Shown here: one piece after another, positions 1 to 36,909 of the stretch
Layout: every line of letters begins with the position of its first letter
How positions within the stretch are numbered: the first letter of the stretch is position 1
Assembly: GCA_017964785.1 (NCBI GenBank)
Contig: JAGCRH010000124.1
Location: 1 to 36,909, forward strand
From: Prevotella sp.
Lineage (GTDB): Bacteria > Bacteroidota > Bacteroidia > Bacteroidales > Bacteroidaceae
DNA: 36,909 nt
Direction: 5' to 3'
Translations under genes and position numbers: made by a program
Notes under the pieces: generated by a model
Told to the model about the DNA's origin: nothing
Database searches by the model: none
The model's input: the letters and a program-made list of their open reading frames with translations, nothing else

Positions 1-155
1 AGATGGAGCTTCTTCGTGGTAAGCAGGGGGAAACCGTCATCGAGGTTGTATCGGCTCTGGGTGTCGAAGATACTGATGGTACCTGTGCCTGTACGGTCGC
101 TTTTCTCTGTGCCTTCCGTCAGGATGCGGTTGAGAATGTCTAAATACGGTTTCAT
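1..155 (-). CDS. thyA: Thymidylate synthase, N-terminal fragment (runs off the left edge)
   Basis: Translating the minus strand from the ATG at 155 gives about 51 residues starting [15 protein letters not shown], followed by the segment [11 protein letters not shown] and then PLLTTKKLH. This is the conserved N-terminus of ThyA; the Arg in DRTGTGT belongs to the dUMP phosphate-binding site. The enzyme makes dTMP from dUMP using methylene-tetrahydrofolate. The catalytic Cys lies outside the window. The start codon overlaps the TGA of the upstream methyltransferase gene as ATGA (152-155), so the two are probably translationally coupled. Only the fragment is visible, but the match is clear. Confidence 0.93.
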
Positions 156-1414
156 TGTATATCTATGATTTTTACTTCTTCAGTTGGGAGATGGGTGGTT
201 TTGATGCGCCAAGGCTTCGGATAGAGGTTCTTGGCGCGATTGCCGATATTCTTCACAGGGCCGAGAGGGATGCCTTTATAGGTGACGGTAATGATACCGC
301 GAGGAGCATCAGCAGGCAGCACGAGGGCTTCGCCACGCAGATATTTGAGAGCCTCGGAGTAGGGGAGGTCTATATTAAGAGGTGAGAGGTTAGAGGTAAG
401 AGGTGAGAGAATACTCAAGCCTTGTAACTGCCGCAAGTCATTTCTCTTACCTCTTACCTCTTTCCACTCACCACTTTTTCTGAGTACCGCTAAGAAGAGT
501 CCTTCGCTACGGGTGATGCCGGGGATGAAGCGGTAGACGGGTACGTCGAAGCCCGGGAGCAGTGAGCCCGTGATGTTCCAACTCGGATCAACGGGGATAT
601 CGAGTGCTTCGGCCTCATAGGTGTCGAGGATCCAGCGTACGTTCTCCTCGTTCTCCTTTGTATTATAGGTACACGTACTATATATAAGTAAGCCGCCCGG
701 GTTCAGACATTCCCAGGCATCGGCGACAATCTCCCGTTGCAGTCGCCAACACTTCTCTACATTCTGCAAACTCCACTCGCTGATGGTCGCAGGATCCTTG
801 CGGAACATCCCCTCGCCAGAGCAAGGCACATCGCAGAGGATGATGTCAAACCGGGCCTTCGCCTTTCGGAAGTCACGGGGATAGTTGTTGGTGACGATGC
901 AGTCGGGCCAGCCCCATTTCGTGATGTTTTCCAGAAGTATCTGGGCACGGGTGGGGATGGGTTCGTTGCTGACGAGGGTGCTGCCTTCGGGTAATACGGT
1001 GCGGATGGCTGTGGATTTGCCGCCAGGGGCAGCGCAGAGGTCGAGGGTGTAACAGAGGGACGTGTAACAGAGGGACGGTTCTTTTGTGACATCGTCAGCG
1101 ATGTCACAAAAGAACCGTCCCTCTGTTACACTTCGGAGCACATGGGTGACGAACATTGACGCGGCCTCCTGCACGTAGTAGCAACCGGCGTGGAAAAGCG
1201 GATCGAAGGTGAACTGAGGCCTTCCTGAGAGATAAAAGCCTTCTTTGCACCATGGCACTTTCTCGCCAACGGCGTGAGAGACCTTAGATGGATTGAGGCG
1301 GATGCTGACGGGGGCATCCTCGTTAAATGCCTCCATAAAACGATTGAAGCGCTCCTCGCCCATCAATAGCCGCGTTTCCCGTACGAAATCCTCTGGTAAT
1401 TGCATATTTTGCAT
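152..1414 (-). CDS. RsmF/NOL1-NOP2-Sun family RNA (cytosine-5) methyltransferase with repeat-derived insertions
   Basis: A 420-residue SAM-dependent RNA m5C methyltransferase. Visible motifs are the SAM loop [12 protein letters not shown] (residues 124-135), the motif IV segment [10 protein letters not shown] (Cys198) and the motif VI segment IYSTCTYN (Cys248). The two Cys are the catalytic pair of this family. The N-terminal PUA/ferredoxin-like part and a C-terminal RNA-binding part ending about residue 420 fit RsmF-type proteins, which usually modify 16S rRNA. Two segments look foreign. Residues about 96-123, just before the SAM loop, are encoded by a 33-bp-arm hairpin plus a tandem copy. 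Residues about 314-345, between the methyltransferase and C-terminal domains, are encoded by two opposed heptad arrays. The frame stays open through both. The start could be Met1 (1414) or Met4 (1405). Activity is plausible but unproven because the hairpin-encoded segment abuts the SAM site. Confidence 0.88.
381..472. repeat. Two opposed arrays of four heptanucleotides inside the methyltransferase gene
   Basis: On the plus strand 381-408 is GGTGAGA, GGTTAGA, GGTAAGA, GGTGAGA in perfect 7-bp phase. At 445-472 lies the opposite orientation: TCTTACC, TCTTACC, TCTTTCC, ACTCACC. The 36 bp between them encode ordinary residues (about [10 protein letters not shown]). The arrays encode [10 protein letters not shown] and [10 protein letters not shown], in the linker before the C-terminal domain. 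The arms can pair imperfectly. The same four-heptad unit occurs in the SpoIIE-type gene and in topB. Confidence 0.85.
1047..1131. repeat. Perfect inverted repeat (33-bp arms) with a tandem 15-bp copy, embedded in a coding region
   Basis: The arm at 1062-1094 is the exact reverse complement of 1099-1131, with a 4-nt TCAG loop (1095-1098). The outer 15 bp, gtgtaacagagggac at 1062-1076, is repeated directly next to it at 1047-1061. The element looks like a MITE- or REP-like palindrome. From memory, sequences with the core GGGACGGTTCTTTTGTGAC are scattered in many bacterial genomes. It is read in frame in the methyltransferase gene, encoding residues about 96-123. No clear target-site duplication was found. 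Confidence 0.9.
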
Positions 1415-1420
1415 GCAAAA
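1407..1420. promoter_or_regulatory. Perfect 14-bp palindrome over the methyltransferase start codon
   Basis: TTTTGCATGCAAAA reads identically on both strands and contains the ATG of the methyltransferase (1412-1414). It lies in the divergent spacer between this gene and the plus-strand operon, about 26 bp upstream of that operon's candidate -7 box. It could be an operator shared by both directions, or a chance A/T-rich palindrome. Confidence 0.35.
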
Positions 1421-1445
1421 TTAAAAAAAATATGGGAAAAACAAT

Positions 1446-1454
1446 TATCTTTGC
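1446..1454 (+). promoter_or_regulatory. Candidate -7 box of a Bacteroidetes promoter for the 1512-3324 operon
   Basis: TATCTTTGC matches the TAnnTTTG consensus of the Bacteroidetes primary sigma factor, 58 bp upstream of the first ATG. No convincing TTTG lies 19-21 bp further upstream; that stretch is a run of A. The same TATCTTTGC octamer core precedes the SpoIIE-type gene. Confidence 0.5.
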
Positions 1455-1511
1455 AACTAATTTATGATTTGTTACGTCAAACGGCTGTAGAAAACAAAAA
1501 ACAAGAGAGAT

Positions 1512-2216
1512 ATGAAAAAGTATTTAATCGCAATCGCAATGGTGCTCACACTCGGACAGAATGCCGAGGCAGTAGCACAGAAGCATCGCCACACGCCCCG
1601 TACGGAGCAGGTGGATTCTTCCAAGAACAAAAAGGATGCTATTGAGGCCTTTTCTGACACTACATCTGCGGCAGACGCCGAAGATGCTGAGGATGACAAG
1701 TACATTACCTATCGCCGTGGCACGACCTATTCGACCAGCAGTGATGTGGAAGAACTCAAAGACGTGATGGATACCGTCGGCGGCTTTTTCGCCCCTTGGA
1801 TGGCTGTCAGTATTGTTGCCATTGTCGTCATCTTCCTCCTGGCTCCGCTACTGATCATCATTGCCATCTTCTACTTTGTCAACAGGAATCGGAAGGAGCG
1901 CTATAAACTGGCACAGATGGCCATCCAGAACGGACAGCCTATCCCCGACGAGATATTGAAGGATAATGACAGCAAATTCCTGGCCAGTGAGTATCAGTCA
2001 GGCATCCGACAGATGTTCGTGGGTGTGGGACTCGCCATCTTCCTCGGCATCATCCTCGGCAAACTCGGTATCGGCATCGGTGCACTGGTGTTCTTCATCG
2101 GACTGGGCAAGTGGTTTGTGGCCCGTCAGTCGGGAAACACTGGCAACGACCCACTGAATAATATAAGGAACAATAATAACAGCAATAACAACAACTTAAA
2201 TAATACAGAATTATGA
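1512..2216 (+). CDS. DUF6249-like membrane protein with N-terminal signal peptide
   Basis: A 234-residue protein starting with a Sec signal (MKKYLIAIAMVLTLG, cleavage near AEAVAQ). A charged periplasmic segment follows, then a strong transmembrane helix around residues 97-122 (VSIVAIVVIFLLAPLLIII), a cytoplasmic stretch NRNRKERYKLAQMAIQNG and a second hydrophobic, Gly-rich region around 173-200. The tail is almost pure Asn (NNNNSNNNNLNN), encoded by AAT/AAC repeats at 2155-2210. I recognise the arrangement as the DUF6249 type that precedes PspC and an ECF sigma gene in Bacteroidales. Its stop overlaps the PspC start as ATGA. The role is inferred as membrane sensing or anchoring for the sigma system; there is no biochemical clue. 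Confidence 0.72.
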   Translation: MKKYLIAIAMVLTLGQNAEAVAQKHRHTPRTEQVDSSKNKKDAIEAFSDTTSAADAEDAEDDKYITYRRGTTYSTSSDVEELKDVMDTVGGFFAPWMAVSIVAIVVIFLLAPLLIIIAIFYFVNRNRKERYKLAQMAIQNGQPIPDEILKDNDSKFLASEYQSGIRQMFVGVGLAIFLGIILGKLGIGIGALVFFIGLGKWFVARQSGNTGNDPLNNIRNNNNSNNNNLNNTEL

Positions 2217-2404
2217 CAAAGAGATTGATGCGCTCTAACGACAGAGTGATAGCAGGTGTCTGCGGCGGTATCGCCGAGTATATGGAGTTCGACCCCGTGA
2301 TGGTGCGTATCGCCTATGCTTTCCTCACCATCTTCACAGCCTTCTGTGGACTGATCTTCTACATCGTGCTTTGGCTCGTGATGCCCGAGAAGAGACTAGT
2401 TTAA
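2213..2404 (+). CDS. PspC-domain protein
   Basis: A 63-residue protein consisting of one PspC domain. It has the typical start RSNDRVIAGVCGGIAEY, the VRIAYAFLTIF segment and a long hydrophobic helix (GLIFYIVLWLVMPEK). PspC proteins are inner-membrane components of the phage-shock or envelope-stress response. Stand-alone 60-70-residue forms are common in Bacteroidetes. Translation is probably coupled to the previous gene by the 4-bp ATGA overlap at 2213-2216, and the sigma gene follows after 7 bp. Confidence 0.9.
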   Translation: MTKRLMRSNDRVIAGVCGGIAEYMEFDPVMVRIAYAFLTIFTAFCGLIFYIVLWLVMPEKRLV

Positions 2405-2411
2405 TAAACTG

Positions 2412-2951
2412 ATGGCGGCACTCACTGACATAGCCCTCGTGACGCAGGTGGCGGTTTTCCACAACAAGCGGGCCTTCGACCAACTTGTACGGAAATACCA
2501 GTCACCTGTGCGTCGGTTCTTCCTGAACCAGACTCTGGGCGATGAGCAGTTGAGCGACGACCTGGCCCAGGAGACTTTTATCAAGGCCTACGTGAACATC
2601 ACCAATTTCAAGGGTATTTCGAGTTTCTCCACCTGGCTCTTCCGCATTGCCTACAACGTGTTCTACGACGAGGTGCGGAGCAGGAAACAGACGGATGACC
2701 TTGATTCGAGGGAAGTGGCACGGATGTCAGCGCTCTCAGGAGATGCCGGCTTGCAGATGGACCTCTATCAGGCCCTCTCGCAACTGAAAGAGGTGGAGCG
2801 CACCTGTATCACCCTCCAACTGATCGACGGACATCCGATTGACAAGATCAGTGACATCACGGGAATGCCCCAGAACACCGTGAAGTCGCACTTGAAGCGG
2901 GGCAAGGAAAAACTGACAGATTATTTAAAAGCCAATGGATATGACCGATAA
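2412..2951 (+). CDS. ECF-type RNA polymerase sigma factor
   Basis: A 179-residue sigma-70 family protein of ECF size. Region 2 spans about residues 17-88 (AFDQLVRKYQSPVRRFF, then DDLAQETFIKAY and STWLFRIAYNVFYDEVR). Region 4 is the C-terminal helix-turn-helix (IDKISDITGMPQNTVKSHLKRG). Regions 1.1 and 3 are absent, as in ECF factors. It sits between PspC and a small two-helix membrane protein that overlaps its end. That order suggests membrane-controlled regulation of envelope genes. Its regulon cannot be read from this window. Confidence 0.93.
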   Translation: MAALTDIALVTQVAVFHNKRAFDQLVRKYQSPVRRFFLNQTLGDEQLSDDLAQETFIKAYVNITNFKGISSFSTWLFRIAYNVFYDEVRSRKQTDDLDSREVARMSALSGDAGLQMDLYQALSQLKEVERTCITLQLIDGHPIDKISDITGMPQNTVKSHLKRGKEKLTDYLKANGYDR

Positions 2952-3324
2952 AGACAATATATTAATCGAGCAGTTCTTCAAGCAGGCTGCAGAGCAGCAG
3001 ATTGAGGACAATGGATTCACGGAGCGGGTGATGATGAACCTGCCCGAGAGTCCGCAGGAAAAGGCCCACCGACTGTCCCTCCTTTGGACGGCGTTCTGTG
3101 TGGTGATGAGTGTGGCGCTTTTCTTCGTCTTTGGCGGATGGGGCGCATTGAAGGCCAGTATACTGGTGGCCGTTCAGGGGGTGCTCACCTCACTGAGTGT
3201 CTTCCTTACCACGGCTCCGACGACTGAGATTCCTCTGAATCCTGTGGTTCTTCTTTTGGTTGCGGCCTTTGTATTAATTTACCTTCCGTATCGAACATAC
3301 CGTAAGTTGTCCGCAGCACTGTAA
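2935..3324 (+). CDS. Small two-TM protein (DUF5056-like), candidate anti-sigma partner
   Basis: A 129-residue protein whose start lies inside the sigma gene (overlap 2935-2951; an alternative ATG is at 2941). An N-terminal amphipathic cytoplasmic segment (NILIEQFFKQAAEQQIEDNGFT is one helix-like stretch) is followed by FTERVMMNLPESP. Two transmembrane segments come next, about residues 48-68 (LWTAFCVVMSVALFFVFGG) and 102-120 (NPVVLLLVAAFVLIYLPYR). The position directly after an ECF sigma gene and the soluble-head/membrane layout resemble small anti-sigma proteins, but no ZAS zinc motif is visible. The last 119 bp overlap the convergent PorE-like gene. Confidence 0.75.
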   Translation: MDMTDKDNILIEQFFKQAAEQQIEDNGFTERVMMNLPESPQEKAHRLSLLWTAFCVVMSVALFFVFGGWGALKASILVAVQGVLTSLSVFLTTAPTTEIPLNPVVLLLVAAFVLIYLPYRTYRKLSAAL

Positions 3325-5275
3325 ACTCGGTGCGACGGTTCAACTGGTTGCACTGCTCCTGCTGTTCCTCGGGTAGTTTGGCGATGAAGTCCTCGGTCAG
3401 CACATCGCCCGCCTTGAGGAACGCATATCTTTCTGCCACCTTTCTCTTGATGGTCTTGGGCTTGCCCTCACCATAGCCCTTCGGGGTCAGACGGTCTGCA
3501 GCAATGCCGTGCTCTATCAGATAGTTCACAACACTCTCCGCACGACGCTGCGAAAGACGTTCGTTATACTGGTCGGAGCCTTTGTAGTCGGTATGTGCCG
3601 ACAGTTCGATGGTCACATTGGGGTTTTCGTTCAGGAGTTTTACGAGTTCGTCGAGGGCGGTAGCCGACTCGGGGCGCAGTGTCGCCTTGTCGAAGTCGTA
3701 GAAGATATTTTCTATCAGTACGGGCGCACCGATGTTGGCGAGTGGGAACTGCAACACATATTCCTCCGATTCCGTCACAGGCTCCACACGCAACTGCTCC
3801 TGATGGTTCAAAAAGCCCTTGCAGGTACCCAGCAACACATAGTCTACACCCGACTTGATCTCCTGCGTAAACGAGCCGTCGCCGCGTACGCTGAGTTTCA
3901 GGTTCGTGCCGTCATTACCTACCATATACACTTGTGCATCCGTCAGTTCGTAGCCGTCCTGCTCATACACCCAGCCCTTCACCGTCTGCACGATCTCGGG
4001 GTTGAAGAAACTGTAAATATGGTCCAGTCCGCGGTTGTCGCCACGACTCGACGAGAAATAGCCCTGATTGAGCAGTCCCTCGAAGGTCATGCCGAAGTCG
4101 TCGCCCTGTGAGTTCAACGGGAAGCCCGGATGTTCCACCATCCAACCGACGGTCTTGGGTTTGGCGATGAAGATGTCAAGTCCGCCAAGGCCCGGATGCC
4201 CGTCGGAAGAGAAGTAGAGATCACCGTTGGGTCGGAACGAGGGGAACATCTCGTCGCCTGCTGTATTGATGGGTGCACCGAGGTTCTCCACACCGCCTGT
4301 CTCGCTACCGGAAAGGAGTCTGCAACGCCAGATGTCCATACCTCCTAAGCCACCTGGCATATCGCTCACAAAATAGAGCCATTCGCCATCAGGTGATACG
4401 GCGGGATGGGCGAAACTTGAAAGCGTGTCCTTCGAGATGTTCATTTCCTTGGGTTTGCTCCATGCAGCGTCGCTTCTGTTCGACATGGCGATGGTGGCGT
4501 AGCGGGGATATTGCGGGTCGGTCTTGCACTGTGTCAGGTACATCGTCTTACCGTCGGGCGAGAAGCAGCACGCCCCTTCATCAAAGTCGGAATTCAGTTC
4601 CGAGTCGATGCTCTGCGGCTTACCCCACTTGCCTTTCTCGTCCTTCTGGGCCCAGAAAATGTCAGCGGGTTTCGAACCCGTGATACCGCTGTACTCGTCG
4701 CCTTGTGCCTGGTTACGGGTGGATGTGAAGAAGAGTTGATCGCTCTCTTCACCAGCGAGGGCAGGGGAGTAGTCGTCGCGACGCGAGTTGAAGAGGTCCA
4801 TACGCTTCACGGTGTATTTCGAGCCTTCTTTCTTCCATTCAGGCGCCATCTTCGCGGCTTCGAGACCGCTCTTCGCCAGCCACATAATCTCTTCATTAGG
4901 CAACGAGTCGATAGCCGCTTGGAAATTCTTGCTTGCTTCCTTGTAATTGCCCGTCTTCATCAATTGCTGTGCCAGTCGCAGGTGCGTCAACGAGTCGGCC
5001 TGCTTGTAGCGGATCACGTTCTTGTAAGCGGTGATGGCCTTGTTGGTATTGTTGATCCTCCGATAGCACTCCGCCATCTTTGCACTCAGTTGGCCGCGTC
5101 TCTCCTTCTCTTTCGAGGGGGTTGCTGAATAGGCCTTCCGATACTGTGCCGCCGCATCATAATATTCCCCGATGGCATAGAATTTCTCTGCCTTCTTCAA
5201 TGCCTGATCCGCCCCGCAGCCCGTGAACAGCAGGGAAGAGACGGCAACAGATGCTATGATGAAAATCTTTCGCAT
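3206..5275 (-). CDS. PorE-like lipoprotein: TPR, PD40 propeller, regulatory-like domain, OmpA C-terminal domain
   Basis: A 689-residue lipoprotein (lipobox LLFTGC, Cys20). TPR-like helices cover about 25-150 (YAIGEYYDAAAQYRKAY). PD40/WD40-like propeller blades lie at about 165-400 (FSPDGKTMYLT, VSPDGEWLYFVSDMPGG, FRPNGDLYFSSDG). A carboxypeptidase-regulatory-like beta domain follows at about 430-510, then an OmpA peptidoglycan-binding domain at about 545-650 (FYDFDKATLRPES, HTDYKGSDQYNERLSQRRA). This order and length match P. gingivalis PorE, a type IX secretion component that binds peptidoglycan. Similar proteins also exist in species without that system, so I give no symbol. A Glu/Ser/Pro-rich tail is encoded in the region shared with the opposite gene. 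It follows the AraC-type gene by 63 bp and may belong to the same operon. Confidence 0.88.
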   Translation of the reverse strand: MRKIFIIASVAVSSLLFTGCGADQALKKAEKFYAIGEYYDAAAQYRKAYSATPSKEKERRGQLSAKMAECYRRINNTNKAITAYKNVIRYKQADSLTHLRLAQQLMKTGNYKEASKNFQAAIDSLPNEEIMWLAKSGLEAAKMAPEWKKEGSKYTVKRMDLFNSRRDDYSPALAGEESDQLFFTSTRNQAQGDEYSGITGSKPADIFWAQKDEKGKWGKPQSIDSELNSDFDEGACCFSPDGKTMYLTQCKTDPQYPRYATIAMSNRSDAAWSKPKEMNISKDTLSSFAHPAVSPDGEWLYFVSDMPGGLGGMDIWRCRLLSGSETGGVENLGAPINTAGDEMFPSFRPNGDLYFSSDGHPGLGGLDIFIAKPKTVGWMVEHPGFPLNSQGDDFGMTFEGLLNQGYFSSSRGDNRGLDHIYSFFNPEIVQTVKGWVYEQDGYELTDAQVYMVGNDGTNLKLSVRGDGSFTQEIKSGVDYVLLGTCKGFLNHQEQLRVEPVTESEEYVLQFPLANIGAPVLIENIFYDFDKATLRPESATALDELVKLLNENPNVTIELSAHTDYKGSDQYNERLSQRRAESVVNYLIEHGIAADRLTPKGYGEGKPKTIKRKVAERYAFLKAGDVLTEDFIAKLPEEQQEQCNQLNRRTEFTVLRTTYGMFDTEGKLIQRPQPKEEPQDSEESQSSEPW

Positions 5276-5338
5276 ACCTTCATATAACGAAAGAACTGGC
5301 CCATTTATTGTCTTAGGGCGGTGATATCGGCAGTTGGG

Positions 5339-5899
5339 TTATAGGTCGCGGGTCAGCATCAGACGATAGTCTACGGGACTCATACCGATGGCCTCCTGTA
5401 TACGCCGCTGTAGGGTGCGTACATTCGAGAAGCCCGCCTCCTCAGCCACTACCGCAATGGTGTAGTTCGGTTGTTCGCGCAGCAGGCGTAGGGCAGCCAG
5501 AACACGCAGGTTATCGATATAGGCATCCGGTGTACGGTGGATGGTCTGGTGGCGGAACAGTTGTGCCAGACGGGTCTGGGTCACACCTAACATCTCCGCG
5601 AGGGCTGTTGCGTCGAAGTCCGGACGCAGGTGCGGACGGTCTTTCTCCAAGCGCATCTCGATGATGGCCATGAGTTGCCCGTCGTCCTGCAGGTCAGCGT
5701 TCCGCTGTCGTTCCAGATTGCCCTCCATGATTTCTCGGGCCACCTCTGTGCGACGTTTCAACTCCACATCGTATTCCAGCCGTTCCGTCAGATCTAGGTT
5801 GCGACTCACCATGCGTACCAACTCGTCCTTCAGTCGCTCCACTTCCTTCTTCAGGAATGCGTTCTCTTCCTGAAGTTGTTTAATCTCCTCTGCCTTCAT
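5339..5899 (-). CDS. AraC-type HTH regulator with N-terminal coiled coil
   Basis: A 186-residue protein. Residues 1-60 form a strong heptad coiled coil (EEIKQLQEENAFLKKEVERL and onward). The C-terminal 95 residues are an AraC/XylS DNA-binding domain with two HTH units (ALAEMLGVTQTRLAQLFRH, then IAVVAEEAGFSNVRTLQRRI and the end GMSPVDYRLML). No ligand-binding, receiver or transmembrane domain is present, so its activity must be set by protein contacts, probably through the coiled coil. It follows the STAS gene by 18 bp in the same operon and could be the output of the switch. That link is inference. Confidence 0.85.
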   Translation of the reverse strand: MKAEEIKQLQEENAFLKKEVERLKDELVRMVSRNLDLTERLEYDVELKRRTEVAREIMEGNLERQRNADLQDDGQLMAIIEMRLEKDRPHLRPDFDATALAEMLGVTQTRLAQLFRHQTIHRTPDAYIDNLRVLAALRLLREQPNYTIAVVAEEAGFSNVRTLQRRIQEAIGMSPVDYRLMLTRDL

Positions 5900-5917
5900 T
5901 TTTACCCTTTTACCTTT

Positions 5918-6223
5918 TTATTCTACTTTAAACAATTGTAAGAAACCGCTCAACTCAAACACCTCCTTCACCTCGTCTGCCATTCCTTTCAAGGTGGAAG
6001 AATGTCCGTTGGCACGGGTGTGCTTGAAGACATTGAGCAGGATGCGAAGTCCACTGCTGGAGATGTAATTCAGTTCAGTACAGTCGAGCACGACATCGCA
6101 GTCGGTACGCTCGAAAACAGGTGCGAGGCCCTTTTCAGCCTGGCTGCTGGCCACATTGTCGAGGTCGCCGCTAAGGGCAGCGACGAGCCTTCCTTCCACT
6201 TCATCAATCTTAATTGCAAACAT
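5918..6223 (-). CDS. STAS-domain anti-sigma factor antagonist (RsbV/SpoIIAA-like)
   Basis: A 101-residue single STAS domain. The segment LNYISSSGLRILL carries the phosphorylation loop; by alignment to RsbV/SpoIIAA the phosphoacceptor is Ser56. In the known switch, an RsbW/SpoIIAB-type kinase phosphorylates this Ser and a SpoIIE/RsbU-type PP2C phosphatase removes the phosphate, which controls whether the kinase is held by the antagonist or by its target. Both opposing domains are encoded by the gene 13 bp upstream. The upstream spacer is an A-rich heptad tract (GGTAAAA type). Confidence 0.9.
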   Translation of the reverse strand: MFAIKIDEVEGRLVAALSGDLDNVASSQAEKGLAPVFERTDCDVVLDCTELNYISSSGLRILLNVFKHTRANGHSSTLKGMADEVKEVFELSGFLQLFKVE

Positions 6224-6236
6224 ATCTTTTACTTTT

Positions 6237-8582
6237 TTACCTTTTTACTTTTTTCCGTAGGGTCAGGATATTATGTCCATCGGCACGCTGGTAGGCCAGC
6301 CCGTCGGTCATCTGGTGGAGCATGATGATGCCCAGTCCACCAGGAGGCCGTTGGTCGGGAGGTACCGAGAGGTCGGTAGTAGAGCCTTCGGTGGGGTCGA
6401 AGGGCTGTCCGTCGTCGTCGATGGTCAGTACCAGTTGTCCGTCCTCCACCTTTGCCTGCAGCGTGATGCTTGTGGCCTCGCCATAGTTGATGATGTTGGC
6501 CACCGACTCCTCTACCGCCAGACGCAGGCGCTTGGCTTCCTTCTCGTCTATACCCGCCTGCTGGACGGCATTAGTGATGAATGGTAGCAGACATCCGATG
6601 TCTTCCATCGAGGCTTTCAGAGAGAGGTGAGAGGTGAGAGGGGAGAGGGGAGAGGAATGCCATTTGATGGCCAGCAGGGTGATATCGTCACTCTGTTCTG
6701 CCTCACCCGCATAACGGTGCGCCTCCGCCTCCATCTGTTCCACCAGTTGCTGGGCGGTATCGTTGTTGTGCGCCTGTACCAGTTGCACCACGTGTTTTCG
6801 GCCCATCGACTGTTTTTCAGTGTTCTTCGCCTCCGTGAGTCCGTCGGTATAGAGGAACAGCATATCGCCATCCTTCAGTTGCGCCTCCTGTCCCTCATAC
6901 GTCCAGTCCGACAGAGCGCCTACGGGCAGGTTGTGCTTGATGGGCAACGGCTCTCCAGCCACGAAAGGAGCCTCATGTCCGGCGTTGCAATAGTCGAGAT
7001 GACCTGTTTGGAGGTCGAGGATCCCCACGAACATCGTGACGAAGTAGTCGGATGCCGACTCCTCGCAGAGGTTCTTATTCGTCGCCTCTACGATGGCAGC
7101 AGCACTGTCAGCACGACGGGCCTCACTGCGGAACATGGCCCTCATCACCGCCATCATCAGGGCAGCGGGCACGCCTTTGCCTGTGACATCGCCGATGCAG
7201 AAGAAAAGACGGTTGTCACGGAGGAAATAATCATAGAGGTCGCCACCCACATCGCGGGCAGGTGTCAGCGAGGCATAAAGGTCGAAATCCTTTCGTCCTG
7301 AAGTGGACAGGGCGTTCTTCGGCAGCATCGCCATCTGGATGCCCTGGGCGATTTTCAGTTCCTGTTCCAGGGCCGCCTTCATCGTGATGGTCTTCCGCAG
7401 TTGCTCCACATAGATGGAGAGCGAGGTCTGCATATTCTCGAAGGCATCGTGCAGCAGGCGCACCTCGTCGCCAGTCTTGATCTCCGGCAGTGGTGAGGAG
7501 AAATTACCCAGTGCCACCTGGTCGGCCGACATGGCGAAGAGGTGCAGGGGTTTGGTGGTCTTTCGGATCAGGTGACTGCTGATGAAGTAGAGAACTACCA
7601 GTCCGATGAGCATCGTCAGCAGGATGATGGTGTTCAGTATCTTTCCGTTGTGGAAGATGACTTTTTCTGGTACCACGATGACCATTGTCCAATCTACATA
7701 TTTGATGGTGCGGTAATAAATCCAAGAGTCCACACCATCCACATTCATCATGGCCTCTCCTTTCTCTCTTTTCACCATTTCCGCCACCACGCGGTCGTCG
7801 AGGGTGTCGGGCGTTTCTTTCGTCTGTTCCACGAAACTTTCATTCAGCATAAGGCTCTCGTCAGGATGCACGATATAACGTCCATGACGGTCGATGATAA
7901 AGCAGTATGACTTACGTTTGTGTCCCTTCTCATACTTCTCGTTCATCTTTTGAATCTCTCTGATAAAGTCGCGATGCATCGACTGAAGCGACAATTGGAG
8001 GCAAAGCAGACCCACGGACTGTCCCTGATGGTTGTGAACCGGGGTGGCATAGGTGGTAAGCATCGTTCGTCGGTTGACATCTGTAACGTGGGCGGGGTCA
8101 AAGTGTGCACCGACCCAGATACCTGTATCGCTCTTCAAACAATCCTGATACCATGGCGCACGAAAATAGCCATACACGCTATCGATCTTGGCGATGTACA
8201 TCCGTCCGGTGGAATCGCGTCTGACCATAGGCATGAAGGTGCCTTTCTTCTCGGGATAGTAGTCCGGCAGAAACAGAATGGCACTGCTCTTCAACCCCGG
8301 ATTCATCTTGACGATGCGCTCCATGTGGTCGTATAGCATGTCGGGGTGGTCGATGTCGCGCTCGATGTCGTGTACATTGTTCTTCGCAGCCACATAGATA
8401 TCCGACAGTCTGCGGCGCGTCTCCTCTTGCATCCTGCGCAGGATACCCTCGTATCGCCCCTGCGCCTCGTCGAGCATGTAGTTCCTGACGGAGAAATAGA
8501 CGATGCTGGTGATGAAAGCCAACATCACCAGTACCACTATCATGATGCGATAGGTCAGCCGCTTCGCCAGAGAGTTCTGCAT
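6237..8582 (-). CDS. Membrane Cache-HAMP-SpoIIE phosphatase fused to an RsbW-like HATPase
   Basis: Starting from ATG 8582 the protein has 781 residues. TM1 is at about 10-33, followed by a periplasmic double-Cache sensor to about 310 (FLPDYYPEKKG, IDRHGRYIVHPDESL, VDWTMVIVVPEK). TM2 (ILLTMLIGLVVLYFI) and HAMP follow. A SpoIIE/RsbU PP2C domain spans about 430-640 (ARDVGGDLYDYF, GDVTGKGVPAALMMA, LFLYTDGLTEAKN, SDDITLLA), with its metal-binding Asp residues present. A heptad-encoded linker (SPLSPLTSHLSL) leads to a GHKL ATPase at about 660-781 (N-box EESVANIINYG, TIDDDGQPFDP, GGLGIIMLHQ). Phosphatase and kinase of a partner switch are thus one polypeptide. I chose 8582 over the in-frame ATG at 8636 because the promoter (8606-8637) lies between them. 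Confidence 0.92.
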   Translation of the reverse strand: MQNSLAKRLTYRIMIVVLVMLAFITSIVYFSVRNYMLDEAQGRYEGILRRMQEETRRRLSDIYVAAKNNVHDIERDIDHPDMLYDHMERIVKMNPGLKSSAILFLPDYYPEKKGTFMPMVRRDSTGRMYIAKIDSVYGYFRAPWYQDCLKSDTGIWVGAHFDPAHVTDVNRRTMLTTYATPVHNHQGQSVGLLCLQLSLQSMHRDFIREIQKMNEKYEKGHKRKSYCFIIDRHGRYIVHPDESLMLNESFVEQTKETPDTLDDRVVAEMVKREKGEAMMNVDGVDSWIYYRTIKYVDWTMVIVVPEKVIFHNGKILNTIILLTMLIGLVVLYFISSHLIRKTTKPLHLFAMSADQVALGNFSSPLPEIKTGDEVRLLHDAFENMQTSLSIYVEQLRKTITMKAALEQELKIAQGIQMAMLPKNALSTSGRKDFDLYASLTPARDVGGDLYDYFLRDNRLFFCIGDVTGKGVPAALMMAVMRAMFRSEARRADSAAAIVEATNKNLCEESASDYFVTMFVGILDLQTGHLDYCNAGHEAPFVAGEPLPIKHNLPVGALSDWTYEGQEAQLKDGDMLFLYTDGLTEAKNTEKQSMGRKHVVQLVQAHNNDTAQQLVEQMEAEAHRYAGEAEQSDDITLLAIKWHSSPLSPLTSHLSLKASMEDIGCLLPFITNAVQQAGIDEKEAKRLRLAVEESVANIINYGEATSITLQAKVEDGQLVLTIDDDGQPFDPTEGSTTDLSVPPDQRPPGGLGIIMLHQMTDGLAYQRADGHNILTLRKKVKR
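6626..6653. repeat. Array of four heptads (GGTGAGA type) in the SpoIIE-type gene
   Basis: On the plus strand the units are GGTGAGA, GGTGAGA, GGGGAGA, GGGGAGA in perfect phase. They are read on the minus strand as part of SSPLSPLTSHLS, exactly in the linker between the PP2C and ATPase domains. Unit number (four), length (28 bp) and orientation relative to the gene match the array in topB and one array in the methyltransferase gene. Confidence 0.85.
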
Positions 8583-8605
8583 ACCGTTAGAGAAATTAGT
8601 TGGTG

Positions 8606-8637
8606 CAAAGATAAATAAAAAAAACGGACTGACCAAA
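8606..8637 (-). promoter_or_regulatory. Bacteroidetes-type promoter of the partner-switching operon
   Basis: Read on the minus strand: TTTG (8637-8634), a 20-bp spacer, then TATCTTTG (8613-8606), a full match to the consensus for the Bacteroidetes primary sigma factor. Transcription should begin near 8599, about 17 bp before the ATG at 8582. The -33 TTTG lies in the loop of the upstream gene's terminator hairpin. Confidence 0.82.
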
Positions 8638-8647
8638 CATCAGTCCG
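8617..8647 (-). terminator. Rho-independent terminator of the 8678-10390 lipoprotein gene
   Basis: The hairpin CGGACTGA / TCAGTCCG (8625-8632 with 8640-8647) has a 7-nt loop and is followed on the minus strand by eight T (A run at 8617-8624). It starts about 30 bp after the lipoprotein stop codon. An A/T-rich flank on the other side also allows weak termination on the plus strand. Confidence 0.85.
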
Positions 8648-8677
8648 ATTTTTTAAATCTATCTCAGGGAAGATATC

Positions 8678-10390
8678 CTACTGCCCAGCCTTCTTGGCTA
8701 TCTGGGCTGCAGCCTCGGCAGCAGTTTCCTCCTTCAACTTTTTCACCATCTCGTAGAGTTTGTTGTTGCCGAAAGTGTTCTCGATATCCTTGTCGTCGAA
8801 ATGACACTGCCAGAGGGTCTTCTCAGGACCGAACACCACGTCCGTCTGCCAGTCGGCGATTTCAAGCGTCCATAATTTCAGTTTGGCACCGGCTCTGCCG
8901 TGAAGACCTAACTTGACATTGGCGTCGAAGGAGAACGATTTCTCTTCCCATGGGGCGATCTTCACATCCAAACCTGCGGTTACCATCGGGCCTACGCTGA
9001 AGGAGGGACCAGCCACTGCGGCTACCATGACGTCGCATCCGAGCATGACACCTACACCTGCTTTACCCTTGATGGTGCCACGTGGGGGGAGGATACTGAG
9101 ATCATCCTTCTTGGTCTTATAGTCGGCATCGTAACCCCAGCCTTTACCTTTTTTATACTTCAGTTCTGTGAAGAACTCGCTTTCATATTCATACTTGATA
9201 CCGGTATAGACACGACCTTCAATGCTTGCATCGACGTGGAGATAGAGTGCGGGCTGGAGGACAACGGGGATGGGCACGGGACCTACCTGGAAGTCGAATA
9301 CGTAGTTGCCCAGGCTGGCAATCTTGTAGTTCTGCTGGTCCTTGGGGATCTCGGCCTTGGCACCGATACCGATAGAGACCTCAGGGGATATTTTGACTGC
9401 ACCGTCGAGACGGGTCTCAAAACTCTTGGTATCCACTTTGAATATGCCGAAGGGGTTGAAGGCTACCAAGGCGTATGCCACGGGGTCGTCCCAGAAACTC
9501 TTTGTCGTGACCTGTGTATCGAACCTCAGAGTGTAGTCGAGCGTGACGTCGTATGGTATCTTGCTGTCGATGGTCAGCGTGTCTTTCTCTTCCTTACCCA
9601 CTTTGAGCGTGACCTTCTTTGGTGTCAGGGTACCGTTCATATTGATCAGACGTTCTTTCTGGTCGCAAGTGACATGACCGCCGCTGCCAATGAAGCGGAT
9701 GAAGAAATTCTTGATGTCGTCAAGCGTACCACGGGTACGTGGGAGGTTGAAGTTCTCACCGTTCATGATCTGCTCGGCTGTGAGCGTGACGTAGTCGCTT
9801 GCGCCACCGCTACGGGTCCTTGTACCCTCTTCACCTGGCAGGCTGAGAATTCTGACGGCTACGGGGTGGATCCTGTTCTGATCGTCGATGTATTTGTTGC
9901 TTTCACCACCGCGGGTCATGGCGGCATTGGGGTTGACGTAGATACCGGTGTTGAGTTCCACATTCTGACCAGCGAGCACCTCAGCAACACCTGCTGGGAC
10001 CACTGTGAGGATATACCTGTCGCCTACCAGTTCTTCCTTGATGGCACGGCGCAGATAAGGGATCTCCTCGAGGCTCTGCTTGATACCCATCGGGCGGCCC
10101 ACGAAACTGGTGATGCCCTTCTTGTCGGCCAGGGCTTTGCTGATGGCGATCTGGGTGGTGTCGGCATTCATTATCTGCACGTCGTTGGGCGTGATGAAGT
10201 CATTATAGATCAGTCCGATGGGCTGAACTGAGTTACCGTTTTGGGCAGCCATCTCCTGACTATTGTCGGCAACACTGCTCTCAGGTAACAACTCTTCATT
10301 GTCGCTGCATGCGGTGAATGACACTGCGAATAAACCTACGGTAAGTGTGCTCATGAGCACCTGCTTTACCAAAACGGACATCTTCTTCAT
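8678..10390 (-). CDS. Large lipoprotein of unknown function
   Basis: A 570-residue protein with a lipoprotein signal (VSFTACSDNEE, Cys28), so it is probably attached to the outer membrane. I do not recognise a domain. After an Asn/Ser-rich linker there is a mixed region to about residue 200 with two short low-complexity segments (MTRGGES, TRTRSGGAS). A beta-rich region follows with many alternating hydrophobic/charged strands and Gly-rich turns (GTIKGKAGVGVMLGCDVM, VAAVAGPSFSVGPMV). The C-terminus is a short Lys/Ala-rich helix (KKLKEETAAEAAAQIAKKAG). It is transcribed alone, between its own promoter and terminator. An adhesin, surface-binding or barrel-like role is possible; nothing in the sequence decides this. 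Confidence 0.8.
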   Translation of the reverse strand: MKKMSVLVKQVLMSTLTVGLFAVSFTACSDNEELLPESSVADNSQEMAAQNGNSVQPIGLIYNDFITPNDVQIMNADTTQIAISKALADKKGITSFVGRPMGIKQSLEEIPYLRRAIKEELVGDRYILTVVPAGVAEVLAGQNVELNTGIYVNPNAAMTRGGESNKYIDDQNRIHPVAVRILSLPGEEGTRTRSGGASDYVTLTAEQIMNGENFNLPRTRGTLDDIKNFFIRFIGSGGHVTCDQKERLINMNGTLTPKKVTLKVGKEEKDTLTIDSKIPYDVTLDYTLRFDTQVTTKSFWDDPVAYALVAFNPFGIFKVDTKSFETRLDGAVKISPEVSIGIGAKAEIPKDQQNYKIASLGNYVFDFQVGPVPIPVVLQPALYLHVDASIEGRVYTGIKYEYESEFFTELKYKKGKGWGYDADYKTKKDDLSILPPRGTIKGKAGVGVMLGCDVMVAAVAGPSFSVGPMVTAGLDVKIAPWEEKSFSFDANVKLGLHGRAGAKLKLWTLEIADWQTDVVFGPEKTLWQCHFDDKDIENTFGNNKLYEMVKKLKEETAAEAAAQIAKKAGQ

Positions 10391-10473
10391 AATTGTAATT
10401 TTTAAATTGTTATACCTTATTTATTTTATTAATTGTCTCTTTTGTCGTTTGTCGTTTTTGACTTCTGACACTG

Positions 10474-10504
10474 CAAAATTAGGATGAAAAATAGCAGGTT
10501 CCAA
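10474..10504 (-). promoter_or_regulatory. Candidate promoter of the lipoprotein gene
   Basis: On the minus strand a TTG core (10504-10502; GTTG over four bases, against TTTG) is followed by a 20-bp spacer and TAATTTTG (10481-10474). Transcription would start near 10467, giving a leader of roughly 77 nt that contains the TTTGTCG-like direct repeats. Confidence 0.65.
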
Positions 10505-10532
10505 CTATTTTCATGTTTTTCGCTTCCGTTTG

Positions 10533-10590
10533 TTGCGACAAGTGCCTGATATTGCGACAAACCCGCACATACCCCTCAAAATCTGTCGCA
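10533..10590. promoter_or_regulatory. Three TGCGACA motifs upstream of the lipoprotein promoter
   Basis: TTGCGACAA occurs at 10533-10541 and 10552-10560, 19 bp apart. Its core is inverted as TGTCGCA at 10584-10590. They begin about 30 bp upstream of the -33 element, where an activator would bind. No known regulator consensus was recognised. Confidence 0.4.
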
Positions 10591-10600
10591 TCAAACACAA

Positions 10601-10636
10601 AAAATCCCCGAAAGCCCTTCGACTTCCGGGGATTTT
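10601..10636 (-). terminator. Terminator of topB
   Basis: AAAATCCCCG (10601-10610) pairs with CGGGGATTTT (10627-10636) around a 16-nt loop that can add three more pairs. A run of T follows on the minus strand. It lies about 49 bp after the topB stop and could also stop plus-strand transcription. Confidence 0.82.
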
Positions 10637-10684
10637 ACTATTCCAATCTCGGTAACGACAGCCTGCAGTTCTCCGAACTCGAAC

Positions 10685-12607
10685 TCAACTATTAGGGGCG
10701 ACGGTCTTTGACGACTTTATTTTCTTCAGGTCGGCATCGGAGAGGACGGTGATGCGCCGGTTGCTGGAATCGGACATCACCTCCTGCACAATCTCCGCTA
10801 CCTGTTGTTTCAGTTCGTTGATGAACTGCTGGGCATCGTATTTCTGGTGCTCGATGTCGCGGAGTTTCTTCTCCCAGATGCCTGTGAGTTCGCAACTCTT
10901 CAAGAGTTCCTCGCGGATGAGGTCGATGAGTTCGATACCCGTCGGCGTAGCGATGAGACGCTTGCGGTCACGCTTGATATAGTGGCGTTTGAAGAGGGTC
11001 TCGATGATGCTGGCACGGGAGGAGGGGCGCCCGATGCCGTTTTCCTTCATGGCGGCGCGGAGGGTCTCGTCTTCCACGAACTTGCCAGCCGTCTCCATCG
11101 CGCGGAGCAGGGAGGCTTCGTTGTAATAAGGCGGGGGCGTGGTCCATTTCTCGGTGAGGGTGGGCTTGTGCTCACCGCTTTCGCCCTTGACGAAGGTGGG
11201 GAGGGTGCGCTCAGGATCAGAGGTGAGAGGTGAGAGGTTAGAGGTGAGAGATGTGTCTTGCTGATCCTCTTTTTCGGTGGCAGTATTGTCGCCTCTGACG
11301 ACGCGCCAGCCGGGGTCGAGGATCTCCTTGCCAGTGACTTTAAATTCAACGGTTTCGTTCTCGCCTTTAACCTCACCTAATACCGTCGTTGTTGAGAATT
11401 TGCAATCGGGCAGGAAAACCCCGATGAAGCGCCTTGCCACGAGGTCGAAGACCTTCTGCTCAACATCGGTGAGGTTCTGCGGGATGACACCTGTGGGGAT
11501 GATGGCGTGGTGGTCGGTGACCTTTGAGGTATCGAAGACGCGCTTCGACTTTTTCAGCGCCTTACCACCGATAGGCTTGATGAATTCCGCATAGGGGGCG
11601 ATACCCGCAAACTTGGTCTGGTAGAGCCCGTTCATAATCTGCGGACACTTAGGATAGATATCGTCGGAGAGATACTGCGTATCGACACGCGGATAGGTGG
11701 TAATCTTCTTTTCGTAGAGGCTCTGGATGAGGTTGAGCGTCATCTCGGCAGAGAAGGCGTACTTGCGGTTGCAGTCTACTTGCAGCGAGGTGAGGTCGTA
11801 GAGTTGTGGCGGCTGTTCCTTGCCCTCCTTCTTCTCGACCTTCGTCACGGTGAAGGGCTTGCCCTCGATGGTGGCGAAAGCCTTTTCGCCTTCTTCCTTC
11901 GAGGTGAACTTTCCCTTTGTAGCGGTGAAGATGGTGTCGCGATACTCCGTCGCCAGTACCCAATAGGGCTCAGGCTTGAAGTTCTCGATCTCCTTCTGGC
12001 GGTTGACGATGAGGGCGAGGGTGGGGGTCTGTACACGACCGATGGAGAGCACCTGACGGTTCTGTCCGTATTTCAGGGTGTAGAGACGGGTGGCGTTCAT
12101 ACCGAGCAGCCAGTCGCCGATGGCACGGGAGAGACCTGCGAGGTAAAGGGGCTGGTAGTCTTGCTGGTCCTTCAGGTTGGCAAAGCCCTCACGGATGGCC
12201 TCGTCGGTCATCGACGAGATCCAGAGACGCTTCACGGGACATTTGGCCTGTGCCTTCTGCATCACCCACCGCTGGATGAGTTCTCCCTCCTGTCCGGCGT
12301 CGCCGCAGTTCACGATGCCATCGGCAGCCTGCATCAGGCGTTCGATGATAGAGAACTGTTTCTTGATGCCGTTGTCATCGATGAGTTTGATGCCGAAGCG
12401 TGGCGGCACCATCGGCAGTTGCGTCAGGGCCCACGCTTTCCAGGCGGGGGTGTAGTCGCCCGGCTCCTTCAACGTACACAGGTGACCGAATGTCCACGTC
12501 ACCTGATAGCCGTTACCTTCCATATACCCGTCGTGCGAGGTGGTCGCCCCGATGATCCGTGCGATATCCCTCGCCACACTGGGTTTCTCTGCAATACATA
12601 CAATCAT
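10685..12607 (-). CDS. topB: DNA topoisomerase III (type IA)
   Basis: About 640 residues from ATG 12607 (MIVCIAEKPSVARDIARII, the TOPRIM start). The acidic TOPRIM motif is in the segment NCGDAGQEGELIQRW. The catalytic Tyr is about residue 305 in ITTYPRVDTQYLSDD, and ENGIGRPSSRASIIETL is the conserved C-terminal-core segment. The enzyme relaxes or decatenates DNA through a 5'-phosphotyrosine intermediate. A linker around residues 455-475 contains [12 protein letters not shown], encoded by the heptad array. An in-frame TTG at 12619 is possible but the ATG fits the family start. It is bounded by terminators on both sides, so it is probably monocistronic. Mobile-element topB copies exist, but no mobilization genes are nearby. 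Confidence 0.93.
   Translation of the reverse strand: MIVCIAEKPSVARDIARIIGATTSHDGYMEGNGYQVTWTFGHLCTLKEPGDYTPAWKAWALTQLPMVPPRFGIKLIDDNGIKKQFSIIERLMQAADGIVNCGDAGQEGELIQRWVMQKAQAKCPVKRLWISSMTDEAIREGFANLKDQQDYQPLYLAGLSRAIGDWLLGMNATRLYTLKYGQNRQVLSIGRVQTPTLALIVNRQKEIENFKPEPYWVLATEYRDTIFTATKGKFTSKEEGEKAFATIEGKPFTVTKVEKKEGKEQPPQLYDLTSLQVDCNRKYAFSAEMTLNLIQSLYEKKITTYPRVDTQYLSDDIYPKCPQIMNGLYQTKFAGIAPYAEFIKPIGGKALKKSKRVFDTSKVTDHHAIIPTGVIPQNLTDVEQKVFDLVARRFIGVFLPDCKFSTTTVLGEVKGENETVEFKVTGKEILDPGWRVVRGDNTATEKEDQQDTSLTSNLSPLTSDPERTLPTFVKGESGEHKPTLTEKWTTPPPYYNEASLLRAMETAGKFVEDETLRAAMKENGIGRPSSRASIIETLFKRHYIKRDRKRLIATPTGIELIDLIREELLKSCELTGIWEKKLRDIEHQKYDAQQFINELKQQVAEIVQEVMSDSSNRRITVLSDADLKKIKSSKTVAPNS
11222..11249. 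repeat. Array of four heptads (GGTGAGA type) in topB
   Basis: The units on the plus strand are GGTGAGA, GGTGAGA, GGTTAGA, GGTGAGA in perfect phase. Read on the minus strand they encode [10 protein letters not shown] in a linker that follows an acidic stretch (TATEKEDQQ). The array has the same length, unit count and gene-relative orientation as 6626-6653 and 381-408. Confidence 0.85.
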
Positions 12608-12616
12608 ATCGGGCGA

Positions 12617-12624
12617 CAAAATTA
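12617..12624 (-). promoter_or_regulatory. Candidate -7 box for topB
   Basis: TAATTTTG on the minus strand matches the Bacteroidetes -7 consensus. A 20-bp spacer leads back to TTTT in the loop of the preceding terminator, a weak -33. Transcription would begin only about 4 nt before the ATG at 12607, giving an almost leaderless mRNA. Confidence 0.4.
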
Positions 12625-12625
12625 C

Positions 12626-12665
12626 AAAAAATCCCTGAAACGGAAAAGGGTTTCAGGGAATTTTT
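12626..12665 (-). terminator. Terminator at the end of the 12-gene unit
   Basis: TCCCTGAAAC (12632-12641) pairs with GTTTCAGGGA (12650-12659) around an 8-nt loop. There are six T after it on the minus strand (A run 12626-12631) and five T on the plus strand, so it is probably bidirectional. It lies 10 bp after the SDR stop codon and is the first clear terminator since the kinase gene at 32 kb. Confidence 0.88.
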
Positions 12666-12668
12666 GTC

Positions 12669-13685
12669 TTAGAACTGGGCTTTGGCCGCTTCCTGCGCCG
12701 CGATGACACGCTCGCACCAGGCGTCGAACTCGGGGTCTTCCTCCTGGAGTTCGGGGTGGGCGAGGATATAGGCGACACAACGGCGCACACCCTCGTCGAA
12801 ACGAGTGGTGGCACAGAAGCCCGGCACGGCGCGCTTCAGTTTCCTGCAATCGAAGACAACGGTCGCTGCCTTGTCGCCGATGAGGTTGCCGGTGAAGTCC
12901 CACGCCTTCGGAGCAGTGGCAGCGAGGAAGTCGGAGGCGACGTGGTAGAGTTTGGGTGTCACGCCGAGGGCACGACCTGTGCACTCGTAGATCTGGTTCC
13001 AGGTCAACTGCTCATCGCTCATAATCTGGAAGGCCTCGCCGATGGCCTTGGGATTGCCTAACAGACCGATGAAGCCACGGGCGAAGTCCTCGTTCCAGGT
13101 GACAGTCCAAAGGGAAAAACCGTCGCCATGTACCAGCACGGGCTTGCCTTCCATCATACGTTTCAGCACCTGCCACGAGCCTTTCAGACCGTGCACGCTC
13201 AGGGGGACTGCCCGTTCGCAGTAGGTGTGCGAGGGACGGATAATCGTCACGGGGAAGCCCTTCTCACGGTATTCCTTCATCAGCAGTTCCTCACAGGCAA
13301 TCTTGTTGCGTGAGTACTCCCAGTAGGGATTGGCGAGAGAGGTGCCTTCGCTGATGACATGATTAGCGGCGGGCTTGTTGTAGGCTGAGGCCGACGAGAT
13401 ATAGACGTACTGACGGGTGCGCCCCTGGAAGAGACGGATGTCGCGCTCTACCTGCGAGGGCAGGAATCCGATGAACTCGCAGACGGCATCAAACTGTGTG
13501 TCGCCAATCTGACGAAGTACTTCGGCTGTGTCGTCGATGTTGGCGATGACTTGTTTCACACTGGCAGGCACCTCGCTCTTACGGGTGCCGCGATTGAGTA
13601 GCCACAATTCGTTATCGCTCTCTGCCAACTGACGGGTGATGGCACTGCTGATGGTGCCGGTTCCACCAATGATTAATATCTTCAT
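12669..13685 (-). CDS. Extended SDR / NAD-dependent epimerase-dehydratase family protein
   Basis: A 338-residue protein with an N-terminal Rossmann fold. The nucleotide loop is IIGGTGTISSAI at residues 4-15. SDR-type residues follow: the segment YVYISSASAYNKP, and an active-site Tyr/Lys pair YSRNK (the YxxxK motif). No signal peptide is seen, so it is cytoplasmic. The C-terminal half (TWNEDFARGFIGLLGN) resembles atypical or extended SDRs that act on sugar nucleotides or isoflavone-reductase-like substrates. The substrate is unknown. Its start overlaps the alcohol dehydrogenase stop as ATGA, so the two are probably made together. A terminator follows directly. Confidence 0.85.
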   Translation of the reverse strand: MKILIIGGTGTISSAITRQLAESDNELWLLNRGTRKSEVPASVKQVIANIDDTAEVLRQIGDTQFDAVCEFIGFLPSQVERDIRLFQGRTRQYVYISSASAYNKPAANHVISEGTSLANPYWEYSRNKIACEELLMKEYREKGFPVTIIRPSHTYCERAVPLSVHGLKGSWQVLKRMMEGKPVLVHGDGFSLWTVTWNEDFARGFIGLLGNPKAIGEAFQIMSDEQLTWNQIYECTGRALGVTPKLYHVASDFLAATAPKAWDFTGNLIGDKAATVVFDCRKLKRAVPGFCATTRFDEGVRRCVAYILAHPELQEEDPEFDAWCERVIAAQEAAKAQF

Positions 13686-14866
13686 CCTCTTGCTATTTTG
13701 TAGATGGCTTCCATATCGTCGGCATTTAATACTCTCAGGGCACCGCAGGTGGAGGTGTAGTCACGACTGCACTTGCGGGTCATCTCCTTGATCTCGGCAT
13801 CGGTGATGTCGCGACCTATGAGTTCCTTGATGTTGATAGGCATACCGATGGCGTGGTAGAAACGCTCCATCGCCTCGATACCTTTCTCTGCGGTGGCCTC
13901 GGGGTCGGTGAAGTCGTTGGGCACATCCATCACATTGACGGCAAAGCGCACGAAGCGGCTCAGGTTCTGGTGCATCACGTAGCGCGCCCAACTGGGCCAG
14001 ATGGCTGCCAATCCGGCACCGTGGGTCACATCGAACATACCACTGAGTTCGTGCTCCAACTGGTGGGTGGCCCAGTCGCTGGCCACGCCGCAGCCTGTCA
14101 AATCGTTGTGCATCACTGAGCCGCCCCACATGATCTGGGCACGGTAGCGGTAGTCCTCAGGATCCTTCAACACGGCGAAGACGGCATTCTTGATGCTGCG
14201 CAACGAGGCTTCGGCGAGGTCGGTAGTCAGATCCATATCGTCGTCCATCGTGAAGTAGCGCTCCATCGTGTGCATCATCATGTCGGTGACACCGGCTGCC
14301 GTCTGATAAGGGGGCAGGGTAAAGGTGCGACGGGGGTTCATGATGGCGAACTTGGGACGGGAGAGGTTGTTGGAATAGCCGAGTTTCACATCACCGTCCT
14401 CGTTGGTGATGACAGACGACTCGCTCATCTCACTACCGGCAGCGGGGATGGTCAGCACACAGGCGATGGGCAGCATCTGTGTCGGTGTTGCCTTGCCCAG
14501 ATAGAAGTCCCACACATCGCCCTCGTAAAGCACACCGTAGGCGATGCACTTACCGGAGTCGATGACACTGCCGCCACCTATGGCGAGGATGAAATCGATG
14601 CCTTCCTTACGACAGATGTCGATACCTTTCTGCGCCAGCGAGAGACGGGGGTTAGGCACCACACCGCCGAGTTTGACGAAGGCGATGCCGCCCTCTTGCA
14701 GCAGTCCGCAGATCTTGTCGAGCAGACCCGACTTGACGGCACTCTGGCCACCGTAATGCACCAGCACCTTCGTGCCACCGTATTTCTTCACTAATTGAGC
14801 AACTTGCTCTTCTGATTGTTCACCGAACACTACTTCCGTCGGTGCATAGTAATTAAAATCTTTCAT
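13682..14866 (-). CDS. Iron-type (group III) alcohol dehydrogenase, YqhD/butanol dehydrogenase-like
   Basis: About 394 residues from ATG 14866 (MKDFNYYAPTEVVFGE); an ATG at 14878 would add four residues. The NAD(P)-binding loop is AIGGGSVIDSGK. Metal ligands are Asp195 and His199 in GVTDMMMHTMERYF and two later His in HQLEHELSGMFDVTHG, the same spacing as E. coli YqhD. The family reduces aldehydes, usually with NADPH, to alcohols in the cytoplasm. It follows the secreted TIM-barrel gene after about 19 bp and overlaps the SDR by 4 bp. Removal of aldehydes or redox balancing from glycan or aromatic side groups is a guess. Confidence 0.92.
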   Translation of the reverse strand: MKDFNYYAPTEVVFGEQSEEQVAQLVKKYGGTKVLVHYGGQSAVKSGLLDKICGLLQEGGIAFVKLGGVVPNPRLSLAQKGIDICRKEGIDFILAIGGGSVIDSGKCIAYGVLYEGDVWDFYLGKATPTQMLPIACVLTIPAAGSEMSESSVITNEDGDVKLGYSNNLSRPKFAIMNPRRTFTLPPYQTAAGVTDMMMHTMERYFTMDDDMDLTTDLAEASLRSIKNAVFAVLKDPEDYRYRAQIMWGGSVMHNDLTGCGVASDWATHQLEHELSGMFDVTHGAGLAAIWPSWARYVMHQNLSRFVRFAVNVMDVPNDFTDPEATAEKGIEAMERFYHAIGMPINIKELIGRDITDAEIKEMTRKCSRDYTSTCGALRVLNADDMEAIYKIARG

Positions 14867-14885
14867 TTTCGATATCATTAATGTT

Positions 14886-16790
14886 TTAATAGCCTAATCC
14901 AATATAACTGTGGGCGGGTAGTTTGAGGTCGAAGACCGTTGCACCGTCGGGATAGCCGAAGAAACGGTTACGTCCCCACGTGGAGGTGGGTTTCGGCAGT
15001 TCGGCGGGTTGGAGAGTCTCACCCGTGAGGAGGTTGCGCAGGGCGCTCACCTTGTTATTGATAACTACGTGCAGGATGACCGCCTCGTCGTTGAAGTTCT
15101 CCACCACCATCGTCTTGTTGTCGTAGGGGAAGAACGCCACCTTCGCAGGTCCTTCGATGTAGGCACCGACATCCTTGCTCATGGCACGGCGGATGATGTT
15201 GAGTGCGCCGATGGGGAAATCATAGAGGTTGCCGAAGTCGTCGGGGATGGTCAATACGAAGAGCATACCCTTCGAGTAGGTGTCGCGCAACAGGATGGGA
15301 TAGCCCGAGACGCCGCCGGTGAGCGGACGGCCCGCACTGACCACCTCCCACGCATCGTTGGTGAAGTATTTCACCTGCGGGATGATAAACTCCCTTGCAG
15401 ACTTACCTGCATAGCCGAAGTCATTGACGATGGCCTTCAGGTCGCCGCAGTAGAGTTCGCACACATCGGCAATCTTTTCCCGGATGGCTTTCAGCAGTCC
15501 GGTGGTGATGATCACGTCGCCGCCCTTACGCAGTTGTGCCTTGATCTTCTCCACGATCTGCGGATCCTTGGCAGCCTGTTCCGTGAGGAGGATCTGCTGG
15601 CGGTCGGTGGGGAACTCGGGGCGCATATCCATCGGCAGACCGATCATGCCGAGGTAGTTTTGCAGGAAGTCCTCGCCCGAGGAGTGGAAGGGCTTATAGG
15701 AGACGAGTCCGATGGGATTGCCCAATTGTCCGACGAGGGCATCGGTCTGTCGGAGTGTCACACTGGCGAAGCGTGCCATCGTCGTGGGGGTGACGGTCTT
15801 GCCGTCCTTCTGGAACGGCTTCACCATCTCGTCGTAACGGAAACTGTTGCCACCGTCGTCCTGCCACTTCGCCCGCATCATCTCCGGAAATATCTCCACA
15901 TCGTTGAGTTGCATGTAGTTCCAGAGGATAATCTCAGGGGTTTTGGCGAGCATCGTCAGGTGGAGTTGTTCGGCGTAGCGGTCCATGCTCATGCTGATAC
16001 CGCCGGCATCCACCCATCCGCCACCGTTCTTGCCAGGGGCGATATTGTCGAAGTAGCGGATGATGTTATAACTCAGGTAGTTCTGCAGGTGTTGTGCCGA
16101 GGCGGGATCACGTGTCTCAGTACCTGTCCAGATGCCGTCAAAATAGAGCGGCTCCTCCTCGAGGTTGAAGCCGAGGCCGTGGAAGTGGTCGTACCAGTTG
16201 GGGTACTTGATGATGACCTTCACTTTCGGGTTCACCTTCTTGGCGGGTCCCACTACCAGTTCGCGCCCGGCATCAGCCATCAGGCGCAGACGGTACTCCG
16301 TCCAACTCTTCGTGCCTTTGGCCGCAATCTCGTCGTCGTTTTTCAGGTCGATGAAGAAGAAGTCGTCGAGGATGAAGTCATCGAAGAGTTTTGCTGTGTA
16401 TTCTGCCACTTCCTTCACCTGCTGCCGTTCCATGGGACGGGCGTAACTATAAGTCTCAAAGTCGGTAGGTTCGGAACGGGTATAGGTGATGCCACCGCCC
16501 ACCTCAAGTCCTTTTGAGAGGAAGAACTTCTTTACTTTCTGCATGGTTTTCTCCGGCACGGTGAAAGCATCGCGGTGGGTTTCCAAGTATATCTTGTCGA
16601 GATCCACCTGTGAACTGACGGTCTCCCATGTCTCTTTCAGGAACTTGTCGTCGTCCATCCGCGCGATGTCCTGTGCTCGGATGTAGGTGGAGACCTTGAA
16701 GTTCTTGTACTGGTTCTTACCCGATGCGGGCAGGACTAGCAATGCGGCTACTGCAAGGAGAGTGATCTTGCGTAATCTGCTTTTCTTCAT
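14886..16790 (-). CDS. Secreted TIM-barrel-like protein, putative glycoside hydrolase
   Basis: A 634-residue protein with a Sec signal (ITLLAVAALLVLPASG). I do not recognise a named family. Residues 50-330 look like a beta/alpha barrel: KIYLETHRD, an acidic strand end FDDFILDDFFFIDLKNDDE, KVIIKYPNWYDHFHG, FDGIWTGTETRDP and GGGWVDAGG follow each other as strand-end motifs with acidic residues. A later region resembles a glutaminase-like or trimerization domain (GGDVIITTGLLKAI), followed by a beta-sandwich C-terminus (NKTMVVENFNDEAVILHVVI). This layout is common in glycoside hydrolases of the beta-galactosidase type. It sits 11 bp after the GH3 gene. The glycosidase assignment is inference from fold-like features and context. 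Confidence 0.72.
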   Translation of the reverse strand: MKKSRLRKITLLAVAALLVLPASGKNQYKNFKVSTYIRAQDIARMDDDKFLKETWETVSSQVDLDKIYLETHRDAFTVPEKTMQKVKKFFLSKGLEVGGGITYTRSEPTDFETYSYARPMERQQVKEVAEYTAKLFDDFILDDFFFIDLKNDDEIAAKGTKSWTEYRLRLMADAGRELVVGPAKKVNPKVKVIIKYPNWYDHFHGLGFNLEEEPLYFDGIWTGTETRDPASAQHLQNYLSYNIIRYFDNIAPGKNGGGWVDAGGISMSMDRYAEQLHLTMLAKTPEIILWNYMQLNDVEIFPEMMRAKWQDDGGNSFRYDEMVKPFQKDGKTVTPTTMARFASVTLRQTDALVGQLGNPIGLVSYKPFHSSGEDFLQNYLGMIGLPMDMRPEFPTDRQQILLTEQAAKDPQIVEKIKAQLRKGGDVIITTGLLKAIREKIADVCELYCGDLKAIVNDFGYAGKSAREFIIPQVKYFTNDAWEVVSAGRPLTGGVSGYPILLRDTYSKGMLFVLTIPDDFGNLYDFPIGALNIIRRAMSKDVGAYIEGPAKVAFFPYDNKTMVVENFNDEAVILHVVINNKVSALRNLLTGETLQPAELPKPTSTWGRNRFFGYPDGATVFDLKLPAHSYIGLGY

Positions 16791-16801
16791 AATGCTTTTA
16801 G

Positions 16802-19063
16802 TTATTTGACGATTGTTGCCTGACTTAACGGCAATTGTGCCGAAGATCCGCCTACGAGGACGGTCATCTCACCGGGTTCCAACATCCAGGCCTGGGCAGC
16901 CTCGTCCCAATGGCAGAGGTCAGCGCGGCGCAGGGGGATGGTGACGGTCTTGCTTTGGCCTCTCTTCAATGCCACCCGACTGAACCCTTTGAGTTCTTTC
17001 ACGGGACGATCGATGCGGGAGATGGGGCGCGATACATAGACCTGTGCCACCTCTTCGGCTTCAAACTGTGAGGGGTTTGCTATCTTGAAACTGACGTCAA
17101 AGCCGTCGAGGGTGGGTGTCACTTTCAGGTCGCTGTACTGGAACGTGGCGTACGAGAGTCCGTGGCCGAAGGGATAAGCCGGAGCCACATCCTTACAGTC
17201 GTACCAGCGGTAGCCCACGAGATCCTGTTCGGCATAGTCGGCGACCAGTTGCTGGCGGCGGTCATTGCTGCGGTTGCGGGTGATGTCGACGAAGATGTCA
17301 CCCTGGTTGTTGTTGGCCACGTTCTGCGGATAGGTGCCTGTGGCGTAGGCCGGCACATCTTCGAGTTTCTTCGGCCACGACATCGGCAGTTTGCCGGAGG
17401 GTACGACGTTGCCGTTCAAGACCTCGGCGAGGGCCAGACCGCCCATCGAACCGTTGAACCACGACACGAGGAGGGCGGGCGATACGGCATCGACTGTGGA
17501 GATATCGACTGGGCCGCCTGCGACAATGACGGTGACGAGTCTCGGGTTCGCCTTGGCGAGGGCGCGGGCCAGTTCGTCCTGTCCCGAGGGCAGGGTGATG
17601 CTCTTGCGGTCGGAGCCTTCGGTCTCCACCTCGCGGTTGTCACCGGCGAAGAAGATCACGAGGTCGGCACCCTTTGCCACCTTCACGGCTTCTGCCATCA
17701 GTTTGGGGTCGGCTGACTGCTGCGGACTCTGCCGCTTGTTGCGGCTGTCGCGGTCGAAACTCTTGTAGCCCGGGGCGTAGGTGATCTTCTTCCCGCCGCC
17801 GAGCACGGCCTGCAAGCCTTCGAGGGGTGTGATCTCCTTGCGTGTCTTCACACCGGCGCCCACGCCGCCGAGGGCCATCTTCGTCACGGCGTTCTCACCG
17901 ATGACGGCGATGCGCTTCACCTCCGTCAGGTTGATGGGCAGCAGGGGCCATGGCTGGTTCTTCGCCGCTTTCAGGGCGTGCTTCCCCACGATGGGCTCGT
18001 TCTTCAACAGCACGATGCTCCGCCGTGCCACCTCCAAGGCTGTCAGCATCTCCTCATCGTTGCCCACGGGTTTGGTGTTGGCCACCGCCTTGTCGATGGG
18101 CTTCACGGCGAGTCGCACGCGGAGAATCTCCCGTACGCGTTGATTGATAATGTCCTCGCTCACCTTGCCCGCCTTCACCGAGTCGAGCAAGGCCTGACCG
18201 AAGAAGCGGTTGCCGGGCATCTCCACGTTCATACCCGCCGTGACGGCATCCACCGTGGAGTGCACGCCGCCCCAGTCGCTGATTACCATGCCAGGGAAAA
18301 CCCACTGGCGGCGCAGTATCTCGGTGAGCAGTGGCTCGTTCTCCGAGCACCAGCGTCCGTTCACCTTGTTGTAGGCTGCCATCACGCCCCAGGCATCGGC
18401 CTCGCGCACGGCCATCTCGAAGGGGCGCAGGTAGATCTCGTGCATGGCGCGGTCGGAGATATGCACATCCACGAACCCGCGATAGTCCTCCTGGTTGTTC
18501 AGCGCGTAGTGCTTCAGGCAGACGGCTGTGCCGTCGTCCTGCGAGCCTTTGGTGTAGGCCACGGCGAGCATACCGCTCAGCAGCGGGTCCTCGCTCAGAT
18601 ATTCGTAGGTGCGCCCGCCGGTGGGGATGCGCTGTATGTTGATGGCAGGGCCCAGTATCATGTCCTTGCCGCGCAGCCGGGCCTCACGGCTCATGCCCCG
18701 TCCGTAGGCGTAGGCCCACTCGGTGCTCCACGTGGCGGCGAGTGCCGAGCCTGTGGGGAAGAAGGTGGCCGAGTCGGTGGTCAGGTGGGCGGAGTTCCAT
18801 GAGTGGGGCTCCATCTCCTCGCGGATGCCGAAGGGGCCGTCGGCATACTCCATGTCGGCGATGCCGAGGCGGGGAATTCCTGCCGAGGAGAACATGTTCT
18901 TACCGTGCAGCATGTCGATCTTCTCTTCGAGGGTCATGCTGCTGATGATGCCGTCGATCTGCTGCTCGTGGGCGAGCAGCGGGCTCTTGGCGTTCTGCGC
19001 GTAGGCTGCGATGCCGAAGACAATTGCGGCTACCGCGAATAGGATACTTCTGATCTGTTTCAT
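16802..19063 (-). CDS. Glycoside hydrolase family 3, periplasmic beta-glucosidase type
   Basis: A 753-residue protein with a signal peptide (SILFAVAAIVFGIAAYAQ). The N-terminal TIM barrel contains CLKHYALNNQ and the nucleophile Asp263 in VISDWGGVHS. The second alpha/beta domain carries the acid/base candidate Glu in VETEGSDRKSI. A fibronectin-III-like C-terminal domain ends the protein (FEAEEVAQVYVSRP). No PA14 insert is present. The length fits BglX-type enzymes that release glucose from cello- or gentio-oligosaccharides, though xylosidase activity occurs in the family. It lies between the transporter-nitroreductase fusion and the TIM-barrel gene and is the likely oligosaccharide-cleaving step after GH9. 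Confidence 0.92.
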   Translation of the reverse strand: MKQIRSILFAVAAIVFGIAAYAQNAKSPLLAHEQQIDGIISSMTLEEKIDMLHGKNMFSSAGIPRLGIADMEYADGPFGIREEMEPHSWNSAHLTTDSATFFPTGSALAATWSTEWAYAYGRGMSREARLRGKDMILGPAINIQRIPTGGRTYEYLSEDPLLSGMLAVAYTKGSQDDGTAVCLKHYALNNQEDYRGFVDVHISDRAMHEIYLRPFEMAVREADAWGVMAAYNKVNGRWCSENEPLLTEILRRQWVFPGMVISDWGGVHSTVDAVTAGMNVEMPGNRFFGQALLDSVKAGKVSEDIINQRVREILRVRLAVKPIDKAVANTKPVGNDEEMLTALEVARRSIVLLKNEPIVGKHALKAAKNQPWPLLPINLTEVKRIAVIGENAVTKMALGGVGAGVKTRKEITPLEGLQAVLGGGKKITYAPGYKSFDRDSRNKRQSPQQSADPKLMAEAVKVAKGADLVIFFAGDNREVETEGSDRKSITLPSGQDELARALAKANPRLVTVIVAGGPVDISTVDAVSPALLVSWFNGSMGGLALAEVLNGNVVPSGKLPMSWPKKLEDVPAYATGTYPQNVANNNQGDIFVDITRNRSNDRRQQLVADYAEQDLVGYRWYDCKDVAPAYPFGHGLSYATFQYSDLKVTPTLDGFDVSFKIANPSQFEAEEVAQVYVSRPISRIDRPVKELKGFSRVALKRGQSKTVTIPLRRADLCHWDEAAQAWMLEPGEMTVLVGGSSAQLPLSQATIVK

Positions 19064-19088
19064 ACGAATTTAAGCGAGTAACTTTGGC

Positions 19089-20222
19089 TTAGTAGAACTT
19101 CACGATGTCGTCGAGCGGACGGCGCGCAGGACGCTGAGGTTCGCCGGCACGGTAGCCGAGGGAGATGACGGCCATGATGGTCTCGCTCTCGGGGATGTCG
19201 AACACCTTGCGCAGCCCGTCGGCATCGCGCATGCCCATGATGAGCGTGTCGAAGCCCATGGCGCGGGCCTTCAGGATGAGGTAGCAGTTGGAGAGGCCGT
19301 TGTCGTAAGCCCCCCAGCCGTCGCCCACCTCATTGGTGGCGTTGCCCTGGAAGAAGCCCGACTTGCCGCGCTCATAGGTCGAGACGATGAGCACGGGAGC
19401 CTCCTTGATGCGGTCCTTATTGCCGCCCACGAGATCCTGCACGGCGGCGAGTTTCTCGGCACTCATGGCCACATAGTACTTGGTCGGCTCCTGGTTGGCC
19501 CATGAGGGCGCCTCCTGCGTGGCGGTGAGCAGTTCGCGCACCTCCTGCTCGGTGATCTTCTTCGTGGCATCGTAACTGCGCACGCTGCGGCGCGAGGTCA
19601 GCACCTCGTCGAACGACGGGCCTGCGGTGGCATCCTCCTGTGCCTTCTCGCTCTTCTGGGCGCAGGCCCCGAGCGACAGCATTGTGGCGGCGGCGAGGAG
19701 CATGGCTCCCTTGCCAGTGAAGCGGTGGATGTTCAGGATGAGCCACGTGCCCACCACTTGCAGGATGAGGCCGGGCCAGCCGATGGTGACGTCGGCAATG
19801 ACCGAGGCGATGGCACCGGTGAGGATGAGTTCAACGAGGGCACCGAGGGCGAGGCTCGTGAGCACCACGCCGACGAGTATCGGTAGGGTGACGGTTTTGA
19901 AGCGCTGGGCGGCCAGACCGGCCACCAGGGCGAGGATGGAGAGTTTGACCATCATCATCGTCATCGTCGCCATGGCGGGCAGGCCCGTGAGCAGATGGTT
20001 CACCAGGGGCGAGGCGAGGGCGGCCAGGAGACCGACCTTCCAGCCGAACTTGTAGGCCCCGGCGAGGATGACCAGCGACAGGGGGGCGAAGATGACACCG
20101 CCCTGCGGGATGAGGTGGAACAACTGAGGCAGCACCAGGTTGCAGGCCACGAACACCGTCGCCCAGAGATAGGTCTTTGCCTCGTCATAATTCAATGTGT
20201 AAAGTCTTGCTGTTGCTTCCAT
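19089..20222 (-). CDS. ECF transporter S-component fused to a lipoprotein-like nitroreductase
   Basis: A 377-residue fusion. Residues 1-168 contain six hydrophobic segments in the pattern of an ECF S-component, a vitamin- or cofactor-binding membrane subunit (NLVLPQLFHLIPQGG, WKVGLLAALASPLVNHLLTG, PGLILQVVGTWLILNI). Residues 172-187 form a seventh hydrophobic stretch that ends in a perfect lipobox, MLSLGAC (Cys187). Residues 201-377 are an FMN-dependent nitroreductase (TSRRSVRSYD, APSWANQEPTKYYVA, TLIMGMRDADGL). An internal ATG at 19703, preceded by AAGGGAG, could start a separate lipoprotein. The gene follows a TonB-dependent receptor by 13 bp. Flavin or corrinoid uptake is possible, but no substrate evidence is visible. 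Confidence 0.83.
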   Translation of the reverse strand: MEATARLYTLNYDEAKTYLWATVFVACNLVLPQLFHLIPQGGVIFAPLSLVILAGAYKFGWKVGLLAALASPLVNHLLTGLPAMATMTMMMVKLSILALVAGLAAQRFKTVTLPILVGVVLTSLALGALVELILTGAIASVIADVTIGWPGLILQVVGTWLILNIHRFTGKGAMLLAAATMLSLGACAQKSEKAQEDATAGPSFDEVLTSRRSVRSYDATKKITEQEVRELLTATQEAPSWANQEPTKYYVAMSAEKLAAVQDLVGGNKDRIKEAPVLIVSTYERGKSGFFQGNATNEVGDGWGAYDNGLSNCYLILKARAMGFDTLIMGMRDADGLRKVFDIPESETIMAVISLGYRAGEPQRPARRPLDDIVKFY

Positions 20223-20235
20223 AATGATGCATTAT

Positions 20236-22122
20236 TTAGAAATTGATGTTTATTCCTGCCATGAATGTGGCGCGGGGCATGGGGTAGCCCAGGTTGATTT
20301 CGTACTTCTGGGCCAGGAGGTTCTCGCCGCGGGCCCAAAGGCTCAGGGTCGGGGACTGCTGATCCCCGACAAGGATGTATGTGACGCTGGCGTTCAACAG
20401 CCAGGCGTCCTCCTTCGTCTCGTTGGCACCCACAGCGATGTAGAGGTTCATGAATTCCTGAAGTCCGAGGCTGGCCAGCCATTTGCCCTCATGGTAGTCG
20501 ATGCCGATGTAGCCCATGCCCTCAGGGGCACCCACGATCTTGTTCTTCATGTGGAGGAAAGAGCCGTTGGCGCGGATGTCGAGGTAGTGACGGACGGGGT
20601 ATTTGATTTCTCCCTCGATGCCCCAGTTCTCAATCTCGCCGGTGTTCACATTGCGTGGCTTGCCGTCCACCTGCTGCGTCTGGATCATGTTGTCGCCTTT
20701 CAGGTAGAACGCGTTGAGGCCATAGACGAAGCCACCGTTCAGGCGATGCCTCCACGACAGTTCGTAGTTCCTGAGGCGTTCTGGTTCCAAGTCGGTGTTC
20801 GAGGGCGGGTAGAGATACATCTCGCGCATCGTGGGATTGCGGAAGCCCTTGCTGGCCATCGCCTTGATCTCGCCCGTCTCGATGGGACGGACGACGATAC
20901 CGCCCTGCGGCACCCACTCCGTACCGCTGATGGAGTGATGGTCGAGGCGGATGCCGGCATCGATGGTGAGCCATTCCGTGAGGTCCTGACGGAAGTCGAC
21001 GTAGCCCGCAATCTCGTTGCGGTACGACTTACCGCTCTGCTTGTTGGGTGTGTCGAGGATTTCGCCTGTGGCCTTCGAGGTGTAGTAGGCGTTGCCGTAG
21101 ATGTGCATGTAGTCCACGCCCACGGTCACGCGGTTGCCCTCAAAGAGTTGTGCGCTCTGATACCAGGAGATGCCTGTCAGTGCATCTTTCGAGCGGAAGT
21201 AGCGCTGTGTGGGCTTGGAGGGGTCGGCGGTACCGTCGTCGATCTTGTGCCGTCCGAAATTGGAATAGACAGAGAGGGCACCGCTGGTCATGCCGTAGTG
21301 GTTCTCGATGGCGGCAGAGACCACGCCGCGGGTGATCCACTGGTCGGCATCGTAGAGCGGGCTGCTCTCGGTGCCGGGGTAGGAGGCGTTGAAGCGTGTC
21401 ACGTTGGCATCGATGTAGGCGTTCCAGTGGTCGCTCAGGTCGTAGCCCAGTTTCAGATAGCCGCCATACTGCTCAAAGCCCATGCGGGGCCGGTGGTTGT
21501 CGGTGCGGCCGTACTGTGCGGCAATGGTGCTACTGAAATGGCCGCTGCGTATCTGGTTCGAGGCCTCTGCCTGAACGGTGCCGTAACTGCCTGCACCGAG
21601 GTTGATGCTGGTATTGACGCCGTCCTGCCTGGCCTGGCGGGTGACGATGTTCAGCACACCGCCCATCGCGTTCGAGCCATAGAGCACGCTCGCCGGGCCG
21701 CGCAGTACCTCCACACGTTCTGCCATCAGGGTCTGGTAACTGTCGCTGATGGGGTGGCCGTAGATGCCCTGATATTGCGGGTGCCCGTCGATGAGCACCA
21801 TCAACTGGCCCGCACCGCCTGTGATGCCACGCAGGTTGATGCCGCCGGCTGCGCCGCCGCTGACGCCGTAGCCCATCATGGCCCGGGATGTTACAAAGAG
21901 TCCCGGCACCTCACGCATCACCGTCGGCAATACGCTTGGCTGGTGCTCGGCTGTCAGCAGGTCACGACCCACGACCGTCACCGTCATCGGCAGGTGACGC
22001 ACATCGGTGGCGTGACGCGTGCCTGTTACGACAACTTCTTGCAGTGCCAGCGAGTCGGCTGTCTCTGCTTGTGTCATACTGGCGCTCAGTGCGCACAGTG
22101 TCATAAGAATGGTCTTTCTCAT
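20236..22122 (-). CDS. TonB-dependent outer membrane receptor, BtuB/FepA-like
   Basis: A 628-residue receptor with signal peptide (MTLCALSASMTQAE). The plug domain starts with the TonB-box-like LQEVVVTGTRHATDVRHLP and contains GINLRGITGG, LVLIDGHPQ-like (LMVLIDGHPQYQG) and VEVLRGPASVLYGSNAMGG, all classic plug motifs. A 22-strand-type barrel ends with INLGYPMPRATFMAGININF, including the terminal aromatic residue. It lacks the carboxypeptidase-regulatory domain of SusC proteins and no SusD is adjacent, so it resembles vitamin or metal-chelate receptors. Its partner 13 bp downstream is the ECF S-component fusion, which suggests joint uptake of one small ligand. Confidence 0.92.
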   Translation of the reverse strand: MRKTILMTLCALSASMTQAETADSLALQEVVVTGTRHATDVRHLPMTVTVVGRDLLTAEHQPSVLPTVMREVPGLFVTSRAMMGYGVSGGAAGGINLRGITGGAGQLMVLIDGHPQYQGIYGHPISDSYQTLMAERVEVLRGPASVLYGSNAMGGVLNIVTRQARQDGVNTSINLGAGSYGTVQAEASNQIRSGHFSSTIAAQYGRTDNHRPRMGFEQYGGYLKLGYDLSDHWNAYIDANVTRFNASYPGTESSPLYDADQWITRGVVSAAIENHYGMTSGALSVYSNFGRHKIDDGTADPSKPTQRYFRSKDALTGISWYQSAQLFEGNRVTVGVDYMHIYGNAYYTSKATGEILDTPNKQSGKSYRNEIAGYVDFRQDLTEWLTIDAGIRLDHHSISGTEWVPQGGIVVRPIETGEIKAMASKGFRNPTMREMYLYPPSNTDLEPERLRNYELSWRHRLNGGFVYGLNAFYLKGDNMIQTQQVDGKPRNVNTGEIENWGIEGEIKYPVRHYLDIRANGSFLHMKNKIVGAPEGMGYIGIDYHEGKWLASLGLQEFMNLYIAVGANETKEDAWLLNASVTYILVGDQQSPTLSLWARGENLLAQKYEINLGYPMPRATFMAGININF

Positions 22123-22150
22123 CTGGTATAGTCTTTATGTGTATTCGTTT

Positions 22151-25114
22151 TTATCGGCGCTGGTTGCGGTTGCCGCCGGCACCGCCGAAGCCACCCTGTC
22201 CACCACGGTTGTTGTTGCGGTTACCACCGCCGCCGTTGCCCCAGGTCTTGTCGTAGCGGCCTTCGGTGTCGACCTTGCCGCCGAACATGTTCAGGCGGTA
22301 GCGCACGTGGAGCATGGCGTACGAGTTGATACCGTTGTAGCGGGTGTCGCTGCGGCCCGTAGCGCCCACCCAGCGGTTATAGTTGCTCTGTTCTCCCAGG
22401 AGGTCGTAGAAGTTGAGGGCCACGACGAGCGTCTTGCTCTTGAGGAAGGTCTGGGAGATCTGTCCGTTCCAGATCAGCTCGTTGGTGTTCGACGACGGGT
22501 CGTTGTAGCCTCGCCGTGAGTTCTCGTGGATGTTGGTGCTGATTTCCAGACCGAAGGGGGCCCGGAAGATGACCTGTCCGCCGTAGTTGAACTGCCACGT
22601 GTCGAGGTCGGCTGTGGGCTGCAGTTCGTTGCGCGAATGCTGGTAGTTGCACCAGCCGTCGAGCGTCACCTCTATCCAGTCGTTGCGATAACTCAGGTTC
22701 AGGCGCTCGCTGAGGTTGGTGGAGCGCGTGGTGTTCTTGGCGGCGTCGGCCTTCTGCTGTGCCACATAACTCACGTAGTTGTTATAGCGCACGCGGGTGT
22801 CGGTGCCGATGTTCCAGTGGGCGGTGGTGTCGATGGCGGTGTTGAAGGTGATGCCGCTGTTGATGTTCCAGTTGCCGTTGATGTTCTCAGGCCGCGAGAT
22901 GCTTCCGCCGGTCTCGGGGTCGTAGCGCACGAGGTTCGAGATGGAGTTGCGGATGTTGCGGTAGTTGGCATAGACCACGATCGAGCGCTTGTAGCGCTGG
23001 ATGTAGTTGTTGTAATAGACGTTGAGCGAGTTGGTGAATTGCGGCTTCAGTCCGGGGTTACCCTCTGTGATGTAGAGCGGGTTGGAGTCGTCTCGGATAT
23101 CGAGCAACTGCGTGATGTCGGGCTGCCGGGTGTCGCCACGGTACTGCACACGGATGGAGTGCTGGTCGGTGAACTTGTAGCGGAAGTCGAGCGTCGGCGT
23201 GATGTTCGTCACGTTGCGGATGGTGTCCACGTAGCGGTTGCGGTAGTCCTGGATGAAATTGGAGTGCTGCGGCTGCACGAAGATGCCGACGTTGTATTCG
23301 TACTTCTCCTGGTAGTAGCGCAGCATCAGGCGGATGTTATGGGTGTAGTTCTTGTATTCGGAGTAGCGGCTGAGGCTCTTGTCGAGGTAGGGGGCGATAT
23401 CTCCGTTGAACGTGCCGAGCCAGGGATCCCACTCGCGATAGACGGGTGTGATGCCGGTGAAGGGGTTCTGCGCCATGTGACTGAAGTCATAGGTCTGGCG
23501 GTCGCTCTTGTTCTGATTGTACCTGAGTTCATAACTGGCCTGCAGGTGTGCGCCTTTCCAGAGGGGCTCACTGTAGGTGGTGCTCACCACGTAGCCGCTG
23601 TTGTCGCCAGGCGTGGTGTTGTAGCGGGCGGTGAAGTAGGTGGAGTCCTGTCCGGCCTGGTTCTTCACTTGGAACAGTTGCACTTCGTTGTTCGAGGTGT
23701 TCTCCTGCTGGCTGTCGCCCATGCTGCCTTCGAAGCGGACGGTAATATTGCGGCCCTTCGGGTTCAGGCGGCGGAACAGTTGCAGCATACCCCAGGCATT
23801 CTTGTTCTTGCCGTAGGAGAGGCTGGCCTGACCGTTGTGGTTCACGGCGATGTTACGGCTATACATATCGGCGATGCCCTCGTCGCTGAGTGGGTCGATG
23901 ACGTAGAGGTAGGGGTCGTCGGAGAAGGTGGCCGAGACAGAGGTCTGTCTGCCGTCGTTCGTGCCGTAACTGCCGTTGGCGCGCATCAGGATGGTGGTCA
24001 GCGTGTCGGGCTTCCACTCGAAACGCATGTTACCGTTCCAGTTGTTGCTGCGTGTGTAGTTATGCGAGTTGCTGTTCGAGAAGGTGCGGTAGTCCTGGCT
24101 GTAGAAATTCTCGCTGGTATTCTCGTTGGCGTTGTCGCCGTCGCGGTGGTTATAGCGGATGCTCAGGTCGGCCTTCACCTTCTTGCCGTCGTCGTAGTTC
24201 AGGTTCATGCCGGCCATCTTACGGGCGTTTAGGCCGCGGTTGTTCCACCAGCCGGCATTCTCCTCCTTATTGTTCATGTTGCCCATCAGCATGATGCGGG
24301 TATTGTCGGTAAAACTGCTTCCCATGCCGCGTGAGGCGTAGCGATGCTGCGTGCCGCCGGCAATGTCGAGGTTGGTCATGTAGCCGTGGTTCATGCCTTT
24401 CTTCACCGTGAAGTCGAGCACGGTCTCCTTCTCGCCGTCCTCGATGCCGGTGATACGGGCCTGGTCGCTCGACTGGTCGTAGAACTTCACGTTCTGGATG
24501 ATGTTGATGGGCAGGTTCTTGATGGCCGTCTCGATGTCGCCCAGCATGAATTCCTTGCCGTCGAGCAGGATCTTCTTCACTTCCTTGCCGTTGATGGTGA
24601 TGTTGCCGTCCTCGTCGACCTCTGCGCCGGGCATACGCTTGATGAGTTCCTCGATGGCGGAGCCCTCGGGTGTGCGGATGGCTTCGGGATTAAACACGAG
24701 GGTGTCCTTGCGCACCACGACCTGTGCCGCACGTCCCGTGACGACGGCCTCCTTCAGCATGATGCTCTCGGGTGACATGAGCAATCGTCCCAGTTCCTGG
24801 TTCTGGTAGCGTCGGAGGATGACCTCGCGCTCAATACTCTGATAGCCAACGGAAGATATCTTCAGGCGGTAGGTGCCGTTGGACGGGGCCTCGATGATGA
24901 AGTTTCCCTTGATGTCGCTGACTGTTCCACCCACAAACGTGCTGTCCGTGGCGGTGAATAACTGGACGGTGGCCTGTATCATCGGTTCCTTCTGGTCGGA
25001 ATCGAGCAGTTGTCCACTGATGGTGAGTCGTCTGTTTTCTTCGTTTTCCTCCTGGGCCTGTACGCCGGTTGCTGCCAGCAGCCAGAGGGCTAATAATAAT
25101 GTAAGATGTCGCAT
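22151..25114 (-). CDS. Outer membrane beta-barrel receptor with carboxypeptidase-regulatory-like N-domain
   Basis: A 987-residue protein with a signal peptide (LLLALWLLAATGVQAQ). A CarboxypepD_reg-like domain spans about 30-115 (GQLLDSDQKEPMIQATVQLF), a plug-like domain about 120-250 (EAVVTGRAAQVVVRKDTLVF, IEELIKRMPGAEVDEDGNI), and the rest is a barrel of the OMP_b-brl_3 type. The C-terminus is a Gly/Asn/Arg-rich tail (GNGGGGNRNNNRGGQGG) after the last strand, unusual for a receptor that should end in an aromatic residue. It is probably a surface or export-related barrel rather than a SusC. It lies 9 bp after the sensor gene and 28 bp before the BtuB-like receptor. Confidence 0.87.
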   Translation of the reverse strand: MRHLTLLLALWLLAATGVQAQEENEENRRLTISGQLLDSDQKEPMIQATVQLFTATDSTFVGGTVSDIKGNFIIEAPSNGTYRLKISSVGYQSIEREVILRRYQNQELGRLLMSPESIMLKEAVVTGRAAQVVVRKDTLVFNPEAIRTPEGSAIEELIKRMPGAEVDEDGNITINGKEVKKILLDGKEFMLGDIETAIKNLPINIIQNVKFYDQSSDQARITGIEDGEKETVLDFTVKKGMNHGYMTNLDIAGGTQHRYASRGMGSSFTDNTRIMLMGNMNNKEENAGWWNNRGLNARKMAGMNLNYDDGKKVKADLSIRYNHRDGDNANENTSENFYSQDYRTFSNSNSHNYTRSNNWNGNMRFEWKPDTLTTILMRANGSYGTNDGRQTSVSATFSDDPYLYVIDPLSDEGIADMYSRNIAVNHNGQASLSYGKNKNAWGMLQLFRRLNPKGRNITVRFEGSMGDSQQENTSNNEVQLFQVKNQAGQDSTYFTARYNTTPGDNSGYVVSTTYSEPLWKGAHLQASYELRYNQNKSDRQTYDFSHMAQNPFTGITPVYREWDPWLGTFNGDIAPYLDKSLSRYSEYKNYTHNIRLMLRYYQEKYEYNVGIFVQPQHSNFIQDYRNRYVDTIRNVTNITPTLDFRYKFTDQHSIRVQYRGDTRQPDITQLLDIRDDSNPLYITEGNPGLKPQFTNSLNVYYNNYIQRYKRSIVVYANYRNIRNSISNLVRYDPETGGSISRPENINGNWNINSGITFNTAIDTTAHWNIGTDTRVRYNNYVSYVAQQKADAAKNTTRSTNLSERLNLSYRNDWIEVTLDGWCNYQHSRNELQPTADLDTWQFNYGGQVIFRAPFGLEISTNIHENSRRGYNDPSSNTNELIWNGQISQTFLKSKTLVVALNFYDLLGEQSNYNRWVGATGRSDTRYNGINSYAMLHVRYRLNMFGGKVDTEGRYDKTWGNGGGGNRNNNRGGQGGFGGAGGNRNQRR

Positions 25115-25123
25115 ATGTATGTA

Positions 25124-26644
25124 TTATTTTTTATTTTTGCGATGTGATGATGAAGTGCGGGTTGACGGTGTGGTACTCGTCGTGACAGAGGCTGCCAGCA
25201 TCCGGGTGAGGTGGCTGATGGCCTCGGCACTCGACCTCATGCGGGCGGTGATGTCCGTCAATTCATTGTCGGGTATCTCGTGGAACATCCCGGAGAGCAC
25301 CTGTGTAAAACCGTTGATGATGTTCAGCGGTGTCCGTATCTCGTGGTACATGTCGCGGATGAAGAGTGTCTTCTTGCGGTTGGTCTCCAGTTTGAGTTGA
25401 TAGGCGGTGGCGAGTTCGTCGTTCTGCTGTTGCAGTTCGTCGTTGACGCGCTGGATGTCGGCAACACTTTCGGCAAGCGACTGTTGCATGCGGCTGAAAC
25501 TGTTGGTGAGGCGACCCACGCTATCGCGGCGCGAACTCTCGGGAAGGGGCTCATCGAAATGGCCGTCGGCGATACGTCGGACGGCGTGGTCGAGTTGGCT
25601 CAACGGCTGTGCGGCTCGGCGCACGGTCTGGTAACAGAAGAGCATGAGCAGCATGAGTCCGATGGCGATGATGACCCACACAATGATGATCATGTGATCG
25701 TAGCGGGCGTAGACATCGCTCTCAGGACAGACGATGGCAATGCTCCAACCGTTGCGTTGTAGCGGACGGTAGAAGATGAAAGCATCGTTGCCGTCGACGA
25801 TAGTCTCTATCATGCCGCTATTCCCAGATATCATGGACTTTCCCATCATCTCGATTTGGCGTCGGACCTCTGGGGCGGCATCTGTGAAGATGGACTCACT
25901 GAATAGTTTCGCCGTGTCGGGGTGGACGATATAGGTGCCGTTACGGTCGACCATGATGGCCGACGAGTTCGGATAGGGTTTCAAGGCGGAACAGGCCTCG
26001 GAGAGCCATTTCAGCGTGAGGCTGGCGGTGATGGAGCCTATGTAGCGGCCGTTGGCGTCACGCATGGGACAGCAATAGGATGTCAGGTAGTCTGGCGATG
26101 AGAGCGTGCCCTCGTTATAGTCATCGTAGGCATCCACCCAACAGGCCTTGCCGAGTGTCCGTGGGGTCTTGTACCACACGGCATCGAAGTATTCGAACGG
26201 TCCCTCGCGTACAGTGGTGATGCTGTCGATGGCGGTGCTGTCGGCATCGTCCGGCCTGTATCGCAGCGAGTAGGCTGAGTAATACCGCCCCTTCTCTGGG
26301 AAGTAATTCGGTTCCATCGAGATGGCAAAGCCTGTGAGGAATGGATTATCCTCGATGGTGCGGCGTGTGAAGACGAGTAAGGAGTCGGGGTGGAGGTGGC
26401 GTGTGGTGGTGACAGCCATGTAGTTGGTCACGGTCTCCGTCTCGTCCATGATGCCGTTGATGCGCTCTACTGTATTGTTGAGCAGTTGCGTGGCGCGGTC
26501 GATGGCGGCGCGCTGGACATAACTTTTGCTCCGGTAGAAAAGGTAGCCGAAGAGCAGCGCAAAGGCCACCGTGATGACGAGCACGATGACGAGGCCGAGG
26601 CGGAGCGAGAGTCGCCGCCGGATGTATTGGATGAGTCTGTTCAT
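25124..26644 (-). CDS. Membrane Cache-HAMP-DHp sensor lacking a kinase ATPase domain
   Basis: A 506-residue protein from ATG 26644, whose ATG overlaps the previous stop as ATGA. TM1 is at about 15-37 and a periplasmic double-Cache sensor runs to about 305 (PNYFPEKGRYYSAYS, VDRNGTYIVHPDTAKL, GWSIAIVCPESDVYARY). TM2, HAMP and a coiled coil follow. The HisKA-type DHp segment FIRDMYHEIRTPLNIINGF carries the phosphoacceptor His434. Only 72 residues remain after it, so there is no HATPase domain, and just 9 bp separate it from the next gene. The last roughly 20 codons are Ser/Thr-rich, while another frame there has more native codon use (stop at 25131-25133), hinting at a frameshift near the end. 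Either reading still lacks the ATPase domain. Confidence 0.85.
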   Translation of the reverse strand: MNRLIQYIRRRLSLRLGLVIVLVITVAFALLFGYLFYRSKSYVQRAAIDRATQLLNNTVERINGIMDETETVTNYMAVTTTRHLHPDSLLVFTRRTIEDNPFLTGFAISMEPNYFPEKGRYYSAYSLRYRPDDADSTAIDSITTVREGPFEYFDAVWYKTPRTLGKACWVDAYDDYNEGTLSSPDYLTSYCCPMRDANGRYIGSITASLTLKWLSEACSALKPYPNSSAIMVDRNGTYIVHPDTAKLFSESIFTDAAPEVRRQIEMMGKSMISGNSGMIETIVDGNDAFIFYRPLQRNGWSIAIVCPESDVYARYDHMIIIVWVIIAIGLMLLMLFCYQTVRRAAQPLSQLDHAVRRIADGHFDEPLPESSRRDSVGRLTNSFSRMQQSLAESVADIQRVNDELQQQNDELATAYQLKLETNRKKTLFIRDMYHEIRTPLNIINGFTQVLSGMFHEIPDNELTDITARMRSSAEAISHLTRMLAASVTTSTTPSTRTSSSHRKNKK

Positions 26645-27666
26645 GTTTCGGCGGGTTCTAAGATGAGTTGGTCCAACAATTCCACGATGGTATTGGTACC
26701 GTCCATGATGTCCGTTTGCAGGGCGGTCATATCGGCCTTCGAGAGTGTCGCGTAGTCGCGGCAGATGTCTTCGGTGCTGTGGCATACCTGCTCCACCGGT
26801 GCTGCCATCTTGGTGGTCATCTCGGTCAGGAATGTCGCCTTCATCGTCTCGTATGCCTGCGCTTCACCATAGGCCGCTTGCAGTTCGGCATTCTGGCGGC
26901 TCAGTGTCGTCTGCTTTTGCTGCATCTCTTCCATATAGGCTCTCAGCGAACGCTGCATCTTCCTCAAATTCGACTGCAAGCGTCCTGTCTCATGTTCGTG
27001 GTGCGAGTCAGGAATCGGCGTGTCCAAGTTCCCACCGGCGATGCTCTGTGCTGCGTCGGCCAACTGGTGCAGTGGCCGGAGGTGGCGCGCAATAATAATG
27101 TAGAGCACAACGAGTAGCACCAGTATGCCGCCGATGCCCCATACCAACAGTACTTGATGCATGCGGGAGTACCTGCTGTATATATCGTCCGCAGGGCACA
27201 CCGCCGCAATGCAGAACTGACGCTCGCCCAACGGCTGCGAGAAGATGTAGACCTCGTTCTCGTCGTACATCAACTGTCGGTAACTTCTCTCGCCGCCTGT
27301 GATGAAGAGGTCCAGTTGGCTGCTGTCCCGTCGCGTCACAAAGAGTTGTGCGTTGGGCAGCGACTGCCGCAACTGTTCCAACGAGCCGCTCTCCTCGATG
27401 AGCCGCTCAATCCGTGAGCGGTTCACCCGCAGCCGCTGGTTTTCCAGCCGTGCCGTTATCTCCTGCTGCCGCAGCGTATTGTCTATCCTCAGTGCCGTGT
27501 TCTCCAGTGCCTGCAATGTCGTGTCGATGGTCTCGTCGCGGATGACATCTTCTGAGAACCGCGTCAGCAGAATGATAACAACCGCACTGATGACGAGCAC
27601 GAAACCGGCCACCCACAACGAGAGTTGTGTGGAAAACGATGTGCGTATCTTCTGCAATGGTGTCAT
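26641..27666 (-). CDS. Short paralog of the downstream sensor with a degenerate DHp domain
   Basis: A 341-residue protein with TM1 at about 13-36 (LSLWVAGFVLVISAVVIILL), a short periplasmic part, TM2 at about 168-190 (LLVWGIGGILVLLVVLYIII), HAMP and a coiled coil. The segment KATFLTEMTTKMAAPVEQVC lines up with KTLFIRDMYHEIRTPLNIIN of the next protein, but the phosphoacceptor His is Thr. The match also covers VYIFSQPLGER and VCPADDIYSRY, so the two genes are tandem paralogs, this one with most of its Cache domain lost. It ends after the DHp region and has no ATPase domain. It may act as a heterodimer partner or scaffold. Confidence 0.83.
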   Translation of the reverse strand: MTPLQKIRTSFSTQLSLWVAGFVLVISAVVIILLTRFSEDVIRDETIDTTLQALENTALRIDNTLRQQEITARLENQRLRVNRSRIERLIEESGSLEQLRQSLPNAQLFVTRRDSSQLDLFITGGERSYRQLMYDENEVYIFSQPLGERQFCIAAVCPADDIYSRYSRMHQVLLVWGIGGILVLLVVLYIIIARHLRPLHQLADAAQSIAGGNLDTPIPDSHHEHETGRLQSNLRKMQRSLRAYMEEMQQKQTTLSRQNAELQAAYGEAQAYETMKATFLTEMTTKMAAPVEQVCHSTEDICRDYATLSKADMTALQTDIMDGTNTIVELLDQLILEPAET

Positions 27667-27673
27667 AGGTGCT

Positions 27674-30211
27674 CTACTTCTCTGCTACGATATTCTTCAA
27701 GGCTGAGCCGAAGATGATATACTGGGTATTGCCGGCGATGGTGCCTTCGTTCTGTCCCCAAAGGAAGGGCCAGTCATCGTAGTTCTCGAAGTGGTCGGGC
27801 TTGCGGAACAGCAGACCGGGGGCCACGTTGCCTGGGATGGCAGAGAAGTCGGCACGGTTGTTACCGTAGAACACCTGCTTTGGACGAGTGGCACCTACAA
27901 CGGCTACGAAGGAGTAGTTGTGGTAGGGATGACAGCCGTAGAGCCAGTTGCTGACACGGTAGACCTCATCCTTGCTCACAATGTCGGGATAGTAGATGTG
28001 GGCGTAGTTCACGGTGATGCCGAAGTTCAGGACGGCATTCACACCGGCCCAGTTGCCCAGTCCGATGGGTACGCCGTATGGGTTCTGCGTGTCGAAGCCC
28101 TTGATATAGGCCTCATATTTCTCCACGTAGGGACGGAGTTTCTGTTTGTAGGCCTCATCCATATAGGGTATGGCATCAAGGGCAGTCTGCATCGTGTTGG
28201 AGACGTTGCGGTCGAGTGCAGGCCATATCTGCTGTTCGTAGTTGTCGCGGTACTGCTGTTCCTTGGTCGCGGCAAAGAGTTGCAGATTAGTTGCCAAGTC
28301 GCCCCGATTGTTACGACGGTCCTGCTGGGCGTTGGCACGGGGACCACGGCGCTGGTTCATCAGTTCGGTAGCCTCCTGCATCAGTCGCTTCGACTGGGTG
28401 AGGGCACGCTGGGCCAGATCGTCGTTGTACCCAGTGAGGGCTCGGCTGGCAGCGGCAAACATCGTGGCGGCCTGGAAGTCGAGGCTGGGGTTGCGGGTGG
28501 TGAAGGCCCACATATCGTCGGGTGTACCGCTGCGCTTGCCGTCGGCAGATACCTCGTAGGGCTTCAGCGATGGATCGTAGTGCAGACCGTCGGTGATGCT
28601 GGCTGCATCGCCCAGGTGGTGGTAGTTGTCGAGAACGGAGTTGGAAAGGGTAGAGGCCATGTGCCCGATCTGCTCAGCCTGTGCCACGAGGTTCAGCGTG
28701 CCGTGTTCGATAAACTGCAGGATGTCTGGTGTGCCGTCGGGACGGTGCAGGTCTACATAGCGCTGCTTCTGACTGACGAACGTCTCGTCGCGCTGAGGCT
28801 TGAAGAGTTCCCAGGTGCGGATGAAGTTCTGCACCACACCGATGTTCGAACCCGTCTCGATATCGAAGTCGCCGGCATCAAAGAATCCGCCGATATTCAG
28901 ACCGGGAATGAGTTCGTAGGGTTTGTACTTCGTGTCGGTCTGTGCTCCCTGGCGGTGCAGGTCGAAGTGGTCGCTGGGCGGTGCCTGTAAGTAACCCTCC
29001 TTAAACGGCTCGCCATGCCAAGTGCGGTAGCCCTCGTTCACATACATGTGGTTCATGTGGATGGGCACCCATACATCGGTGGTGGCATCGGTGATCTTGT
29101 CATAGACGTGCTCGTCGATGAGGAAGTCATTTGTCTTTGTATTGCCGTATTGGATATAATAGACCCCTGGCTGCTTCACGGATGAGAAATCGAATTTCAC
29201 ATAGTTGTATTTGAAGTAAGGCCCCCACGACTGGATGTTTCCTTTATAGGCCTCTTCTGTCGTACCGTCTGTATTCATACGCATCAGCGAGGCAGTAGCC
29301 TGTGGCGTGTCATGCTTGTCGAGTTCGATGACAGCCACCTTTGGCTGTTCAGGGATATAACCTACTTGTGAAAATCCGATGTTCGGTTCACGGATCCAGT
29401 TGGGGATGGCGTGTGGCTCTACAGTCCAGGTAACCACCTTGCCTGTCTTTCCCTTGGGCAATACACTGCGCAGCACAAACCAGCCGTTCTGTGCCAGCAT
29501 TCTTCCGTCGTAGAGTTTCAACTCGGCATCATCGCTGCTGATGCGGATCATGCGTTCTGGACTGTCGGAAGCCATGATGATGCTATGGCCTGTCTCGATG
29601 GGAAGCGGGTCGATGAAACGGTCTGTTCCCCTGTCGTCGTAGGTCTTAAAGCCTTTGAACTGACGAGGTTTTTCGCTGTTGGGACGGGTGATGGTCTGAC
29701 TGGTGGCATAACGGGGCAGACGACCCAAACGACCGTCCATCACGAAAGTTTTCAGCCAGTACTGCGAGGGCAGGAACTCGATGTTAAAGCCTGCCTCGCC
29801 AGCCAGTTTCTCAGGCACAGGCTTGTCCAAATAGACGGCAATCTCCACGGCCTTGCCCTTGGCTGTGACGATGACACGGCTGTCGAAGTCGTAGTCATCG
29901 TAACGCATGGCTACTTCAATACTGCCGTTCTCACGATCCACCTTTCGGTTGGTCATCTTCGGCACAAGGTCCCATTGTTCTGGCGTATTGTTCAGGCGGA
30001 CGGCTCCGCCCTGTACGGTACGCACACCATGATGAATGATTTCAATACCCGAGTTCTTCTCGTCATTGAAACCGCCGTTAAAACTGTTGCTGAACACCAG
30101 CAAATTCACACCCTGGCGCTCGAAATACTCCAGGTCATTGAGTTTCAGATCCTGCGCCGATACCCCAGCGAAGAAAGTCGTGGTAATAATAACTGATAAT
30201 AGTCTTTTCAT
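27674..30211 (-). CDS. Glycoside hydrolase family 9-like protein with CelD-type Ig domain
   Basis: About 845 residues from ATG 30211 (signal MKRLLSVIITTTFFAG; an ATG at 30229 adds six residues). An N-terminal beta-rich extension of about 270 residues is followed by an Ig-like CelD_N domain (IGFSQVGYIPEQPKVAVIEL). The (alpha/alpha)6 catalytic part contains the GH9 signature GGFFDAGDFDIETGS with the two catalytic-site Asp, the CHPYHNYSFVAVVG segment and the proton-donor Glu near the C-terminus in WGQNEGTIAGN. GH9 enzymes are mostly endoglucanases or glucosidases on beta-1,4-glucans. A Gln/Arg-rich insert (NQRRGPRANAQQDRRNNRG) sits in the catalytic part. It is the first gene after the LytS/LytTR pair. 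Confidence 0.85.
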   Translation of the reverse strand: MKRLLSVIITTTFFAGVSAQDLKLNDLEYFERQGVNLLVFSNSFNGGFNDEKNSGIEIIHHGVRTVQGGAVRLNNTPEQWDLVPKMTNRKVDRENGSIEVAMRYDDYDFDSRVIVTAKGKAVEIAVYLDKPVPEKLAGEAGFNIEFLPSQYWLKTFVMDGRLGRLPRYATSQTITRPNSEKPRQFKGFKTYDDRGTDRFIDPLPIETGHSIIMASDSPERMIRISSDDAELKLYDGRMLAQNGWFVLRSVLPKGKTGKVVTWTVEPHAIPNWIREPNIGFSQVGYIPEQPKVAVIELDKHDTPQATASLMRMNTDGTTEEAYKGNIQSWGPYFKYNYVKFDFSSVKQPGVYYIQYGNTKTNDFLIDEHVYDKITDATTDVWVPIHMNHMYVNEGYRTWHGEPFKEGYLQAPPSDHFDLHRQGAQTDTKYKPYELIPGLNIGGFFDAGDFDIETGSNIGVVQNFIRTWELFKPQRDETFVSQKQRYVDLHRPDGTPDILQFIEHGTLNLVAQAEQIGHMASTLSNSVLDNYHHLGDAASITDGLHYDPSLKPYEVSADGKRSGTPDDMWAFTTRNPSLDFQAATMFAAASRALTGYNDDLAQRALTQSKRLMQEATELMNQRRGPRANAQQDRRNNRGDLATNLQLFAATKEQQYRDNYEQQIWPALDRNVSNTMQTALDAIPYMDEAYKQKLRPYVEKYEAYIKGFDTQNPYGVPIGLGNWAGVNAVLNFGITVNYAHIYYPDIVSKDEVYRVSNWLYGCHPYHNYSFVAVVGATRPKQVFYGNNRADFSAIPGNVAPGLLFRKPDHFENYDDWPFLWGQNEGTIAGNTQYIIFGSALKNIVAEK

Positions 30212-30245
30212 ATTTTCTATTTTTATCATAATTTCATTTTTTACA

Positions 30246-30998
30246 TTATCCTTCCGTCATCCACTGCTTAAACTCGGCAGCCCGGTTCTTACTGACAAAG
30301 AGGCGTTCGGGGGTGTCTACGTTCAGCGTAATCAATAGGCGGCTATCGTACCAGACGGTAATCTTCTTGACGCTGTCGCGACAGACGGCAAACTGCTTGT
30401 TGGCTCGGAAGAACAGATGAGGGTTTAGCGTCGAAAGAATGGCCTCGAGCGATTTGGAGTAAAGCAGACTGTCACCATTGTTCAGGCAGACAGTAGTGGC
30501 TTTTTCCGTAGAGTAGATATAGGAGATGTCAGTTACGGCAACGGGAACCAACATATCCTTATGTGGAATGAGCAGGCGGGTCTGCCAGCGGTTTTCCGGT
30601 ACTAGCGAGCCCATGCGGCCAAGATATGCGGTAAGGTCTATTTTGCTAAGTATGTGGAATTTTTCGATGGCACGCCGCACATCTTTGGCCTTGATGGGTT
30701 TCAATAAATATTCGATACTGTTCACATGGAAGGCGTCGAGGGCATACTCATCGTAAGCGGTGGTAAAGACAATAGGAACCTTAACCTCCATCTGGCTAAA
30801 GATGGCGAAGGCAGAGTCATCACTCAGGTGGATGTCCATGAAGATGAGGTCTGGCTGCTGATGCTCGTTGAGCCAGCGTACAGTTTCAGTCACGCTCTCC
30901 GTATTGCCTACCACTTCCGTGTCGGGTGCCACCTCTTTGATGATACTCAGGAGATTCTGGTAACTTGAAGTTTCGTCTTCTACTATCAGTACTTTCAT
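30246..30998 (-). CDS. LytTR-family response regulator
   Basis: A 250-residue two-domain regulator. The receiver has the acidic pair in VLIVEDE, phosphoacceptor Asp55 in LIFMDIHLSDDSAF, and the switch segment FTTAYDEYALDAF with the conserved Lys in YLLKPIKAKD. A LytTR DNA-binding domain spans about 145-247 (DISYIYSTEKATTVCLNNG, FFRANKQFAVCRDSV). It forms a two-component system with the LytS-like kinase 19 bp upstream. The spacer contains an AAAGGTAAAAAA tract, like those before the STAS and AraC-type genes. Its binding sites are not known; the GH9 gene lies just downstream in the same transcript. Confidence 0.94.
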   Translation of the reverse strand: MKVLIVEDETSSYQNLLSIIKEVAPDTEVVGNTESVTETVRWLNEHQQPDLIFMDIHLSDDSAFAIFSQMEVKVPIVFTTAYDEYALDAFHVNSIEYLLKPIKAKDVRRAIEKFHILSKIDLTAYLGRMGSLVPENRWQTRLLIPHKDMLVPVAVTDISYIYSTEKATTVCLNNGDSLLYSKSLEAILSTLNPHLFFRANKQFAVCRDSVKKITVWYDSRLLITLNVDTPERLFVSKNRAAEFKQWMTEG

Positions 30999-31017
30999 CT
31001 TCTGTTTTTTTACCTTT

Positions 31018-32037
31018 CTAATTCTTCATCGGAATATACACGGTGAAACGATGGCCGTCATTCTCAACTCTCAACTCACGACCAGACATGAGGCGCAGAC
31101 GGTTGGCCAGATTCTTCAGGCCGATTCCGTTGGTCACTGGCGGTTGTTGTTTGGGATAGATGGGGTTGCTAACAACAAGTTCCCCGTGCTCGTTGATGCC
31201 GATTGAGAGTTTCATGGAATGGGCTGAGTCAATACAATTGTGTACGATGACATTTTCTATAATCGGCAACAGAGTGAGCACGGGGAGCATATATTTAGTT
31301 CTCTGTTGGTTGTCTATTTGAATGTCGAATGTCAACTTGCCGGCATAGCGTACCTCGAGCACATAGCGGAACGATTCTGTGAAAGCCAGTTCATCGTTCA
31401 GGGGTACCATCCCCTTGTCGCTGCTCTGCAGGGTGTAGCGGAACACGTCCGACAGTTCGTCGATGTAATCCAGCGTGCGTTTATTGTCACCACCTCTTAC
31501 CAGGGAGGCGATGCCGCTCAGTGAGTTGAAGAAGAAGTGTGGATTAATCTGCCCTGCCAGTGCGGCATACTGGCTCTGCAGGTTTTCTGAACGCAATTGC
31601 TCTACCTCTGTTGCCATGCGGGTTTGTTCTTCTTTCAGCAACGAGATGTGACCAGTCGATGCACCGAGTCCGAAAAGGGCTACAAACTTCAATATGAGCG
31701 TCGTGCTGATTCTGTCGTACACACCGTAGTCCGATAGCGAGTTACTGATCAGTGCAAACAAGCCGTAGGCCACCACCGATGCACCGAGTCCGTAAACCAA
31801 TCGTTTCCCTAAACTCCATGCCTTCACTGTGTTCAGATGATAGATCAGTATAAAAAACAGGAAGAAATAGCAGAAACGGAACACGTGGAAACTCCAGTAC
31901 AACCAAAGATTCTCTTGTACGCAGGGCCATTCCATGTGCCATGGGATGTATATCAGATTCGGATAGACCATAATCAGTGCCCCGATGATGCCGAGCCACA
32001 CGTATCGTTTCGAAATCATTTCTAAGTCTTTCTGCAT
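31018..32037 (-). CDS. LytS/YehU-type membrane sensor histidine kinase
   Basis: A 339-residue kinase with four predicted transmembrane segments in residues 10-130 (WLGIIGALIMVYPNLIYIP, FCYFFLFFILIYHL, LVYGLGASVVAYGLFALI, LILKFVALFGLGASTG). A short coiled coil leads to the His_kinase domain (phosphoacceptor His167 in GQINPHFFFNSLSG). The ATPase part shows the N-box PIIENVIVHNC and GIGLKNLANRL. No separate periplasmic sensor is present; the signal is probably sensed in the membrane. Starts at 32037 or 32019 are both possible. It heads the 12-gene unit and is preceded by a 400-bp spacer with two candidate promoters. Confidence 0.93.
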   Translation of the reverse strand: MQKDLEMISKRYVWLGIIGALIMVYPNLIYIPWHMEWPCVQENLWLYWSFHVFRFCYFFLFFILIYHLNTVKAWSLGKRLVYGLGASVVAYGLFALISNSLSDYGVYDRISTTLILKFVALFGLGASTGHISLLKEEQTRMATEVEQLRSENLQSQYAALAGQINPHFFFNSLSGIASLVRGGDNKRTLDYIDELSDVFRYTLQSSDKGMVPLNDELAFTESFRYVLEVRYAGKLTFDIQIDNQQRTKYMLPVLTLLPIIENVIVHNCIDSAHSMKLSIGINEHGELVVSNPIYPKQQPPVTNGIGLKNLANRLRLMSGRELRVENDGHRFTVYIPMKN

Positions 32038-32058
32038 ACAATTCTATCAATAACGCTG

Positions 32059-32066
32059 CAAAGTTA
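32059..32066 (-). promoter_or_regulatory. Proximal -7 box for the kinase gene
   Basis: TAACTTTG on the minus strand (followed by C) fits TAnnTTTG. The start would be near 32053, about 16 nt before ATG 32037 or 34 nt before ATG 32019. The -33 position is poor (GTTTTC-like), and an A/T-rich stretch with repeated ACGT/CGTAAAAA lies upstream. Confidence 0.5.
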
Positions 32067-32149
32067 CGTAAAAAAAACGTGAAAACTTGAATTTTTAGCG
32101 TAAAAACGAAAAAGAAAGTCATGAAGAGGAATTGCGGGAATGTATGCAA

Positions 32150-32181
32150 AAGGGTGCCACATCTCCCGACGTAGCACCCTT
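32150..32181 (-). other. Hairpin in the kinase leader
   Basis: AAGGGTGC (32150-32157) pairs with GCACCCTT (32174-32181) around a 16-nt loop. On the minus strand it is followed only by TTGC, so it is a weak terminator at best. It could attenuate transcripts from the distal promoter or end the PD40-gene transcript. Confidence 0.45.
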
Positions 32182-32307
32182 AAGGCTGCCAAGCAATTGA
32201 TTGACAACTATCTAACTAATTAACCTAAATGTAGGTCCTTCCATAATGATTCAGTTTACTCTGTTAGTACTTCGTTTTTATCCTTCCAACCATGAATGTC
32301 CTTGAGA

Positions 32308-32328
32308 TTGGTTGACCAAGTTGGTTGA
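32308..32328. repeat. TTGGTTGA direct repeats near the distal promoter
   Basis: TTGGTTGA occurs at 32308-32315 and 32321-32328, exactly 13 bp apart, and a third partial copy TTGGTA starts at 32331. They cover the predicted start of the distal promoter, a position typical for a repressor site. The spacing does not fit the usual LytTR site of two 9-bp repeats with a 12-13 bp gap. Confidence 0.4.
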
Positions 32329-32336
32329 ATTTGGTA

Positions 32337-32367
32337 CAAAATTAGTCATTTTGAATGAGTTGAGCAA
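32337..32367 (-). promoter_or_regulatory. Distal promoter upstream of the kinase gene
   Basis: On the minus strand a TTG core (32367-32365; ATTG over four bases, against TTTG) is followed by a 20-bp spacer and TAATTTTG (32344-32337). Transcription from here would give the kinase mRNA a leader of about 290 nt containing the hairpin. Confidence 0.55.
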
Positions 32368-32440
32368 TATCTGAGTATTAAAAAATAGACACAACGCGTT
32401 GCGCAGAATAGTTAACCAGAAAGTGTTACATTTCCGTATC

Positions 32441-33907
32441 TCATTTCAACTTTGTTTCAATTCTTTTTTCATTTTCTATTTCGCGGTAAGCAGCAGAACT
32501 TTCGAAGTCAACCTTGTCTTTTGTGAAGTCAGGCGTATTGAATGAGTACAATGTCTCATCGTAATACTTCAGAGGGTTCTCTTGTGGCAGAAGGAATGGT
32601 TTGGTGGCGTGGCCATTTTCATCGATTGATGCCAGAAACAATTGGGAATAGAGACCATTGGTTCGTCGTGAGGTGAAGACCACCCAACGACTATTGGCAC
32701 TCCAGTTATGATAACTGTCAGCCTCATTGCTATTAATCTCGTCAATAGGATGAGCCTCACTAGTCTCTAAGTCGATTAACCATTGTTCCGCCTCTCTGTG
32801 CCAGATACTGAAATAACCGTAATCAAGGAGTGTGAACATCAGAAATCTGCCATCGTATGAGGGCTTTGGCCAAGTAAGACTCTTGTCTATGGCTACGGCA
32901 TTGAACAGCGTATCAACCTTCTGGCCAAAAGTGCCGCTCTCGGGGTTGAAATCGATGCTGCAAAGATTGTATTGCTCATCTTTGTAGTGCATGGGATAGG
33001 ATTGCTGGAAGCAGGTGATGAAGTAGAGTTTTCTGCCATCGGGTGAGAATACGGGACAATTCTCAGACCATTCCTTGGTAGAGAGCAATGAGTCGGAAAT
33101 AATCTCATGGGTGGTCGGATTGTAGACAAATACATCAGAGGAGATATCGAAGACCTCAATGCGGTTCGGATCGGTGACATGAAAACCTTGCCTTGTTTGG
33201 TTGGTCGAGAACGCACAATACTGCCCTGATGGATGCCAATAAGGATATACCATAGAACCGCCTAATACGTCGTTTGTGGCCTCCAGCCACTCCCTTTGGC
33301 CAGATTGTTGCACCATCGTGGCCCCATGATCACCTCGTACATGGAATACAAACTGATCGGGATGAGTACGATTCGATGTGTGGCAATTGATACACATGCC
33401 ATAGACCTCAGAATTGTCAATGATTGTATATTCATCGAATGAATTCAGGTCTCGTTGATATATTCCCATTTGGCTATAGACCTCATAACCGGGAGCAATT
33501 CGACGGTAAGTCAATCCCCACTCATCGAGGTCATAAGTGCTGACATACATGTCGAAATCTTTATACCCGATCCATTTTCCATCAATTTTGGCACAAACTG
33601 TCACCGTCAGTTTTCCGCCTCTATTGGCAGACACAATTCTGTGCCAGTCTTCTACATCGAATGCTGCCCATGTACCATTGGTATGAACTTCACCTCCCTT
33701 ACTACCTTTGATAATGACATCAACCCTATTCACTTCACCAATCACATTAAAGTTGAGCGGAGCGATCCCCACAGGAATAGTCACCTCCGTATAATCTGGA
33801 AAGATCGGAGGCAACTGATCTGTCTTGGTCACATTCTCAGGTGTGCTCGTGCAAGCAGAGAAGAAAATACATAAAGTGATTGTGAGAAAGGTGAGGAATA
33901 TTTTCAT
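32441..33907 (-). CDS. PD40/TolB-propeller lipoprotein with a CxxCH haem-type motif
   Basis: A 488-residue lipoprotein (lipobox FFSAC, Cys19). A beta domain at about 40-140 is followed by the segment YGMCINCHTSNRTHP, a CxxCH motif (Cys172, Cys175, His176) of the kind that binds haem c. PD40-like propeller repeats come next (PVFSPDGRKLYFITC, WPKPSYDGRFLMFT, NWSANSRWVVFTSRR). A Met ligand cannot be assigned by eye. It follows the DUF6057-like gene by 11 bp at the end of the SusD operon. Similar proteins annotated around cytochrome c biogenesis occur in Bacteroidetes glycan loci, from memory. An electron-transfer role or a Cys-rich structural site are both possible. Confidence 0.78.
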   Translation of the reverse strand: MKIFLTFLTITLCIFFSACTSTPENVTKTDQLPPIFPDYTEVTIPVGIAPLNFNVIGEVNRVDVIIKGSKGGEVHTNGTWAAFDVEDWHRIVSANRGGKLTVTVCAKIDGKWIGYKDFDMYVSTYDLDEWGLTYRRIAPGYEVYSQMGIYQRDLNSFDEYTIIDNSEVYGMCINCHTSNRTHPDQFVFHVRGDHGATMVQQSGQREWLEATNDVLGGSMVYPYWHPSGQYCAFSTNQTRQGFHVTDPNRIEVFDISSDVFVYNPTTHEIISDSLLSTKEWSENCPVFSPDGRKLYFITCFQQSYPMHYKDEQYNLCSIDFNPESGTFGQKVDTLFNAVAIDKSLTWPKPSYDGRFLMFTLLDYGYFSIWHREAEQWLIDLETSEAHPIDEINSNEADSYHNWSANSRWVVFTSRRTNGLYSQLFLASIDENGHATKPFLLPQENPLKYYDETLYSFNTPDFTKDKVDFESSAAYREIENEKRIETKLK

Positions 33908-33918
33908 TTCAACCAGTT

Positions 33919-35238
33919 TTATTGTTTGCGCAGATACTTTTCAAAAGAAGCAAATTCCTGAGTATATGGCACCTCATTTCTGACTAGATGCATATATTGT
34001 ACGAACTTATCGTAATTGTTTTCTAACAACGGGTAGAGAAGCATATACTGCATCGCTAAGACATTGATTTCGCCTTTGTCCTCATGATCTTGCAGAAGCA
34101 GACGTCCACAAACCTTGTCCATCTCCTGATCACTGTACAGAAAGTCCTCGTTCAATTTCATGCGACGAAGACGACCATACAAAGGGTGTTTTATTATAGA
34201 CTGTTCCCCGTCGTCTATCATTGACAGGGTACGTTGCGCCCATTTCTTATAGACATGAGTCTTTTCCAGGATATGAAGATACTTTCGTGCCACGCCGTAC
34301 TGACCATTGATCAAATTTGTCTCAGCCAGACGTCTGATACATCGACAACTCTTTTTATAATTTGGGGCAGCCTCCATGGCTTCGAAATAATAACGCTGAG
34401 CGGTGTTGATCAATCCCAACTGGAAATACACTTCTGCAGTAGTGAGTGTCGAGAACGGGTCTTTCCTGAATGGGGGGAAAAGACCTTCGGGACCATTCTG
34501 GAAGAACTCGCCAGCACGATGGCCCATCTGATTGGTCATTCCCAGAGCGAGGTTTGTGGCACAAACGCTCTGTGGTAAGTCTGGTTGCTGTTTTTCGGCT
34601 TTCCGGATTACCTGCTCCCAGCGGTTGGCTCTCACCAGCAGATCATAATCAAGTAGTTCGATGGTTTTTGGATTATAGATGTTGGAAAGGTCTAATATCA
34701 TGGATGGAATGCGATAATGATGGGCACCTGCCAACCAGATATAGGCAGCGACAGCAAATACGGCTCCAATACACCTATATATATTATTATGGATGATGCA
34801 TATCAATAAATATGTCAATGACAAAGCGATGATGACTGCTATGACCAGAGAGTGCATGACATTGATATCGCCCAAAACAAACCACACTATCAGCATCGGA
34901 ACCAGCGACACAAGATATAACAGATAACTGTGCCTGTCGCTCCATGCTTTATTGATGTTTTCAAGAATCTTTAAGGTCAGCCTTTGGATCAGGACAAACT
35001 CCAAGGCAAGCATCAAGGCTCCGATCCAATAATTATTATAGAACTGAACCAAGAATTCAGAAATGTAGACAGCCATCCCGCCTTTCTGGCACAGATGAGA
35101 GAAGAAATAGTCAGAATCAGTCTGGAATAACTGAAACTCCTCGTGGTAATTAAGCATACCTCGGAATGGGATTGCCCAGAAAAGATATACGATAATACCG
35201 TCGAAACAGGAAATGCTATATTCTACAATTCTTTTCAT
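33919..35238 (-). CDS. DUF6057-like multi-pass membrane protein with TPR-like C-terminus
   Basis: About 439 residues from ATG 35238 (MKRIVEYSISCFDGIIVYLF); a longer in-frame start at 35268 is less likely. The N-terminal half has about five transmembrane segments (IGALMLALEFVLIQRL, YLLYLVSLVPMLIVWFVLG, SLVIAVIIALSLTYLLIC, CIGAVFAVAAYIWLAG). The C-terminal half has TPR-like helical pairs (TAEVYFQLGLINTAQRYYFE, LAETNLINGQYGVARKYL). I recognise the pattern as DUF6057, which has no known function and often neighbours a PD40 lipoprotein and SusD genes. It is AT-richer than the genes left of 32 kb. Confidence 0.8.
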   Translation of the reverse strand: MKRIVEYSISCFDGIIVYLFWAIPFRGMLNYHEEFQLFQTDSDYFFSHLCQKGGMAVYISEFLVQFYNNYWIGALMLALEFVLIQRLTLKILENINKAWSDRHSYLLYLVSLVPMLIVWFVLGDINVMHSLVIAVIIALSLTYLLICIIHNNIYRCIGAVFAVAAYIWLAGAHHYRIPSMILDLSNIYNPKTIELLDYDLLVRANRWEQVIRKAEKQQPDLPQSVCATNLALGMTNQMGHRAGEFFQNGPEGLFPPFRKDPFSTLTTAEVYFQLGLINTAQRYYFEAMEAAPNYKKSCRCIRRLAETNLINGQYGVARKYLHILEKTHVYKKWAQRTLSMIDDGEQSIIKHPLYGRLRRMKLNEDFLYSDQEMDKVCGRLLLQDHEDKGEINVLAMQYMLLYPLLENNYDKFVQYMHLVRNEVPYTQEFASFEKYLRKQ

Positions 35239-35253
35239 GATGATTAATATGAA

Positions 35254-35284
35254 ATTTGGCTGTGACAAATTGCCACAGCCAAAT
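35254..35284 (-). other. Intra-operon hairpin between the lipoprotein and the DUF6057-like gene
   Basis: ATTTGGCTGTG (35254-35264) pairs perfectly with CACAGCCAAAT (35274-35284) around a 9-nt loop. There is no long T run after it, so it may act as an RNA-stability or partial-termination element that lowers expression of the two distal genes relative to SusD and the lipoprotein. Confidence 0.6.
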
Positions 35285-35305
35285 ACATTTTATACCAATA
35301 TGGTA

Positions 35306-36010
35306 TTACAACTCATAGTAGAACTTAGTGATCGTGTAACTGCCATTACCAGTGAAGAGTAAGTGCTGAGACTTACAAACATCAGCAAATTCCTGAGTAA
35401 AGGTGAACTGAATCTTGCAAGGTGCACTCTCGATGGGAATGTCGTCCAAGAGGTTTGTAGACCACCAACCAGTCGTTACACGAACGGTTGCACCTGGATC
35501 AGCCGCTGAAATGTCGAGGCTCATCTTCTTGCCTACCATCCAGTCGTATGTATCGTCTGGGAGCCATGGAAGAATACCCTCATTGGTCTGACCTACGCAG
35601 AAACGAAGCGTTCCACTCCAGTTACCACCAGTAGCCTCACCCTGCCAAACGATGGTCTCGAGAACAGGAAGTTCATGGGTCATCTTAGTAACTGTAATAG
35701 GATATTGCTTTTCAACGATCTCACCCTTCGCATTCATCACTTTGATGTAAACGGTGTTAGCACCCATCTCACGCATAATCAAGTCGGCATAGTTTGCCTT
35801 GATGGTCTGCTTACCATTAGAGATCTGAGCAGTACCAGCAGTGTGAACAGTCACCTTTACGAGGTTGTCACCATCCTCCTGTTCAAGAGTGGCATCAATC
35901 TGTTCACCAGTGAAATTTGCAGCCGTATTTTCAGTAAATTTCTCAGTAGGATCACATGCTGTGAATACGAGAGAGATTACAACAGCCAAGAATAATATAA
36001 TCTTTTTCAT
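35306..36010 (-). CDS. Surface glycan-binding-type lipoprotein encoded after SusD
   Basis: A 234-residue lipoprotein (signal MKKIILFLAVVISLVFTAC, Cys19 followed by Asp). Residues 25-115 look like an Ig/PKD-type beta domain (TVHTAGTAQISNGKQTIKAN, VYIKVMNAKGEIVEKQYPI). Residues 120-234 form a second beta domain with several Trp and Tyr (IVWQGEATGGNWSGTLRF, DDTYDWMVGKK, VTTGWWSTNLLDDIP) that could be a carbohydrate-binding face. It starts 20 bp after the SusD stop, where SusE/SusF-like proteins are encoded, but it is shorter and not clearly homologous by eye. Its function is inferred from position and the lipobox. Confidence 0.8.
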   Translation of the reverse strand: MKKIILFLAVVISLVFTACDPTEKFTENTAANFTGEQIDATLEQEDGDNLVKVTVHTAGTAQISNGKQTIKANYADLIMREMGANTVYIKVMNAKGEIVEKQYPITVTKMTHELPVLETIVWQGEATGGNWSGTLRFCVGQTNEGILPWLPDDTYDWMVGKKMSLDISAADPGATVRVTTGWWSTNLLDDIPIESAPCKIQFTFTQEFADVCKSQHLLFTGNGSYTITKFYYEL

Positions 36011-36030
36011 TTTTATCTACCTATTAAGAA

Positions 36031-36909
36031 TTAATAACCTGCGAACTGATTAGCAGCATCGTCCTCCCAACCGGCATTCTGCTTGTACTCACCACCGGAA
36101 AGGTCGATCTGTGACTTAGGAATTCGATAGAAGCCCTTGGTTGCGTTATAACGAGCGGCATAGTTGCCAAAGTTCATATTAACCTTCTGACCTTGGTTAA
36201 ACATCACCTGACCATTCTGCTTAGAAAGTGCCTCTGCTGCGATACCCCAACGACGGAGGTCATCCCAACGGCTACCCTCGAATGCCAACTCCCAACGACG
36301 TTCGTTGCGGAGAGTTTCCTCAGTATAGCCATTGGCTGCGGGTAATCCGACACGTGCACGTACACGGTTTATAGGAGCAACATCCTTCTCCAACTCAGCG
36401 TACATCAAGAGCACATCGGCAAAACGGTAGATAGTCAAAGGCGTACAGTTAGAAGCCTGATAGTTACCATTGCCGTCTGAACCCATCATATCGATAGACC
36501 AAGAGTACTTGGTACCGCCTGATGAACGTACAGAAGTGATCTTCTTCTGGTGATACATCGTCAACTCTACAGCATCAGAGAATGTGCCCGGATCAAGTTC
36601 GGTTTTGCTCATATCAAGGATAGAAGCATCACGTCGTGGATCGTTTGGTTCCATGATCATCCAGTCATTAACAAGGTTTGTGGCGACTGTACCGCAACCC
36701 CATCCTGTGCTGAATGGATATACAGAAGTAGAAGTACCAACATGATAACGATCGTCGTCCTGGTTGTTACCATCACAACGGATACCGAAGAACAAACCGT
36801 ATTGGTTGGTTAGGTGGAGTTGTGAAGACCATGCTGACTGATACTGGAAGTTGATAGCGAGAAGAACCTCCTTGTTACCCTCCTGGTAGCAGGTTCCTGC
36901 ATCTATCAT
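36031..36909 (-). CDS. SusD/RagB-family glycan-binding lipoprotein, C-terminal part
   Basis: About 292 residues of the C-terminal part; the N-terminus lies beyond the right edge. Diagnostic SusD motifs are RFADVLLMYAELEKDVAPIN, VRARVGLPAANGYTEE, the ERRWELAFEGSRWDDLRRWG segment and the end PKSQIDLSGGEYKQNAGW. SusD proteins sit on SusC and capture glycan at the cell surface. The matching SusC gene is expected just outside the window at the right. The genes that follow (lipoprotein, DUF6057-like, PD40) form the downstream end of the locus. Confidence 0.93.
   Translation of the reverse strand: MIDAGTCYQEGNKEVLLAINFQYQSAWSSQLHLTNQYGLFFGIRCDGNNQDDDRYHVGTSTSVYPFSTGWGCGTVATNLVNDWMIMEPNDPRRDASILDMSKTELDPGTFSDAVELTMYHQKKITSVRSSGGTKYSWSIDMMGSDGNGNYQASNCTPLTIYRFADVLLMYAELEKDVAPINRVRARVGLPAANGYTEETLRNERRWELAFEGSRWDDLRRWGIAAEALSKQNGQVMFNQGQKVNMNFGNYAARYNATKGFYRIPKSQIDLSGGEYKQNAGWEDDAANQFAGY

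Follow-up and report, generated by a model that had tools for sequence, protein, structure and literature searches.

What can two neighbouring membrane sensors do when both end just after the DHp domain and only one of them carries the phospho-acceptor histidine? The usual picture of a histidine kinase is a homodimer with two activities, adding phosphate and removing it, and the question is raised by two tandem genes, here called A and B, in a 36,909-nucleotide stretch of Prevotella sp. DNA (contig JAGCRH010000124.1; hereafter the window). The features of the locus are as follows.

26641..27666, minus strand: sensor A (341 aa), with TM1, a shortened periplasmic segment, TM2, HAMP, a coiled coil, a His-less DHp and no CA
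26938..27096, minus strand: HAMP of A, residues 191-243 (Pfam)
26665..26844, minus strand: DHp-like hairpin of A, residues about 275-334 (profile alignment)
26812..26814, minus strand: Thr285 of A, at the phospho-acceptor His position
25124..26644, minus strand: sensor B (506 aa), with TM1, dCache, TM2, HAMP, a coiled coil, a DHp with His434 and no CA
25730..26509, minus strand: dCache_1 sensor domain of B, residues 46-305 (Pfam and PDB matches)
25472..25624, minus strand: HAMP of B, residues 341-391 (Pfam)
25196..25372, minus strand: HisKA/DHp of B, residues 425-483 (Pfam)
25343..25345, minus strand: His434 of B, first codon of H-E-I-R-T-P-L-N
27674..30229, minus strand: GH9 with a CelD_N domain, 7 bp upstream of A
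22151..25114, minus strand: outer-membrane beta-barrel protein with a CarboxypepD_reg domain, 9 bp downstream of B
30246..30998, minus strand: LytTR response regulator (context only)
31018..32037, minus strand: LytS-like PF06580 kinase (context only)

Domain organization of A and B

Read along the minus strand, the window encodes the LytS-like kinase, LytTR, GH9, A, B, the outer-membrane barrel and a gene that by eye resembles a TonB receptor. The start of B is an ATG that overlaps the stop of A by 4 bp, while the 553-aa open reading frame version of B uses an upstream start lying inside A. A hydropathy scan places about 138 residues of A and about 280 residues of B outside, in the periplasm.

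In B, the dCache_1 (54.3 bits versus a cut-off of 45), HAMP and HisKA domains all score above their Pfam cut-offs, and the sensor domain matches PDB entries 3li8 and 3lib. In A, HAMP is the sole Pfam domain above cut-off, and no Cache domain is detected by Pfam. The profiles of A and B nevertheless align over nearly their whole length (hhalign probability of 100), with A matching the N-terminal helix of B and the C-terminal ~60 residues of B's sensor domain. Only a Cache remnant is thus recovered in A by profile alignment; the "shortened Cache" of the preliminary description was right in substance, as the middle of B's sensor domain has no counterpart in A. A profile built from 24 A proteins also matches both helices of the DHp in chains 3dge and 2c2a, which we take to be HK853, with E-values of about 0.002. 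The same genome encodes Cache-HAMP-SpoIIE phosphatase genes at window positions 6237-8636 and on contig C112. The C112 protein has a dCache-HAMP sensor half like that of B (37% identity over B residues 1-419), and the output of the window copy is a SpoIIE-type phosphatase by Pfam, whereas the output part of B is a DHp.

The catalytic inventory of the pair bears out what had been read from the letters. The H-box of B (MYHEIRTPL) is present with His434, and the protein stops 72 residues further on, while profile-profile alignment places Thr285 of A opposite His434. B contains the H-E/D-x-x-T/N motif as H-E-I-R-T, which is absent from A and also from CA-bearing relatives of B, where Gln replaces the acid in 49/50. 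B, unlike A, carries the phospho-acceptor His expected of HisKA histidine kinases. Pfam finds no HATPase (CA) domain in A or in B, and neither is therefore filed as a histidine kinase. As the genes are tightly packed (7 bp between GH9 and A, the overlap between A and B, and 9 bp between B and the next gene), no CA gene is hidden at the locus.

A family of tandem sensor pairs

The two-gene arrangement, for which the preliminary description had proposed a search, recurs far beyond chance: 68 further tandem pairs were found, giving a family set of 69 pairs including that of the window, plus one solitary B (70 Bs). Rows L074 (= L077) and L076 (= L079) were dropped as same-contig duplicates. L097, with its broken B, and L098, at the end of a contig, were also removed, together with a mis-pairing in L114 and the three pairings of L196-L198, which were spurious; CA counts additionally leave out L080 and L199, which are cut at contig ends. 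A and B overlap by 4 bp in 32/66 measured pairs and lie within 20 bp in 61/66. The few long overlaps are artefacts, because gaps were taken from the earliest possible start codon.

One further pair lies in the same genome, on contig C77. Its A (453 aa) has Asp at the His site, and its B (636 aa) has both HisKA and HATPase, with Gln at the position following the His (H+1). As the C77 pair has longer parts, the window pair is a reduced version of a larger design.

Matches to B at 1e-60 occur in at least 64 of 200 Prevotella genomes and matches to A at 1e-10 in at least 88 of 200, counts to which the related Cache-HAMP-SpoIIE proteins contribute. A search of 301 genomes of the family found pair-type genes in genera g1 (Prevotella), g14, g21 and g19, with other matching genera showing matches to the sensor half only, in frames of about 650-830 aa. 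At the level of the order (295 genomes), at least three genomes other than our own match, again in the sensor half only among the matches listed. Scoring covered the 4 to 10 top candidates of each genome, which makes all of these distribution counts lower bounds. Four named relatives are Prevotella MAGs, one from red deer, one from yak reticulum and two RUG isolates, with RUG presumably standing for rumen.

Residues at the His site and H+1

Across the family, A has lost the phospho-acceptor almost without exception. The His is absent in 68/69 As, where the position is occupied by Asp (35), Asn (16), Glu (5), Ala (4), Gln (2) or Ser (2), with His, Lys, Val, Gly and Thr occurring once each; Thr at H+4 is found in 5/69. 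The Bs, by contrast, have Thr at H+4 in 69/70 (Ser in one) and Pro at H+5 in 70/70. All 20 CA-less Bs, two of which are cut at contig ends, have both the His and the Thr at H+4. Of the 50 CA-bearing Bs, 49 have Thr at H+4 and the remaining one has Ser; their His site is occupied by His in 43, Leu in five, Ile in one and Gln in one. The six Bs with Leu or Ile all belong to genus g14, and the Gln-for-His B comes from a Prevotella genome; in six pairs of another genus, His is absent from both A and B.

Nearly all CA-bearing Bs have Gln at H+1 (49/50). A simple pattern finds their ATP-lid Gly motifs kept in 49/50, and the G1 and N-box patterns are matched in 42/50 and 27/50, respectively. In 60 Prevotella genomes, the motif HQ[I/V]RTPLN has 29 matches, and three more read Ser for Arg; the HE form of the pattern has 167 matches, a sum over the per-genome table in which a few may read Ser. 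By eye, 24 of the 29 HQ sites fall inside listed B matches, and the other five are found downstream of listed A matches, on the same strand and at a distance of about 1.1-1.2 kb. With 29/29 sites thus belonging to B or A-B places, Gln at H+1 marks the B family, and up to four Gln-type copies occur per genome in this sample.

In the 18 uncut CA-less Bs, H+1 is instead Glu in 13, Asp in one, Gln in three and Arg in one. By raw counts the difference is strong, with Gln at H+1 in 24/24 versus 3/18 for the CA-less Bs. As a statistical partner of CA loss, however, an acid at H+1 offers only 4 independent contrasts, too few for a sign test to reach significance, and the link is not significant. We keep the change from Gln to an acid alongside CA loss as a lead.

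Repeated loss of the CA domain

To follow the CA domain through the family, a quick maximum-likelihood tree of 43 Bs was used, with the CA columns left out. CA-less Bs number 18, made up of 16 copies in 15 genomes (our own included) and two on named contigs. The CA state requires four changes on the tree, and the starred branches alone force 3-4. The window B falls in a clade of 13 CA-less Bs and one B cut at a contig end. Beside this clade stand two pairs of relatives, with the CA kept in one member of each (G152, G025) and lost in the other (G130, G088), and G149, G072 and a second G032 copy together make up one further loss. Orthologs with a complete CA exist (L086 and L090), and CA loss is therefore derived. 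In the CA-less proteins, the chain stops directly beyond helix 2, at a distance of 52-75 residues from the His. A CA profile finds no CA remnant within 700 bp after B in the 17 CA-less relatives for which sequence was available (hits with E-values up to 10, all at 0.5 bits or less).

A truncation in this strain only, which the preliminary description had named as the observation that would speak against it, is not what the tree displays: the loss of CA is shared across species and repeated, and it is not a local accident. A strain-specific truncation or a sequencing frameshift was accordingly rejected, given the number of CA-less Bs, the next gene starting 9 bp on and the lack of a CA remnant.

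The reduction of B is tied to that of A. A CA-less B always stands beside a shortened A of 221-345 aa (18/18) and never beside a long A of 453 aa or more (0/43), while a short A accompanies a CA-bearing B in six cases, one of these As being cut at a contig edge. In L092, L093, L095, L096 and L116, A is cut down to TM-HAMP-DHp with almost no periplasmic domain. These combinations suggest an order of events in which A lost its His and CA, A then lost its sensor, and B lost its CA repeatedly.

Selection and constraint

Both proteins are under purifying selection. Of its two nearest relatives, comparison of the window with L077 gives dN/dS values of 0.08 for B and 0.10 for A, and comparison with L073 gives 0.16 and 0.08, respectively. 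These values bear on the reading that the locus is a decaying pseudogene pair in which an accident cut B short and both genes are being lost. One relative, G149:C4 (L097), has indeed lost most of B with A intact, and constraint on B is weakest in its tail beyond helix 2 (dN/dS of 0.26-0.41). Against such decay, dN/dS over the whole proteins is about 0.1, and the truncation is common to several species and, where it recurs on the tree, ends at a similar place; we disfavour this reading and consider it very improbable.

Constraint is distributed unevenly along the two proteins. The DHp dN/dS ranges from 0.03 to 0.36 in CA-less Bs versus 0.06 to 0.18 in CA-bearing Bs, with pairs of saturated dS giving no ratio; the ranges overlap, and the CA-less Bs are looser in several comparisons. 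In A, the DHp (0.15-0.52) is looser than the HAMP (0.08 or less). Among the 18 CA-less Bs, invariant columns make up 10/26 of DHp helix 1, compared with 74/317 of TM1 plus Cache and 7/51 of HAMP. The largest invariant share thus falls in helix 1, which points to a receiver-binding surface.

This invariance speaks against reading the pair as a purely conformational receptor, in which HAMP and DHp would pass the ligand signal to another membrane or cytosolic protein with no phosphate step. Conformational signalling without phosphate has been proposed for degenerate plant ethylene receptors, which are membrane proteins of histidine-kinase descent, some without kinase residues, that work as groups of paralogues, and the A profile matches 4mt8, Ethylene response sensor 1. 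The plant receptors differ from the A-B pair in sensor domain, kingdom and output, and they are not known to form a gene tandem. Such a receptor would account for the loss of His from A and, in seven CA-bearing Bs, also from B, as well as for the As that retain little beyond TM-HAMP-DHp. With helix 1 of B so conserved, we think it unlikely.

The divergence of A and that of B are correlated (Spearman 0.565, with 0/500 permutations as high). The heterodimer proposed in the preliminary description thereby gains support of an indirect kind, from close co-directional genes, from correlated divergence and from an A without a catalytic residue of its own, and on these grounds we propose a heteromer.

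Neighbouring genes and candidate regulators

The preliminary description had also coupled the pair to the LytS/LytTR genes encoded just upstream, which are contiguous with it in the window at gaps of 16-19 bp. This coupling is not borne out. BLAST at 1e-5 finds no homologue of LytS or of LytTR in 72 loci around pairs, two of them duplicates; at the nearest named relative, L073, synteny is not judgeable as the contig starts inside GH9, and other loci also reach contig edges. The close relative L077 has no LytS/LytTR within 6 kb upstream of its GH9. Moreover, LytS is a PF06580 kinase, with a DHp type different from HisKA. With homologues in 0/72 loci, LytS/LytTR is ruled out as the general partner, and that the window pair signals to it we regard as highly doubtful.

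A receiver profile likewise finds no conserved response regulator in the loci around pairs. The only true receivers near pairs are in hybrid regulators, in L079 (duplicate L076) and L104, and receiver-like stretches in the PPDK_N proteins of L106, L108 and L195 are below the Pfam cut-off. The profile had one wrongly framed member (L129) and still matched the window LytTR at 1e-34. In the genome as a whole, 15 receivers were found.

A same-strand neighbour lies within 250 bp on 47/66 upstream and 38/65 downstream sides. Upstream, the commonest kinds (n = 47) are NMT1/THI5-like binding proteins (8), CelD_N (7), alpha-L-arabinofuranosidases (5) and GH43 (3); downstream (n = 37, one of the 38 being itself an A gene and left out), they are GH9, aminotransferases and epimerases (5 each). 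One of the upstream neighbour proteins is the B of an adjoining pair. Plant-polysaccharide use is a likely role for many copies, and the adjacent GH9 suggests that the window pair is tied to beta-glucans.

Kinase and phosphatase determinants of the DHp

What the conserved residues may do can be gauged from mutants of CrdS, NtrB and EnvZ, as described in the published account (PMC3510030). In CrdS, E372Q abolishes kinase activity with phosphatase activity intact, H371A leaves the phosphatase largely active, and N375 (H+4) is required by the phosphatase alone, as is Thr/Asn at H+4 in general. NtrB E140Q is, by phenotype, kinase-negative and phosphatase-competent. For EnvZ and NtrB, the DHp alone suffices for phosphatase activity, although the CA boosts it. 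The EnvZ and NtrB constructs resemble B in being HisKA DHp domains without CA that keep the His and the Thr/Asn at H+4; they are, however, artificial fragments of homodimeric kinases, whereas B is natural, membrane-bound, linked to a sensor and paired with a His-less paralogue.

In the B family, kinase-specific features are lost (Gln at H+1; Leu, Ile or Gln at the His site), and phosphatase or docking features are kept (H+4 and H+5). By the yardstick of CrdS, NtrB and EnvZ, most Bs would thus be without the requirements of a kinase but still equipped for the work of a phosphatase or of a receiver-docking surface. The same analogy predicts that the kinase is disarmed in the CA-bearing relatives too, by Gln at H+1 and, in one genus, by Leu or Ile for His, and that these Bs would lack self-phosphorylation; a phosphatase or docking role for B would likewise follow.

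A working model of the pair

We consider it plausible, if somewhat short of probable, that the pair is a heteromeric, ligand-gated sensor, no longer self-sufficient as a histidine kinase, that docks to or dephosphorylates a regulator encoded elsewhere. A and B would together make up a single membrane sensor, as subunits of what is most likely a heterodimer or heterotetramer paired through the DHp, with B sensing through its dCache domain and A serving as a catalytically empty partner, a TM-HAMP-DHp protein without His or CA that in this subgroup has shed most of its sensor. Ligand binding may alter the conformation of HAMP and DHp, which may in turn change the binding of B helix 1 (H434-E-I-R-T438-P) to a receiver domain. 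The receiver would belong to a regulator phosphorylated elsewhere, and helix 1 of B probably dephosphorylates it, in the manner of the isolated DHp domains of EnvZ and NtrB.

Several observations run against this model. No receiver is found near most pairs, the DHp of A evolves faster than its HAMP, and the blocking of kinase activity by Gln is extrapolated from other proteins. A role as a phosphatase only would also leave the ATP-lid Gly motifs of the CA-bearing Bs odd if nothing were ever phosphorylated, except that the CA boosts phosphatase activity. Finally, the CA-less Bs keep the His and have mostly regained the acid at H+1. A protein that acted as a phosphatase only would have no need of that acid, and a functional phospho-acceptor is the better fit.

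This last observation favours a split kinase, in which B would be a phospho-acceptor without an ATPase of its own, and a sink when no acceptor is present. A CA acting in trans, from the C77 pair or another kinase, would phosphorylate His434, which would pass the phosphate to a regulator. The His kept in 18/18 uncut CA-less Bs and the acid found at H+1 in 14/18 are better explained in this way than by a phosphatase, and the same genome encodes, besides the CA-bearing pair, a 260-aa soluble DHp-CA kinase (C126; CA identified by eye). There is a precedent in FasB/FasC of Streptococcus pyogenes, where, according to the published account, adjacent genes encode two sensor-kinase-like membrane proteins that pair together, and FasC requires its His246 while its CA is dispensable (PMC12675982). 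FasBC keeps one working CA, however, with the regulator FasA in the operon (PMC12675982), whereas in the window pair both CAs are gone, the partner has no His and no regulator is linked. In addition, the window locus offers no CA partner. Gln occupies H+1 in the CA-bearing B encoded by this genome and is also retained by three CA-less Bs, with Arg there in a fourth. The six pairs with His in neither protein further indicate that the system does not in general require a phospho-acceptor. A split kinase is therefore possible, and we hold it for less likely than the docking or dephosphorylating sensor set out above.

A broader version of the docking or dephosphorylating sensor, which we offer tentatively, is that these pairs are heteromeric "anti-kinase" sensors of the Prevotella group, selected for binding a regulator and taking off its phosphate, in which the kinase has been disarmed along several routes. 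The routes would be the loss of His and CA in A and, in B, Gln at H+1, Leu or Ile for His in one genus and deletion of the CA on about four branches. After CA loss, Gln at H+1 would no longer be needed, and the acid may return.

Relation to known systems and implications

That sensor kinases and pseudokinases pair in nature is already known. In RetS/GacS and the ChrS pseudokinase, a kinase-like protein modulates another by pairing. The RetS/GacS and ChrS proteins keep a CA-like domain, and in the portions of their descriptions available, no His-less, CA-less tandem partner of the A-B kind is described. Among literature titles and the openings of abstracts, we found no published account of repeated, family-wide kinase disarming in a two-gene sensor that would end in a naturally CA-less, His-less heteromer.

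If the "anti-kinase" reading were true, these would be natural sensors that only remove phosphate. Kinase and phosphatase activities have apparently been separated many times within one gene family, which provides an experiment of nature for telling apart the DHp residues behind the kinase, phosphatase and dimer functions. Domain-based annotation is expected to label such proteins as kinases and may thus predict the wrong sign of signalling. For the Prevotella group, the pairs would add a receptor class to the control of plant-fibre use, beside the hybrid two-component regulators.

Variant pairs and their neighbors

In six pairs from g14, a genus of the same family outside Prevotella, the B proteins (L176, L178, L179, L182, L184 and L185) carry Leu or Ile in place of the DHp histidine (motif S-L/I-Q-I/L-R-T-P), so that the phospho-acceptor is absent from both subunits; the CA motifs are retained in these B proteins. 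A second departure is found in a relative genome (G149), where an intact A stands beside a broken B, whose initial 77 residues are fused to a sequence that we recognized by eye as flavodoxin-like.

L097:8424-9404, broken B (contig G149:C4)

Additional genes accompany some pairs.

L196:8858-9868 and L198:3684-4694, third sensor gene (337 aa), upstream of A
L195:1377-4382, L108:12896-15907 and L106:15551-18559, PPDK_N proteins (~1000 aa), close to three A-B pairs
L012:1608-2576 (own genome, contig C112), NMT1/THI5-like binding protein; also at L112, L115, L177, L181 and L183

The third sensor protein has a Cache-type domain (MCP-like_PDC_1) and, by eye, a hydrophobic stretch at its C-terminal end, with neither HAMP nor DHp detected by Pfam. 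Receiver matches in the three PPDK_N proteins are weak and fall under the cut-off. The binding protein is the direct upstream neighbor of the pair in 8 of the 47 upstream neighbors scanned, and in the own genome (L012) it lies upstream of a Cache-HAMP-SpoIIE-like protein.

Kinase-like and Cache proteins of the same genome

6237-8636 (the window that holds the A-B pair), Cache-HAMP-SpoIIE-HATPase protein
L200:4112-4894 (contig C126), DHp-CA kinase, 260 aa

The former shares its sensor half with B. The latter is soluble-looking, has no sensor and carries the motif HEIRTPLN. Two other entries of this genome resemble, by eye, kinases that lack the His: a TPR kinase-like protein (L146, C68) and a hybrid regulator with no recognizable H-box (L129/L147, C111). 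The C126 kinase is a possible CA donor in trans, and the NMT1/THI5-like binding protein may supply the Cache sensor with ligand.
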